Shown here: piece by piece, positions 1 to 64,000 of the stretch
How the letters are laid out: each line of letters begins with the position of its first letter
Numbering within the stretch: position 1 is the stretch's first letter
From: Rhodoferax sp.
GTDB lineage: Bacteria; Pseudomonadota; Gammaproteobacteria; Burkholderiales; Burkholderiaceae_C
DNA length: 64,000 nucleotides
Assembly (NCBI RefSeq): GCF_028689295.1
Contig: NZ_JAQTWL010000003.1
Coordinates: forward strand, 184,104 to 248,103
Direction: 5' to 3'
The notes under the pieces: model-generated
What the model was told of the DNA's origin: nothing
What the model saw: only the letters and a program-made list of their open reading frames with translations
Database searches by the model: none
Made by a program: the position numbers and the translations under genes

Positions 1-288
1 GTGGGCCTGATGTTCACCATGGACCGCGTCATGGGGCGCGGTTCCTTGCTCGACTACGGCATGTTTTTGCAAAACATCATGGTGGCGGCGCGTGCCCGCG
101 GTCTGCACACCTGTCCGCAGGCCGCCTGGAACGGTTTTGCCAGCCTCATCCTGCCGCACATTGGTGCCGGTACCGACGAGATGCTGGTGTGCGGCATGGC
201 GCTGGGCTACGCTGATGCCGGGCAGCCGGTCAACAGCTTCCACACGCCGCGTGTGCCGGTGTCAGAGTTCACCCGCTTTCTTACTTGA
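1..288 (+). CDS. nitroreductase family protein, C-terminal part (5' truncated by window)
   Basis: Protein ...GLMFTMDRVMGRGSLLDYGMFLQNIMVAARARGLHTCPQAAW... resembles the C-terminal half of nitroreductases; ORF open at window start. Confidence 0.75.
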   Translation: MGLMFTMDRVMGRGSLLDYGMFLQNIMVAARARGLHTCPQAAWNGFASLILPHIGAGTDEMLVCGMALGYADAGQPVNSFHTPRVPVSEFTRFLT

Positions 289-1363
289 GGTCTTCGGCCA
301 GCACTTTCACGATGCGCTGTGCGTCCGCGGCGGCGGCGGGGCTGCCGTCGGCATTTTGCACCGACACCAGGCTGGTGCTGTCCTGGCTGACCACTGAGAC
401 CTTGAATTTTTGCAGCGCGCTGTCCTTGGTTGAACTGCCGAAGAGTTTGCCGAAGAAGCCAGGTTCAGTCTTGTCGGCGCTGGGCGCCACGTAACGTACA
501 AAGTAGACGCCCTTGCTGCGGTCGCGATCTTCCACGGTGAAGTTGGTGCGGTCCAGCGCCAGGCCCACCCGGCGCCAGGCGCGGTCAAAGTTGTCGTCCA
601 GGCGCACCACGGGCTGACCGTTCACGGTGTCGAGGCGGGCGCCCTGGGTGGCTGTTCCGGCGGCGATCAGGGCTTTGGATTGCTCCTGGGAAACGCCGAG
701 CTTGACCATCAGGCGGCGCAGAAATTCGGCTTCGAGCTCGGGGTCGGCGGCGCGCGGTTGCCAAACGGTCTGGTCTTTTGCCGTGCTGTTAAAGACCTCG
801 ACCATGCCGCGGTGGCTGATGAAAATCTCGGTGCCGCCGCTGGCGTTGCGCTCCAGCCGGGTGCGGAACTTGTCGCGTTCACCAGTGGAATACAGCGAAT
901 CGAACACCTTGCCAATGGTGCTGCGGATGATGTCCTGTGGAATTTTGGCGCGGTTTTCGGCCCAATCGGTTTCCATGATGCCCAGGTTGGCCTGCTCCAT
1001 CACCAGCAAAAAGCCGTTTTCCAGCCAGAAGTCTTTCACCGGTTCCCACAGTTTGTCGGCGGGGCGGCTGATCACCAGCCAGCGCTGCGTGCCGGCGCGC
1101 TCGATGCGGACATCACCCAGCGAGCTGGTCGCCGTTGGCGTGGTCTGGCTGCTGGTCTGGCCGATCTGGAAGCTAGAGGCGGTGACAGCGCTGCCGGGCA
1201 CCACGTAACGCGTTTCGCGCGAGAGCTGGGTCAGGTCGGGTGGCACTTCAAGCGATGGCGCTTTGCCGGCGCTTTTGTAGTTGACTTTGTCACCTTCTAA
1301 AACGGTGCAGGCACCCAGGGTCAGGGTCAGGCCAAGCAGTGCGAGTCTGGAAATAGGGTTCAC
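281..1363 (-). CDS. bamC: outer membrane protein assembly factor BamC (lipoprotein)
   Basis: Lipobox LGAC near N-terminus, VPPDLTQL motif, two-domain BamC-like length, adjacent to dapA as is common. Confidence 0.85.
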   Translation of the reverse strand: MNPISRLALLGLTLTLGACTVLEGDKVNYKSAGKAPSLEVPPDLTQLSRETRYVVPGSAVTASSFQIGQTSSQTTPTATSSLGDVRIERAGTQRWLVISRPADKLWEPVKDFWLENGFLLVMEQANLGIMETDWAENRAKIPQDIIRSTIGKVFDSLYSTGERDKFRTRLERNASGGTEIFISHRGMVEVFNSTAKDQTVWQPRAADPELEAEFLRRLMVKLGVSQEQSKALIAAGTATQGARLDTVNGQPVVRLDDNFDRAWRRVGLALDRTNFTVEDRDRSKGVYFVRYVAPSADKTEPGFFGKLFGSSTKDSALQKFKVSVVSQDSTSLVSVQNADGSPAAAADAQRIVKVLAEDLK

Positions 1364-1429
1364 AAAAAATCCTTCAGGTGATGAATCGGGTCGGCAAATG
1401 AAATGCGGAAAAGCGTTGTTGGCCTTGCG

Positions 1430-2323
1430 TTACAGCAGGCCTACTTCGCGCAGGGCAGCTTCCACCACTGGCGCGTTGGCCGGGGTCAGCTCGGTCATGG
1501 GCAGGCGTAGCGTGCCACCACACAGATTCATGCGCGCCACGGCCCATTTCACGGGAATCGGGTTGGCTTCGACAAACAGGTTTTTGTGCAGCGGCATCAA
1601 CTTGAATTGAATTTCCATGGCGCGTTTGACATCGCCAGCGATGGCGGCCACGCACAACTCGTGCATCAGGCGCGGCGCCACATTGGCCGTGACGCTGATG
1701 TTGCCATGACCGCCGCACAGCATCAGGGCCACGGCAGTGGGATCGTCGCCTGAAAAAATGGCAAAGTTGTTGGGCGCTTGGCGGATCAGCCATTGGGCGC
1801 GGTCGATATTGCCCGTGGCTTCCTTGATGCCGACAATGCCGCTCACCTGGGCCAGGCGCAAGACCGTGTCAACGCCCAAGTCGGCCACCGAGCGCCCGGG
1901 CACGTTGTAAAGCACCATGGGCAGGTCAACGGCTTCGGCAATTGCCTTGAAATGTTGGTACTGGCCTTCCTGGGTCGGCTTGTTGTAGTAGGGCACCACC
2001 TGCAACTGGCAATCGGCACCCACGCTTTTGGCAAACCTGGCCAGCTCAATGGCTTCAGCGGTGCAGTTGGAGCCGCAACCGGCCATGATCGGCACGCGCT
2101 TATTGGCTTGCTCGACCGCCACCCGGATGATTTCGCAGTGCTCCTGCACGCTCACGGTGGGCGACTCGCCGGTGGTGCCGACCACGCCAATGCAATCTGT
2201 CCCTTCGGCAATGTGCCAGTCGATCAGCTTGCGCAGCGCCGGGTAGTCCACGCTGCCATCAGGGTGCATGGGCGTGACCAGGGCGACGATACTGCCGGTA
2301 AGGAAGGGCTTTGAGTATGGCAT
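1430..2323 (-). CDS. dapA: 4-hydroxy-tetrahydrodipicolinate synthase
   Basis: [24 protein letters not shown] and GIKEATG motifs. Confidence 0.96.
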
Positions 2324-2351
2324 GTTGTCTTGCGTGTAATGGTTTAGCCGC

Positions 2352-2954
2352 TCATTTTAACGAGAGTGGGTAGCGCAGGGGTTGAGTGTCAACGGGGCCT
2401 GAAGTTGCGGCAGCAGGTGGCGACTGGATGGCCGCAATGCGCTGCACGAAGCGCTCCGGGCTGGGTAAAAATCCATCTTCGAACGCCACGATGCGCAGGT
2501 TTTGGCAAAGCTGCAGCAATTCACCGGTGCGCAGCAAAAAATCAGGGCTGGCGGGTTTGCCCACGGTCTCATTGCCCACCGCAAAAGTCTCATAGAGCAG
2601 CAAGCCGCCCGGTGCCAGGCTTCGCAGCAGCACCGGGAACAAGGGTCGCCACAGGTAGTTGGTGACCAGCACTACGTCGAACTGCCGCGGCACACCGTTG
2701 TCGAGCAGGGGCCAGGTGCCGCCTTCGATGTCTGCCTGAAGGGTGCTGCCGTACTGGCTGGCTGTCTCCAGCGCTTCGGCCGAGCGGTCGATGCCGGTGC
2801 AATGGCAGCCGCGTTGCGCCAGCCATGACATGTGCCGCCCAGAGCCGCAGGCCACGTCCAGCACCCGTGCGCAGGCTGGCATCAAATGCTGCCAGCGCTG
2901 CACCCAGCCGGACGGCTCACTCAAATTGTGTTGCAACACTAAAAACAGCCCCAC
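2352..2954 (-). CDS. class I SAM-dependent methyltransferase
   Basis: [19 protein letters not shown] motif I and GIDRS motif; exact start uncertain. Confidence 0.8.
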
Positions 2955-3064
2955 ACCTGGTTGGCCAGCGTCATGACAAAGTCGGGACGGGCGTACATGG
3001 CAAACACCAGCCCCAGCACCACCAGCAGGACGGCGTAGAGCAGGTATTTCTGGATCGGCTTCAT
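2939..3064 (-). CDS. small (41 aa) predicted single-pass membrane protein
   Basis: Hand-translated: [41 protein letters not shown]; starts about 4 nt after the MFS stop and overlaps the methyltransferase start; below the ORF-track length cut-off. Confidence 0.55.
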   Translation of the reverse strand: MKPIQKYLLYAVLLVVLGLVFAMYARPDFVMTLANQVWGCF

Positions 3065-3068
3065 GGCT

Positions 3069-4289
3069 TCATACCCCTTGCGGTGCAGGCGTGCGCACAA
3101 TGGCGGCTTCCTTGATGGGCAGATTCACCAATGCGGCCAGCACGCCCAGCGCAATCGCGATGTACCAGACGATGTCGTAACTGCCGGTGCGGTCAAACAA
3201 GTAGCCGCCCAGCCAGACGCCCATGAAGGAGCCGATCTGGTGGCTGAAAAAGACAAAACCGCCAAGCATCGACAAGTGCGCCACGCCAAAAATTTGTGCC
3301 ACGGTGGCGTTGGTCGGCGGCACGGTGGACAGCCACAACAAGCCCATCACCGCCGAAAACACATAGACACTCATGGGCGACAGCGGCACCAGCAAGAAAA
3401 CACTGATGACGATGGCGCGCGTCAGATAAATGAAGGCCAGGATGTTTTTCTTTTGCATGCGCTGGCCCAGCACCCCCGCCGCATAGGTGCCAAACACGTT
3501 GAACAGGCCGATCAGCGCCAGCGAGTAGCTGGCCACGTTCGAGGCCAGCCCCTGGTCTTTCAGGTAACTGGGCATGTGCACGCCGATGAACACCACCTGG
3601 AAGCCGCAGACAAAATAGCCCGCCATCAGCAACTGGAAGCTTCGGTATTTGAAGGCCTCGCGCAGCGCCTGCATGATGGACTGTTCGCGAAAATGTCCGG
3701 CGCCGCCCCTGAAATGCGGCTCGCGCAAGCCCCAGGCCAGCGGCATGATCAAGAGCGCGGCCAGCGCCAGCGCCACCAGCGCCTGTTGCCAGCCCAGGCT
3801 GTCGATCAGAAAACCTTCGGTCGGCACCATCAGAAACTGGCCGAAGGAGCCCGCTGCCGCCGCCACACCCATGGCCCAGGAGCGCTTGCTGGCGCTGATG
3901 TTGCGACCGATCACGCCGTAAATGATGGCGTAGGTGGTGCCGGCTTGTGCCATGCCGATCAGCACCCCGGCGCTCAAGCTCAGCAACTGCGCGGTGGTGG
4001 CATAGGCCATGCCGACCAGCCCCAGCGCATACAGCAGGGCACCGCCCACCAGCACGCGAAAGGCACCAAAGCGGTCGGCCAGCATGCCGGCAAAGATGCC
4101 GGTAAAGCCCCACACCAGGTTCTGGATGGCCAGCGCAAAGGCAAAGGTTTCGCGGCTCCAGTTGAGGCTTTGCGTCATCGGCTGCAGCCACAGCCCGAAG
4201 CCGTGCCGGATACCCATGGACAGCGTGACGATGGCGGCACCGCATAGCAGCACCTGGGTCATGGAAAGTGTTTTTGAAGCATTTGGCAT
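3069..4289 (-). CDS. MFS transporter
   Basis: About 12 hydrophobic segments; start taken at MPNASKTLSMTQ; MFS-like pattern GMLADRFGAFRVL. Confidence 0.85.
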   Translation of the reverse strand: MPNASKTLSMTQVLLCGAAIVTLSMGIRHGFGLWLQPMTQSLNWSRETFAFALAIQNLVWGFTGIFAGMLADRFGAFRVLVGGALLYALGLVGMAYATTAQLLSLSAGVLIGMAQAGTTYAIIYGVIGRNISASKRSWAMGVAAAAGSFGQFLMVPTEGFLIDSLGWQQALVALALAALLIMPLAWGLREPHFRGGAGHFREQSIMQALREAFKYRSFQLLMAGYFVCGFQVVFIGVHMPSYLKDQGLASNVASYSLALIGLFNVFGTYAAGVLGQRMQKKNILAFIYLTRAIVISVFLLVPLSPMSVYVFSAVMGLLWLSTVPPTNATVAQIFGVAHLSMLGGFVFFSHQIGSFMGVWLGGYLFDRTGSYDIVWYIAIALGVLAALVNLPIKEAAIVRTPAPQGV

Positions 4290-4398
4290 GGGCGGAATAT
4301 ACCGAATCTGTCGTCGAGCAGTTTTGCCTTGAACGAATCCTTGGCGAAGCTGGTTATATATCCAGTTGTTTGGGGCTGCCTGATTACAATGCGCCGCT

Positions 4399-6369
4399 AT
4401 GGCAACAAAACCTGAAACTGAATATTCCGAAAACTCGATTCGTGTGCTGAAAGGGCTGGAGCCGGTCAAGCAGCGCCCGGGCATGTACACACGCACCGAC
4501 AGCCCGATGCACGTCATTCAGGAGGTGCTGGACAACGCCGCTGACGAGGCGCTGGCCGGGCACGGCAAGAAGATCAGGACCATCGTCCATGCCGACGGCT
4601 CGATCACAGTGGAAGACGACGGCCGCGGCATTCCGTTCGGCATGCACCCCACCGAACATGCGCCGGTGATCGAGTTGGTGTTTACCCAATTGCACGCCGG
4701 TGGCAAGTTCGACAAGGGTCAGGGCGGTGCCTACAGCTTTTCCGGTGGTCTGCACGGCGTGGGGGTCAGCGTGACCAACGCCTTGTCGCTGCGCCTGGAG
4801 GCCACCACCTACCGCGAAGGCCAGGTGGCGCGCTTGGTGTTTGCCGGTGGCGACGTGATTGAGCCTTTGAGCGTGCGTCCAGCGGGTGATGGTGACCGCA
4901 AGTCGGGCACCACGGTGCGGGTCTGGCCCGACGGCAAATATTTTGAGTCGATGGTGCTGCCCATGGCGCATCTGGAACATCTGCTGCGCAGCAAGGCGGT
5001 GCTGATGCCGGGTGTGTCGGTGACTTTGGTAGAGGAAAAGACCAAGGAAACCCAGACCTGGCTGTTCAAGGGTGGCTTGCGCGATTACCTGACGCAAACC
5101 CTGACCGGCGAGCCCGTCATTCCGCTGTTCGAAGGCGAAGGGTTTGCCGATGCCCTCCACGACAGTTTTGCCGAAGGCGAGGGTGCGGCCTGGTGCGTGG
5201 CTTTTACCGAAGACGGCCAGCCGGTGCGCGAGAGTTATGTCAACCTGATCCCGACCCCGGCCGGTGGCACGCATGAAGCGGGCTTGCGTGATGGCCTGTA
5301 CGCGGCAGTCAAGAGTTTTGTGGAAATGCATTCGCTGCTGCCCAAGGGCGTCAAGCTGCTGCCCGACGACGTCTTTGCGCGCGCCAGTTATGTGCTGTCC
5401 ACCAAGGTGCTGGATCCGCAGTTTCAGGGCCAGATCAAGGAGCGTCTGAACTCGCGCGATGCGGTGCGTCTGGTCTCCAACTTCGTGCGGCCGGCGCTCG
5501 AACTCTGGCTGAACCAGAACGTTGAATACGGCAAGAAGCTGGCCGAGATCGCCATCAAGGCCGCGCAAAGTCGCCAAAAGGCCGGCCAAAAGGTCGAAAA
5601 ACGCAAGGGTTCGGGCGTGGCCGTGTTGCCGGGCAAGCTGACCGATTGCGAGAGCCGCGACATTGCCGACAACGAGGTGTTTCTGGTCGAAGGTGACTCG
5701 GCCGGTGGTAGTGCCAAGATGGGCCGCAACAAGGAAAGTCAGGCGGTGCTGCCCTTGCGTGGGAAGGTGCTGAACACCTGGGAGGTCGAGCGTGACCGCC
5801 TCTTTGCCAACAATGAAATTCACGACATTGCGGTGGCTATTGGCGTCGATCCGCACGGCCCTGATGACGCCCCCGATTTGAGTGGCCTGCGCTACGGCAA
5901 GATTTGCATTTTGAGTGATGCCGATGTCGATGGCTCGCACATCCAGGTGCTGCTGCTGACGCTGTTTTTCAAGCACTTTCCCAAGCTCATCGACACCGGA
6001 CATGTCTTTGTGGCCCGCCCGCCGCTGTTTCGCGTGGATGCGCCAGCGCGCGGCAAAAAGCCGGCGTCCAAGGCCTATGCGCTTGACGAGGGCGAACTCA
6101 GTGCCATCCTGGACAAGCTGCGCAAGGAAGGGGTGCGCGAAGCCGCCTGGACCATCAGCCGCTTCAAGGGGCTGGGCGAAATGAACGCCGAGCAGTTGTG
6201 GGACACCACGCTGAACCCCGACACGCGCCGTTTGCTGCCAGTGCATTTGGGCGCGTTGGATGTGTCGCAGACCTCAGCGTTGATGAACAAGCTGATGGGC
6301 AAGGGCGAGGCGGCAGCGCGGCGTGAGTTGATGGAACTGCACGGGGATTCGGTGGAGATTGATGTTTGA
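4399..6369 (+). CDS. parE: DNA topoisomerase IV subunit B
   Basis: GHKL motifs (DNAADEALAG, GRGIPFGMHP), EGDSAGGSAKMGRN, SDADVDGSHIQVLLLTLFF. Confidence 0.96.
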   Translation: MATKPETEYSENSIRVLKGLEPVKQRPGMYTRTDSPMHVIQEVLDNAADEALAGHGKKIRTIVHADGSITVEDDGRGIPFGMHPTEHAPVIELVFTQLHAGGKFDKGQGGAYSFSGGLHGVGVSVTNALSLRLEATTYREGQVARLVFAGGDVIEPLSVRPAGDGDRKSGTTVRVWPDGKYFESMVLPMAHLEHLLRSKAVLMPGVSVTLVEEKTKETQTWLFKGGLRDYLTQTLTGEPVIPLFEGEGFADALHDSFAEGEGAAWCVAFTEDGQPVRESYVNLIPTPAGGTHEAGLRDGLYAAVKSFVEMHSLLPKGVKLLPDDVFARASYVLSTKVLDPQFQGQIKERLNSRDAVRLVSNFVRPALELWLNQNVEYGKKLAEIAIKAAQSRQKAGQKVEKRKGSGVAVLPGKLTDCESRDIADNEVFLVEGDSAGGSAKMGRNKESQAVLPLRGKVLNTWEVERDRLFANNEIHDIAVAIGVDPHGPDDAPDLSGLRYGKICILSDADVDGSHIQVLLLTLFFKHFPKLIDTGHVFVARPPLFRVDAPARGKKPASKAYALDEGELSAILDKLRKEGVREAAWTISRFKGLGEMNAEQLWDTTLNPDTRRLLPVHLGALDVSQTSALMNKLMGKGEAAARRELMELHGDSVEIDV

Positions 6370-6375
6370 CTGGCC

Positions 6376-6413
6376 GTCATTGCGAGGCGCGTCGCGACGT
6401 GGCAATCCATGAC
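6376..6413. repeat. REP-like intergenic palindromic element (copy 1)
   Basis: GTCATTGCGAGGCGCGTCGCGACGTGGCAATCCATGAC; core CGTCGCGACG is palindromic; same family as copies at 28990 and 29956. Confidence 0.7.
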
Positions 6414-6504
6414 TCTTGGGAGTTTTTGCGGATTGGCCTCTGCCTCGCGGGTTAAAAATAACGCAACATTGTGATTTTTTTGAATTATTGGAAACTGGTT
6501 TGCC

Positions 6505-8877
6505 ATGACTGATCAACTCATTATTGAACCCCCGGCCCCGGCCCCACCTGAGGGTGACGACGCGCTGAACCTGGCCAGCTATGCCCAGCGCGCCTATCTT
6601 GAATATGCCCTGAGCGTGGTCAAGGGCCGGGCTTTGCCGGACGTGACCGATGGCCAGAAGCCGGTGCAGAGGCGCATTTTGTATGCCATGAGCCGCATGG
6701 GCCTGGGCTTTGGCGGCGCCAATGGCAACACCGGGGCCAAGCCGGTCAAGTGCGCGCGCGTGGTGGGTGACGTGCTGGGGCGCTTTCACCCGCATGGTGA
6801 TTCGTCTGTGTATGACGCTGCGGTGCGCATGGCACAGGACTTCTCTTTGCGTTATCCGCTGGTCGATGGCCAGGGCAACTTTGGCTCCAGGGACGGCGAC
6901 GGCGCTGCCGCGATGCGCTACACCGAGGCGCGGCTGGCCAAAATCACCAGCCTGCTGCTCGACGAAATCGACGAGGGCACGGTCGATTTTTCGCCCAACT
7001 ACGACGGCTCCACCGAGGAGCCCAACCAGTTGCCTGCGCGCCTGCCGTTTGCCCTGCTCAACGGCGCCAGCGGCATTGCCGTGGGTTTGGCCACAGAAAT
7101 CCCGAGCCACAACCTGCGCGAGGTGGCCGATGCCTGCGTGGCGCTGATCAAGTCTCCCATCCTGTCCGACGACGAACTGTTTGCGCTGGTGCCCGGTCCG
7201 GACTTTCCCGCTGGCGGCCAGATCATCAGCAGTGCCGCCGAAATTGCCGAGACTTACCGGACTGGCCGTGGCTCGCTCAAATGCCGTGCCCGCTGGAAGA
7301 TCGAGGAACTGGCGCGAGGCCAGTGGCAATTGGTGGTCACCGAGCTACCGCCGGGTGTCAGCACGCAGCGTGTGCTGGAAGAAATCGAAGAGCTGACCAA
7401 CCCGAAAATCAAGGCCGGTAAGAAAGCCCTGTCGCTGGAGCAAAACCAGCTCAAGGCCACTGTGCTGTCTGTGCTCGACGGGGTGCGCGACGAGTCCAGC
7501 AAGGACGCCGCCGTGCGCCTGGTGTGCGAACCCAAGACCAGCAAGATCGACCAGCAGGAGCTCATCAACACCTTGCTGGCGCACACCAGTCTGGAGACCT
7601 CCAGCCCCATCAACCTGACCATGATCGGGCTCGACGGCCGGCCCACGCTCAAGTCGCTGCGCCAGATGTTCACCGAGTGGATTGCCTTCCGCCAGACCAC
7701 GATCGAGCGGCGCACCCGCCACCGGCTGGCCAAGGTGCTGGACCGCATCCACATTCTGGAGGGCAGGGCGCTGGTGCTGCTCAACATCGACGAGGTAATC
7801 GCCATCATCCGCCAGGCGGATGAACCCAAAGCGGCCTTGATGGCACGCTTCAACTTGTCGGAGCGACAGGCTGAAGACATTCTGGAAATCCGCCTGCGCC
7901 AGTTGGCCAGGCTGGAGACCATCAAGATCGAGCAGGAACTCTCCAGCCTGCGTGATGAGCAGCACAAGCTGGAGGAAATTCTGGGCAGCCCGGCGGCGCT
8001 GCGCCGCCTGATGGTGAAAGAAATCGAGGCGGACGCCAAAACCTTTGCTGATGCCCGACGCACCCTGATCCAGGCCGAGAAAAAAGTGGTTCTCGAAGTG
8101 AAAGTGGTGGACGAGCCCGTGACCGTGGTGGTGAGCCAGAAGGGCTGGGTGCGCACGCAAAAGGGCTGTGCGCGGGACCGCCTCAGTGGTACGGCGGCGC
8201 CGGAATATGCATTCAAGGCGGGTGATGCGCTGTATGGCACGTTCGAGTGCCGCAGCGTCGATACCTTGCTGGCCTTTGGTTCCAATGGCCGGGTCTATTC
8301 AGTGGCGGTGGCGCTGCTGCCCGGCGGCCGCGGAGACGGCCAGCCCATCACCAGCCTGATCGAACTCGAAGTGGGCACCCAGTTGCTGTACTACTTTGCC
8401 GGACCGATGGAGGCTAGCCTGTTGCTGAGCAGTTCGGCCGGCTACGGGTTCACCGCCTCCGTGGCCAACATGGTCTCGCGGCAGAAAGCGGGCAAGGCGT
8501 TTGTCACGGTGAACGAGGGTGAAACCCTGTGCCAGCCCTCGCTGGTGGCCAATGCCGCCACCATGGTGCCGACGGCCACGCATGTGGCCTGCGCGTCCAC
8601 GGGAGGCCGCATTTTGACCTTCGAGCTCAGCGAACTCAAGACACAAGCCAACGGCGGGCGCGGCCTGATGCTGCTCGATTTGCTGGACAAGGACACGCTG
8701 GCCGGTGCGGCTGCCTACACCCGCAGCGTGCGCATCGAAGGCATCGGCCGCGGCGGCAAGGCGCGCGAGGAAACTTTGGAAATCCGCAGCCTCAACAACG
8801 CCCGTGCAGCCCGGGCGCGCAAGGGAAAAATGGCAGATCTGGGCTTCAAGCCCAACAAGGTTACGCGGGTGGAATGA
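6505..8877 (+). CDS. parC: DNA topoisomerase IV subunit A
   Basis: [61 protein letters not shown] (catalytic Tyr). Confidence 0.96.
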
Positions 8878-8886
8878 ACCCAGGGC

Positions 8887-10995
8887 TCAATGCCCCTGTT
8901 GGACAAACTTCTCAAAATCAGCCAAAGCAATTGGGTGGCTGAAAAGATAACCCTGATAGGCCTGGCAGCCAATGTGCGCCAGAAATTCTTTTTGCGCCTG
9001 CGTTTCTACACCTTCGGCAATCACAGCCAAGTCCATGCTGTCGGCGAGGGCCATCACCATCCTGGCTATTGCCGCATCGTTGGTATCGGTCAGGATGTTT
9101 TTGACAAAACCCTGGTCAATTTTGAGCTGGTCCAGCGGTAGCCGCTTCAGGTACGAAAGTGAGGAGTAGCCAGTGCCAAAGTCGTCCAGCGAGAAGCCCA
9201 CGCCGCAGGCTTTAAGCGCCGCCATCTTGGTGATCACGCCCTCCACATCACTCACCAAAAGGCTTTCGGTGAGTTCCAGCTTCAGTCGTTTCGGGTTGGC
9301 GCCAGTGCGGGTCAGCAACGCCAACAATTGCGGCACAAACTTTTCTTCGCGGAATTGTTTGGCACTCACATTCACCGCCAGTGTCAAATGGCTGAAAACC
9401 GGTTGCGCTGCCCACTTCGCCAGTTGAGAGCAGGCCGTTTCAAGTACCCACTGGCCCAAGGACAGGATCATCCCCGTGTCTTCAGCCAAGGGGATGAATT
9501 CTCCTGGCGACACCAGCCCGCGCTGCGGATGTTGCCAGCGCACCAGCGCTTCGGCGCCAGTCAGGTGCCCATCACCCACCACCTGCGCCTGGTAATACAG
9601 AAGAAACTGGTGTTGATTCAAGGCCTCGCGCAAGTCGTTTTCCAGACCTGCCCGTTGTGTGACCTCCACTTGCATTTGTGGGTCAAAAAACTGCAGTGTG
9701 TTGCGCCCGGTTGTTTTGGCTTGGTACATCGCCAGTTCGGCGCGCTTCAAGGGTTCGTCGGTCGTTTCGGGCTGCGCTGCACCAAACAACGTGATACCAA
9801 TACTGGTCGTGCTGTGGTGCTCAAAAACACCGAGGGTATAAATCTGGCCGAGCGCCTGTCGAATCTTTTCACCCACCGATCTGGCTTCGTTGGCAGCATC
9901 AAGCTCGTTTTCACCCAGATGTTCGAGCAAGACGACGAATTCGTCGCCACCCAGGCGCGCCACGGTGTCGCCCTCGCGCACGCAGGCGGTCAAACGGTTG
10001 GCCACGTGTTCCAGCAATAAGTCGCCTTGAACATAGCCCACCGTGTCGTTCAGAGTCTTGAAATTATCCAGATCAACATACAGCACGGCGCCTTGACCCG
10101 CGCGCCGCGAGCAGGTGACCTGCGCCTGCGCCAGCCGGTCCAGCAACAGCCGACGGTTCGGCAAATGCGTCAAAGGGTCATAAAAAGCCAAGGTTTTTAT
10201 TTGCTCTTCTGCGACTTTGTGCGCGCTGATGTCTGAAAAGATGGACACATAGTGCGTTGTCCGCCCGTCTTTATCTTTGACCGCACTGATTGTGAGCCAC
10301 TCCGGATACACCTCACCGTCTTTGCGCCGGTTCCAGATCTCGCCCTGCCAGGAGCCTTGCCGCGCAATATCTCCCCTCATGGCGTTGAAGAACGCCGCAT
10401 CATGGCGGCCAGAGGCGAGCAGGCGCGTGTTCTGACCCACGGCCTCGGCCGCACTGTAGCCGGTGATCTGCGTAAAGGCCTGGTTGACGCGCAGGATCAC
10501 ACTTTCGGCGTTGGTGATGCTCATTCCCTGCTGTGACTCGAAGGCGGTGGCTGCAATACGCAAATCGTCTTCTGCCTTGGCCAGGACGCTCATGTCGGCG
10601 TCCATGCAGAACATGACAGCTGACTGCCCGGGAATTGAAACCACGGTGTGGCTGGAATAGACTGGCACATCTCGGCCATCCTTGTGCCTAAGCGTCATGC
10701 GACTCGGAGGTATCCCCTGACCGGTCTCGAACATCCAGCGCACAGCGCCCTCAACCGGGGCACGCATCTCCGCTGGAATGATCAGGTCCAGCAGGTTGCC
10801 CCCGAGGGCTTCGTCGGCGCTGTATCCGTAAATGGTCTCTGACGCACGGTTCCAATAGACCACCGTCCCGTCGACGAGGTAGCCTTGAATTGACATGGCA
10901 TCCGCGTCTTCAAACAGTTTCTGAAAACGCAAATCGGCAATTTTGCTGGCGCTTTCCCGTGCCTGTGCGGCAGCTGTGAGCGGTGTGGTGAACAT
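8887..10995 (-). CDS. PAS-PAS-GGDEF-EAL cyclic-di-GMP signalling protein
   Basis: Intact GGDEF (RLGGDEFVVLLEH) and EAL (GAEALVRWQHP ... LDDFGTGYSSLSYLKRLPLDQLKID); two PAS-like segments. Confidence 0.92.
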   Translation of the reverse strand: MFTTPLTAAAQARESASKIADLRFQKLFEDADAMSIQGYLVDGTVVYWNRASETIYGYSADEALGGNLLDLIIPAEMRAPVEGAVRWMFETGQGIPPSRMTLRHKDGRDVPVYSSHTVVSIPGQSAVMFCMDADMSVLAKAEDDLRIAATAFESQQGMSITNAESVILRVNQAFTQITGYSAAEAVGQNTRLLASGRHDAAFFNAMRGDIARQGSWQGEIWNRRKDGEVYPEWLTISAVKDKDGRTTHYVSIFSDISAHKVAEEQIKTLAFYDPLTHLPNRRLLLDRLAQAQVTCSRRAGQGAVLYVDLDNFKTLNDTVGYVQGDLLLEHVANRLTACVREGDTVARLGGDEFVVLLEHLGENELDAANEARSVGEKIRQALGQIYTLGVFEHHSTTSIGITLFGAAQPETTDEPLKRAELAMYQAKTTGRNTLQFFDPQMQVEVTQRAGLENDLREALNQHQFLLYYQAQVVGDGHLTGAEALVRWQHPQRGLVSPGEFIPLAEDTGMILSLGQWVLETACSQLAKWAAQPVFSHLTLAVNVSAKQFREEKFVPQLLALLTRTGANPKRLKLELTESLLVSDVEGVITKMAALKACGVGFSLDDFGTGYSSLSYLKRLPLDQLKIDQGFVKNILTDTNDAAIARMVMALADSMDLAVIAEGVETQAQKEFLAHIGCQAYQGYLFSHPIALADFEKFVQQGH

Positions 10996-11207
10996 CTTGA
11001 TTGCCCTCCCCAAAGTCAATTGTTCCCTTATGTTAATGGCAGTGAGGCAAGGCAAGTATTTTTCGGCCTGGCTTGACTACTGCTAATCGAGCTTGTCCAT
11101 TTGGCGCAAGCAGGCACATACGGTTGCCCATGTTGGAAATAACCGACACTACGCCCCCTTTGGCGGTGCTACCGTCGTGCTTTTTTGAAATCCCGCAAGG
11201 AAACACC

Positions 11208-12578
11208 ATGCCCAAAACCCTGATCGAGCCGTTTCGCATTAAAAGTGTCGAGCCTATCCGCATGACCACTCAGCCTGAGCGCGAGCAACTGCTGGAGGCC
11301 GCCAAGCTCAACGTGTTCAAGTTACACGCCGAAGACGTGCTGATCGACTGGCTGACCGACTCCGGCACCGGCGCCATGTCTTCGCGTCAGTGGGGCGCGA
11401 TCATGGAAGGCGACGAAAGTTATGCGGGTGCGCGCAGCTTTTTCCGGCTGGAGAAAGTCATCCAGGACATTACCGGCATGCAGTTCTTTGTGCCCACGCA
11501 CCAGGGCCGTGCCGCAGAAAAGGTGCTGTTCACGGCGGTGTGCAAAAAGGGGGATGTGGTGCCCAACAATTGCCACTTTGACACCACCCGCGCCAACCTC
11601 GAATACCTGGGTGTGCAAGCGCTGGACCTGGTGATTCCCGAGGGTCTTCAGCCTGCCACCCTTCATCCGTTCAAGGGCAATATTGACCTGGAGCGGGTCG
11701 AGACACTCCTGAAGGAGCAGGGCGACCGCATCCCGTTTGGCATGATCACCGTGACCAACAACACTGGCGGTGGCCAGCCGGTGTCGATGGCCAACATCCG
11801 CGCTTACGCCCAGCTGCTGAAAAACCATGGCAAGCCCTTCATCATGGATGTCTGCCGTTTTTCAGAGAACGCCATGTTCATCAAGATGCGCGAACCGGGC
11901 TACGAGAACACGCCCATCAAATCAATTGTGCAAGAGATGTTTTCTTACGCCGACGGCGCCACCATGAGCGCCAAAAAGGATGGCATGGTCAACATTGGCG
12001 GCTTCATCGTACTCAAAAGCGAGGAGTGGATGGACGCGGTGCGTAACGTGCTGATCATGACAGAGGGCTTTCCCACCTACGGCGGCCTGGCCGGGCGCGA
12101 CCTGGAAGCGCTGGCCGTGGGCCTGGAGGAAGGCATGCAGGAAGACTACCTGCGCTATCGCCTGCGCACCGCCGAATACCTGGGCGAGCGTCTGGAGGCG
12201 GCCGGCGTGAGTTTTGTCAAACCCACCGGCGGCCACGCGGTGTACATCGACGCCCGAACCGTGCTGCCCGACATGCCCGTGGCCCATTACCCGGCCTGGG
12301 CGCTGTGCAACGCGCTGTATCTGGAGGGCGGCATTCGCGGTGTGGAAATCGGTTCGGTGATGTTCGGCAAGCGCCTGGCCGACGGCACGGAAACGTTTCA
12401 CAGCATGGAACTGGTGCGCCTGGCTTTTCCGCGTCGCATGTACACGCAAAGCCACTTCGACTATGCCGCCGAGGTGATTGCCGAAGTCAAGCAAAAAGCG
12501 GCCAGCATCCGCGGGGTGAAGATCACCAAACAGCCCCAGTTCTTGCGGCATTTCACTTGCGAATGTGCCTGGGTCTGA
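11208..12578 (+). CDS. tnaA: tryptophanase (L-tryptophan indole-lyase)
   Basis: beta-eliminating lyase motifs (LTDSGTGAMS, FVPTHQGRAAE, MSAKKDGMVNIGGF, EGFPTYGGLAGRDLEALAVGL); GVEIGSV as in tryptophanases rather than SMERG of tyrosine phenol-lyases. Confidence 0.87.
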   Translation: MPKTLIEPFRIKSVEPIRMTTQPEREQLLEAAKLNVFKLHAEDVLIDWLTDSGTGAMSSRQWGAIMEGDESYAGARSFFRLEKVIQDITGMQFFVPTHQGRAAEKVLFTAVCKKGDVVPNNCHFDTTRANLEYLGVQALDLVIPEGLQPATLHPFKGNIDLERVETLLKEQGDRIPFGMITVTNNTGGGQPVSMANIRAYAQLLKNHGKPFIMDVCRFSENAMFIKMREPGYENTPIKSIVQEMFSYADGATMSAKKDGMVNIGGFIVLKSEEWMDAVRNVLIMTEGFPTYGGLAGRDLEALAVGLEEGMQEDYLRYRLRTAEYLGERLEAAGVSFVKPTGGHAVYIDARTVLPDMPVAHYPAWALCNALYLEGGIRGVEIGSVMFGKRLADGTETFHSMELVRLAFPRRMYTQSHFDYAAEVIAEVKQKAASIRGVKITKQPQFLRHFTCECAWV

Positions 12579-12679
12579 TGCTTGAGGCAAGCTTTCTCCA
12601 GACTGATGCGACCGGGTTATCATGGTCCGATATTGCTTGATACCCTTGCCGATGAGTCACACTCGAAAGGTCCTGGCGC

Positions 12680-13159
12680 ATGAGTTCCCCCCATCATCTG
12701 GAAGACGAAATCGCATGGCGGCGCATGTTTGCCTCGCAGGCAAACAACCGTGCCTGGGCGCTCACTGAGCAGTTGACGCGCACGCCGGAGGAAGATCAGG
12801 AAATGCTCGACGCAGCGCACGCGTCCATGCACCTTTGGCGCCCGATTGGCAACGACAAAAACTATAGGCTGGGTTGCCTTCTTCTGGGCCAGGTGCATGC
12901 GCTACTGGGCAATGCGTCGTATGCCATTGACTATGCGAGTTCGGCGTTTGACTACTTCGAAGTTCAAATTTGTGAGCCTTGGGAAATGGCGTTGGCCCAC
13001 GCGGTGCTTGCCAATGCGGCGCATTGCGCTGACGACGAACTGCGGCATGCGTTGCACTACCGGGCAGCGCAAGCGTTGATCGACGCTTTGCCGGACCCAG
13101 AGGAAAAAGACATCTTGCTTGCAACGCTGCGAGTGGTTCCAGCACTGTCAGCGGCGTGA
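12680..13159 (+). CDS. hypothetical protein
   Basis: 159-aa ORF in the gap between tnaA and the VOC gene; no family recognised. Confidence 0.6.
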   Translation: MSSPHHLEDEIAWRRMFASQANNRAWALTEQLTRTPEEDQEMLDAAHASMHLWRPIGNDKNYRLGCLLLGQVHALLGNASYAIDYASSAFDYFEVQICEPWEMALAHAVLANAAHCADDELRHALHYRAAQALIDALPDPEEKDILLATLRVVPALSAA

Positions 13160-13212
13160 GTCATTGAAGTGCGTCCTGAATTCTTATTGACGAACCACTT
13201 GAGAGGAGCCAT

Positions 13213-13608
13213 GTGAGCGACACCCCAATCCATCAAGGCGTGGTGATCTTTGCCAAGAACAAGAAGAAGGTGTCTGCGTTTTACCGCGGCACGCTGGACC
13301 TGCAGGCGCTTGAAGAAGCGCCGTCGCATGATGTGCTGCGTGGTCATGGTCTGGAGGTGGTGGTTCACGCCATTCCACGCAAGATTGCCGCAGAGATCCA
13401 GATGACCCAACCGCCAGCGGTGCGCGAAGACACGCCGATCAAGCCGACCTTTGTAGTGACCAGTCTGGAGGCGGTGCGTGTCGCGGCGCTGGCCACTGGT
13501 GGCCTTTTGAAGCCCATGGAAGGGGCGTGGCATTTTCGTGGTGCCACCGTGCTGGATGGCCACGATCCGGAGGGCAATGTGGTGCAATTCAAACAGCTTG
13601 ATGCGTAG
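13213..13608 (+). CDS. VOC/glyoxalase-like protein
   Basis: Paired beta-alpha-beta pattern, ...GHDPEGNVVQFKQL C-terminus; GTG start. Confidence 0.65.
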   Translation: MSDTPIHQGVVIFAKNKKKVSAFYRGTLDLQALEEAPSHDVLRGHGLEVVVHAIPRKIAAEIQMTQPPAVREDTPIKPTFVVTSLEAVRVAALATGGLLKPMEGAWHFRGATVLDGHDPEGNVVQFKQLDA

Positions 13609-13646
13609 CCGGAAGATGCTGTTCAATGGCCTCAAGAATTCTGCTA

Positions 13647-15269
13647 TTACTTGGCAGCATTCAAGCGCTTGACCCCCGCCACAAATCGCGCCAGCGTGTT
13701 GGACAACACGCCGCTTGGGATCATGATTTCAATCAGTTGGAAGCGCCCGCTTGTGGCCATGGCTGCATCAAGTGCCGCCTTGAGTTCGGCTCGGGTGCGA
13801 ACCCGCACGCCGTCCCCTCCCAGGCCACGCGCCATGTCGGCAAAACCCCACTCACCCAGGTCGTTGAAGCCGGATTCGGGCTGGAAGGTCCGCAGCATTT
13901 CCCAACTGGCGTTGTTGAACAGCAGCACGATCGGGTCCCAGCCGTAGCGCTTGCAGTTACCCAGCTCCCAGCCGGTCATCTGGAAGGCGCCGTCGCCGAC
14001 CAGAATCAGCGGGCGTTCACCGGTGGCGGCTTGCAGGCCCAGGCCCGCGGGCACGCCAAAACCCATGGTGGCGTAATAGCCGGGCGCCACCAGCGCGGTG
14101 TGGCTGATTTCCATGGCGGTGAACAGGCAGTCGCCCATGTCGGAAGCCATCGGCATCTTGCCGTGCCTGGCCATCAGGTCGTTCACGGCCGTGGCAATGT
14201 CGGTGGGGGTGATGCTTTGGTCGTCTTCAGCCAGGCCGGTGGGAAAACTTTGCCGCGTCACGCTGAAGGCTTTGTCGGGTCCGGGCACGCGTTCCAGCAT
14301 GCGGTTCACCACTGCAGCCAGCGGCAGATTGGCATAGGTGTGGTAGCCAATGTTGACCTGGCCGTTCAAGGCCTGGATCGTCTTGCGCATGTCGATCTTG
14401 GTCTCCGACACGGCAAAGTTGGTGTCGCAGATGATTTCACCCAGCAAAAACAGGCCGTCGGAGCCTTCCACGAGTTGCGTCACTTCGGGGAAGCCCGCCA
14501 CACCCATGTAGGTGCCGACCAAGGGTGCGTCCTGGTCCGCCAGCAGGCCGCGACCCATGAAGCTGGTCACCACCGGCAGCCCCAGCCGGCGTGACAGGGT
14601 GGCCACCTTGTCTTCCAGACCGTAGCGGCGCACTTCCACACCGGCCATCAGCACGGGTGATTGGGCTTGGGCCAAACGCGCCAGAATTTCATCGACGCAG
14701 GCATCCAGCGCGTCCGGGTCCACCTTGAACTCTGGCTCCGGCACCACCTCCAGGCAGGGCACGGCCACCATGTCGCGCGGAATCTCGATGTACACCGGCT
14801 CGGAGTGGCGCAGGCAGTTGGCCAGCACGCGGGCAATGTCAGCCGGGGCGCGCTCGGCATCGTCCAGGCGCACCTGGTCACAGGTGATTTCCTTGAAAAT
14901 CTGAAACTGGCTGTCGAGCGTCTTGGCCTGGTGGTGCAGCAGCAGGCCCGAGCGCGACTCGTTCTTGCCCGGCCCGCCCGACAGCACCACCAGCGGCGAC
15001 TTTTCGGCAAAGGCGGCCGCCACCGAATTGATCATGTTCAAGGCGCCCGCGCCGTAGGTGACCGCCGCCACACCGAGGCTGCCATTGATGCGCGCCGAGG
15101 CATCGGCCGCAAAACCCACGCCGGGCTCGTGCGACAGGGTGTAGAGCGGCAAAATCTGCGACTCTTCGATGATGCGGAAATAGGGCAGGGCAAAGTCGCC
15201 GGGGATGCCAAAAATCTGCCGCGCACCGTGCTTTTTGAGCGCGGTCAGCAGTTGTTCGGTGAGATTCAT
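13647..15269 (-). CDS. thiamine-diphosphate-dependent indolepyruvate/phenylpyruvate decarboxylase
   Basis: TPP enzyme motifs (IFGIPGDFALPYF, SHEPGVGFAADASARINGSLGVAAVTYGAGALNMIN, GDGAFQMTGWELGNCKRYGWDPIVLLFNNASWEMLR). Confidence 0.85.
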   Translation of the reverse strand: MNLTEQLLTALKKHGARQIFGIPGDFALPYFRIIEESQILPLYTLSHEPGVGFAADASARINGSLGVAAVTYGAGALNMINSVAAAFAEKSPLVVLSGGPGKNESRSGLLLHHQAKTLDSQFQIFKEITCDQVRLDDAERAPADIARVLANCLRHSEPVYIEIPRDMVAVPCLEVVPEPEFKVDPDALDACVDEILARLAQAQSPVLMAGVEVRRYGLEDKVATLSRRLGLPVVTSFMGRGLLADQDAPLVGTYMGVAGFPEVTQLVEGSDGLFLLGEIICDTNFAVSETKIDMRKTIQALNGQVNIGYHTYANLPLAAVVNRMLERVPGPDKAFSVTRQSFPTGLAEDDQSITPTDIATAVNDLMARHGKMPMASDMGDCLFTAMEISHTALVAPGYYATMGFGVPAGLGLQAATGERPLILVGDGAFQMTGWELGNCKRYGWDPIVLLFNNASWEMLRTFQPESGFNDLGEWGFADMARGLGGDGVRVRTRAELKAALDAAMATSGRFQLIEIMIPSGVLSNTLARFVAGVKRLNAAK

Positions 15270-15397
15270 GTGGAATGTCTCCTGGTTTAAGGTGCCTGCA
15301 TTATCACAGTCCATCGTGCTTGAGACCCCTGTTGCGTCAGGGTTTACCGGGGCTCAAACCGTTACCATTGCAGCTTCATTTTTCAGGAGTTTTCAAG

Positions 15398-16246
15398 ATG
15401 GGTATCACAACAGTTGGCATCATTGGCGCGGGCACCATGGGTAACGGCATTGCACAGGCTTGCGCCGTGTCAGGCATCAAGGTGGTGATGATCGATATTT
15501 CGGAAGCCGCTGTGGCCAAGGGTGTCGCCACCGTGTCGGGTAGCCTGGACCGTTTGCTCAAGAAAGAAAAGATCACTGCGGATGACAAAACCGCGGCCAT
15601 GGCACGCATCCATGGCAGCACCAGCTACGACGACCTCAAGGGCGCGCAACTGGTCATTGAAGCTGCCACTGAAAACTACGATCTAAAAGTCAAAATCCTC
15701 AAGCAGCTTGATGCCTTGCTGGCCCCGGAGGTGATCATTGCCTCCAACACCTCGTCGATTTCCATCACCAAGCTGGCCGCTGTGACCACCCGCGCCGACA
15801 AATTCATCGGCATGCACTTCTTCAACCCGGTGCCGATGATGGCGCTGGTCGAGATCATTCGCGGCCTGCAAACCAGCGATGCCACGCACGCCGCGGTGCA
15901 CGCCATGGCCACCGCCCTGGGAAAAACCCCGATCACGGTCAAAAACGCACCCGGTTTTGTGGTCAACCGCATTCTGGTGCCGATGATCAACGAAGCCTTC
16001 TTTGTGCTGGCCGAGGGCCTGGCCACGGCTGAGGACATCGACGCCGGCATGAAACTGGGCTGCAACCAGCCGATCGGCCCGCTGGCGCTGGCCGACATGG
16101 TGGGTCTCGACGTCTGTCTGGCGGTGATGGAGGTGTACTTGAGCGAGTTTGGCGACAGCAAATACCGCGCCTGTCCCTCGCTGAAGGAAATGGTGGCCGC
16201 CGGCCGCCTGGGCCGCAAAACCGGACAGGGTGTTTACACCTACTGA
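15398..16246 (+). CDS. 3-hydroxybutyryl-CoA dehydrogenase
   Basis: GIIGAGTMGNGIAQACA NAD-binding motif, FFNPVPMMALVEII, PGFVVNRILVPMINEA. Confidence 0.93.
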   Translation: MGITTVGIIGAGTMGNGIAQACAVSGIKVVMIDISEAAVAKGVATVSGSLDRLLKKEKITADDKTAAMARIHGSTSYDDLKGAQLVIEAATENYDLKVKILKQLDALLAPEVIIASNTSSISITKLAAVTTRADKFIGMHFFNPVPMMALVEIIRGLQTSDATHAAVHAMATALGKTPITVKNAPGFVVNRILVPMINEAFFVLAEGLATAEDIDAGMKLGCNQPIGPLALADMVGLDVCLAVMEVYLSEFGDSKYRACPSLKEMVAAGRLGRKTGQGVYTY

Positions 16247-16332
16247 TCTTCAGGAACCATCGCCTTGTCGTCTTGCGGCGACAATCACCTGCTTATTTTG
16301 ATTGATGGCCGGGTTCGTCCCCGGCGCTTGTT

Positions 16333-16863
16333 ATGTCCCTGATTACGCCTACCGAGGTGCGCCCCGCGATTCTGCGCGACGCCAAGTCCATTGCCGACAT
16401 CCGCACCCGCTCCAGCCAGGCCGCCTTCAAGGCTGTGTTCCCCGGCGAGACCTTGCCGGTGGGCGGCTCGCCCGAGCACAGCCTGGTGTACTGGCGCGAG
16501 GCCATTGAGTACAGCGAACCCCAGGTGCTGGTGGCGGTGCAGAAATCAACGGTGGTGGGTTTTGTCGGCTTCGACCGCTCGCGCGACCCCAAGACGCCCA
16601 ACACCATGGGCGAGATCTGGGCGCTGTATGTGGCGCCTGAGCAATGGGGCCAGGGCGTCGGGCTGGCGCTGTGGGACGCCGCCCGTGAAGGCCTGCTCTA
16701 TGAAGGCTGCACCAAGGTCAGCGCCTGGGTGCCGCTGGGCTTCGAGCGCGCCTTGCGTTTTTTTGACATGGCCGGTTTCAAGCGCGAAATGACCAGCATC
16801 AAAACCGTGCCGATGGGTGACACCCGGGTTGAAGAAATCCGATTCAAGCGCGACCTGAGTTGA
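16333..16863 (+). CDS. GNAT family N-acetyltransferase
   Basis: IWALYVAPEQWGQGVGLALWDAA acetyl-CoA binding motif. Confidence 0.85.
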   Translation: MSLITPTEVRPAILRDAKSIADIRTRSSQAAFKAVFPGETLPVGGSPEHSLVYWREAIEYSEPQVLVAVQKSTVVGFVGFDRSRDPKTPNTMGEIWALYVAPEQWGQGVGLALWDAAREGLLYEGCTKVSAWVPLGFERALRFFDMAGFKREMTSIKTVPMGDTRVEEIRFKRDLS

Positions 16864-16870
16864 CCGGGAT

Positions 16871-17989
16871 TCAGGTGCGGCGCAACACCGCGCTGCCAAT
16901 CGAATAACCTGCGCCAAAAGAGCAGATCACGCCCACCTCGCCTGTTTTGAAGTCGTCATGGTGACGGTGAAAAGCGATGATGGAGCCCGCAGAGGCGGTG
17001 TTGGCGAACTCGTTCAGGATCACGGGCGCTTCATCGGCCGTGGCATCGTGTCCGAGCAGTTTGCGGCTGATGAGTTGGTTCATCGCCAGGTTGGCCTGGT
17101 GCAGCCAGAAGCGACGCACGCCATTCGGTGCGAACCCCAGTTTGCCCAGGTGGCTACTGATGTGCGCAGCAGCCAGCGGGCAGACGTCCTTGAACACCTT
17201 GCGCCCCTCCTGATAGAACAGCATGTCGCGGTCGTCCGGGTTGCGGTCTTCACTGCGCCACATATAGCCCGCGTTGTTGCGGATGTTGTTGGAAAACGAG
17301 GTGAGCAGCTGCGTGCCCAGAACCTCAAAAGCGCCGGCTGGCGCGTTGTCCAGCCGCTCAATCAGGATGGCGGTGCAGACATCGCCAAAAATGAAGTGAC
17401 AGTCGCGGTCCTTCCAGGCCAGATGCGGTGAGGTGATTTCGGGGTTGACCACCAGCACGGCGCGGGCGCTGCCGCATTTGACGGCGTTGACCGCCATCTC
17501 GATGCCGAAGGTGGCTGACGAGCAGGCCACGTTCATGTCGAAACCAAAGCCCTGAATGCCCAGCGCAGCCTGGATTTCAACCGCCAGCGCCGGGTAGGCG
17601 CGCTGCATGTTGGCCGCCGCGCAGATCACGGCGTCCACATCGCCGGCCTGTTTGCCCGCGCGGGCCAGGGCGTCACGGGCGGCGGCGATGCTGATCTCGG
17701 CCATCAGCGAGACCTCGCTGTCGGGCCGCACGCGCAGCCGTGGGCGCATCCGCGTGGGGTCGAGCACACCCGACTTTTCCACCACGTAGCGGCGCTGGAT
17801 GCCGGAGGCTTTTTCGATGAACTCCACGCTGGAATAAGGTATGGCGGCACGGGTGCCTGCGGCGATCTCAGCGGCATGGGCTGCATTGTCCAGGTCGGCA
17901 AACTGATTGAAAGCGGTCACCAATTCGGCATTGGTGATGATCTCTGGCGGGTTATAGAGGCCGGTGCTGCTGATACAAACGCGGTGCAT
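16871..17989 (-). CDS. beta-ketoacyl-ACP synthase III family protein
   Basis: Cys-His-Asn triad context: NVACSSATFGIEMA, WLHQANLAMNQLI, NEFANTASAGSII. Confidence 0.85.
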   Translation of the reverse strand: MHRVCISSTGLYNPPEIITNAELVTAFNQFADLDNAAHAAEIAAGTRAAIPYSSVEFIEKASGIQRRYVVEKSGVLDPTRMRPRLRVRPDSEVSLMAEISIAAARDALARAGKQAGDVDAVICAAANMQRAYPALAVEIQAALGIQGFGFDMNVACSSATFGIEMAVNAVKCGSARAVLVVNPEITSPHLAWKDRDCHFIFGDVCTAILIERLDNAPAGAFEVLGTQLLTSFSNNIRNNAGYMWRSEDRNPDDRDMLFYQEGRKVFKDVCPLAAAHISSHLGKLGFAPNGVRRFWLHQANLAMNQLISRKLLGHDATADEAPVILNEFANTASAGSIIAFHRHHDDFKTGEVGVICSFGAGYSIGSAVLRRT

Positions 17990-18132
17990 AAAGGTTCTTT
18001 CTGAGAGGGTCGATGCACAGGTTTTTGTGCCGATGCGCCATTATCCAACCGATCGGAGAGGGTCGTCAGCGTCGTATCCGCGACAATGTGCCGTTATGAA
18101 ACATCAATTTTTCGTGTCTGGAGAGGTCTCCC

Positions 18133-19056
18133 ATGGCCACTAGTCTCTTGGTGTTGCTCGACGACATTGCCACAGTGCTCGATGACGTGGCCTTGCTGAC
18201 CAAGGTGGCCGCCAAAAAAACGGCGGGTGTGCTCGGGGACGATCTGGCGCTCAACGCCCAACAGGTGGCCGGTGTCAAGGCCGAGCGCGAATTGCCCGTG
18301 GTGTGGGCGGTGTGCAAGGGTTCCCTCATCAACAAAGCCATTCTGGTGCCCGGCGCGCTCGTGCTCAGCGCCATAGCGCCCTGGGTCATCACGCCACTGC
18401 TGATGGCGGGCGGTCTGTTTTTGTGTTTTGAGGGCTTCGAGAAAGTGGCGCACAAGCTGTTGCAAAAACCTGCCGAAGATGCTGCCGAGCACGAGCAACT
18501 GGTCAACGCCCTGCTTGACCCCACGGTCGATCTGGTGGCCGTGGAAAAGGACAAGATCAGGGGTGCCGTGCGCACCGACTTTATTTTGTCCACCGAAATC
18601 ATCGTCATCACGCTGGGTACGGTGGCGGCCAGTCCGTTCATGACGCAGTTCACCGTGCTGGCCGGGGTGGCGCTGCTGATGACGGTGGGCGTGTATGGTC
18701 TGGTGGCAGGCATTGTCAAGATCGACGACCTGGGCCTGTACCTGAGCCAGCGCACCAGCAGCGTGGCGCAAGCTTTGCAACAAAAACTGGGTCGCGGCTT
18801 GCTGCTGGCCGCGCCGCTGCTGATGAAAAGCCTGACCGTGCTGGGCACGCTGGCCATGTTTCTGGTCGGTGGCGGCATTCTGGCGCATGGCTGGCACGAC
18901 GTGGGGCAGGGCATCGAGCAACTCAGCGCTTTGGCGGGCAGCCTGCTGCAACCGGTGCTGGGTGTGTTGCTCAACATGGCGCTGGGTTTGCTCGCCGGCG
19001 GCTTGGCGCTGCTGGTGGTGACGCTGGGGCAGCGGCTCAAGGTGAAATTGCGTTAG
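18133..19056 (+). CDS. DUF808 family membrane protein
   Basis: LLDDIATVLDDVALLTKVAAKKTAGVLGDDLALNAQQVAG N-terminus and multiple hydrophobic segments. Confidence 0.85.
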   Translation: MATSLLVLLDDIATVLDDVALLTKVAAKKTAGVLGDDLALNAQQVAGVKAERELPVVWAVCKGSLINKAILVPGALVLSAIAPWVITPLLMAGGLFLCFEGFEKVAHKLLQKPAEDAAEHEQLVNALLDPTVDLVAVEKDKIRGAVRTDFILSTEIIVITLGTVAASPFMTQFTVLAGVALLMTVGVYGLVAGIVKIDDLGLYLSQRTSSVAQALQQKLGRGLLLAAPLLMKSLTVLGTLAMFLVGGGILAHGWHDVGQGIEQLSALAGSLLQPVLGVLLNMALGLLAGGLALLVVTLGQRLKVKLR

Positions 19057-19112
19057 GGCGCTATGCTTCTGCCGTACTACCGCCGGATGTTGAGACGCGC
19101 TCCGCGGGTCCT

Positions 19113-19763
19113 TTATCCGCGCGGTCGATGCATCCTGAACAACTGCTCTGGTCCCACCGAAAAATAGTCCGCCGCGCCACCGCCGCGCAGCACATGCTCG
19201 GCGCGCGCGGTGTCGTAAACGCCGTTGACCAGCAGGCGCCGCGCAATGTGCACGGCGACCACTTCGCCCAGCGCCAGCCAAGTGGGCAGCTTTTGGCCGC
19301 TGGCATCCTGCAACTGCAGCAGTTGCGTCAGGCGGCATTCAAAAGACACCGGGCTCTCGGCAATACGCGGCGGTGTCACCAGGCGTGAGGCCAGCGGGGT
19401 CAGGCCGGCCAGTTCGAATTCACTGATCTCAGGCGCCACGGCGGCGCAGGTCTGGTTCATGGCCTCGGCCAGCGGCCGTGTCACCAGGTTCCAGACGAAT
19501 TCGCCGGTTTGTTCGATGTTGCGCACCGAATCCTTGTAGCCGATGCTGGAAAAACCGACGATGGGTGGCGTGTAGTTGAAGGCGGTAAAAAAGCTGTAGG
19601 GCGCAGCGTTGAGCGTGCCGTGGGCGCTGCGCGTCGAGATCCAGCCGATCGGGCGCGGGCCGACGATGGCGTTGAATGGGTCATGGGGCAGGCCATGGCC
19701 CAGGCGCGGCTCGTAAAAGTGGCTGGCCTCAGGCATGGTTGTATCGGGGGCGAGCGGGCTCAA
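19113..19763 (-). CDS. flavin reductase-like FMN-binding protein
   Basis: NAIVGPRPIGWISTRSAHGTLNAAPYSFFTAFNYTPPIVGFSS motif. Confidence 0.85.
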   Translation of the reverse strand: MSPLAPDTTMPEASHFYEPRLGHGLPHDPFNAIVGPRPIGWISTRSAHGTLNAAPYSFFTAFNYTPPIVGFSSIGYKDSVRNIEQTGEFVWNLVTRPLAEAMNQTCAAVAPEISEFELAGLTPLASRLVTPPRIAESPVSFECRLTQLLQLQDASGQKLPTWLALGEVVAVHIARRLLVNGVYDTARAEHVLRGGGAADYFSVGPEQLFRMHRPRG

Positions 19764-21007
19764 AGCACCTTGAAGCCGTGGGTGCCGTCGCGCGCCAGTT
19801 GCGCCACCAGGCCATATTCCCAGTCCAGATAGGCCTGCATGGCCGCATGCGGGTTGTTGGTGCCTTCGTAGGGGCGGCGGTAGCGGTGCGGGGAGGGCGA
19901 TACCGGCGGGGGCAGCTGGCCGGTTTCTCTGAAATCGGCGGCCTGCAGGCCGTCAAGCACCCACATCTCCCAGCCCATTTGCGCCAGCCATGAGGCAGTC
20001 ATGTTGGCGCGCACGCCATCCAGGTCGGCCAACACTGCGCGTGCGCCGCGCACCGGCATCGTGACATCGGTTTCCTGCACCAGTTGGCCACCGGGCGCGC
20101 TGGCAAAGCCGCTCAGGTGGCCAGCGGCAAATTCCTCTGGTGTGCGCACATCAAGGCAGTAGCTGGTGCGCATTGTTTCACTGCGAAAGCGCGCCACATC
20201 CGCCAGCTGCGCACGCTTGACCCCGGCGCGATCCGCCACCGCCCGCGCCCGCTGCGCAGCGGCCAGGCGCTGCGTCTCGGGCACTTGGTTTGCTTGGCGT
20301 CCGGCGCCGTGTTCGAGTGTTTGCCCGGCCAGGCTCCAGCCGATGGTGCCGTTGCGCAGGGCTGCCACCGGGTTGGCGATGCCCGCGTTCACCAGCGACT
20401 GCGTGCCGATGATGCTGCGGGTGCGTCCGGCGCAGTTGACGATGATGCGGGTGGATGGATCGGGCGCCATTGCGGTGGCGCGCAGTACCAGTTCGGCACC
20501 GGGCACGCTGATGCTGGTGGGAATGTTCATGGTCTGGTATTCGTCGAAGCGGCGGGCGTCGAGCACGACCACATTGGCTTGGGCTTCGAGCAGGGCCTTG
20601 ACTTCCTGGGCGGACAGCATGGGGGTGTGGCGTTGTGCATCGACCAGCTCGCCGAAAGCCTTGCTCGGCACGTTGACATCCTTGAACAGCTCGCCACCGG
20701 CCTGCTGCCAGCTTTGCAGGCCACCGTCCAACAGGTGGACTTGGCTGTAGCCGAGCTGTTGCAGGATTTGCGCGGCGGCTTGGGCCAGGCCTTCACCATC
20801 GTCATAGGCCACGATCAGCGTGTCAAGGCGCGGGATGCGGCGGCGGGCATCCGGGTCAAGGCGCGCCAACGGCAGATTGGCGGCAAACAGCGGGTGCGCC
20901 TGGGCAAACACGTCTTCCTCGCGCACGTCGAGCAGCGCGATCTCCTGCTTGTTCAGCAGGGCCTGGCGTACCGCCTGGCAGGTCATCAAAGGGAAGGGGG
21001 TGGGCAT
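19760..21007 (-). CDS. multi-domain rhodanese-related sulfurtransferase
   Basis: Three rhodanese-like repeats; only the middle one has a catalytic-loop Cys (NCAGRTRS). Confidence 0.85.
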   Translation of the reverse strand: MPTPFPLMTCQAVRQALLNKQEIALLDVREEDVFAQAHPLFAANLPLARLDPDARRRIPRLDTLIVAYDDGEGLAQAAAQILQQLGYSQVHLLDGGLQSWQQAGGELFKDVNVPSKAFGELVDAQRHTPMLSAQEVKALLEAQANVVVLDARRFDEYQTMNIPTSISVPGAELVLRATAMAPDPSTRIIVNCAGRTRSIIGTQSLVNAGIANPVAALRNGTIGWSLAGQTLEHGAGRQANQVPETQRLAAAQRARAVADRAGVKRAQLADVARFRSETMRTSYCLDVRTPEEFAAGHLSGFASAPGGQLVQETDVTMPVRGARAVLADLDGVRANMTASWLAQMGWEMWVLDGLQAADFRETGQLPPPVSPSPHRYRRPYEGTNNPHAAMQAYLDWEYGLVAQLARDGTHGFKVL

Positions 21008-21025
21008 TCGTTTTCTGTGCCAGGT

Positions 21026-21688
21026 TCAGGCATGGACCGGCAGGTCCAGCTCCGCCAGCGAGGCCAGCAGGTCGCCAAAGCGTTCACCCTGCACCACGAC
21101 ATGGTCGTGCAGGGCAGCGGCTGCGGCGGCGGCATCGCCGGCAACAATGGCGCGGACAACGGCATCGTGTTCGTCAAATGAAGTGCTGATGCGGTTGCGC
21201 ACGCGCAATTGCAGGCGTCGATAGGGGCGCAAACGACGGTGCAACTGCTGCGCCTGCTCGCCCAGAAAGGCATTGTGGCTGCCGGCGTAGATGGCGGCAT
21301 GGAAGCGCTCGTTGCAATAAAAGTATTCGTCCGAATCCTGGGCGGTGCGCGCGGCTTCGCAGGCTTGGTGGGCGGCCAGCAGATCGGCGCGCTCGCCCTC
21401 GCTCATGCGCCGTGCCGCCAAACGCCCGCACATGGCTTCGAGCTCGGCCATGACTTCGAACATTTCCAGCAGCCGGGCCGGACCGATGCTCGTCACGATG
21501 GCGCCGCGACGCGGCCGGATTTCTATCAGGCCCTCGGCGGCCAACTGGATGAGCGCTTCCCTGACCGGTGTGCGCGACACCCCGTGCTGCTCGGCCAGCC
21601 TAGCTTCGTCGAGTGCGCAGCCCGGTGGCAGCTCGCCGGTGGCGATTTGTTCCTCGATTTTTTCGCACACTTGGTCGGAAATTTTCAT
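21026..21688 (-). CDS. GntR family (FCD) transcriptional regulator
   Basis: wHTH LAEQHGVSRTPVREALIQLAAEGLIEIRPRRGAIV; divergent from TRAP-mdc cluster. Confidence 0.9.
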   Translation of the reverse strand: MKISDQVCEKIEEQIATGELPPGCALDEARLAEQHGVSRTPVREALIQLAAEGLIEIRPRRGAIVTSIGPARLLEMFEVMAELEAMCGRLAARRMSEGERADLLAAHQACEAARTAQDSDEYFYCNERFHAAIYAGSHNAFLGEQAQQLHRRLRPYRRLQLRVRNRISTSFDEHDAVVRAIVAGDAAAAAAALHDHVVVQGERFGDLLASLAELDLPVHA

Positions 21689-21861
21689 CGTTGAATTCTC
21701 TCACTTCTGTTTTTACAAAATTCAAGAAATGTCCTAGGGTATTCACCAATGCGTTTAATAAATACAAAATATACATTAACGGACACATTCATCGCATTGA
21801 TTGAATGCGTTGGACGCTTCACCCCTAGATGTATTCACACTCAAAACCAGGAGACAAACCC

Positions 21862-22866
21862 ATGAAATGCCCCACCCTTGCCAAATCTTTAACCGGCTTG
21901 CTGGTCGCCGCCCTGCCCATGACGGCTGTGTTGGCCGACAGCATCACACTCAAGGCTTCGCACCAGTTCCCGGGTGGCAAGGGCGACGTGCGCGACGAAA
22001 TGGTGCAGATGATTGCCAAGGAGGTCGCCGCTGCCAACGTCGATCTCACCATCAAGGTGTTTCCCGGTGCCAGCCTGGTGAAGGCCCAAGACCAGTGGAA
22101 GGCCATGCAGACGGGTCAGATCGACATGACCTCGCTGCCGCTGGACTACGCCTCGGGCATTCACCCGCAATTTGGCGCCACGCTGATGCCGGGCCTGGTC
22201 AAGAACCATGCGCACGCTCAGCGCATCAATGCCTCGCCCTTCATGCAGGACATCAAGGCCATCATTGCACAGGGTGGCGCCCATGTGCTGGCTGATGCCT
22301 GGCTGGCGGGTGCCTTTGCGGGCAAGGACAAGTGCATTCTCAAGCCCGAAGACGCGGCCGGCATGAAGGTGCGTTCAGCCGGCGCCACATTCGCGCAGAT
22401 GTGGGCTGGCGCCGGGGCTTCGGTGGTGTCGATCCCGTCCAACGAGGTCTACAACGGCATGCAACAAGGGGTGATCAACGGAACCGACACCTCGACCGGC
22501 AGTTTTGTGTCGTTCCGTTTGTACGAGCAGGTCAAGTGCATCACTGCCCCTGGCGACAACGCCATGTGGTTCATGTACGAGCCGGTGCTGATCTCCAAGA
22601 AAAGCTGGGACAAGCTCAATGACGCGCAGAAGAAAGCCCTGACCACGGCGTCCAAAAAAGCCGAAGACTACTTCAATGTCGAGTCGAAAAAACTGGACGA
22701 CGAAATGGTCGAAACCTTCAAGAAGAACAAGGTTCAGGTGGTCACCATGTCCAACGCCGATGCCGAAGCCTGGCGCGCCGTGGCCAACAAGACCTCGTAC
22801 AAGGTGTTTGCAGAAAAAGTACCCGGTGGCAAGGAGCTGATCGAGAAGGCGCTCAGTGTTAAATAA
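21862..22866 (+). CDS. TRAP transporter substrate-binding protein (DctP-type)
   Basis: Signal peptide then ITLKASHQFPGGKGDVRDEMVQ...; followed by DctQ and DctM genes. Confidence 0.9.
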   Translation: MKCPTLAKSLTGLLVAALPMTAVLADSITLKASHQFPGGKGDVRDEMVQMIAKEVAAANVDLTIKVFPGASLVKAQDQWKAMQTGQIDMTSLPLDYASGIHPQFGATLMPGLVKNHAHAQRINASPFMQDIKAIIAQGGAHVLADAWLAGAFAGKDKCILKPEDAAGMKVRSAGATFAQMWAGAGASVVSIPSNEVYNGMQQGVINGTDTSTGSFVSFRLYEQVKCITAPGDNAMWFMYEPVLISKKSWDKLNDAQKKALTTASKKAEDYFNVESKKLDDEMVETFKKNKVQVVTMSNADAEAWRAVANKTSYKVFAEKVPGGKELIEKALSVK

Positions 22867-23401
22867 GGAGCAGGAACTGGCTTTGCCCCTGTGGGTGCAG
22901 GCGGTTTATGCCGTTTCGCGCGCCCTGGGGGTATTTTCCGCCTGCCTGATCGTGCTGGCCGTTGTGGTGGTGTGTCAGATGGTGTTTGTGCGGGCAGTGC
23001 TCGGCCAGTCATCGATCTGGCAGACGGAGTTTGCCACTTTTGCCATTTTGGGCGCCACATTTCTCGGTGCGCCCTATATTTTGCTCACGCGCGGCCATGT
23101 GGCGGTGGACCTCTTGCCGATGATGGTGGATGGCAACAAGCGGCGCGCGCTCTACTTTGCCGGCAGCTTTGTTGCGCTTGCCTTTTGCGGTCTGTTCTTT
23201 TATGCCTCGCTGTCCTGGTGGTATGAAACCTGGAGCTCGGGCCACACCACCTCGTCGATGTGGCGTGCCAGGCTGTGGATTCCGCATCTGAGTGTGCCGG
23301 TCGGGCTGGGGCTGTTGTGTCTGCAGTACCTGACCGAGATCTGGCTGGTCTGGACCGGAAAAGAAGAACCCTACGGCATGACGCCTGGAGTCCACCTATG
23401 A
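22856..23401 (+). CDS. TRAP transporter small permease (DctQ-type)
   Basis: Four hydrophobic segments; between dctP- and dctM-like genes; GTG start overlaps preceding gene. Confidence 0.88.
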   Translation: MLNKEQELALPLWVQAVYAVSRALGVFSACLIVLAVVVVCQMVFVRAVLGQSSIWQTEFATFAILGATFLGAPYILLTRGHVAVDLLPMMVDGNKRRALYFAGSFVALAFCGLFFYASLSWWYETWSSGHTTSSMWRARLWIPHLSVPVGLGLLCLQYLTEIWLVWTGKEEPYGMTPGVHL

Positions 23402-24705
23402 GCCCGTTGTTGATTGGTGTTCTGGTCTTTTCCACCACCATGCTGGTGCTTGCCACTGGCTTGCCCATCGCCTTCGGTCTGGGGGCGGTGGCGCTGGGGT
23501 TCATGATTATTTTTGACGGCTGGTCGAGCGTCCACTTTTTGCCGGAAACCATTTTTTCGGGCCTGGATGACTTCACCTTGGTGTCGCTGCCCATGTTTGT
23601 CATCATGGGGGCTGCCGTGGCCTCCTCGCGCGCTGGCAGTGATTTGTACGAAGCGCTGGCGCGGTTGCTGCACAAGGTGCCGGGCTCGCTGGTGATCTCC
23701 AACATCGGCGCCTGCGCGCTGTTCTCGGCGCTTACCGGTTCTTCCCCCGCCACCTGCGCCGCCATTGGCAAGATGGGCATCCCCGAGATGCGCAAGCGCG
23801 GTTACGACGCCGACCTGGCCACCGGCGCCATCGCAGCGGGCGGCACCCTGGGCATTTTGATTCCGCCCAGCGTCACCATGATCCTGTATGGCATCGCCTC
23901 GGAAACCTCGATTGGTCGCCTGTTTATCGCGGGCATCCTGCCGGGCCTGATGTTGACCCTCTTGTTCATGGCCTGGGCGTTGTTTTTGAGCTGGAAGCGC
24001 GGCACCGTGCTGATCGACAAGGACCGTATTTATTCGCTCAAGGAAAAGGTTGAACTGCTGCCGCGCCTGTTGCCCTTTTTGGCGGTGATTGCGGGCGTGG
24101 TCTATGCGCTGTATGGCGGCATTGCCACACCGTCGGAGGCGGCGGGGGTCGGGGCCATGCTGTGCCTGCTGATGGTGGCCGTGATCTACAAGGTCTGGCG
24201 TCCGCGCGACATGTGGCACATTTTGCGCGACGGGCTGCGCGAGTCCGGCATGCTGCTGCTGATCATCGGCACGTCCATTTTGTTTGGCTACATGATGTCG
24301 TCGTTGCAGGTGACACAGTCGGTGGCCGAAGCCATTGGTGCCTTGCAGGTGAACCGCTGGGTGGTGCTGGCCGCCATCAACCTGATGCTGCTGGTGGCCG
24401 GCTGCTTTTTGCCGCCGGCAGCCATCATTTTGATGACCACGCCGATCCTGATGCCGGTCATCACGGCAGCGGGTTTTGATCCGATCTGGTTTGGTGTGGT
24501 GCTCACCATCAACATGGAGCTGGGCCTCATCACGCCGCCCGTCGGCCTGAACCTGTTTGTCATCAACGGCATCTCGCCCGACATCAAGCTGACCACCATT
24601 CTCAAAGGCGCCTTCCCCTTCATGGTGTGTATGGTGGTGGCCATTCTGATTTTGTGCGTCTTCCCCGAAATAGCCACCTGGTTGCCGACCAAAGTCATGG
24701 GTTAA
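23398..24705 (+). CDS. TRAP transporter large permease (DctM-type)
   Basis: SLPMFVIMGAAVASS, GTLGILIPPSVTMILYG, ELGLITPPVGLNLFVI motifs. Confidence 0.94.
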   Translation: MSPLLIGVLVFSTTMLVLATGLPIAFGLGAVALGFMIIFDGWSSVHFLPETIFSGLDDFTLVSLPMFVIMGAAVASSRAGSDLYEALARLLHKVPGSLVISNIGACALFSALTGSSPATCAAIGKMGIPEMRKRGYDADLATGAIAAGGTLGILIPPSVTMILYGIASETSIGRLFIAGILPGLMLTLLFMAWALFLSWKRGTVLIDKDRIYSLKEKVELLPRLLPFLAVIAGVVYALYGGIATPSEAAGVGAMLCLLMVAVIYKVWRPRDMWHILRDGLRESGMLLLIIGTSILFGYMMSSLQVTQSVAEAIGALQVNRWVVLAAINLMLLVAGCFLPPAAIILMTTPILMPVITAAGFDPIWFGVVLTINMELGLITPPVGLNLFVINGISPDIKLTTILKGAFPFMVCMVVAILILCVFPEIATWLPTKVMG

Positions 24706-24717
24706 TGCGGGGCGCTC

Positions 24718-26370
24718 ATGCGTAACTGGAGCAGCTTGGCAAACAACCGCAATTCCAGACTGGCGCGGGCGGCCAGTCTGGTGAGAGGCAAGCGGGTGCC
24801 GGCCGACCTGGCCACGGCACTGCTGGCGGCGGTGCTGGAGCCGGGGGATCGGGTCTGCATCGAGGGCAACAACCAGAAGCAGGCCGATTTTCTGGCGCGT
24901 TGCCTGACCCGACTTGACCCGGCGCACATTCACGACCTGCACATGCTGCAATCGGTGCTGGCGCTGCCGGAGCATCTGGATATTTTTGACAACGGCATTG
25001 CCTCGAAGCTCGATTTTTCTTTCTCGGGCCCGCAGGCCGCGCGGCTCGCCAGGATGGTGACGACCGGGCAGATTCAGATCGGTGCCATCCACACCTACCT
25101 GGAGCTGTTCAGCCGTTACTTTGTCGATTTGACGCCGCGTGTATCGCTGGTTTGCGCACAGGCTGCAGATGCCCAAGGCAACCTTTACACCGGCGCCAAT
25201 ACCGAAGACACGCCCGCCATCGTGGAGGCGACGGCGTTCAAGGGCGGCATTGTCATTGCCCAGGTCAATGAGTTGCTGGATACGCTGCCGCGGGTGGATA
25301 TTCCGGGCGACTGGGTCAATTTTGTGATCCAGGCGCCGCAGCCGCATGCCATCGAGCCCTTGTTTACGCGCGACCCGGCGCAAATTTCCGAAATTCAGGT
25401 GCTGATGGCGATGATGGCCATCAAGGGCATTTATGCCGAATACGGCGTGCAGCGCCTCAACCACGGCATTGGCTTTGACACGGCGGCCATCGAACTGCTG
25501 CTGCCAACCTACGCCGAGTCGCTGGGGTTGAAGGGCAAGATTTGCCAGCATTGGGCGCTGAATCCGCACCCGGCTTTGATCCCGGCCATCGAGGCGGGCT
25601 GGGTGCATTCGGTGCACTCGTTCGGCTCCGAGCTGGGCATGGAAAATTATGTCAAGGCGCGCTCGGACGTGTTTTTTACCGGGGCCGACGGCAGCATGCG
25701 CAGCAACCGGGCGCTGTGCCAGGCGGCGGGCCACTATGCCTGCGACATGTTCATTGGCTCCACGCTGCAAATTGACCTGAACGGCCACAGCTCGACTGCC
25801 ACTACCGGGCGCATTGCCGGCTTTGGCGGCGCGCCGAACATGGGCGCCGACGCGCGCGGACGCCGCCACGCCACGCCGGCCTGGCTCAAGGCCGGTGCCC
25901 AGGCACGCCAGGGCCGCACCGGGGTGTCAAGCATGCCGCGCGGCCAGAAGTTGGTGGTGCAAATCGTGGAAACCTTTCGTGAACACATGCAGCCGGCCTT
26001 TGTCGAAACGCTTGATGCCTGGCAATTGGCTGAGCAGGCGCACATGGCGATCCCGCCGGTGATGATTTATGGCGACGACGTGACCCACATCCTGACCGAG
26101 GAAGGCATTGCCAATTTGCTGCTGTGCCGCAGCGACGAAGAGCGCGAGCAGGCCATTCGCGGCGTGGCCGGCTTCACCCCGGTGGGTCTGGCGCGCGACA
26201 AGGCCATGGTGGAAAACCTGCGCGACCGCGGTATCGTCGTGCGCGCCGAAGACCTTGGCATCGACAAGCGCGACGCCACCCGCAGCCTGCTGGCTGCCCG
26301 CAACATGCGCGATCTGGTGCGTGCCTCCGGTGGACTCTACGACCCGCCCAAACGTTTTCGCAACTGGTAG
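24718..26370 (+). CDS. mdcA: malonate decarboxylase alpha subunit
   Basis: CoA-transferase-like; GFGGAPNMGADARGRRHATPAWLKAG motif; mdc gene order. Confidence 0.94.
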   Translation: MRNWSSLANNRNSRLARAASLVRGKRVPADLATALLAAVLEPGDRVCIEGNNQKQADFLARCLTRLDPAHIHDLHMLQSVLALPEHLDIFDNGIASKLDFSFSGPQAARLARMVTTGQIQIGAIHTYLELFSRYFVDLTPRVSLVCAQAADAQGNLYTGANTEDTPAIVEATAFKGGIVIAQVNELLDTLPRVDIPGDWVNFVIQAPQPHAIEPLFTRDPAQISEIQVLMAMMAIKGIYAEYGVQRLNHGIGFDTAAIELLLPTYAESLGLKGKICQHWALNPHPALIPAIEAGWVHSVHSFGSELGMENYVKARSDVFFTGADGSMRSNRALCQAAGHYACDMFIGSTLQIDLNGHSSTATTGRIAGFGGAPNMGADARGRRHATPAWLKAGAQARQGRTGVSSMPRGQKLVVQIVETFREHMQPAFVETLDAWQLAEQAHMAIPPVMIYGDDVTHILTEEGIANLLLCRSDEEREQAIRGVAGFTPVGLARDKAMVENLRDRGIVVRAEDLGIDKRDATRSLLAARNMRDLVRASGGLYDPPKRFRNW

Positions 26371-26387
26371 CGCGCAAGGAAGACAGC

Positions 26388-26723
26388 ATGGAAAAATTGC
26401 ACTACGAACTTGCCGGGCATCGCGCCCCGGGTCAGTTCGCCCCCGTGCTGGTGGGCGTGGTGGGCTCGGGCAATCTGGAGGTGATGATCGAGCCGACGCC
26501 CCAAGGCACCGCTTGCCAGATCGATATCACCACCTCGGCGCGCGGTTTTGCACCGATCTGGCAGGCTGTGGTTTACGATTTTCAGGCGCGCCATGGCCTG
26601 GCAGGGGTGGCCGTGTCGATCAATGACATGGGGGCCACGCCCTCCGTGGTGAGTTTGCGGCTGGACCAGGCCGCAGCGGCGCTGCCAGCAGCTCATTCCC
26701 CAGCCAAAGGTGCCTTGGCATGA
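26388..26723 (+). CDS. mdcC: malonate decarboxylase acyl carrier protein
   Basis: VVGSGNLEVMIEP (prosthetic-group Ser context); between mdcA and mdcD. Confidence 0.9.
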   Translation: MEKLHYELAGHRAPGQFAPVLVGVVGSGNLEVMIEPTPQGTACQIDITTSARGFAPIWQAVVYDFQARHGLAGVAVSINDMGATPSVVSLRLDQAAAALPAAHSPAKGALA

Positions 26724-27616
26724 AACTCAGTTTTGCCGAATTGACCGCCCGCGAACGTGTTACCCATCTGCTCGATAGCGACAGTTTTCACGAGATTCTG
26801 GGACCGGCCCAGCGCGTCGTCAGCCCGCACCTGGCGCTGCTGGGCGTGCCCTCGGCGTTCGACGACGGGATCGTGATCGGCAGTGGCTTGCTGGCGGGTC
26901 AACCGGTCTTTCTCGCCGCGCAGGAAGGTGAGTTCATGGGCGGTGGCGTGGGTGAGGTGCATGGCGCCAAGCTGGTCGGCCTGCTTCAGCGCGCGCTGGT
27001 TTGCAGGCCTGCTGCCGTCATCGTGCTGGCCGAGTCCGGCGGCGTGCGCCTGCACGAGGCCAATGCCGGACTCATCGCGGTGTCGGAGGTGATGCGCGCC
27101 TTGCTGGCGGTGCGCGCGGCGGGCATACCGGTGCTGATGCTCATTGGCGGTGCCAACGGCTGTTTTGGCGGCATGGGCCTGATTGCGCGCTGTGCCGACT
27201 GGGTGGTGATGAGCGACATCGGTCGTCTGGCCATGTCGGGCCCCGAAGTGATCGAGTCGTCCCACGGCGTCGAGGAATTCGACTCCCGCGACCGTGCGCT
27301 GGTGTGGCGCACTACCGGTGGCAAGCACCGTTACCTGATGGGCGATTGCGACGCGCTGGTGGAAGACGACGTAGCCCAATTTCGGAGTGCTGCCATTGGC
27401 TTGCTCGATCAATCCCGGCCTCTGACCCTAGCCGCGCTGGAGGCTGAACACGCGCTGTTGACCGAGCGCCTGACGCGTTATGGCGACTGCCGCGATGCGC
27501 TGGACATCTGGCAGCGCGACGGTGTGCCAGTGCCGCTGCGGGTGACCGACATGGAGGCCGATGAGATTGTGACCCTGAAGGCGCTGATCGAAGACCAACC
27601 CAGGGTACCGGCATGA
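26720..27616 (+). CDS. mdcD: malonate decarboxylase beta subunit
   Basis: Carboxyltransferase-like; LLAGQPVFLAAQEGEFMGGGVGEVHGAKL; ATGA overlap with mdcC. Confidence 0.92.
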   Translation: MKLSFAELTARERVTHLLDSDSFHEILGPAQRVVSPHLALLGVPSAFDDGIVIGSGLLAGQPVFLAAQEGEFMGGGVGEVHGAKLVGLLQRALVCRPAAVIVLAESGGVRLHEANAGLIAVSEVMRALLAVRAAGIPVLMLIGGANGCFGGMGLIARCADWVVMSDIGRLAMSGPEVIESSHGVEEFDSRDRALVWRTTGGKHRYLMGDCDALVEDDVAQFRSAAIGLLDQSRPLTLAALEAEHALLTERLTRYGDCRDALDIWQRDGVPVPLRVTDMEADEIVTLKALIEDQPRVPA

Positions 27617-28311
27617 ATTGGACAGCACTGCTTACCGCGCTGTTCGGCGCGGCGCACGATGTGCAGTGTGATGGTGACCTGCTGCACGGCAGCGCCCAAC
27701 TGAATGGCCGAACCCTCGCGCTGGTGGGCACCACCCACCACGCCGCCATTGGCGTCGAACTCGCCCTGGCGCAGGCGCGTGTGGTGCTGGATGTGGTGCG
27801 CGATTTCCCTGGGCGGGCCATTGTGCTGCTGGTGGACACCCAAGGCCAGCGCTTGCGCCACCGCGATGAGTTGCTCGGTATCAACCGCTATATGGCGCAC
27901 ATGGGTTGCTGCATCGCGCTGGCGCGTCAGCAGGGGCACCGTGTGATTGGCCTGGTCTATGACCAGGCGCTGTCGGGCGGCTTCATCACCTCGGGCCTGA
28001 TGGCCGATGCCTGCTACGCGCTGCCCGAGGCCGAGATCCGTGTCATGCGTCTGCCAGCCATGGCGCGCGTGACCAAGCTTGACGAGCAACGCCTGGCCGA
28101 GCTCTCCAAGACCAATCCGGTGTTCGCGCCGGGCGTGGAAAACTATGTGGCCATGGGCGGCATTGAGGCGCTTTGGCGCGGTGATCTGCAAGCCTGCCTG
28201 GTTGCGGCATTGCAGCAGGCCACGACCGTGGACACGCGTGCGGCCGAGGGCGCGGCACGTGGCGGGCGCCTGCTGGCCGAACAAGTTGCCATGCGTGTGG
28301 TCAACGCCTGA
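27613..28311 (+). CDS. mdcE: malonate decarboxylase gamma subunit
   Basis: VIGLVYDQALSGGFITSGLMADACYALPEAEIRVM; ATGA overlap with mdcD. Confidence 0.9.
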   Translation: MNWTALLTALFGAAHDVQCDGDLLHGSAQLNGRTLALVGTTHHAAIGVELALAQARVVLDVVRDFPGRAIVLLVDTQGQRLRHRDELLGINRYMAHMGCCIALARQQGHRVIGLVYDQALSGGFITSGLMADACYALPEAEIRVMRLPAMARVTKLDEQRLAELSKTNPVFAPGVENYVAMGGIEALWRGDLQACLVAALQQATTVDTRAAEGAARGGRLLAEQVAMRVVNA

Positions 28312-28339
28312 ATCGTGTCAGGCCAGCGTGGTGCACGGC

Positions 28340-29020
28340 ATGGAGGACTTGCGACGCAACCAATTGGTCTGCCTTCATGCGCAGGGCTGGGCGCAGCTGC
28401 AAGCCCATGCCTGGGACGCTGAGGCGCAAGCCATTCTGGCGCATTGGCAGCGCAACAAGCTGCCGCTGGTGGTGTGCCGCCAGCGCATTGATGTTGAATC
28501 AGCGCAGGTTTGCCTGGGTTTGCCGGCACCACGGCAATGGTCCCGGCGGCGCCTGGCGCTGAAGCTTGGGCTGGATCAGGTGGCTGCCGTTGCGACCTTT
28601 CCCACCCTGCGGCAAGTGGCGCAGGCCATGCCGTGGGAGCCTGCCGCATTCAAGTTGGATGAAAAGCTGACACCACTGGCTGTGACGCCACGGGTTTACG
28701 GCTCGCACGGCTGGCAGTGGCTCACCCACATGCCCTATGTGCACGAAGCTTCGGACATCGATATCAGCCTGAACGTGCCGGATTTCGAGACGGCTTGCGG
28801 GGCGACGGCGTTGCTGGCTAGGGCTGAGTTGGGGCCGCGACTCGATGGCGAAGTCGTTTTCCCGGGCGGTCAGGCCGTTGCCTGGCGCGAATTGCAGCGT
28901 CTTCTGGCCGGGCACACAGCGCAGGTCATGCTCAAAGACCGTCAAAGTATCGGGCTGGCCACGTTGGCAGAGCTGAAGATTTGGGGAAGGTCATTGCGAG
29001 CGAAGCGCGGCAATCCATGA
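28340..29020 (+). CDS. mdcG: malonate decarboxylase holo-ACP synthase (phosphoribosyl-dephospho-CoA transferase)
   Basis: RRNQLVCL N-terminus, SDIDISL nucleotidyltransferase motif, mdc cluster position. Confidence 0.88.
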   Translation: MEDLRRNQLVCLHAQGWAQLQAHAWDAEAQAILAHWQRNKLPLVVCRQRIDVESAQVCLGLPAPRQWSRRRLALKLGLDQVAAVATFPTLRQVAQAMPWEPAAFKLDEKLTPLAVTPRVYGSHGWQWLTHMPYVHEASDIDISLNVPDFETACGATALLARAELGPRLDGEVVFPGGQAVAWRELQRLLAGHTAQVMLKDRQSIGLATLAELKIWGRSLRAKRGNP

Positions 29021-29066
29021 CTCCCCGCCACATGGATCGCCACGGCGCGGCTCACCTCGCGATGAC
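28990..29066. repeat. REP-like palindromic element (copy 2), overlapping the 3' end of mdcG
   Basis: GTCATTGCGAG (28990-29000) inverted against CTCGCGATGAC (29056-29066), one mismatch over 11 bp. Confidence 0.75.
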
Positions 29067-29080
29067 GGAGGCGTGTCCAA

Positions 29081-30067
29081 ATGCGGGCTGATCAACCGCT
29101 GCCAAACCATCGTTCAAACGCCGTGTACGGTATTGGGCTGGCCGCGGTGCGCGCACTTTACGCGGAGGTGGCGCTGGAGCCAAAACCGGGACTGGTGTCT
29201 TTTCGGGACTGCGGCAGCCATACCGACATGACTGCCCAGACCTTCGTGCGCAGCCTGTTTGTCTTGCGCGGCTATTTCCCTCGCATGGTGTGGGCAGGTC
29301 TTGCCGGTGCACCCTTTGCTGTTCTGGAAGGCTTGGGACAAAGCGCCGAAGCCCGCATGTTGATAGCCACCCGTGGCATCAACACCCACCGCGGCGCCAT
29401 TTTTTGCCTGGGTCTGCTGTGCGCCAGCGCGGGCCGGTTGCTGGCCCAGGGTGTGCTGGTCACGCCGCAGCATCTGCGTGCCGTGCTGACATCCACCTGG
29501 GGCGACGCCTTGACGCGGCGCGCGAATGCCGCACGGCTCACCGCGCCGGTGTCCCATGGTCAAGCGGCGGCACGTCGCTTTGGGCTGCGCAGCGCGGGCG
29601 ACGAGGCGGCGCAGGCGTTCCCGGTGCTGTTCGACGTCGCCCTGCCTGCCCTGCAAGCCGCTTTGCAGGCGGGGGCGGGCGATCGCGCGGCCCGTGTACA
29701 AACCCTGTTTGCCACCATGACCGCGCTGGACGACACCAATTGTGTCCACCGCGGCGGCATCGACGGTCTGCGCTTTGTTCAGGCGTCGGCGCTCCAGTTT
29801 TTGCGGGCGGGCGGTGTCATGCAAACCGACTGGCTGTCCCATGCCCGTGCCATCCATGCTGCATTCGTGGCACGTCGACTTTCTCCGGGCGGTTCCGCTG
29901 ACGTATTGGCGAGTGCCTGTTGGGTTCAGTCGCGCCTGCAAATGGATCCTGAACCGTCACTGCGAGGCGCGTTAGCGACGCGGCAGTCCGGACTACATGG
30001 ATTGCTTCACTGCGTTCGCAATGACGAGAGCGATTCACTCAAAACACCGCCCGAGCTTGCCGCATGA
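29081..30067 (+). CDS. mdcB: triphosphoribosyl-dephospho-CoA synthase
   Basis: EVALEPKPGLVSFRDCGSHTDMT, NTHRGAIFCLGLL, LDDTNCVHRGG motifs. Confidence 0.9.
   Translation: MRADQPLPNHRSNAVYGIGLAAVRALYAEVALEPKPGLVSFRDCGSHTDMTAQTFVRSLFVLRGYFPRMVWAGLAGAPFAVLEGLGQSAEARMLIATRGINTHRGAIFCLGLLCASAGRLLAQGVLVTPQHLRAVLTSTWGDALTRRANAARLTAPVSHGQAAARRFGLRSAGDEAAQAFPVLFDVALPALQAALQAGAGDRAARVQTLFATMTALDDTNCVHRGGIDGLRFVQASALQFLRAGGVMQTDWLSHARAIHAAFVARRLSPGGSADVLASACWVQSRLQMDPEPSLRGALATRQSGLHGLLHCVRNDESDSLKTPPELAA
29956..30025. repeat. REP-like palindromic element (copy 3), inside the 3' coding end of mdcB
   Basis: GTCACTGCGAGGCGCGTTAGCGACGCGGCAGTCC...GTTCGCAATGAC inverted arms. Confidence 0.72.
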
Positions 30068-30981
30068 GTTACGCCCTCGTCTTTTCGGGTCAGGCCAGCC
30101 AGCATCCGACGATGTTGCCCTGGCTCGAAGCCGAACCCCTGGCCGCGGCAAGCTTGCGCGCCATGAGCCAGCGCATTGGCACCGATTGGCGCAATGCGCT
30201 ACAGCACGAGGCCAGCCGCAGCAGTAACACTTTCGCCCAAGTGCTCATCACCGGCACCTCGCTGGCGGCATGGGCAGCCATCAAGGACCAATTGCCGCAG
30301 GCCCCCGCTGTCGTCGCTGGCTACAGCGTGGGCGAACTCGCGGCCTATGCCTGTGCCGGTGTGTTCTCGACAGAGCAGGCCATCGCTTTGGCGCAGCAGC
30401 GGGCTGAGTTGATGGATCTGGCGGTGCTGGGCTGGCAGACCGGCATGATGGCCGTGACAGGCTTGTCAGAGGACAGGGTACTTGCAGTCTGTGCCGGTCT
30501 GGGACTCGAATGTGCGATACGCATTCATCGCCACCAGTCGGTGTTCGCGGCGACCGACATCGTCCTGAACCAGGCCACGCCCCTGCTGGTGGCGCTGGGT
30601 GCAGTGTGCAAGCGGCTCGACGTGCGCGTGGCCTCGCATTCGTCATGGATGGCGCCAGCCGCACAGGACTTTGCCAAGGCATTGGTCGGGTTGCCATTCG
30701 CCGCTCCGCTGTGTCCCATCGCCACCGATGCTGATGGCACGCTAAGCCGGCAGGCGGCCACGCTGCGCCAGGCCCTGAGCCGCCAACTGGCCAGCACAGT
30801 CCAATGGGCCGCCTGCATGGAATCAATCGCAGAACGGCAGGTGGCCTGTGTGCTGGAAATCGGCGCCGGGTCAGCGCTGGCCAAAATGTGGAACGAGCGC
30901 TTTCCCGACATCCCGGCGCGTTCCCTCGATGAGTTCCAGCACGCCCAAGGGGCTGTGCAATGGGTTCTGCGAAACGGGTGA
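30064..30981 (+). CDS. mdcH: malonate decarboxylase epsilon subunit (malonyltransferase)
   Basis: FSGQASQHPTM, AGYSVGELAAYACAGVF (acyltransferase GxSxG); ATGA overlap with mdcB. Confidence 0.9.
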   Translation: MSYALVFSGQASQHPTMLPWLEAEPLAAASLRAMSQRIGTDWRNALQHEASRSSNTFAQVLITGTSLAAWAAIKDQLPQAPAVVAGYSVGELAAYACAGVFSTEQAIALAQQRAELMDLAVLGWQTGMMAVTGLSEDRVLAVCAGLGLECAIRIHRHQSVFAATDIVLNQATPLLVALGAVCKRLDVRVASHSSWMAPAAQDFAKALVGLPFAAPLCPIATDADGTLSRQAATLRQALSRQLASTVQWAACMESIAERQVACVLEIGAGSALAKMWNERFPDIPARSLDEFQHAQGAVQWVLRNG

Positions 30982-31002
30982 AAGTTGAATTCGCGAAGGT
31001 GC

Positions 31003-32157
31003 CTATGTCGGGTAGGTCCCCGGCAGCAGAATCCCCTTGTCCACGCTGTCGATCTGTGTGCGCCCGCAAAAGGCCATGGTCAAATCAAGTTCCTTGTGGA
31101 TGATCTCCAGCGCCCGGGTCACACCGGCCTCGCCCATGGCGCCCAGTCCGTACAAAAAGGCGCGGCCGATGTAGGTGCCGCGCGCACCCAGGGCGCGCGC
31201 CTTGAGCACATCTTGGCCGCTGCGAATGCCGCCGTCCATGTGCACCTCGATCCGGCTGCCCACCGCATCGACAATGGCGGGCAGGGCGGTGATGGACGAT
31301 GGCGCGCCGTCGAGTTGCCTGCCACCGTGGTTGCTCACAATCAGCGCGTCGGCGCCAGAATCAACGGCCAGGCGGGCGTCCTCCACGTCCTGGATGCCTT
31401 TCAAAATCAGCTTGCCGCCCCAGCGTTGCTTGATCCACTCCACGTCACCCCAGTTGAGCGCCGGGTCGAACTGTTTGGCGGTCCACTCACTCAGGGTGCC
31501 CATGGTCTCGATGCCCTTGACGTGGCCGACGATGTTGCCAAAGCCGCGCCGCGGCGTGCCCAGCATGCCCAGTCCCCAGCGCGGCTTGGTCATCATGTTG
31601 AGCATGTTGCGCACGGTGAGTTTGGGTGGTGCCGACAGACCGTTGCGGATATCGTTGTGGCGCTGGCCGATGATCTGCAGGTCCAAGGTGAGCATCAGCG
31701 CCGAGCAGTTCGCTGCCTTGGCGCGGTCGATCAGGCGCTCGATGTAGTCGCGGTCTTTCATCACATACAACTGGAACCAGAACGGATGGCCGCCGGTCTC
31801 CCTGGCCACGTCTTCGATCGAGCAAATGCTCATGGTGGACAGCGTGAACGGTATGCCGAATTTCTTCGCCGCATTGGCCGCCTTGATCTCGCCGTCAGCG
31901 CATTGCATGCCGGTCAGGCCGACGGGCGCCATGGCCACCGGCATGGCCACCTGTTGGCCGATCATGGTGCTGGCGGTGCTGCGGTTTTCCATGTTGATGG
32001 CGACGCGCTGGCGCAGTTTGATGCCCTGAAAATCGTCGCTGTTGGCGCGGTAGGTCGATTCGGTCCAGGAGCCGGAGTCAGCGTATTGGTAAAACATGCG
32101 CGGCACGCGCTTTTTGGCAAGCAGCCGCAGGTCTTCGATGTTGGTGATGATGGGCAT
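31003..32157 (-). CDS. FMN-dependent alpha-hydroxy-acid dehydrogenase (L-lactate dehydrogenase-like)
   Basis: VSNHGGRQLDGAPSS, VHMDGGIRSGQDVLKARALGARGTYIGRAFLYGLGAMGEAGV. Confidence 0.9.
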   Translation of the reverse strand: MPIITNIEDLRLLAKKRVPRMFYQYADSGSWTESTYRANSDDFQGIKLRQRVAINMENRSTASTMIGQQVAMPVAMAPVGLTGMQCADGEIKAANAAKKFGIPFTLSTMSICSIEDVARETGGHPFWFQLYVMKDRDYIERLIDRAKAANCSALMLTLDLQIIGQRHNDIRNGLSAPPKLTVRNMLNMMTKPRWGLGMLGTPRRGFGNIVGHVKGIETMGTLSEWTAKQFDPALNWGDVEWIKQRWGGKLILKGIQDVEDARLAVDSGADALIVSNHGGRQLDGAPSSITALPAIVDAVGSRIEVHMDGGIRSGQDVLKARALGARGTYIGRAFLYGLGAMGEAGVTRALEIIHKELDLTMAFCGRTQIDSVDKGILLPGTYPT

Positions 32158-32254
32158 CAGAGTCTCCTGAAAAAAGTGCCTGCATGGTAATGCCAGCGCC
32201 AGTGAGCTCTCCTGATGCGTTAAAGTGACTGCATCCCATGTTCCGGGTCAGTTC

Positions 32255-33382
32255 ATGCAAAGCACAGACGTTCTCATCATCGGCGCCGGCATGGCGGGTG
32301 CTTCGGCGGCCTATTTTCTGGCACCCCATGCCAGGCTGATTCTGCTCGAGCGCGAGTCGCAACCCGGCTACCACGCCACCGGGCGCTCGGCCGCGCTGTA
32401 TTCGGAAACCTATGGCAACGCCACGGTGCGTGCCATCACCACCGCGTCCAAACCTTTCTATTTCCAGCCACCCGAGGGCTTTTCGTCGTTTCCGCTGGTG
32501 TCGCCGCGCGGTGCCTTGATCGTTGGCGCGGAGGCGGACCATCCCGCGCTGCGCCAGACGCTGGACGCCATGCGTGCCCTGGTGCCCAACATTGCATGGT
32601 GGAGCCAGGGCGACATCTTGCAGCGCGTGCCGGTGCTGCGACCCGAGGCCGCGGTGTGCGGTGTTTATGAACCCGACGCCATGGACATGGACGTGCACGC
32701 CATTCACCAGGGTTTTTTGCGCGGCGCCAAGGCAGCCGGGGCGCAAACCGTGTGCGACGCCGGGGTCAGTGAGATCAGCTTTGACGACGGCCAGTGGCGC
32801 GTGAGCACGCCCGCCGGGCGTTTTTGCGCCCCCGTTCTGGTCAACGCGGCGGGGGCCTGGTGCGATGAACTGGCGCTGCTGGCCGGCGTCAGGCCAGTGG
32901 GGCTGGTGCCGATGCGGCGCACTGCTTTCACCTGCGAGGTGCCAGCATCCGCGCAGATCCAGGATTGGCCCCTGGTGATTGATGCCGGCGAGACGTTTTA
33001 CTTCAAGCCCGAGGCCGGGCTGCTGCTGGTGTCGCCCGCCAATGCCGACCCGGTGCCGGCGCAAGATGTGCAGCCCGAGGAACTCGATGTGGCGATTGCC
33101 GTGGACCGGCTGCAGGCCGCCACCACCCTGCAGATCCGCCGGGTACGGCGCAAATGGGCCGGCTTGCGCTCGTTCGTTGCCGACAAGACCCCGGTGGTCG
33201 GCTTCGCCCCCGATGCCCCCGGCTTTTTCTGGCTGGCGGGCCAGGGCGGCTACGGCATCCAGACCGCACCCGCCATGGGCGAACTGGCTTCAGCCCTGGT
33301 GCGCGGTCTGCCGGTGCCGTCGGCCATGGCGGCGATGGGCGTGCGGCAGGAGGCGCTGGCGGCCAGTCGGTTCTGGGTCTAA
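32255..33382 (+). CDS. FAD-dependent oxidoreductase (DAO family)
   Basis: VLIIGAGMAGASAAYFLAPHARLILLERE Rossmann motif; C-terminal GFFWLAGQGGYGIQTAPAMGEL-type motif. Confidence 0.88.
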   Translation: MQSTDVLIIGAGMAGASAAYFLAPHARLILLERESQPGYHATGRSAALYSETYGNATVRAITTASKPFYFQPPEGFSSFPLVSPRGALIVGAEADHPALRQTLDAMRALVPNIAWWSQGDILQRVPVLRPEAAVCGVYEPDAMDMDVHAIHQGFLRGAKAAGAQTVCDAGVSEISFDDGQWRVSTPAGRFCAPVLVNAAGAWCDELALLAGVRPVGLVPMRRTAFTCEVPASAQIQDWPLVIDAGETFYFKPEAGLLLVSPANADPVPAQDVQPEELDVAIAVDRLQAATTLQIRRVRRKWAGLRSFVADKTPVVGFAPDAPGFFWLAGQGGYGIQTAPAMGELASALVRGLPVPSAMAAMGVRQEALAASRFWV

Positions 33383-33445
33383 TCAGTTGAGGACAGAGCA
33401 AATTTGCTGCGCAAATCCTGGTCTGTCCCGCAAGGTCTCAGGTTT

Positions 33446-33961
33446 TTAAAGCGCTTTCTGCACCAGTGCACCGCGGTACAGGTAGGGCAGCAGCGGCTGT
33501 GCGCCGGCTTCGGCACCGCCCCGGTTTTCGACACTGATGGACAGGTGGGTCACTTTGGCGAGCGATTTATCGGTGGCGGGCAATTGCGCCGTTCTGATTT
33601 TGGGCGTCAGCACCCCCAACGATTTGGGCTGGCCGGGAACGCTGGTGTCCCACAGCTGCATGCTGTCGTTCTGGCCTTCCTTGATGTCGGTGAGGCGCTG
33701 CAACTGCAAAAACCCATCCAGCGGGTCGAACGTGACCAGCACGCCGGGGGCCTGCTGGGCGTCGAGCAGCACGGCGATGTATTTGGTTTGCGGAACATTT
33801 TTGAGCTTGCCCTGAAGGTGCGTGATTTGCGCGTTGAACATCTCGTACAGGCTGACCCCGGTCGCGCTGCCCACGGCCAGCAACACCACGCAGATGATGG
33901 TGGCCAAGCGCCAGCCGGTGGTGTAAGGCGGGATGGGTTCTTTTGTTTCAGGTGTTGTCAT
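33446..33961 (-). CDS. membrane-anchored protein resembling the C-terminal domain of anti-sigma-K factor RskA
   Basis: One N-terminal TM then YIAVLLDAQQAPGVLVTFDPLDGFLQLQ...SMQLWDTSVPGQPKSLGVL...LSISVENRGG; no N-terminal zinc-finger domain. Confidence 0.6.
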   Translation of the reverse strand: MTTPETKEPIPPYTTGWRLATIICVVLLAVGSATGVSLYEMFNAQITHLQGKLKNVPQTKYIAVLLDAQQAPGVLVTFDPLDGFLQLQRLTDIKEGQNDSMQLWDTSVPGQPKSLGVLTPKIRTAQLPATDKSLAKVTHLSISVENRGGAEAGAQPLLPYLYRGALVQKAL

Positions 33962-33965
33962 GTGC

Positions 33966-35417
33966 TCAACCCAGTCGGGCCCGGTGCTTGGCAATTTGTG
34001 AGCGCACCTGCTTGGGCGCGGTGCCGCCCAGGATGTCGCGGGCGTTGAGCGAGCCGCGCAGGCTCAAACACGCGTAAACGTCTTTCTCGATGCTCGCATT
34101 GAAGCCCTGCAGCACCGCCAATGGCAGTTCAGACAGGTCCACCTGGTGGGTGATGGCGGCCTTGACGGCATGCGCCACGGTCTCGTGCGCATCACGGAAC
34201 GGCAGGCCTTTCTTGACCAGGTAGTCGGCCAGGTCGGTGGCGGTGGCGTAACCGCGCAGTGCGGCCTGTTCCATGGCGGGGGCGTTGACCGTGATGCCGC
34301 CTTCTTTTTGACCCGTGGCAGGGTTCATCTGACCGCCGATCATCTCGCTAAAGATCCGCAGCGTGTCCTTGAGCGTGTCCACCGTGTCGAACAGTGGCTC
34401 CTTGTCTTCCTGGTTGTCCTTGTTGTAGGCCAGCGGCTGGCCTTTCATGAGCGTGATCAGGCCCATCAGGTGGCCGACCACGCGGCCGGTCTTGCCGCGC
34501 GCCAGTTCGGGCACGTCGGGGTTTTTCTTCTGCGGCATGATGGAACTGCCGGTGGTGAAGCGGTCGGCGATTTTGATGAAGCCGAAGTTCTGGCTCATCC
34601 ACAACACCAGCTCTTCGCTCATGCGGCTGATGTGCACCATGCACAGCGCGGCGGCGGCGCTGAACTCGATGGCGAAGTCGCGGTCGCTGACCGCATCGAG
34701 CGAGTTCTGGCACACCTGCGGTCGGCCCTGCGCATCGACCATGCCCAGTGCCACGGCGACACGCTCGCGGTCCAGCGGGTAGCTGGTGCCGGCCAGCGCG
34801 GCCGCGCCCAGTGGCAGGCGATTGACCCGACGCCGCACCTCGGTCATGCGCTCGGCGTCGCGGCTGAACATTTCCACATAGGCCAGCAGGTGATGGCCAA
34901 AGCTGACAGGTTGTGCCACCTGCAGGTGGGTGAAGCCGGGCAGGATCACCTCGACATGCTGCTCTGCCACGTCAATCAAAGAGGTTTGCAGGTCTAGCAG
35001 CAATGCGCTGATCAGGTCGATTTCACCGCGCAGCCACAGGCGCACGTCGGTGGCCACCTGGTCGTTGCGCGAGCGCCCGGTGTGCAGGCGCTTGCCGGCG
35101 TCGCCGATGAGCTGGGTCAGGCGCGCCTCGATGTTGAAGTGCACGTCTTCCAGGTCGAGCTTCCACTCGAAGGCGCCGGACTCGATTTCAGCGCTGATCC
35201 GAGCCATGCCGCGCTCGATGTCGGCCAGGTCCTGGGCGCAGATGATGCCCTGCGCCGACAGCATGCCGGCATGGGCCAGCGAGCCGGCGATGTCGGCCTG
35301 CCACAGGCGCTTGTCAAAAAAAACGCTGGCGGTGTAGCGCTTGACCAGGTCGCTCATGGGCTCTGAAAACAGCGCCGACCAGGCTTGGGACTTTTTGTCG
35401 AATTGGTTTTGGCTCAT
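33966..35417 (-). CDS. argH: argininosuccinate lyase
   Basis: [24 protein letters not shown] signature, [17 protein letters not shown]. Confidence 0.97.
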
Positions 35418-35504
35418 CGAAAATCAAGTTAGTTGAGGGCGCTGTGCCCGAGAATCATCAATAATTGCCGCAGTGACCAAACCGGCCGCGTATCAGGCAG
35501 ATGA

Positions 35505-36548
35505 ATGAAAGATACCCAAATTTTATCGGGCTTCCATGACCCGGCCGCGGCGCCGACCGGGAATGCCGTGCCGCGCCCTGCCGTTCTGGTGTTCGACGCC
35601 TGCCATGTGGGCGTGGTGTTGCGCGCCGTTCTGTTTGTGCAGTCGGTGGTGGCGGTGGCGGCCATGTTCGGTGCCGCCACACCGCTCGACTGGTTGACCC
35701 GGCTGTCGCTGATGACTGGCGCCACCTTGCCCGCCACCCTGCTGTGGCTGATCGTGGCGTGCAGCCTGAAACAAGTGCTGGCGCGCCTGAGTCCTGCGCT
35801 GCAACAGGCGGCCGGCATCATCCTTGGCGCCCTGGCGGGGTTGTACGGTTGTGCCATGCTGGCCATGGTCGGCTCGCTGCAAGCCGCGCCGTGGTGGGCC
35901 AGTGCTTTTGCCGGGGCCATGCTGTCGGCTGCGTTGGTGGCCGCGCTGGTCTTGCGCGCCAAGGGCAAGGCGCCGGCAGCGGCGGCGGCGCGCCTGGCCG
36001 AGCTGCAGGCGCGCATCCGGCCGCATTTTTTGTTCAACACCCTGAACAGCGCTGTTGCCCTGGTGCGCGCCGAGCCGCGCCGTGCCGAAACGCTGCTCGA
36101 AGACCTGAGTGACCTGTTTCGCCATGCCCTGATGGAACAGGGCGAGTCGGTCACGCTGGCGGAAGAAATTGCCTTGGCGCAGCGTTATTTGGCGATCGAG
36201 CAGGTGCGCTTTGGCGAGCGCATCCGCATCGAGTGGGTGCTCGACGCAGCAGCCGGTTCGGCCCGTTTGCCGCCCCTGCTGTTGCAACCGCTGGTGGAAA
36301 ACGCCGTCAAGCATGGGGTGGAACCCAGCGCCAGCGGGGCCGACATCAGAGTCAGCACCCAGCTCCGGGGCTCGCGCGTGGTCATCAAGGTCAGCAACAC
36401 CACGCCAGCTTCGAGGAGCGCACAAGGCAATGGGCTGGCGCTGGCCAATGTGCGCGAGCGCCTGGGCCTGTTGCACGACGTGCAGGCCCGTTTTCAAAGC
36501 GGCTTGAAAGACGGTGTTTATCAGGTCAGGATCGAGGTGCCCGCTTGA
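35505..36548 (+). CDS. LytS/AlgZ-type sensor histidine kinase
   Basis: IRPHFLFNTLNSAVALVR His_kinase box; LPPLLLQPLVENAVKHG N-box. Confidence 0.9.
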   Translation: MKDTQILSGFHDPAAAPTGNAVPRPAVLVFDACHVGVVLRAVLFVQSVVAVAAMFGAATPLDWLTRLSLMTGATLPATLLWLIVACSLKQVLARLSPALQQAAGIILGALAGLYGCAMLAMVGSLQAAPWWASAFAGAMLSAALVAALVLRAKGKAPAAAAARLAELQARIRPHFLFNTLNSAVALVRAEPRRAETLLEDLSDLFRHALMEQGESVTLAEEIALAQRYLAIEQVRFGERIRIEWVLDAAAGSARLPPLLLQPLVENAVKHGVEPSASGADIRVSTQLRGSRVVIKVSNTTPASRSAQGNGLALANVRERLGLLHDVQARFQSGLKDGVYQVRIEVPA

Positions 36549-36567
36549 ACAGCGCAGAGGAGGCCGC

Positions 36568-37311
36568 ATGATGATCCGCGTATTGGTGGTGGACGATGAA
36601 AGCCTGGCGCGCAGCCGGCTCAAAGCGCTGTTGGGCGATTGCGGCCAGCCTGGTGCGCAGGTGCTTGGTGAAGCTGCCAATGCGGTGCAGGCGGTGGAGT
36701 TCTTGCAGCACCATGCGGTCGATGCAGTGCTGCTTGACATCCACATGCCCGGCGCCGATGGCCTGATGCTGGCGCAGGCGCTGCGCCAGTTGCCCCATCC
36801 GCCCGCCATCGTTTTTGTCACGGCCTACGCTGAACACGCGGTGCAGGCTTTCGAGCTGGAGGCGCTGGACTACCTCACCAAGCCGGTGCGGCTGGAGCGC
36901 CTGCAGGCCGCACTGCAAAAAATAGCGCGTGTGACGCAGCTTGTGCCGCAAGCTCCAGCAGAATGGCTTGAGGAAGTGCTGGTGATCCAGGAGCGCGGCG
37001 GCGCCGAGCGCGTGCCGTTGGCGCAGGTGCTGTACCTGAAGGCCGAGCTGAAATACATCACGGTGCGCACCGCCAGCCGCAGCTACCTGCTGGAGGGCGC
37101 GCTGTCCGAGCTGGAGGCCCGCTACGCCAGCCGCTTCATGCGCATTCACCGCAATGCGCTGGTGGCCCGGCGCGCCGTGCGGGCGCTGGAGAGGCACCAC
37201 GACCCCGAAGAGGGAGAGGGGTGGGCAGTGCAGCTGGACGGCGTCGAGGAAACGCTGTTCGTTTCGCGCCGCCAGCTTGCCGCCGTGCGGGCGCTGGTGA
37301 GCGCGGCCTGA
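36568..37311 (+). CDS. LytTR-type response regulator (AlgR-like)
   Basis: REC domain VLVVDDESLARSRLKALL...AVLLDIHMPGADGL; C-terminal LytTR ...RFMRIHRNALVARRAV. Confidence 0.9.
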   Translation: MMIRVLVVDDESLARSRLKALLGDCGQPGAQVLGEAANAVQAVEFLQHHAVDAVLLDIHMPGADGLMLAQALRQLPHPPAIVFVTAYAEHAVQAFELEALDYLTKPVRLERLQAALQKIARVTQLVPQAPAEWLEEVLVIQERGGAERVPLAQVLYLKAELKYITVRTASRSYLLEGALSELEARYASRFMRIHRNALVARRAVRALERHHDPEEGEGWAVQLDGVEETLFVSRRQLAAVRALVSAA

Positions 37312-37323
37312 TGGCAAACGATT

Positions 37324-40185
37324 TCAACCGGTGTTGCGCAGCCCTGCGGCAATGCCGTTGATCGAGATGTGGATGCCGCGCTTGAGCCGGTCATCGGTCT
37401 GACCGGCGCGGAAGCGGCGCACCAGTTCCACCTGCAAATGGTGTAGCGGGTCAATGTAGGGGAAACGGTGGCGGATCGAGCGTTGCAGCGCGGCGTTGTT
37501 GGCCAGGCGCTGCTTGTCGCCGGTGATCAGCTCCAGCGCGTGCGCGGTGCGGTGCCATTCCAGCTCGATGGCGCTGAAGATTTTCTTGCGCAGGCGCTTG
37601 TCCTCCACCAGTTCGGCGTAGCGCGAGGCCAGCGCCAGGTCGCTCTTCGCCATCACCATGTCCATGTTGGACAGCAGCGAGCTGAAGAACGGCCATTTTT
37701 TGTGCATTTGCTGCAGCAGCGCCAAGCGCTGCTGGCTGAGCTTGGGGGTAGCCCCGAGCGGATTCAGGAACGCATCCACCGCCGCGCCGAAACCGAACCA
37801 TCCGGGCAGCGTCAGGCGGCATTGGCCCCAGCTGAAGCCCCAGGGGATGGCGCGCAGGTCTTCGATTTTTTGCGTCGCCTTGCGTGACGCCGGGCGCGAA
37901 CCGATGTTGAGCTCGGCAATTTCGCGGATCGGCGTGGCATCGAAAAAATATTCGGTAAAGCCCGGGGTCTCGTACACCAGCTTGCGGTAGGCCGCCATGC
38001 TGGAGAGCGACAGCTCGGCGGCCGCCTGCAGGAAAGCAGGCTTGGCCGATTGGGTGGGGTTGAGCAGCGTGGCCTCCAGCGTGGCCGCCACCAGCGTTTC
38101 CAGGTTGCGCCGACCAATTTCGGGGTTGGCGTATTTGGAGCCGATCACCTCGCCCTGCTCGGTCAGGCGGATCTGGCCGCGCACGGTGCCCGGGGGTTGC
38201 GCCAGGATGGCCTCGAAGCTCGGGCCGCCGCCTCGCCCCACGGTGCCGCCACGACCGTGGAACATGCGCAAGCGGATCGGGCTGACGTGGGCGCTCTGGT
38301 TGATGCCGTCGAACATGTCCACCAGCGCGATCTCGGCTTGGTACAGCTCCCAGTTGCTGGTAAAAATGCCGCCGTCCTTGTTGCTGTCGGAGTAGCCCAG
38401 CATGATGTCCTGCTCGCCATACTGGTCTTGGGCGCCGCGCTGCACCATGGCCAGCACGCCGGGCAGGGCGTAATACTCGCGCATGATGCTTGATGCGTTG
38501 CGCAGGTCGTCGATGGTCTCAAAGAGCGGTACCACGATCAGGTCGCAAGTGGCATGCGTGTCGAGCGTGCCGTGCATCAGCCCCACTTCTTTTTGCAGCA
38601 ATATTATTTCGAGCAGGTCGCTCACGGTTTCGGTGTGGCTGATGATGTAGTGGCGAATGGCCTGCGTCCCGAACAGCGCGCGTGACTGTTTGGCGGTCTC
38701 GAAGATGCCGAGCTCGCTCAACGTGTGGGCGCTGTAGGCGTGGCCGATCACGCGCAGCGGGCGGGCGTCGCACAGCAGGCGCATCAGCAATTCACGCTTG
38801 GCGGCCTCGTCGAGCTGGCCGTAATGCGGCGTGATGCGCGCCGTGGCCAGCAGTTCGGCCAGCACCGCTTCGTGCTGGTCCGAGCTTTGGCGCAGATCGA
38901 CGCTGGCCAGGTGAAAGCCAAACACTTCCACCGCCCGGATCAGTGGCTGCAGACGCTGTGTCACCAGCGCCTGGGCGTGCTGCGCCAGCAGCGACGATTC
39001 GATGATGCGCAGGTCGCGAAGCAGGTCTTCAGGCTTGAGGTAAGGGTTCTGCGGCGCCACCGCATGACGGGCGGCCTCGCCACCGCTGAGCGCCTTCAGG
39101 GAGGCCGCCAGTCGCGCGTAAACGCCGATCAGGGCGCGCCGGTAGGGCTCGTCCTTGCGGTGCTCGTTGCTGTCGGGCGAGTGGGCCGCCAGCGCCTGCA
39201 TCTCGGGCGGAAAGTCCATCAGCATGGCCGACAGAGACAGTTCGCCGCCCAGGTAGTGCACCTCGGTCAGGTAATGCCGCAGCGCCATGTCGGCCTGGCG
39301 GCTTAAGGCGTGGCTCAGGGTCTGGGCGTTGACGTTGGGGTTGCCATCGCGGTCGCCGCCAATCCATTGGCCCATGCGCAGGAAACTGTGCACCGGGTGC
39401 GGCCCCAGAGCCTGCTCCAGGCTGGCGTAGAGCTTGGGAATTTGACGCAGAAAGGTCGATTCGTAATAACTCAGCGCGTTCTCCACCTCGTCGGCCACGG
39501 TGAGCTTGGAAAAGCGCAGCAGCCGGGTGTGCCACAACTGCAGCACGCGGGCGCGCAACTGGGCTTCGTTCTGGCTCAGTTCGCGTGGCGTGAGCGCATC
39601 GTGCGCCACCTTGCTGGCCGCCGCCTGCGCCAGGATGTCGTCGCGCGCGGTGAGCAGTTGTGCAATCGCGCGTTCGGCATCCAGGATGCTCTTGCGCTGC
39701 ACCTCGGTGGGGTGGGCCGTGAGCACCGGTGAGACAAAACTGTGCGCCAGCATGTCGCTGATGGCTTGCGGCGTGATGCCTTTGTCCGCCAGTCGTTTGA
39801 GCGTCATGTCGATGCTGCCGGGGCGGATGCTGCCGGCGCGCTCATGCACCGCGCGGCGGCGGATGTGGTGACGGTCTTCCGCCAGATTGGCCAAGTGGCT
39901 GAAATAGGTAAAGGCCCGCACCACGCTCACGGTCTGGTCGCCGCTGAGCGACTTGAGCAACTTGTTGAGCGCCTTGTCGGCCACCAGGTCGGCGTGGCGG
40001 CGAAAGGTGACCGAAAGCTGGCGGATCTGCTCGATCAGGGCATAAGCGGCGTCGCCTTCCTGCTCGCGTATCACGTCGCCCAAAATGCGCCCGAGCAGGC
40101 GGATGTTTTCGACCAGCGGGCGCTCGCTGTTGCGGAGCGTGCTTGTTTTGGATGCAGGGGTGGGCTTGGGCATGGCAGTTTTCAA
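37324..40185 (-). CDS. ppc: phosphoenolpyruvate carboxylase
   Basis: [38 protein letters not shown] motifs; C-terminal RNTG. Confidence 0.97.
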
Positions 40186-40276
40186 AGTCGGTAGGCAAAA
40201 GCTTAAGCAAAAGCCATGCTAGCATTCTCGGCTTGAACAAGATTACGAAAAGGTTACGGCTTTTCAGCCCCGCACT

Positions 40277-41227
40277 ATGCAGCACTTCACCATCGCAACA
40301 CGAGAAAGCCGCCTGGCCATGTGGCAGGCCGAGCATGTACAAACCCTTTTGAGTGCCAAGGGCCATCAGGTCAGCCTGCTGGGCATGACTACCCAGGGCG
40401 ACCAGATACTGGACCGCGCGCTGAGCCAAGTCGGCGGCAAGGGCCTGTTTGTCAAGGAACTGGAAGTGGCTCTGGAAGAAAAGCGCGCCGACCTGGCCGT
40501 GCATTCACTCAAGGACGTTCCGATGGAACTGCCTGAAGGCTTCAGTCTGGCCTGTGTGATGGAGCGCGAAGACCCGCGCGATGCTTTTGTCTCCAACAAA
40601 TATGCCAATCTGGATGCCCTGCCGCAGGGCGCGGTGATGGGCACGTCGAGCCTGCGCCGCGTGGCCTTGCTGCGCGCCTTGCGGCCCGACCTGCGCATCG
40701 AACCCCTGCGCGGCAATCTGGATACGCGTCTGCGCAAACTCGATGAAGGCCAGTACGACGCGATTGTGCTGGCTGCGGCCGGCCTCAAGCGCCTGGGGTT
40801 GGCAACACGCATTCGAGCGGTGTTCGAGCCTTCGGTGATGCTGCCGGCGGCCGGCCAGGGCGCGCTCGGCATCGAAGTGTGCTCCGACCGCACCGACGTG
40901 GTGGCGGCGCTGGCCCCTTTCGTGCACCAGACGTCCTGGCTGGCGGTGGCCGCCGAGCGCGCCGTGAGCCGGGCCATGGGTGGCAGCTGTTCCATGCCGC
41001 TGGCGGCCTACGCCACGCTCAGCGACAACCTTTTGACGATCGACGCCGCCTGGGGCGACACCGAGGGTCTTTTGCCGCTGGTGCGTGTGCATCTGGCCGG
41101 TCCGGTGACCGACCTGGCCAGCGCGGCCGATTTGGGCCAGCGAGTGGCAGATACCCTGCGCACCCAGGTGCTGGCCCAGGGCGGCACGCTGGCCCATTTG
41201 GCCGCAGCCGCCAGCCAACCGGGTTGA
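40277..41227 (+). CDS. hemC: hydroxymethylbilane synthase
   Basis: [42 protein letters not shown] (dipyrromethane Cys context). Confidence 0.95.
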
Positions 41228-41229
41228 GC

Positions 41230-42039
41230 GTGCGCATCATCGTGACCCGGGTGCAGCCGCAGGCGCAGCACTGGGCAGACCGCTTTGCCGCCAGGGGCCA
41301 TGAGACGCTGGTGCTGCCGCTGATCGAGGTGCGCGGTTTGAACAACACCACCGCGGTGCACGCGGCCTGGCAGCAGATGCCCGGTTACGCGGCGGCGATG
41401 TTTGTCAGCCGCCATGCGGTCGATTTTTTCTTTCAGGAACAACCAGGGCCGCTTTCCACTGGCAAGCCGCTGGCAGTTCAAACCACGCGATTCTGGTCAA
41501 CCGGCCCGGGCACCGCCAAAGCCTTGCTGGAACACGGCGCTGCCCCGGCTTTGATGGACACACCCCCGGAGCTGGCCGGGCAATTTGACTCCGAGGCGCT
41601 TTGGCAGTTGGTGCAGACCCGGGTGCGGCCGGGCGACAAGGTGCTGATCGTGCGTGGCGACAGTGTGGCGCCCGACGGCAGCACCACGGCCGACAATGAC
41701 CAGGGCGTGGGCCGCGAATGGCTGGCCGGGCGTCTGCGCCAAGCCGGTGCGCAGGTGGACTTTGTGGTGGCGTATCAGCGCGGTGCCCCTTTTTGGGGAG
41801 ATCGGCAGCGTGAGCTGGCGTGCGACGCCGCCTCGGACGGCTCGGTTTGGCTGTTCAGCAGCGCCGAGGCGCTAGGCCATTTGCGTGGCCTGCTGCCCGG
41901 GCAGAACTGGTCATCGACCCGCGCCCATGCGACCCATCCCCGGATCGCGGCAGCGGCCCGGGACCTGGGCTTTGGTGTGGTCACGCAGTCACGCCCCACC
42001 TGGGAAGAGGTGCTGGCGTCGGTAGAATCCCCGGCATGA
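41230..42039 (+). CDS. hemD: uroporphyrinogen-III synthase
   Basis: Position after hemC; IVTRVQPQAQHWADRFAARGHETLVLPLIEV. Confidence 0.88.
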   Translation: MRIIVTRVQPQAQHWADRFAARGHETLVLPLIEVRGLNNTTAVHAAWQQMPGYAAAMFVSRHAVDFFFQEQPGPLSTGKPLAVQTTRFWSTGPGTAKALLEHGAAPALMDTPPELAGQFDSEALWQLVQTRVRPGDKVLIVRGDSVAPDGSTTADNDQGVGREWLAGRLRQAGAQVDFVVAYQRGAPFWGDRQRELACDAASDGSVWLFSSAEALGHLRGLLPGQNWSSTRAHATHPRIAAAARDLGFGVVTQSRPTWEEVLASVESPA

Positions 42040-43115
42040 ACCCCGAGCTTCCCCCCGAATCTGCCAACCCGCCAAGCCCCGCTGAGCCGAGCGCCAGTGC
42101 GACATCGACTACGGTTGGCGCCGCTGCCAAAAGCGCACCAGCAGCTCGATGGGCCGTGTGGCCGTCAGCGGTGCTGGCCGTGCTGGCCCTGTTGACGGTT
42201 GCCCTGTTATGGCAAAAAGTGACCGGCATGCAGGAGCAACTGGCGCGCCAGAGTGCTGAAACGCAATCGCAGTCTTCGGAGGCGCGGGCGCTGGCCAAAC
42301 AGGCCGTGTCCTTGGCGCAAGAGGCAGCGGCGCGCGCGGCCGTGCTGGATTCTCGCTTGAGCGAGGTGGCCCTGCAGCGCAGCCAGCTCGACGAGTTGAT
42401 GCAAAGCATGTCGCGTTCCCGTGATGAAAATCTGGTGGTGGATATTGAAGCCGCCTTGCGCCTGGCCCAGCAACAGGCGCAGTTGACGGGCAGCGTGGAG
42501 CCGATGCTGGCAGCCCTCAAAAGCGCCGACCAGCGCATTGTTCGGGCGGCGCAACCGCGGCTGGCCTTGTTGCAGCGCGCCATTGCACGCGACATCGACC
42601 GCGTCAAGGCTTCGGCGGTCAGCGACACACCCACGCTGCTGATCAAGCTCGACGAACTGGTGCATCTGGCCGATGAACTGGTGCTGGCGAATGCGGTGGC
42701 ACCCGCGCGCCAGGTTGAGAAAAACCTGGTCGTGCCACCGAAAGCGCCCGTGAGTTGGTGGCAAACTGGTTTCCAGATGGTGCTCGGGGAGGCGCGCAAC
42801 CTGGTCAGGGTGAGCCGCATCGAGTCTCCGGATGCGGCGCTGCTGTCACCGGAGCAGTCCTTTTTTCTGCGTGAAAACCTCAAGCTCAAGCTGCTCAACG
42901 CCCGCCTGGGGCTACTGGCACGGCAGATTGAATCGGCGCGCTCCGATCTGGCCGATGCGGAAGCCATGCTGAAAAAATACTTTCAGTCCAATGCGCGCAA
43001 AACCCAGGCCGCTGCTGCCTTGCTGCAACAGTTGCAGACGCAGATGCGCACCCTGCAGCTTCCGCGCATCGACGAGACGCTGGCGGTGTTGGCCACCGCC
43101 GTTGCGGGGCGCTGA
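42036..43115 (+). CDS. hemX: HemX-like protein (uroporphyrinogen-III C-methyltransferase-like)
   Basis: N-terminal TM, coiled-coil, hemCDXY context. Confidence 0.85.
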   Translation: MNPELPPESANPPSPAEPSASATSTTVGAAAKSAPAARWAVWPSAVLAVLALLTVALLWQKVTGMQEQLARQSAETQSQSSEARALAKQAVSLAQEAAARAAVLDSRLSEVALQRSQLDELMQSMSRSRDENLVVDIEAALRLAQQQAQLTGSVEPMLAALKSADQRIVRAAQPRLALLQRAIARDIDRVKASAVSDTPTLLIKLDELVHLADELVLANAVAPARQVEKNLVVPPKAPVSWWQTGFQMVLGEARNLVRVSRIESPDAALLSPEQSFFLRENLKLKLLNARLGLLARQIESARSDLADAEAMLKKYFQSNARKTQAAAALLQQLQTQMRTLQLPRIDETLAVLATAVAGR

Positions 43116-43117
43116 CC

Positions 43118-44404
43118 ATGCGTGTGGCTTTGTGGTTCCTGGGCTTGTTCGGCGTGGCGGTGTTGCTGGCCCTGTTTGTCAGCAGCAACGCCGGCACGAT
43201 CACCGTATTTTGGCCGCCGCACCGGGTCGATCTGTCGCTCAACATGGTGGTGGTGTTGCTGGGCTTGTTGTTTCTATTGTTGCATCTGGCGCTCAGGGCG
43301 CTGGCGGCCCTGTTCGCCCTGCCGGGGCAGGCGCTGTCGTGGCGGGTGCGTCACCAGGAGCAGGCCATGCATGCCACCCTGTTGGATGCCTTGTCACATT
43401 TTGTCGCTGGCCGCTACCTGCGGGCCAGAAAGTCGGCGCTTGAAGTGCTGGCGCGTGAAGCGGCGCTGGCGCGTAATGGCGATGCGGGTTCTGCTGCCGT
43501 GCGTTTGCGAGTCTTGGCCAGTCTTCTGGCCGCAGAAAGCTCGCAGGCATTGCAGGACAAAACTGCGCGCGATGTCCATTTTCAGCAGGCCCTGGCACAG
43601 TCTGCCAGCCTGGGCGCGACGGGCATCCGCGAGGGCTTGTTGCTGCGCGCCGTGCGCTGGTCGCTGCGCGACCGCGATGCAGCGACAGCGCAGGATTGGT
43701 TTGCCCAGTTACCGCAGGGGGTCGCGCGGCGCACCCTGGCCTTGCGTTTGCGGCTCAAGTTGGCGCGTTTGACAGGCCAATCGAGCCTGGCGCTGGACAC
43801 GGCGCGCCTGCTGGTCAAGCACCGCGCCTTTTCCGAGGATTCAGGTCGCGGCCTGGTGCGCGCCCTGGCGCTGGAAAACATCCGGGCGGCTCGCGATACT
43901 GAGCAGTTGCAACGGATCTGGCACAAGCTCGAGTCAGCCGAGCAGACCATGCCCGAAGTGGCCGGTCTGGCGGCTTCACGTTGGCTGCCTTTGGGAGGCG
44001 ACCAGGCCACCGCGCTGGCATGGCTGCTGCCAGTGTGGGAGCGCATGGTCAAAGCCCCGAATGCGTTGAGTCAAAGCCAGAAGATTGCTCTGATACGGGT
44101 GCTGGAAACGGCATTTGCCGGCGCAGTCGATGCGACGTGGCTGGCGCGTATCGAGCGGGCACAAATGGCGCAACCTGGAGACGCCGTTTTGCAGTATCTG
44201 GCCGGCGTGGCCTGCCTGCAACTGGAACTTTGGGGCAAGGCCCAGCAGTTGATCAGCCAGGCTTTGCCGCGTTTGCACGATCACCGACTGGCTGCCAGCG
44301 CCTTGCTGATGCTCGCTGATCTGGCGCAGCGCCAGGGCGATTCCGCGCGGGCTGCCGATGCCTGGCAACAAGCCGCACAAATGGCATTGCGTCCGGAAGA
44401 TTGA
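43118..44404 (+). CDS. hemY: HemY-like TPR membrane protein
   Basis: Two N-terminal TMs then helical repeats; hemCDXY context. Confidence 0.88.
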   Translation: MRVALWFLGLFGVAVLLALFVSSNAGTITVFWPPHRVDLSLNMVVVLLGLLFLLLHLALRALAALFALPGQALSWRVRHQEQAMHATLLDALSHFVAGRYLRARKSALEVLAREAALARNGDAGSAAVRLRVLASLLAAESSQALQDKTARDVHFQQALAQSASLGATGIREGLLLRAVRWSLRDRDAATAQDWFAQLPQGVARRTLALRLRLKLARLTGQSSLALDTARLLVKHRAFSEDSGRGLVRALALENIRAARDTEQLQRIWHKLESAEQTMPEVAGLAASRWLPLGGDQATALAWLLPVWERMVKAPNALSQSQKIALIRVLETAFAGAVDATWLARIERAQMAQPGDAVLQYLAGVACLQLELWGKAQQLISQALPRLHDHRLAASALLMLADLAQRQGDSARAADAWQQAAQMALRPED

Positions 44405-44458
44405 GTCGGGCAGTTTGCCTGTGGGCCATGTTCTGCGCAGCTGACCTTGGATGGAGGT

Positions 44459-45640
44459 TTAGCGGCTTTCTCGGGTTCGTTGAGCCGCTGTTTCTTCAAG
44501 TTTTTGACGCAAATCCGGCGCGCGGGAAATCAGGCTTTGATACTCCGCCAACCCCAGCACCAGGAAACGCGTTGGCTTGACGGTGGTCACCGTGGCGCTT
44601 CTCGGTTTGTTCTGCAGCAGACCCGCTTCACCAAAGAAGTCGCCGCTCTTGAGGCGGCGCGGGGCGGGGAAAAGGTCGATCTCGACCTCGCCGTCCACAA
44701 TGAAAAACAGCGAAGTTGAAAACTCCCCCTTGGTGATGACGATCACATGGGCGGGAACGATCAAGCTTCGCAGGAGACCGGAAATTTCCGATATCCAATT
44801 GGCGTCCAGGCCTTTGAACAAAGGCAGGCCCGATACGATTTTCCAATTTTGCAGCAATTCCCGGCGCCTGCGCTCGTTGGCAAAGCCAAGCGCGATCACG
44901 CCAGTGGGCATGGCCAGCATGCCGATGCCGATCAGCATGGTCATGCCGCCAAGAATGCGACCCGTCAGGGTGACGGGTGACATATCACCGTAACCCACCG
45001 TGGTCAATGTCACGATGCCCCACCACATGGTGTGCGGAATCGATTTGAATTGCGCGGGCTGCGCCTCACGCTCGATCAGGAAGAGGCAAGTTGACAACAC
45101 AACCAGCAAAAGTCCCAGGGTCAGTACCAATGCCATCAAGGTGTGCCGTTCGTTGTGAATGGCCGCTCCCACCAACTCAAGCGATGTCACATACCTTGAC
45201 AGCTTGAACAGCGGAATCACCCCGAACAGACTGAGCCAGCCGGTGGACGCAAAGCCGGCCAGGACAAAGACCAGCGGAACGCAGGCCAGCAGGTCGATGA
45301 CGCCGTGAAAGCTGAACAGATAGGCGCCGCACTTGCCCAGCACCGGAAACGTGCGCCACAGTCGATCACATTCTGGCGCCGTCCAGAAGCGCAGCAAGAG
45401 TTCTGCAAAAAAGATGCTGCCGCAAAGCAATAACGCGATCGAGGTGTTGGTCGCAATGTGTGGCTGCAACTCCGGCACCGACTGCAGCAGGGTCGCCGCC
45501 GTGGCCAGCACGACGTTGCCAATGACCAGCGCAGCCATCCAGGCTGCGCCGCGATGGTCCTCGCCGACGGGCAATGCCGCGTAAACCTGCTGGCGTAACG
45601 TGGTAGCAGCCATGGGTGTCCCGAAATGCTTGAGTCTCAA
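44459..45640 (-). CDS. cyclic-nucleotide-gated potassium channel
   Basis: Selectivity filter TTVGYGD, six-TM layout, C-terminal cNMP-binding domain (SGDFFGEAGLLQNKPRSATV). Confidence 0.9.
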   Translation of the reverse strand: MRLKHFGTPMAATTLRQQVYAALPVGEDHRGAAWMAALVIGNVVLATAATLLQSVPELQPHIATNTSIALLLCGSIFFAELLLRFWTAPECDRLWRTFPVLGKCGAYLFSFHGVIDLLACVPLVFVLAGFASTGWLSLFGVIPLFKLSRYVTSLELVGAAIHNERHTLMALVLTLGLLLVVLSTCLFLIEREAQPAQFKSIPHTMWWGIVTLTTVGYGDMSPVTLTGRILGGMTMLIGIGMLAMPTGVIALGFANERRRRELLQNWKIVSGLPLFKGLDANWISEISGLLRSLIVPAHVIVITKGEFSTSLFFIVDGEVEIDLFPAPRRLKSGDFFGEAGLLQNKPRSATVTTVKPTRFLVLGLAEYQSLISRAPDLRQKLEETAAQRTRESR

Positions 45641-45672
45641 CGACTGGACCAGTTAACGGGTGAGAATCATTG

Positions 45673-46320
45673 CTAGGCCGGATCCAGCGGCCCGAAGCTG
45701 CTGGCAGTGGCCTCGCGGCGCGCCTTTTCCGTGTCGTGCATGAGGCGCGCCACAATCAGGCGCATGACGTGAAAGCCCAGCTTTGGGTTCTGGTAATACA
45801 GGCGTGCCATGCCTTCGGCCGAAAGGCTGAAAAGGGTGCAGTCGGTGACGCATTCCAGGCTGAGTGTGCGGATATTGTCGGGCGCGAACAGACCAATTTC
45901 ACCGACCAGGCTGCCCGGCGCCAGCACCTCATCGTATTCCACCAAGCGCAAGCTGCCGGACTCCAGATACAGCATCTCCTTGGCCACGTCGCCCTTTTTC
46001 CACAGCCTCGTGCCCGCCTTGGCCGTTCGGCGCGTCATGTTCGGCAGCAGCCATTCGGAGATGGGCGTATCGGATTTGGCGTTTTCGATGGCCTTGACCA
46101 GCTTGTGGATCTGCAGCGTCTTCTTGATGTTGATCGGGATCAGCGCGCCATAGAGCAACAAGGTCGGCATGGCGGCAGCGAAGTAGCCGTAGAGCACCAG
46201 GAAAAGGCAGGCGACCAGGGCCACCACGCGCAGCGGCAGCATGCTTTTCATCAGATAGCTGGTCACCATCAAGCCAGCGCCGATGAAACCGTAGATATAA
46301 GCAATGTTGATATCGGTCAT
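45673..46320 (-). CDS. small membrane protein with C-terminal cNMP-binding domain
   Basis: About three N-terminal TMs, then a cNMP-like domain (LYLESGSLRLVEYDEVLAPGSLVGEIGLFAPDNIRTLSLECVTDCTLFSLS). Confidence 0.85.
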   Translation of the reverse strand: MTDINIAYIYGFIGAGLMVTSYLMKSMLPLRVVALVACLFLVLYGYFAAAMPTLLLYGALIPINIKKTLQIHKLVKAIENAKSDTPISEWLLPNMTRRTAKAGTRLWKKGDVAKEMLYLESGSLRLVEYDEVLAPGSLVGEIGLFAPDNIRTLSLECVTDCTLFSLSAEGMARLYYQNPKLGFHVMRLIVARLMHDTEKARREATASSFGPLDPA

Positions 46321-46510
46321 GTCGTGACGCCATCGGTAGGAGATTGAGAGCGCAGTCCTTTGGCCCAGGCTGCGAGCTGGCGGTGGCCGGGCATTTCAGG
46401 TTTGCGCTTGCATGAAAAACCCTGCAACGAGATGGTATCACCGCACGACCAGTCGTGTTTTGGCGAGTCACATGTGGCGACTGCCATTGAGGGCGCCGCC
46501 CGATTTCCGG

Positions 46511-47359
46511 TCAAATTTCCAGGTTGTCGATCAGCCGGGTGCTGCCCAATTTGGCGGCGCCAAGCACCACCAGACCTTCGTTTTTGGCCAGTGCCGTGAC
46601 CTGATCGGCAACAGGGCTTTGCAGGTTGCTGCGGCAGCGCACGGTCAGGTAGTCGGGCTGCCACCCGCGCTGGGCCAGGGCGTCCATGGCGTGGTGTTCC
46701 AGGCTTGGCAGATCGGTGGCGCCGGCGCGCACGGCTTCGGCCATGGCGCGCAGGGCTTTTGAGAGTTGCACGGCTTCCTTGCGCTGGCTTGGGCTGAGGT
46801 AGTTGTTGCGCGACGACAGCGCCAGTCCGTCAGACGCGCGCAGGGTCTGGCCGCCGATGACCTCGATGGGCAGGGCGAACTGCCGCACCATGCGCCGGAT
46901 CACCATGAGTTGCTGATAATCTTTTTGCCCGAACAGGGCCACGCGCGGCCCGACGCAGGCAAACAGCTTCATCACCACGGTGCAGACGCCGCCAAAAAAC
47001 CCCGGCCTGAAATGGCCTTCGAGGATGTTGGCGGACTCCGATGGCGGCTGGATGGTGAAGCCTTGCGGCTCCGGGTACAGCTCTTTCTCGCCGGGTGCGA
47101 ACACCACATCGCAACCCGCCGCCTCGAGCGCCTGGCAGTCGGCCTCCCAGGTGCGCGGGTAGGTGTCGAAATCTTCGTGCGGCAAAAACTGCAGGCGGTT
47201 GACAAAAATGCTGACCACCACCACGTCGCCGAGCGGCTTGGCCTGGCGCACCAGCGCCAGGTGGCCGTCGTGCAGGTTGCCCATGGTGGGCACAAAGGCG
47301 GGACGTTTGAAGTTGGCCAGGTGCTCGCGCAATTCGGCGATGGTTCGGATGATCTGCAT
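46511..47359 (-). CDS. panC: pantoate--beta-alanine ligase
   Basis: [47 protein letters not shown]. Confidence 0.95.
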
Positions 47360-47365
47360 AAAAAC

Positions 47366-48280
47366 CTACCAGGCGTGTAGCGCGTTGTACGGAAAACTGC
47401 CCTCTTTGACAGCCTTGACATAGGCTTGCATGGCTTCCCTGATACCGTGCTGGCCTTGCACGCCGGGCAGGTCGGCCATGAAGTTGCGCACGAATTTGGG
47501 CATCTTGCCCAGGTTCAGACCCAGCATGTCGTGCAGCACCAGAACCTGGCCGGCGGTGCCGCTGCCGGCACCGATGCCGATGGTGGGACAGTGCGGCAGC
47601 TCAGTGGTGAGCTCAGCCGAGAGCGCGGCGGGCACCATCTCCAGCACCAGCAGCGAGGCGCCGGCATCCTGCAGCGCGCGGGCCTGTTGTTTCATGATGG
47701 CTGCCGACTCGACCGTTTTGCCCTGCACCCGGTAGCCGCCCAGGGCGTGCACCGTTTGCGGTGTCAAACCCAAGTGGGCGCAGACCGGAATGCCGCGCTC
47801 CACCAGAAATCGCACGGTCTCAGAAGTCCAGCCACCGCCTTCGAGCTTGACCATGTGGGCGCCGGCCTGCATCAGCACGGCGGCGCTGCGCAGCGCCTGT
47901 TCCCTGGATTCCTGGTAGGTGCCGTAGGGCAGGTCGCCAATGATCCAGGCGGTGCCCTGCACCCGTCGCACGCCGCGCGTCACGCTTTCAACGTGGTAGC
48001 GCATGGTTTCCAGCGACACGCCCACGGTGCTGGTCAAACCCTGGCACACCATGCCCAGCGAATCGCCCACAAGAATGCATTCAACCCCGGCGGCATCGGC
48101 CACGGCGGCAAAGGTGGCATCGTAGGCCGTGAGCATGGTGATTTTTTCACCGCGCGCGTGCATTTCGAGCAGTCGCGGCAGGCTCACCGGTTTGCGCAGG
48201 GCGGGGTTGCTGGCAGGTGGCAGGGTGCCGTAGGGCGAGGCGCTTTGCGTGGTGGGTTGGTTCATCGGAAGTTTCCCCAA
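47366..48280 (-). CDS. panB: 3-methyl-2-oxobutanoate hydroxymethyltransferase
   Basis: [51 protein letters not shown]. Confidence 0.96.
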
Positions 48281-48321
48281 AAATGTGGCGCGAGTCTAAC
48301 GCAGACCCGTGCTGTTGAACA

Positions 48322-49923
48322 TCAGACTTTCGGGCTCAGCGTGGTGGGCAGCGCCTGTTCCAGCATGCCGGGGTAGTCGCGACTGAAGTGCAGGCCGCGG
48401 CTTTCGTGGCGGGCCTGGGCGCTGCGCACGATCAGGTCGGCTACCTGCACCAGGTTGCGCAGTTCCAGCAGGTCGCGGGTGACGTGAAAAAGGGCGTAAA
48501 ACTCCTGAATTTCGTCTTGCAGCAAGGCCACGCGGTGGGCGGCGCGCTCGAGGCGCTTGTTGGTGCGCACGATGCCCACGTAGTCCCACATGAAGCGGCG
48601 CAGTTCGTCCCAGTTGTGCGAGATCACCACCATCTCGTCAGGGTCGCTGACCCGGCTGTCATCCCAAGCCGGCAGCGAGGCGGTGGGTTTAAGCGTGCTG
48701 TGCTCAATGTCCTGGGCCGCCGCCTGGGCAAACACCATGCACTCCACCAGGGAGTTGCTGGCCAGCCGGTTGGCGCCGTGCAGGCCGCTGCAGGCGGCCT
48801 CGCCAATGGCGTAGAGGCCGTCGATGTCGGTGCGCCCCTCGAGGTCGGCCAGCACGCCACCGCAGGTGTAGTGGGCCGCAGGAACCACCGGAATGGGCTG
48901 TTTTGAGATGTCGATGCCGAGCTCAAGGCAGCGCGCGTAAATGTTGGGGAAATGCTCTTGCAAAAAGCTCATGGGCTGGTGCGAGATGTCCAGGTAGACG
49001 CAGTCGAAGCCGCCTTTTTTCATCTCGAAGTCGATGGCGCGCGCCACCACGTCGCGGGGTGCCAATTCCAACCGTGCATCGTGGGCGGGCATGAAGCGGG
49101 TGCCATCTGGCAGCAACAGGCGTCCGCCCTCGCCGCGCACTGCTTCGCTGATCAAAAACGACTTGGCATGCGGATGGTACAGGCAGGTTGGGTGGAACTG
49201 GATGAACTCCATGTTTTGCACCCGGCAACCGGCACGCCAGGCCGCGGCAATGCCGTCACCGGTGGCAGTGTCGGGGTTGGTGGTGAAAAGGTATACCTTG
49301 CCGGCACCGCCGGTGGCCAGAATGGTTTGGGGTGCCTCGAAGGTGAGTACCTGGTCGGTGGCCTCGTCGAGCGCATACAGCCCCAGGCAGCGCTTGCCTG
49401 ACAGACCAAGTTTTTCGGTGGTGATCAGGTCCACCAGCGTGTGCTGCTCGAACAGTGTGATGTTAGGCGTTTTTTTTACCTGTTCGATCAGCGTGCGCTG
49501 CACGGCGGCGCCGGTGGCGTCGGTCACATGCACGATGCGTCGGGCGCTGTGGCCGCCTTCGCGGGTCAGGTGCAGGTGGCCGTCTTCTTCAGAAAACGGC
49601 ACGCCCAGGGTTTGCAGCCAGGCAATGGCTTGGGGCGCGTTTTCCACCACGCGGCGGGTCGCGTCCAGGTCGCACAGACCGGCGCCGGCCACCAACGTGT
49701 CGGCAATGTGGGCTTCAAAACTGTCGTCCTTGCTCCACACCGCGGCAATGCCGCCCTGAGCCCAGCCGGTGGAGCCTTCCGCAACCGCGCGTTTGGTGAT
49801 CACCGCGACTCGTTTGGTTGGGGCCAGCAGCAGGGCGGAACTGAGTCCGGCTAGGCCGCTGCCGACGATCAAAACGTCGAAGTGAAGGGTGGCTGGGGCC
49901 GCATTGGTTTGGCGAGAAGGCAT
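48322..49923 (-). CDS. nadB: L-aspartate oxidase
   Basis: VLIVGSGLAGLSSALLLAP, STGWAQGGIAAV, HYTCGGVLADLEGRTDIDGLYAIGEAACSGLHGANRLASNSLVE. Confidence 0.95.
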   Translation of the reverse strand: MPSRQTNAAPATLHFDVLIVGSGLAGLSSALLLAPTKRVAVITKRAVAEGSTGWAQGGIAAVWSKDDSFEAHIADTLVAGAGLCDLDATRRVVENAPQAIAWLQTLGVPFSEEDGHLHLTREGGHSARRIVHVTDATGAAVQRTLIEQVKKTPNITLFEQHTLVDLITTEKLGLSGKRCLGLYALDEATDQVLTFEAPQTILATGGAGKVYLFTTNPDTATGDGIAAAWRAGCRVQNMEFIQFHPTCLYHPHAKSFLISEAVRGEGGRLLLPDGTRFMPAHDARLELAPRDVVARAIDFEMKKGGFDCVYLDISHQPMSFLQEHFPNIYARCLELGIDISKQPIPVVPAAHYTCGGVLADLEGRTDIDGLYAIGEAACSGLHGANRLASNSLVECMVFAQAAAQDIEHSTLKPTASLPAWDDSRVSDPDEMVVISHNWDELRRFMWDYVGIVRTNKRLERAAHRVALLQDEIQEFYALFHVTRDLLELRNLVQVADLIVRSAQARHESRGLHFSRDYPGMLEQALPTTLSPKV

Positions 49924-49940
49924 GAGAATTCCAGATGGGT

Positions 49941-50789
49941 TTAAGAGGGGGTGTAGGCAAGCCGCACATAAATGGGCGCAAAGGCCTCGGCCTGGGTGAT
50001 GTCGATCAGGGTTTCCTTGGCCAGCTCGAGCAGCGCAATGAAGGTCACGATCAGTACCGGCGTGCCCTTGGCCGGGTCGAACAGGGACTCGAATTCAACA
50101 AATCTCCGGCCCTGCAACTTTTTCAGCACCAGGCTCATGTGCTCGCGCACCGAGAGTTCTTCCCGCGTGATCCTGTGGCGCTGCACCAGCGTGGCGCGCT
50201 GCAGGATGGCTTGCCAGGCCTGCTGCAAATCGCTCAAGGCAAGGTCAGGAAAACGCGGCGCCAGCGACTGCTCGATGTACACCTGGGCGCGCAGAAAATC
50301 GCGTCCCAACTGGGGCAGATCATTGAGCCGGGCGGCGGCTAGTTTCATCTGCTCGTACTCCAGCAGGCGGCGCACCAGTTCGGCGCGCGGGTCTTCGGCC
50401 TCCAAGCCATCTGCCACACGCTTGGGCGGTAGCAGCATGCGTGACTTGATCTCGATCAGCATGGCTGCCATCAGCAGGTATTCGGCGGCTAACTCCAGGT
50501 TGCGGTGGCGAATTTCTTCCACATAGGTGAGGTACTGACGCGTCAGCCCGGCCATGGGGATGTCCAGAATGTTGAAGTTTTGTTTGCGGATCAGGTACAG
50601 CAGCAAATCCAGGGGGCCTTCGAAGGCCTCCAGAAAGACCTCCAGCGCATCGGGCGGGATGTACAAATCCTGCGGCATGGCAAACAGCGGCTCACCATAG
50701 AGACGCGCCACGGCGACCTGATCAACCACCGTCGGCATCCCGACCAGGGTCTGGCTGCTGCCAGCATCGAGCGTGGCGTTGTCAACCAT
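49941..50789 (-). CDS. scpA: segregation and condensation protein A
   Basis: FEGPLDLLLYLIRKQNFNILDIPMAGLTRQYLTYVE; AAEYLLMAAMLIEIKSRMLLP. Confidence 0.93.
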   Translation of the reverse strand: MVDNATLDAGSSQTLVGMPTVVDQVAVARLYGEPLFAMPQDLYIPPDALEVFLEAFEGPLDLLLYLIRKQNFNILDIPMAGLTRQYLTYVEEIRHRNLELAAEYLLMAAMLIEIKSRMLLPPKRVADGLEAEDPRAELVRRLLEYEQMKLAAARLNDLPQLGRDFLRAQVYIEQSLAPRFPDLALSDLQQAWQAILQRATLVQRHRITREELSVREHMSLVLKKLQGRRFVEFESLFDPAKGTPVLIVTFIALLELAKETLIDITQAEAFAPIYVRLAYTPS

Positions 50790-50857
50790 TTAACGAGCGG
50801 AGTGCTATCGGTATAGCTGCCTGCCCTGGGTGCAAAAGGGCTACAGGCCAATCAATG

Positions 50858-51064
50858 TTATTTGCCTTCGGTCTGGTAAACGTACGGCTTTTGAGCGACT
50901 TGCGCGGCACGGTACTCTTCCCAGGCCTGGCGATCCACCGGCTTGTCCCACAGCAATTCACGTCCTTCGCGCTGGCGGACTTCGATCCCAGGGTCTTCGG
51001 CTCTGAGTTGATCGATGAACTGGGTGGCATCGGATTGGTAAAGGGGACGGTAAAAAATGTGCAT
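50858..51064 (-). CDS. DUF3460 family small protein
   Basis: YRPLYQSDATQFIDQLRAEDPGIEVRQREGRELLWDKPVDRQAWEEYRAAQVAQKPYVYQ. Confidence 0.8.
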   Translation of the reverse strand: MHIFYRPLYQSDATQFIDQLRAEDPGIEVRQREGRELLWDKPVDRQAWEEYRAAQVAQKPYVYQTEGK

Positions 51065-51177
51065 GTCGATAACCTCTTTGCGGCATTCTAACGGTGCTCG
51101 CGGGTGCCATTGTATTGAGCACGCTAAGACGGGTGTAATATCCCGATCCTGATTTACAGCGACGCCTACCCCGATCC

Positions 51178-53202
51178 ATGACTTCTTTTTTCCACCCTGC
51201 AGCCTGGGTCCATTTGGACTGGGTATTGGTTGTGGTAGTGGCCTGGTTGCTGATTGGCGTGCTGGGTGTGCTGGCGCTGCGGCGTTTCAGGTTTGTCGCC
51301 ATCGTGCTTTTTCCCATGGGCGCATTTTTTTCGGTGCTGTTGCTGGCCGTGTCGCTGAGTGCGGTGTTCAGCGGTCCTGAAACAGCCGTCCTGCCGCTGG
51401 GCCTGCCACAACTGCCGTTCCATTTGCGGCTCGACAACCTGTCGGCTTTCTTCCTGATCCTGATCGGTGGCGTCTCGGCCGGTGTCTCCACCTTTGCCGC
51501 CGGTTACTTTCGTCAGGGCGAGGGCACGCCGCCCGGCTTGATTTGTCTGGAATACCACGTCTTTCTGGCCAGCATTGCCCTGGTGGTGATGGCCGACGAT
51601 GCCTACCTGTTCATGGTGGTCTGGGAAACCATGGCCTTGTCGTCGTTCTTTCTGGTGCTGGCCAACCACCGCATTCCCGAGATTCGCAACGCCGGCTACA
51701 TCTACATGTTGATAGCGCACATCGGCGCACTGGGCATTTTGTTGTGCTTCGGCCTGCTGCAGGCCAACACCGGCGACTACACCTTTGCCAACATGCGCCA
51801 ACAGCACCTGACGCCGTTCTGGGGCTCGGTGGCTTTCGTGCTGGCGGTGTTCGGTTTTGGCGCCAAGGCGGGTTTGCTGCCGCTGCACGTCTGGCTGCCC
51901 GAGGCGCACCCGGCAGCGCCGTCGCCGTTTTCTGCCTTGATGAGCGCTGTCATGCTCAAGATCGCCTTGTACGGCATCCTGCGCGTGAGCTTTGATCTGT
52001 TGCAGGACACGATCTGGTGGTGGGGCGTGCTGCTGATGGGCGTGGGCTTGCTGACGGCTTTGTTCGGCGTGGTGTTCTCGACCGTGCAGGTGGAAATGAA
52101 GCGCCTGCTGGCCTACTCAAGCATCGAGAACATCGGCCTGATCTGCGCCGGCTTTGGCCTGTCGCTGCTGTTTCTGGCCTATGACATGAAAGCCCTGTCG
52201 GCGCTGGCGCTGACCGCCGCCATGTACCACATGCTGGCTCATGCCTTTTTCAAGAGCCTGTTGTTTTGCAGCACCGGCGCCGTGATGCATGCCACCGGCG
52301 AGCGCAGTCTGGGCAAACTCGGTGGCCTGATGCGCTACATGCCCTGGGTGGCCTGGCCAACGCTGGTGGGTGCGCTGGCCTGCGCCGGCCTGCCACCGTT
52401 TGGCGGCTTTGTGGCCGAATGGCTGCTGCTGCAGAGTTTCCTGTTCACGACCGGCCTGCCAAGCTCTTTCCTCGACATGCTGGTGCCGGTGATGGCGGCG
52501 CTGATTGCGCTGATCGCGGCGCTCTCGGGCTACACCATGGTCAAGTATTTTGGCGTGATTTTTCTGGGCCAGCCGCGCGAGGAAAACCTGTCACGCGCGC
52601 ATGATGCCGGCCCCTGGGAGCGCATGGGCATGATGTGGCTGGTGATGGGTTGCGTCGTGCTGGGCTTGTTTCCGAACCAGATCATTTCACTGATCGACCC
52701 CACCACCCAGCTGCTGGTGGGCGCCGGTCTGGCGCATACCCTGGCCGACAGTGGCTGGCTGTTGGTACCGGTGAGCGTGGAACGTGCCAGCTATGCACCG
52801 GCCATCTTTTTGCTGGGTGTGTTGGCCAGCTTTGGATTGGCATTTTTTCTGGTGCGCAAGCTCTACCATGGGCGCATGCGCCGGGTACCGCCGTGGGATT
52901 GTGGATATCCGTGGCAAACCCCGCGCATGCAGGACACCGCCGAGGGCTTTGGCCAACCGATCCGGCAGATCTTCGAACCATTTTTCCGCATCAAGCGGCA
53001 GCTCCCGACCGCTTTTGATGCGCAGCCCGGCTACAAGGTCACACTGGAAGATCCCCTTTGGTATTGGCTTTATTTGCCGGTCGCCCGACTGGTTGAGCGG
53101 GTCTCCAAAATTGTCGGCTTGCTGCAGCAGGGGCGCATTGCGGTTTATCTGATGTACAGCTTTGTCACCCTGATTGTGGTCTTGCTGGCGGTGAAGCGAT
53201 GA
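51178..53202 (+). CDS. hyfB: hydrogenase-4 subunit B-like (antiporter-type proton-translocating subunit)
   Basis: MrpD/NuoL-type TM protein; LPLHVWLPEAHPAAPSPFSALMSAVMLKIALYGILR. Confidence 0.9.
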   Translation: MTSFFHPAAWVHLDWVLVVVVAWLLIGVLGVLALRRFRFVAIVLFPMGAFFSVLLLAVSLSAVFSGPETAVLPLGLPQLPFHLRLDNLSAFFLILIGGVSAGVSTFAAGYFRQGEGTPPGLICLEYHVFLASIALVVMADDAYLFMVVWETMALSSFFLVLANHRIPEIRNAGYIYMLIAHIGALGILLCFGLLQANTGDYTFANMRQQHLTPFWGSVAFVLAVFGFGAKAGLLPLHVWLPEAHPAAPSPFSALMSAVMLKIALYGILRVSFDLLQDTIWWWGVLLMGVGLLTALFGVVFSTVQVEMKRLLAYSSIENIGLICAGFGLSLLFLAYDMKALSALALTAAMYHMLAHAFFKSLLFCSTGAVMHATGERSLGKLGGLMRYMPWVAWPTLVGALACAGLPPFGGFVAEWLLLQSFLFTTGLPSSFLDMLVPVMAALIALIAALSGYTMVKYFGVIFLGQPREENLSRAHDAGPWERMGMMWLVMGCVVLGLFPNQIISLIDPTTQLLVGAGLAHTLADSGWLLVPVSVERASYAPAIFLLGVLASFGLAFFLVRKLYHGRMRRVPPWDCGYPWQTPRMQDTAEGFGQPIRQIFEPFFRIKRQLPTAFDAQPGYKVTLEDPLWYWLYLPVARLVERVSKIVGLLQQGRIAVYLMYSFVTLIVVLLAVKR

Positions 53203-54149
53203 GCTGGCTCGGCGCACTCTCGCAATTGCTGGCGCTGGTCATGGCGCTGCTGCTGGCCCCGTTGCTCACGGGTTGGGTCAACCAGTGGCGCGCGCGGCTG
53301 CAAAACAAGTCGGCGCCGGGCTTGCTGCAGCCCTACCGCATGTTGCACAAGCTGTTCAACAAGGAATCGGTGATGGCTGATCGCGCCACATCCTTGTACC
53401 GCACGGCACCCTACATTATTTTCAGTTGCATGCTGCTGGCGTGCGCCATCATCCCCACGCTCTCCACCGATTTGCCCCTGTCACCAGCGGCCGATGCGAT
53501 TGCGCTGGTGGGTTTGTTTGCGCTGGCGCGTGTCTTTATTTCACTGGCCGCCATGGATGTGGGCACTGCTTTCGGGTCGCTCGGCGCACGCCGGGAAATG
53601 CTGGTCGGGTTTTTGGCTGAACCAGCCTTGCTGATGGTGCTCTTTTGCGCCTCCATGATCACCCGCTCGACCTCGCTCACCGCCATTGTGGAAACGCTGG
53701 CCCACCGCGAATTTGCCATCTACCCCAGTCTGCTGCTGGCCGGGGTGGCGTTCACCATGGTGTCTCTGGCCGAAAACGCCCGCGTGCCGGTGGACAACCC
53801 CGACACCCACCTGGAACTCACCATGATCCACGAATCGATGATTCTGGAGTATTCGGCACGCCATCTGGCGCTGCTGGAGTGGGCCGCCAGCCTCAAGCTG
53901 TTCGCCTATTCCTGCGCTGGCCTCGCCATCTTTTTCCCATGGGGTGTGGCCGAGGCTCATTCGCCGCTGGCCCTGCTGCTGGCCTTGCCGGTGCTGCTGG
54001 TCAAGCTGGCCGTTGGCGGCTTTTTGATGGCCCTGATTGAGACCCTGAGTGCCAAGATGCGCATCTTCCGGGTGCCCGAATTTCTGGGCACTGCCTTTTT
54101 GCTGGCCGTGCTGGGTCTGCTGGTCAATATATTGCTGGGGGTCGGATGA
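53199..54149 (+). CDS. hyfC: hydrogenase-4 subunit C-like (NuoH-type membrane subunit)
   Basis: ENARVPVDNPDTHLELTMIHESMILEYSARHLALLEWAASLK; operon position. Confidence 0.92.
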   Translation: MSWLGALSQLLALVMALLLAPLLTGWVNQWRARLQNKSAPGLLQPYRMLHKLFNKESVMADRATSLYRTAPYIIFSCMLLACAIIPTLSTDLPLSPAADAIALVGLFALARVFISLAAMDVGTAFGSLGARREMLVGFLAEPALLMVLFCASMITRSTSLTAIVETLAHREFAIYPSLLLAGVAFTMVSLAENARVPVDNPDTHLELTMIHESMILEYSARHLALLEWAASLKLFAYSCAGLAIFFPWGVAEAHSPLALLLALPVLLVKLAVGGFLMALIETLSAKMRIFRVPEFLGTAFLLAVLGLLVNILLGVG

Positions 54150-54808
54150 TCGCCAAGTTTGCCCCGCAACTGATCAACCTGTTTGCCACGCTGATTTTGC
54201 TGCTGTCATTTGCCATGATTTCGCAGCGCCGCATTGGCACGCTGATCAACCTGTTCATGATCCAGGGCGCAGCGCTGGTGGCGGCCTCGTTTTTGCTGGG
54301 TTACGTCACCAGGCAGCCTGACTTGTACATTTCCGGCTGGTTGACGCTGGTGCTCAAGGTGATTTTTATTCCCTGGATGCTGCACCGGGTGATTCGCAAA
54401 CTCAATGTGCGCTGGGACGTGGAGACGCTGCTCAATGTGCCGACCACCATGCTGGTTGGCATCGGCCTGGTGATCCTGGCGTTCAGCTTGGCGCTGCCAG
54501 TGTCGCGGCTGTCGAGTTCTCTGGCCGGGGGCTCGCTCGGCATTGCGCTGGCCTGCATTTTGTTGTCGTTCATGATGATGATCACGCGCTCCAAGGCGGT
54601 GCCGCAGGTGATCGGCTTCCTGTCGATGGAAAACGGCCTGATCTTTGCCGCCACCGCGGTCACCAACGGCATGCCGATGATCGTGGAGTTTGGCGTGGCG
54701 CTCGACGTCCTGGTGGGGGTGTTGATATTGGGTGTGTTCATGTTTCAGATTCGCGAGAAATTCGACACGCTGGACATCCATAACCTTGAATCCCTCAAGG
54801 AAGACTGA
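54146..54808 (+). CDS. hyfE: hydrogenase-4 subunit E-like (NuoK-type)
   Basis: Short multi-TM protein between hyfC and hyfF; C-terminal IREKFDTLDIHNLESLKED. Confidence 0.88.
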   Translation: MIAKFAPQLINLFATLILLLSFAMISQRRIGTLINLFMIQGAALVAASFLLGYVTRQPDLYISGWLTLVLKVIFIPWMLHRVIRKLNVRWDVETLLNVPTTMLVGIGLVILAFSLALPVSRLSSSLAGGSLGIALACILLSFMMMITRSKAVPQVIGFLSMENGLIFAATAVTNGMPMIVEFGVALDVLVGVLILGVFMFQIREKFDTLDIHNLESLKED

Positions 54809-54810
54809 GC

Positions 54811-56265
54811 ATGCACGCCCTTTATTTTGTCCTGGGAGTTCCGTTGCTGGGCGGCATGGCGCTAGCCCTGACGGGTCACCGTGGCTACGCCCGGGATGTC
54901 AACGTGGCCTTCAGCCTGCTGACTTTTCTGGCTTCCTGCGTGCTCACCGCCCAGGTCATCAACAACGGGCCGCAACTGCTCTTGCACGACCAGTTTTACA
55001 TTGACCCGCTCAACGTTTTCCTGGTCACGCTCACTGCTTTTGTCAGCCTGACCACGGCCATTTTTTCGCGCCCCTACATGCGCATCGAGCAGGACCACGG
55101 CAAGATGACGCCGCCGCGCATGCGCCTTTACCACAGCATGTACCAACTGTTCAGTTTCACCATGCTGCTGGGCTTTACCACCAACAACTTGGGGATCATC
55201 TGGGTCGCCATGGAAGCCGCAACGCTGACCACTGTGCTGCTGGTCAGCGTTTACCGCACCACCGCCAGCCTGGAGGCCGCCTGGAAGTATTTCATTTTGT
55301 GCGGGGTCGGCATTGCGCAGGCGCTGTTTGGCACCATCTTGCTGTACATGGCGGCCGAAAAAGTGCTCGGCCCCGAGCACGCCACGCTGCTGTGGACCAG
55401 CCTCAACGACATCAAGGGCCAGCTCGACCCCACCATCATCACGCTGGCCTTTGTCTTCTTGCTGATCGGCTACGGCACCAAGATCGGCATGGTGCCGCTG
55501 CATAGTTGGCTGCCCGACGCCCATGCCGAAGGCCCGACGCCGGTGTCGGCGGTGCTCTCCGGGCTGCTGCTCAATGTGGCCATGTACGCCGTGCTGCGCT
55601 GCAAAGTGCTCACCGACGGCGCACTCGACAGCAATATGGCGGGCCAGTTGATGATGGGCTTTGGCTTGCTGTCGGTCACGGTGGCGGCGTTCTTTTTGTC
55701 GCGGCAAAAAGACGTCAAACGCATGTTTTCGTACTCGTCGATCGAGCACATGGGGTTGATCACCTTTGCCTTCGGCATGGGCGGGCCGGTGGCCAACTTT
55801 GCCGGGCTGCTGCACATGACGGTGCACTCGCTGGTCAAGTCTGCCATTTTCTTCACGGTGGGGCATGCCACGCAAAAAGCCGGAACCCAGGTGATGAGCG
55901 AGATTCGCGGTCTGATCAAGGTGAACCCGACGGTGGGATGGGGTTTGATGATGGGTGTGATGGCCATTCTGGGGATGCCACCGTTTGGGGTCTTTGCCAG
56001 CGAGTTCCTGATTCTGACCACCGCCATGCGCGAGCAACCCTGGGCCGCGCCATTTTTGTTTTTGGCGCTCGGTATCGCCTTTGCCTCCATCTTGATCCGG
56101 GTCCTGCCCATGGTGTTTGGCGACACCACCCTGAAGCCGCTGGCGCATCCGCCGGCGCTGATCCCGGTGTTTGTGCACCTGGCGCTGGCGCTGGTGCTGG
56201 GCCTGTTCATTCCGCCCTATTTGAACGGCTGGTACGTGCAGGCGGCCAGCATGCTGGGAGGCTAA
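54811..56265 (+). CDS. hyfF: hydrogenase-4 subunit F-like (antiporter-type subunit)
   Basis: GTKIGMVPLHSWLPDAHAEGPTPVSAVLSGLLLNVAMYAVLR; FSYSSIEHMGLITFAFG. Confidence 0.93.
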   Translation: MHALYFVLGVPLLGGMALALTGHRGYARDVNVAFSLLTFLASCVLTAQVINNGPQLLLHDQFYIDPLNVFLVTLTAFVSLTTAIFSRPYMRIEQDHGKMTPPRMRLYHSMYQLFSFTMLLGFTTNNLGIIWVAMEAATLTTVLLVSVYRTTASLEAAWKYFILCGVGIAQALFGTILLYMAAEKVLGPEHATLLWTSLNDIKGQLDPTIITLAFVFLLIGYGTKIGMVPLHSWLPDAHAEGPTPVSAVLSGLLLNVAMYAVLRCKVLTDGALDSNMAGQLMMGFGLLSVTVAAFFLSRQKDVKRMFSYSSIEHMGLITFAFGMGGPVANFAGLLHMTVHSLVKSAIFFTVGHATQKAGTQVMSEIRGLIKVNPTVGWGLMMGVMAILGMPPFGVFASEFLILTTAMREQPWAAPFLFLALGIAFASILIRVLPMVFGDTTLKPLAHPPALIPVFVHLALALVLGLFIPPYLNGWYVQAASMLGG

Positions 56266-56269
56266 GGGC

Positions 56270-57865
56270 ATGCGAATCCCCGGACTTGATCTTGAGTTTG
56301 ATGCGCTGCCCGCGCCGGTGCCGATCTGGCACGCGCAGGTGACGACCGAGCAGTGGCAGTCGGCCGCGACAGCTGTGCGCGACGAGGGCGGGCGTTTGCT
56401 GGCGTTGTGGGCCGGACCGATCGGTGATGGCAAAAGCACCGCCGGCGTGGCACGCGAACCCGCTTTCATGTGCGCCGCTTACGTCACGCTCGAAGGCACG
56501 TTCTGGTTGTCGCTGCCGCTGGCACCGCTGGCGCAAATCGGGCGTCAATTGGTTTATCCGGACCTGGCCACGGTGTTCCCGGCGGCAGGGCGCATGCAGC
56601 GCGCCGCCGCTGATTTGTCGGGTGTGCACGCGCAGGGCGCCCAGGACCTGCGCCCGTGGCTCAACCATGGCGCTTGGCCCGCCGACCATTACCCGCTGCA
56701 GCAAGACCCCGACAAGTTGACGCTGGTGGAAGCCACCGAACTCGTCAACTACCCCTTTGTGCATGTGGATGGCGACGGCGTGCACGAGATTGCCGTCGGC
56801 CCGGTGCACGCCGGCATCATCGAACCCGGCCATTTCCGCTTCAGCGTCGTGGGTGAAAAAGTGTTGCGGCTAGAGCAGCGCCTGGGCTACACGCACAAAG
56901 GCACCGAGCAACGCATGACGCAATTGGCGCCGCTGCAAGCCTCTCGGCTGGCGGGCCGGGTCTCGGGCGATACCACCGTGGCCTACGCCTGGGCGTATTG
57001 CATGGCGCTTGAATCCGCCTGTCAAACCACTGTTCCCGAGCGCGCCGCCTGGCTGCGCGCGCTGATGCTGGAGCGTGAACGCATCGCCAATCATCTGGGC
57101 GACCTGGGGGCTCTGGGCAACGACGCCGCCTTTGCCTTTGGCCTGGCACAGTTTTCCCGCCTGCGTGAAGACTGGCTGCGTGCTTCCGGAGTGGTCTTCG
57201 GCCACCGCCTGATGATGGACTGCATCGTGCCCGGTGGCGTCAAAAGCGACATCGACCGCGCCCAGTGCGACCTGCTGGTGCAGCAGTGCGATGCCGTGGA
57301 GCAGGAAGTGCGCACCCTGTTCACCATTTACGAAGCCCACGCCGGCCTGCAAGACCGTTTCATGACCACCGGCCGGGTCACGCCGGCGCTGGCCTCGCGT
57401 CTGGGCTTGACGGGGCTGGCCGGGCGCGCCAGCAGCCAGGCCTGGGACCTGCGCTGCGACCACCCATGGCCGCCTTACAGCGGCATGGACGTCGCCATGG
57501 CCACCCACCACAACGGCGATGTGGCGGCGCGCGTGGCAGTTCGATTTGATGAGGTGTTCGAGTCGATGCGCTTGATCCGGCGCACGCTCGATGAAATGCC
57601 TGCGGGCGAGGTGTCGTGCCCGGTGCAATTACCGCAGCAGCCAGCGCGCGGCGCCGGATGGGTCGAGGGTTGGCGTGGCGAACTGTTTGTGGCGCTGGAA
57701 TTGGCTGGCGCCGATCAGGCCAACCGCATCCGGCGCTGCCATTTGCACGACCCGTCGTGGCAAAACTGGCCGGTGCTGGAGCACGCCATCATGGGCAACA
57801 TCGTGCCCGACTTTCCGCTCATCAACAAGTCTTTCAACTTGAGTTACTCGGGGCAAGACCTATGA
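56270..57865 (+). CDS. NuoC-NuoD/HyfG-type fused large subunit lacking NiFe cysteine motifs (Ehr-type)
   Basis: N-terminal NuoC-like and C-terminal NiFe/NuoD-like regions; RVSGDTT where hydrogenases have RxCGxC, SFNLSYSGQDL where they have DPCxxC. Confidence 0.85.
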   Translation: MRIPGLDLEFDALPAPVPIWHAQVTTEQWQSAATAVRDEGGRLLALWAGPIGDGKSTAGVAREPAFMCAAYVTLEGTFWLSLPLAPLAQIGRQLVYPDLATVFPAAGRMQRAAADLSGVHAQGAQDLRPWLNHGAWPADHYPLQQDPDKLTLVEATELVNYPFVHVDGDGVHEIAVGPVHAGIIEPGHFRFSVVGEKVLRLEQRLGYTHKGTEQRMTQLAPLQASRLAGRVSGDTTVAYAWAYCMALESACQTTVPERAAWLRALMLERERIANHLGDLGALGNDAAFAFGLAQFSRLREDWLRASGVVFGHRLMMDCIVPGGVKSDIDRAQCDLLVQQCDAVEQEVRTLFTIYEAHAGLQDRFMTTGRVTPALASRLGLTGLAGRASSQAWDLRCDHPWPPYSGMDVAMATHHNGDVAARVAVRFDEVFESMRLIRRTLDEMPAGEVSCPVQLPQQPARGAGWVEGWRGELFVALELAGADQANRIRRCHLHDPSWQNWPVLEHAIMGNIVPDFPLINKSFNLSYSGQDL

Positions 57866-58410
57866 TCTGGAAAGTGGTCAAGCAAATCGCCAAGACCGGC
57901 ATTCGCACCGAAGCCGCACCCGACATCGGCGCAGACGAAGCCGCCCAAGCCGCGCGCATCCAGCGTGAATTGCTCGACATTCTGGGCCAAGCCCTGACCA
58001 TCCGCGAAGTCGATGCGGGCTCATGCAACGGCTGCGAGCTTGAAATCAATGCGTTGGGCAACCCCTATTACAACCTCGAAGGCCTGGGCATCAAGTTTGT
58101 CGCCAGCCCGCGCCACGCCGACCTGCTGCTGGTGACCGGGCCGGTGTCCTGCAACATGGAAACCGCATTGAGACGCACCTACGAGGCCACGCCCGGGCCC
58201 AAACTGGTGGTGGCCGTGGGCGACTGCGCCTGCGACGGCGGCATGTTTGGCGAGAGCTATGCCACCTGCGGCCGCGTCGCCAACGTGATTCCGGTCGATG
58301 AAGTCATTCCCGGCTGCCCGCCACCGCCGCTGGACATCTTGCGCGGCATTTTGAAGGCGGTGCGGCGGCGCGTTGCGCAGCCGCCCGGCGCTGCCAAGTT
58401 GCGGCTTTGA
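57862..58410 (+). CDS. hyfI: HyfI/NuoB-type small subunit with retained [4Fe-4S] ligands
   Basis: DAGSCNGCELEINAL, VGDCACDGGMFGESYATCG, VIPGCPPPPLDILRGIL. Confidence 0.9.
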   Translation: MIWKVVKQIAKTGIRTEAAPDIGADEAAQAARIQRELLDILGQALTIREVDAGSCNGCELEINALGNPYYNLEGLGIKFVASPRHADLLLVTGPVSCNMETALRRTYEATPGPKLVVAVGDCACDGGMFGESYATCGRVANVIPVDEVIPGCPPPPLDILRGILKAVRRRVAQPPGAAKLRL

Positions 58411-58807
58411 TCGCCCGAATGGAATGTATTCGGCGCGTGCTGCCGAGATTTACCTGAAATCGAATACGAGTGCAAAAATTCGTGTGGGCTGGCGTCTTCA
58501 GGTATGCAGCGATTGCAGCCTGTCACCTGAAAATCAGGTGCACCCGGTCTGGGCCAGTTCCAGTCGCTCGCGAATGACAGCTCTCAGCACATGAATTTTG
58601 CGCCACTGCTGGCTCAGGTTTTTGCGAATGAATTTCCATTACAGGCTGAAAACATACGATGGCAGGTGATCTGACGAGCGGCGACCATCGACCCTTTGCT
58701 GCCCTCCGATCGCTAAACGGGAACGTTCGTATCCAGTCTGAATTGAGCGTAGCGGGCACTAGAGCTGCCGATAGCGAATGAATAAATTCAGCCTATCGCC
58801 TGAGTTA

Positions 58808-58831
58808 GGTGGCGCTTTTTCAAGCGCCACC
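58808..58831. terminator. perfect 10-bp stem-loop (possible terminator for the minus-strand small ORF)
   Basis: GGTGGCGCTT-TTTC-AAGCGCCACC; 4 nt beyond the small-ORF stop on the minus strand; no clear U-tract. Confidence 0.5.
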
Positions 58832-58835
58832 AACG

Positions 58836-58967
58836 TTATTCATCTTTCTTATGCTTGTGCGGCTTGAGAGAAGGCGTATTGCCGGGCGTTTCCTTGTTGT
58901 CACGGCGACGCTTATCCGGCTTTCCTGTTGACTTTGCGATGGGTTTGGGCCCAGGTTTGATAGCCAT
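58836..58967 (-). CDS. 43-aa highly basic small protein
   Basis: Hand-translated MAIKPGPKPIAKSTGKPDKRRRDNKETPGNTPSLKPHKHKKDE; AAGGAG Shine-Dalgarno 7 nt before ATG; stem-loop right after stop; absent from the ORF track. Confidence 0.7.
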   Translation of the reverse strand: MAIKPGPKPIAKSTGKPDKRRRDNKETPGNTPSLKPHKHKKDE

Positions 58968-59067
58968 ACTTGCACTCCTTCAAACAAAAGTGTTACTCAG
59001 ACTTGCTGATCTATTCAGCCAAGTAGTCCGCCCGACGCTGGTTGGCTCCAGCGCTAAGCACAATTAT

Positions 59068-59097
59068 ATTGTATTGTGTAGCGCTACGCAATACAAT
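59068..59097 (+). promoter_or_regulatory. putative autoregulatory operator/promoter of the 1372-aa gene
   Basis: ATTGTATTGTGTAGCGCTACGCAATACAAT: 15-bp half-sites with one mismatched pair; -35 TTGTAT (59069-59074), 17-bp spacer, -10 TACAAT (59092-59097) lie inside it. Confidence 0.7.
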
Positions 59098-59141
59098 TGG
59101 TGAGATCGGCCCACAGGCAACAATGAGTCATTTAAAAGCAT

Positions 59142-62100
59142 ATGGACATGAGCGAAGTCCGCCATCCTGGCGAACGTATCAAGGCAGAGATTTTCCCGGC
59201 GAAGATGTCCGTGACAAAAGCCGCCGAGCTGATTGGCGTCGGACGTCCAGCTCTTTCCAACCTGATTAACGGGAAAGCGTCTCTCACTGCCGACATGGCT
59301 ACCCGCATCGAGAAGGCATTCGGGTTCCCCAGGAAGGATCTGCTCGAAATGCAGGCGCAGTACGACGCCTTCAAGGCTAAGCAGAAGAGCGTCCCCACGA
59401 ACGCAAAAGCCTACGTCCCCCCGTTCCTGGCAATCAAGGCCAACGACATAGAGAGCTGGGCTTCGCACAACATCGCCGCTCGCAGCAGGTTCGCTGTATT
59501 CCTGAGGACCTTGGTCCATTCGACAGGTAGCGGACTCACGGAAGTTGATTTCCCGGGTAACGATGACTCCCAGCGCGCCGGTTGGGACGGCCGTGTCGTG
59601 GCGAGCGAGGGAACCCCATGGGTGCCGGCAGGCCGCTCGGGCTGGGAGTTCGGCACCAACGAGGATCCCAAGACGAAGGCGGACAAGGATTACAAGAAAA
59701 GCGTAACTGCGACTGATGCAAACGACAGGGCATCAATGGAGTTCGTTTTCGTCACTCCCCGCAGATGGGCCGGCAAAAGCACATGGGTGACCGAAAAGAA
59801 GGCTGAGAGTTCCTGGGTGGACGTTCGGGCCTATGACTCCAGCGACCTGGAGCAGTGGGTGGAACAGTCGCTGCCCGGGCAGGCGTGGTTTGCCAACGAG
59901 ACAGGCATTCCTGCGCAGGACGTCCGCTCGCTAGATAAGTGCTGGGCAGACTGGGCGAACGTGGCGACTCCGCCGCTACCCGGCTCGCTGTTCAGTTCGG
60001 CCATCGAGGAAGCGAAGCGGAAGCTCGCCTCGCGTCTCGCGAAGCCGCCCACGGGGCCAATCGTGGTCGCAGCAGATTCCACTGACGAAGCGCTGGCCTT
60101 CGTGGCTCAGTGCTTTGGTCCTGAAGGGAGTGCAGAGCTGGAACCCTACCGGTACCGGATCCTGGTTTTCGACAAAACTGGTGTATTGCCGAAATTGGCA
60201 GGCGGGACGAGGCCGTTCATTTCCGTCGTGCACTCGCGCGAAGTCGAAGTTGAACTCGCGCCGTACACGGAACAGATGCACTCCATCGTCGTGTACCCGA
60301 GGAACTCGGTCAACTCGGAGCCGGACATTGTTCTCGAGCCGATCAGTTTCGAAGCGTTCGACTCCGCACTCAAAGGCATCGGCAAGAACCGGGATGAGAT
60401 CAAGAGCCTGGTAAACGAGTCGGGGCGCTCGCTGACTGTCCTGCGCCGCAGGCTCGCGACCGTCGAGGCGGTGCGAATGCCGCTTTGGGCAACGCAGCAA
60501 CATGCCCCGGAAAATCTAATCGCCTTCATGCTGGTAGGTGCCTGGCACTCGCTCAACGAAACCGACAAGGTCGGCCTATCCCTGCTGGCAGGTGACCGCG
60601 CGTATGAAGCACTGGAAAAGGACTGCCAAGCCCTGGTTCAACTGAACGACTCGCCGCTCTGGTCCATCGGGACGTATCGCGGGGTCGTCTCGAAGATAGA
60701 TCTGCTCTACGCCATCGCCCGCTACGTGACCCGCGATGACCTGAAGCGGTACTTCGATGTCGCGCGGATGGTGCTAGGCGAGGACGACCCATCCCTGGAT
60801 CTCGCCGAAGACCAGCGATGGGCAGCATCCATCCATGGAAAAACACGGGAATTCTCTTCTGCGTTCCGCCAAGGTATTTCGGAAACGCTCGTACTCCTGG
60901 CCGTTCACGGCGTGGGCCTTTTCAAGGCACGCCTGGGGATAGACACGGAAGTCCATGCAGCTCTGGTAGTGTGCGACCTACTTAAGGATCCCCTCACCAC
61001 GCGCGTGCTCGAAGCCAACGACCACGACCTGCGTCTCTACGCCGAAGCGGCGCCGACCGAGTTCCTCTCGATCATCGAGCGCGACCTGAAGGCAGACAGC
61101 CCTGCAGTTTTCGGCCTACTTCGCCCCGCCGGATCCGGCATGTTCGGCAGTCCCAGTCGCACCGGACTGCTCTGGGCGCTGGAAGGGCTCGCATGGAGTC
61201 CGGAGACGCTTCCTCGTACGGTGATGATCCTCGCTCGTCTGGCGCAGATCGAGATCAACGATAACTGGGTGAACAAGCCAGGGCATTCGCTAGCAGCAAT
61301 ATTCCGATCCTGGATGCCCCAGACCGCAGCCAACAATGAGGAACGCGTGGCTCTGGTGAAAGTCTTGTTCGACAGGTTCCCGGACGTCGCCTGGACGCTT
61401 TGCGTCGCGCAGTTCGGCAATCACCACCAAGTCGGAGACTATAGCCACAAGCCGACGTGGCGCCCGGACGGATATGGGTACGGTGAGCCGGTCCCGACAT
61501 GGGGACCGATTTTCGAATTCGCGGACAAGATGATCGAGCTGGCCTTATCCCGGGCGCGCTACTCGGTCTCGATGCTGTCTGACCTGATTGACCGCCTCCA
61601 TGATCTGACGGACGCCAACCAGGACCGCGTTTGGTCACTGGTCGAGGCATGGGCAAAGACCGCCAGCGACGACGACAAGATTGCGTTACGCGAGAAGATC
61701 CGAGTCTCGACGCTATCCCGCCTCGCAGCCCTGCGTGCGAAGAAAAGCGGGAAGCAATCCCGCGTAACAGCCGCAGCCAAGCACATCTATACCGCGCTTG
61801 AACCGAGCAGCCTCCTCGACAAGCACGCGTGGCTGTTCAAGGGCACGTGGATCGACGAGTCAGCCGACGAGCTCGAAGATATCGAGAATATTGACTACGA
61901 AGAGCGCGATAAGCGAATCCGCAAACAGCGGACCGATGCGCTGAAAGAAATTCAAGGAAAGCATGGCATCGCTGGCTTGCTCGACACGGCAATCCGCAGC
62001 GGAGCATCGGGAACCATCGGCGCCCTTGCGGCTGAGCGTGTGCTGGACGAGGCGGAATTGCTCGCGCTCGTAATCCTCGCCTTCCAGAAAATGAGCGAGA

Positions 62101-63260
62101 ACGAGCCTGAAGCCCGTGCGTTGGAATGGCTGATTCAAGGCATTCTAGGAGTGATGCCCGGCGACCAGAAACGTGAAGCATTCCTAAAGTCTGCCATTAC
62201 CGCGATAGGTCCCGAGAGCGCGGTCCGCCTTCTGACGCTCGCGCCCTTCGGCGAAACCGCTTGGTCGCTGGTCTCCTCGTACGGAGAGGGCGTTGAAACG
62301 CGGTACTGGAAGGAGGTCGTTCCCGGCTGGCTGCGGGACTCCCCTGCGGAGATGGCGAAGGCGGTCGATATGCTCATGAAGGCCCGGCGACCGCGCGCAG
62401 CGTTCGCGCTCGTCAAGGATCACCCCGAAAAGCTGTCGGTCCGCACACTATTCCAACTTCTTACTGTCATGGCGCAGGACGGCGACGACAAGGTGGGCGA
62501 ATACCTGCTCGAACACTACTACGTCGAAAGGGCTTTCGAATGCATCAACAGGACCTCCGAACTGTCGCTCGAACAGAAGGCCGGCCTCGAATTCGCGTAC
62601 CTAGAGGTGCTTGACCGCGCATGGGACCGACGTGCTAAGTCCGCAATCCCGAACCTCGAGCGCTACATCGAGGACCACCCTGAAGTGCTGGTCCAAGCCA
62701 TCGTCTGGACATACAAGCGCAAAGACCGAGCGGAAGATCCTCCAGAATTCAAGGCGGAAGCAGAAAAGGGCAAACCCATGGCTGAACGGGGATTCAAGCT
62801 CATACAGGCGCTGAAAAGGATTCCCGGAAGCGACGAAAACGGGAGAGTTGACGTCGAGCGTCTAGCGAAGTGGACCGGAACCGTACGTAAGTCCTGCGCC
62901 GAGCTGTCGCGCATCGGAATCGCCGATGTTGTCATCGGAGAACTGTTTGCTTCAGCGCAAATCGGCAAGGACGGCGCCTGGCCTTGTGAAGCGGTGAGGA
63001 GTGTGATGGAAGATATCCAGTCCGAGGAAATGATGCGCGGAGCGCATACTGGCGTGTACAACTCGCGAGGGGTACATACGAGAGGTCCTGGCGGGGATCA
63101 GGAGCGCCAACTGGCCAACAAGTACAGAAAGTGGGCGCAGCAGATCCGGATGTCGTCGCCGTACGTGGCTTCCGAACTGCTTATGAAGCTGACGGGGACC
63201 TACGAACGGGAAGCCGCCCAGGAGGATACTGAAGCGCAAATTAACCGGAGATTGCGCTAG
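59142..63260 (+). CDS. 1372-aa protein: HigA-like XRE HTH fused to putative PD-(D/E)XK-like segment and long helical (solenoid-like) region
   Basis: VRHPGERIKAEIFPAKMSVTKAAELIGVGRPALSNLINGKASLTADMATRIEKAFG is HigA-like; GWDGRVVASEGTPWVPAGRSGWEFGTNEDPKTKADKDYKK and EFVFVTPRRW suggest an REase-like fold. Confidence 0.85.
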   Translation: MDMSEVRHPGERIKAEIFPAKMSVTKAAELIGVGRPALSNLINGKASLTADMATRIEKAFGFPRKDLLEMQAQYDAFKAKQKSVPTNAKAYVPPFLAIKANDIESWASHNIAARSRFAVFLRTLVHSTGSGLTEVDFPGNDDSQRAGWDGRVVASEGTPWVPAGRSGWEFGTNEDPKTKADKDYKKSVTATDANDRASMEFVFVTPRRWAGKSTWVTEKKAESSWVDVRAYDSSDLEQWVEQSLPGQAWFANETGIPAQDVRSLDKCWADWANVATPPLPGSLFSSAIEEAKRKLASRLAKPPTGPIVVAADSTDEALAFVAQCFGPEGSAELEPYRYRILVFDKTGVLPKLAGGTRPFISVVHSREVEVELAPYTEQMHSIVVYPRNSVNSEPDIVLEPISFEAFDSALKGIGKNRDEIKSLVNESGRSLTVLRRRLATVEAVRMPLWATQQHAPENLIAFMLVGAWHSLNETDKVGLSLLAGDRAYEALEKDCQALVQLNDSPLWSIGTYRGVVSKIDLLYAIARYVTRDDLKRYFDVARMVLGEDDPSLDLAEDQRWAASIHGKTREFSSAFRQGISETLVLLAVHGVGLFKARLGIDTEVHAALVVCDLLKDPLTTRVLEANDHDLRLYAEAAPTEFLSIIERDLKADSPAVFGLLRPAGSGMFGSPSRTGLLWALEGLAWSPETLPRTVMILARLAQIEINDNWVNKPGHSLAAIFRSWMPQTAANNEERVALVKVLFDRFPDVAWTLCVAQFGNHHQVGDYSHKPTWRPDGYGYGEPVPTWGPIFEFADKMIELALSRARYSVSMLSDLIDRLHDLTDANQDRVWSLVEAWAKTASDDDKIALREKIRVSTLSRLAALRAKKSGKQSRVTAAAKHIYTALEPSSLLDKHAWLFKGTWIDESADELEDIENIDYEERDKRIRKQRTDALKEIQGKHGIAGLLDTAIRSGASGTIGALAAERVLDEAELLALVILAFQKMSENEPEARALEWLIQGILGVMPGDQKREAFLKSAITAIGPESAVRLLTLAPFGETAWSLVSSYGEGVETRYWKEVVPGWLRDSPAEMAKAVDMLMKARRPRAAFALVKDHPEKLSVRTLFQLLTVMAQDGDDKVGEYLLEHYYVERAFECINRTSELSLEQKAGLEFAYLEVLDRAWDRRAKSAIPNLERYIEDHPEVLVQAIVWTYKRKDRAEDPPEFKAEAEKGKPMAERGFKLIQALKRIPGSDENGRVDVERLAKWTGTVRKSCAELSRIGIADVVIGELFASAQIGKDGAWPCEAVRSVMEDIQSEEMMRGAHTGVYNSRGVHTRGPGGDQERQLANKYRKWAQQIRMSSPYVASELLMKLTGTYEREAAQEDTEAQINRRLR

Positions 63261-63370
63261 CTGACTGCAGGGCGAGGGCTGAGCGCAGCGAAGAGGTGAT
63301 CGCCTGACCAATGCCCGCAGAAGTTCATGATCAAATCAGCACGATGCACTAGAAGCGGTTAATGCAGACC

Positions 63371-63484
63371 GGCGGCATTGGGATGCGAATCGCTGTCGGG
63401 GTTCAAATGCGAATACTTGGCTGTTTTTCTATGCCAATGTCTGGCGGCATTAAGCTGCTAATCGGTGGCGGTTTTCACGCTAAT
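63371..63484. repeat. four degenerate ~20-nt direct repeats, probably terminal repeats of a decayed IS
   Basis: GGCGGCATTGGGATGCGAAT (63371), GTCGGGGTTCAAATGCGAAT (63395), GGCGGCATTAAGCTGCTAAT (63443), GTGGCGGTTTTCACGCTAAT (63465). Confidence 0.5.
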
Positions 63485-63722
63485 ATTCAAGCCGGTCTGC
63501 GTGGAACTGTTAACTTGCAGAATATGTCCTTCAAGGATGCTTCTGCTGGCCGGGTTGTTTTCTATGGCTTTCGCAATGTCACCATTGATCAAGCTATTCA
63601 CGATTTAGCTCGCCACACTAACAGGCAACACCAGTGGTTTTTGGCTGAGAGCTACGAACTTTGGGCTGCTGCCGGTTTCAAAGACACTTTGTTAAGGTGG
63701 TCGATGAAACAGGAGATAGCAA

Positions 63723-63824
63723 ATGGCAAAGAGAAGGCAATTCAGCCGGGAGTTCAAGGTTGAAGCTGTAAAGCTGGTAACTGAACGCGGAGTTGGCGTC
63801 AGCCAGACGCGCCGCCACCCGTGA
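63723..63824 (+). pseudogene. truncated IS3-type transposase OrfA N-terminus
   Basis: MAKRRQFSREFKVEAVKLVTERGVGVSQ then abrupt TRRHP-stop; upstream SD AGGAG. Confidence 0.75.
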
Positions 63825-63935
63825 ACGGCCGCTTTCAGGCACTGAAACTGATCGTTTGGAATTCCGCTTTGGGTCTTGGATTCAACCGGTCGATGCAACG
63901 CCTTAAATTCTGCATGAGCAGAAGGAGTGTTGCAG

Positions 63936-64000
63936 ATGAAACAAAGACCCAGGATTTACTACTCTGATAGCCAGAAGGCTCTGATGTGGGAGCGCTGGAA
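63936..64000 (+). mobile_element. IS30-family transposase N-terminus (truncated by window end)
   Basis: MKQRPRIYYSDSQKALMWERWK matches the N-terminus of IS30-type transposases from memory. Confidence 0.65.

Follow-up and report, generated by a model that had tools for sequence, protein, structure and literature searches.

Avs (AVAST) proteins sense proteins, with terminase or portal as ligands, and their known switch depends on an ATP-binding P-loop that drives oligomerization. They (PDB accession no. 8dgf and 8dgc) combine, in this order, an N-terminal effector, a STAND domain, and a C-terminal sensor solenoid. PD-lambda-4, the system of Vassallo et al. 2022 (PMC9519451) that PADLOC models as PD-Lambda-4_A, likewise carries a REase-like N terminus, a STAND domain, and a long helical C terminus on one polypeptide. 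Protection against lambda is characteristic of PD-lambda-4. GAPS6 (NCBIfam NF047935, antiphage_GapS6a) consists of GapS6a, of 106 amino acids (aa), and an adjacent 930-aa protein, and HigBA toxin-antitoxin modules pair a HigA helix-turn-helix (HTH) with a palindromic operator. Here, we describe a 1372-aa protein from Rhodoferax sp., encoded in a 64,000-nucleotide stretch of DNA (the window), that has features of all these systems.

The gene is a single intact ORF with an ATG start in an ORF scan of the window, and the one 1372-aa ORF of the initial annotation had exactly these coordinates (Table 1). Given that full-length homologues (37 to 90% identity) occur in at least 70 genomes and that dN/dS values of 0.12 to 0.14 against close homologues point to purifying selection, the ORF is far from a product of chance. 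The family is large, widespread, and uncharacterized; it comprises at least 431 loci, with full-length members from more than ten phyla, which public records label “HigA antitoxin,” “HTH regulator,” or “hypothetical protein.” Pfam and NCBIfam searches of the protein returned nothing beyond the HTH, a PADLOC search of seven other relatives gave HTH matches only, and a PDB sequence search found only HTHs, its remaining matches being at chance level.

Table 1. Features of the 1372-aa protein and its locus (coordinates refer to the window)
Feature	Position	Strand	Basis
Transferred unit (operator plus gene)	59002..63374	+	blastn match ends
Weak sigma-70-like promoter TTGGCT-17-TATATT, -10 overlapping palindrome	59042..59070	+	Consensus scan only
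Putative HigA-type operator ATTGTATTGTGTAGC/GCTACGCAATACAAT	59068..59097	+	Inverted repeat, 93% complementary
1372-aa single-gene protein	59142..63260	+	ORF scan, homologues, dN/dS
HigA/XRE helix-turn-helix, aa 6-81	59157..59384	+	NCBIfam TIGR02607 match (59.6 bits; cut-off, 47.7)
PD-(D/E)XK-like domain, aa 98-265	59433..59936	+	AlphaFold2 model, PDB fold match, PD-lambda-4_A REase alignment
D149 (GWDG), putative catalytic Asp, start of second core strand	59586..59588	+	90/90; aligns with GGID of PD-lambda-4_A
E169 (WEFG), putative catalytic Glu, end of third core strand	59646..59648	+	90/90; aligns with Q of FQVKK
K179, invariant Lys of next helix, candidate migrated catalytic Lys	59676..59678	+	90/90
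STAND/AAA-like domain lacking Walker A (aa 290-450)	60009..60491	+	Predicted fold; motif scan
Post-NTPase-like segment (aa 451-545), winged-helix-like judging from its place in STAND proteins	60492..60776	+	Helix-strand pattern of the model; inference
~900-aa helical module, aa 454-1358, homologue of GapS6a-adjacent protein	60501..63215	+	25% identity over 905 aa; solenoid model

The N-terminal HTH exceeds the TIGR02607 HigA cut-off of 47.7 bits and also matches Pfam HTH_3. The palindrome in front of the gene is conserved across phyla: at least 18 of 26 positions are matched in 67 of the 77 HigA-type members, compared to 1.2% of control windows, and its sequence co-varies with the recognition helix of the HTH, the RPG class having an operator of TGTAA type. 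By this sequence covariation, HTH and operator are one unit, and it is highly likely that the HTH autoregulates through this site. A genome-wide search that allowed up to three mismatches found no second copy of the palindrome, and the same operator was not clearly present at stand-alone HigA loci of relatives. The promoter candidate that the palindrome overlaps matches 9 of 12 consensus positions (chance expectation, 0.5). Some relatives lack the HTH or carry another HTH type instead. The logic of a HigA HTH with a palindromic operator (here recognized from the DNA letters) is common to HigBA and the 1372-aa protein. In contrast to HigBA, HigB is missing, and the HTH is fused to an effector/sensor protein of 1300 aa. 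No HigB-like ORF was present among the adjacent ORFs of at least 60 aa, and the three submitted to a Pfam search (58523-58759, 58855-59103, and 63362-63763) gave zero matches.

The domain that follows the HTH almost certainly adopts a PD-(D/E)XK fold; its AlphaFold2 model (pLDDT 92.9) has the core helix-helix-strand-strand-strand-helix-strand. The canonical position of the catalytic lysine is G171, a glycine in nearly all members, so that the fold could be noncatalytic or act on another substrate. Alternatively, the invariant helix lysine K179 could serve as a substitute, and we consider the domain a probable active nuclease. Next in order lies a predicted STAND/AAA-like fold whose Walker A motif, GxxxxGK[ST], was absent from region 285-345 in 98 of 98 aligned sequences, the P-loop site being occupied by ADSxxEALAF (ADSTDEALAF). 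This loss removes the known Avs switch, a point against an Avs-like reading. We consider activation without ATP somewhat more likely than not. The C-terminal ~900 aa were modeled as an all-helical solenoid (pLDDT 88.8) and match the GapS6a-adjacent protein with an E value of 3e-62. The initial annotation had anticipated this layout, proposing a HigA-type HTH without HigB beside it, a PD-(D/E)XK-like fold in which GWDG and WEFG supply the D and the E and the lysine has migrated, an NTPase-like core devoid of Walker A, and a helix-rich, sensor-like remainder of ~900 aa; the nuclease-like core that it singled out for checking is now predicted by AlphaFold.

The same C-terminal module is fused to a different nuclease-like N terminus in 1182-aa proteins of E. 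coli prophages, such as WP_096935339.1, as would be expected for a sensor with exchangeable effectors. (The Gifsy defense protein GiPD474, considered as a relative of these prophage proteins, was rejected on account of its ParA-like character and its GGVGKT motif.) In GAPS6, however, the homologous module is a separate protein without HTH, REase-like, or STAND-like domains. No GapS6a-like ORF was seen by eye beside our gene, and the only NCBIfam match of the 1372-aa protein itself is TIGR02607.

Pairwise BLAST of the protein against PD-lambda-4_A gave no significant match, and the homology between them therefore rests on profiles. A profile-profile alignment (hhalign) spans 918 co-linear columns with a probability of 99.0 (E = 2.5e-18), and PD-lambda-4_A aligned with the divergent subfamilies yields a probability of 98.0 (E = 1.7e-13); in addition, PADLOC PDLC03990 matches the protein locally (E = 5.7e-4). 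Besides the domain order, the likeness to PD-lambda-4 extends to one relative (L127) that also has an N-terminal XRE HTH. In PD-lambda-4_A, Walker A is intact (LAGLSGVGKTRF) and the active site reads FQVKK, whereas the family described here features ADSTDEALAF, WEFG with a displaced lysine, and HigA with its operator. At the level of structure, a Foldseek search of the PDB with the N-terminal model returned Avs4 as the best match (E = 3.4e-6, probability 1.00, 437 alignment columns), followed by Avs3, and the C-terminal model also matched both weakly. Unlike Avs4 and Avs3, the 1372-aa protein has no nucleotide-binding motif, carries another solenoid, and is predicted to be HTH-autoregulated, with ~10% sequence identity. 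The top fold match of the STAND-like and helical parts together was the eukaryotic antiviral protein SAMD9 (PDB accession no. 9zjr; E = 1.4e-5), a likeness of shared fold class only (TM-score 0.13).

Four other betaproteobacterial genomes (L025, L026, L027, and L054) hold the transferred unit at ~87% DNA identity between flanks that differ from those in the window. The family is patchily distributed, and its lateral spread is evident from one HigA clade in which ten or more phyla are represented and sister sequences come from different phyla. Relatives were found on plasmids, several of them conjugative and some with AbiE, RES/Xre, or SIR2 genes alongside, as well as on prophage contigs and in defense islands. 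Counting models rather than proteins, some of them redundant, neighbors within 5 kb on either side of 20 loci matched 123 PADLOC models, versus 14 for control stretches from the same contigs; matches included Olokun, type I/II restriction-modification (RM), PARIS AriA, AbiD, and CBASS capP. A housekeeping context of homologues, which the initial annotation had named as evidence against its reading, is not what the neighborhoods display. Its placement of the gene among IS debris holds downstream, where IS-like fragments run to the contig end, but not upstream, where a complex-I/hydrogenase-4-like operon is found. This respiratory operon, the contig end, and the lack of a visible defense island at this locus count against a defense reading. 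Nevertheless, the defense logic first proposed draws support from the PD-lambda-4_A profiles, the Avs4-like predicted structure, the GapS6a-partner C terminus, and the defense-gene neighbors, and the protein quite probably has a defense role.

A DNA switch, a domain of DNA-cutting type, a dead immune-receptor motor, and a sensor arm in one chain probably amount to single-protein anti-phage defense in a form not yet described. Our main reading, with a probability of about two-thirds, is an anti-phage (or anti-mobile-element) sensor-nuclease of PD-lambda-4_A/Avs architecture that is HigA-autoregulated and nucleotide independent. From the observed domain order, folds, homologies, and conserved operator, we infer that the HTH would act at the palindrome to repress the gene's own promoter, holding protein levels low. 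The C-terminal module would then bind an invader component, with the STAND-like domain, lacking P-loop nucleotide binding, acting as a rigid relay or oligomerization hub rather than an ATP switch. Recognition might rearrange or cluster the PD-(D/E)XK domains, which would cleave DNA via D149, E169, and K179, either halting the phage or killing the cell that it has infected. Triggering would also release the protein from its operator, and expression may rise.

Other readings have to be weighed against this sensor-nuclease. The predicted REase-like fold, its invariant active-site-like residues, and the RM genes in the neighborhoods would also suit direct restriction of the type IV kind, in which the C-terminal module or the HTH recognizes foreign or modified DNA for cutting by the PD-(D/E)XK domain and no phage protein is sensed. 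Since the C terminus resembles STAND/HEAT-type protein-binding solenoids and the GapS6a partner, and the architecture fits the protein-sensing Avs, we regard this as unlikely. Similarly improbable is a catalytically dead scaffold that works through binding or through a partner not linked to it: G171 at the lysine position and the missing Walker A fit such a protein, but D149, E169, and K179 are each conserved without exception, and related C termini bear a nuclease-like N terminus of another type.

The HTH, with its score above a curated family cut-off, and the conjugative-plasmid members beside par and toxin-antitoxin genes could instead point to an addiction or maintenance module, in which HigA is the antitoxin and the remainder the toxin, a fused self-antitoxin stabilizing plasmids and islands. 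The absence of a free toxin-antitoxin pair, the loss or exchange of the HTH in relatives, and the homologies to defense proteins make this quite improbable. Least plausible is an ordinary transcription regulator or housekeeping protein, as the public labels would have it, given an operator that occurs once in the genome, at the gene's own promoter, and the patchy, laterally spread distribution.

Within the preferred sensor-nuclease reading, it is tempting to speculate, although we hold this doubtful, that the family forms a nucleotide-independent branch of Avs/NLR-like immune sensors. ATP switching would have been lost across a clade of more than ten phyla, and a fused HigA domain, seated on the operator of its own gene, would have taken over control of the off state. 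Tethering to DNA and repression, in place of ADP, would then silence the sensor-nuclease until its GAPS6-type arm encounters the trigger. Because libraries annotate its members only as HigA antitoxins, HTH regulators, or hypothetical proteins, a whole class of probable defense genes is currently misfiled, and the analysis gives this large, widely transferred family a name. It also connects Avs, PD-lambda-4, and GAPS6 through shared modules and asks whether a STAND-type immune receptor may work without nucleotide and whether a transcriptional autorepressor may take the place of the switch.

The single open reading frame (ORF) proposed in the initial annotation was recovered at the same coordinates and length. 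Its codon substitution was strongly conservative against three of the four homologues compared (overall dN/dS, 0.12 to 0.14; synonymous sites were saturated for the fourth), and for this reason the 1372-aa ORF is considered a functional gene. Residues 1 to 80 scored above the curated TIGR02607 cutoff (59.6 versus 47.7 bits), confirming a HigA-type HTH, and Pfam matched nothing in the protein outside this HTH. The absence of a HigB toxin likewise held, as no flanking ORF was HigB-like and the small neighboring ORFs checked had no Pfam match.

Features in and around the studied gene (positions in the window)
Feature	Coordinates	Strand	Remarks
Complex-I/hydrogenase-4-like membrane operon	53199-58410		Directly upstream; coherent, apparently intact
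Stretch shared with closest copies	59002-63374		About 87% DNA identity over all or most of it
Putative operator palindrome, 30 bp	59068-59097		Arms 93% complementary
Studied ORF, 1372 aa	59142-63260	+	
133-aa ORF	63362-63763		No Pfam match; starts right at the end of the shared stretch
Two IS-like transposase beginnings	63724-64000		Run to the end of the contig (C69)

An AlphaFold2 model of residues 88 to 455, built with 72 relatives in the alignment (pLDDT, 92.9; pTM, 0.90), placed helices at 100-109, 113-128, and 176-190 and strands at 130-136, 150-156, 164-170, and 199-204. This modeled order corresponds to a PD-(D/E)XK core, in line with the predicted nuclease fold, with D149 preceding the second strand, E169 ending the third, and K179 in the helix that follows. 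The Asp of GWDG, the Glu of WEFG, and the downstream Lys singled out initially (D149, E169, and K179) were each kept in 90/90 aligned sequences having a letter at that position. In the profile alignment to the REase-STAND defense protein PD-lambda-4_A, D149 pairs with the D of GGID and E169 with the Q of FQVKK, while G171 occupies the canonical Lys position; K179 is a candidate for a migrated catalytic Lys.

The NTPase-like core without a Walker A motif was borne out as a STAND-like fold: Foldseek against the PDB ranked Avs4 on top (E value, 3.4e-6; probability, 1.00) and Avs3 second, followed by weaker matches to RFC clamp loaders, CED-4, and Apaf-1. Since no member carries GxxxxGK[ST] in that region, canonical nucleotide binding is unlikely family-wide. 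PD-lambda-4_A has LAGLSGVGKTRF where the studied family has AADSxxEALAF. PADLOC matched the protein only weakly and locally to PD-Lambda-4_A (E value, 5.7e-4), and single-sequence BLAST between the two found nothing significant; profile-profile comparison, with a PD-Lambda-4_A profile built on proteins taken from genomes, gave a probability of 99.0 (E value, 2.5e-18; 918 columns), and an alignment of divergent subfamilies gave 98.0 (E value, 1.7e-13). One PD-Lambda-4_A relative (L127:538-5259; 1573 aa) carries an N-terminal XRE HTH, so fusion of an HTH to REase-STAND proteins may have happened more than once.

For the long helix-rich, sensor-like region, a second model (residues 300 to 1372; pLDDT, 88.8) predicted an all-helical solenoid downstream of the STAND-like part; Foldseek returned SAMD9, importin/HEAT proteins, and Avs3 at low TM-scores that indicate fold class only. 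Residues 454 to 1358 are homologous (25% over 905 aa; E value, 3e-62) to a 930-aa protein from an E. coli P2-like prophage encoded next to GapS6a, itself recognized by NF047935 (“antiphage_GapS6a”); NF047935 also recognizes GapS6a on a Buttiauxella plasmid that carries the same gene pair. In a third arrangement, from E. coli prophages, the module, which shares 39% identity with the protein next to GapS6a, is fused to another N terminus, whose motifs GFDTDDLIV...LLGQVKHSI suggest a further PD-(D/E)XK nuclease. This 1182-aa protein (WP_096935339.1; L116:9209-12757), labeled “hypothetical protein,” is rare in E. coli (full length in 7/5426 genomes) and, in the one genome viewed, lies within a prophage remnant at tRNA-Thr. 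Pairing of one sensor-like module with three different partners is a pattern typical of defense systems that exchange effectors.

The palindrome lies 45 bp upstream of the ATG, overlaps a weak predicted -10 element, and is the sole such site in the genome (up to 3 mismatches allowed). Operator matches of at least 18/26 occurred within 200 bp upstream of 67/77 HigA-type members, versus 1.2% of control windows, and of 1/14 members classed as non-HigA, the one positive (L098) having a HigA-like HTH overlooked by the simple classing rule. Recognition helix and site co-vary (the Fisher P value was computed without regard to phylogeny): GVGRPALSN-type proteins go with TGTAT(T/C)GTGTAGCGCTACAC-type sites, and the fifth site position is A in 14/14 RPG-type proteins (e.g., TGTAANGTGTNNCCTTACAC). 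Given the independent case of a Nitrospira member (L032), which shows the RPG/TGTAA pairing outside the main RPG clade, and the conservation across phyla, the studied protein very likely binds its own putative operator. The same genome encodes a stand-alone HigA (96 bits; G000:C51:37416-37649); as the palindrome is found nowhere else in it, cross-regulation looks unlikely. In a clade of plasmid relatives (L016, L018, and L023), an XRE-type HTH, which in L023 matches a control-protein model, replaces HigA, and L022 has yet another HTH; all four lack the HigA-type operator.

A pattern-limited scan that took a single genome from each species found relatives encoded at no fewer than 431 loci; the 80 loci kept are mostly full-length members (37 to 90% identity). 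Relatives also occur on 17 plasmid records (at least 80% coverage) and 17 viral contigs, and no full-length copy was present in 100 other genomes drawn as relatives. In the C-terminal tree, HigA-type members form one group (local support, 100%) spanning Pseudomonadota, Bacillota, Planctomycetota, Acidobacteriota, Chloroflexota, Nitrospirota, Myxococcota, Verrucomicrobiota, Nitrospinota, Gemmatimonadota, Binatota, and other phyla, with sister pairs across phyla and scattered HTH losses; one fusion followed by lateral spread is the simplest account. The closest copies (a Rhodocyclaceae MAG, Pusillimonas, Parazoarcus, and Paraburkholderia) share the unit with flanks unlike those in the window, and the gene therefore appears to travel with its operator as a single-gene unit.

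The supposed setting among IS debris stood on the downstream side only, where IS-like fragments reach the contig end; the upstream side holds the operon, comprising NADHdh, Proton_antipo_M, 49-kDa/30-kDa, and 20-kDa subunits. One IS-like start opens MAKRRQFSREFKVEAVKLVTERG and is IS3 OrfA-like by eye, its frame soon lost. Across 20 loci, 128 proteins within 5 kb matched 123 PADLOC models (E value cutoff, 1e-10), versus 14 for 134 control proteins encoded far away on the same contigs, a comparison that is qualitative because the models are redundant. Leading neighbor matches were Olokun A/B, type I and II RM, PDC candidates, AbiD, CBASS capP, and AriA, whereas most control matches involved models that resemble ordinary proteins, for example, MotB.

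The best-supported reading is that the studied protein is a putative autoregulated, P-loop-less, Avs/PD-lambda-4-like sensor-nuclease. It is proposed to share the working mode of Avs but lacks the ATP-binding feature by which that system is defined, and on that account it is filed under neither system and is set apart from both Avs and PD-lambda-4.
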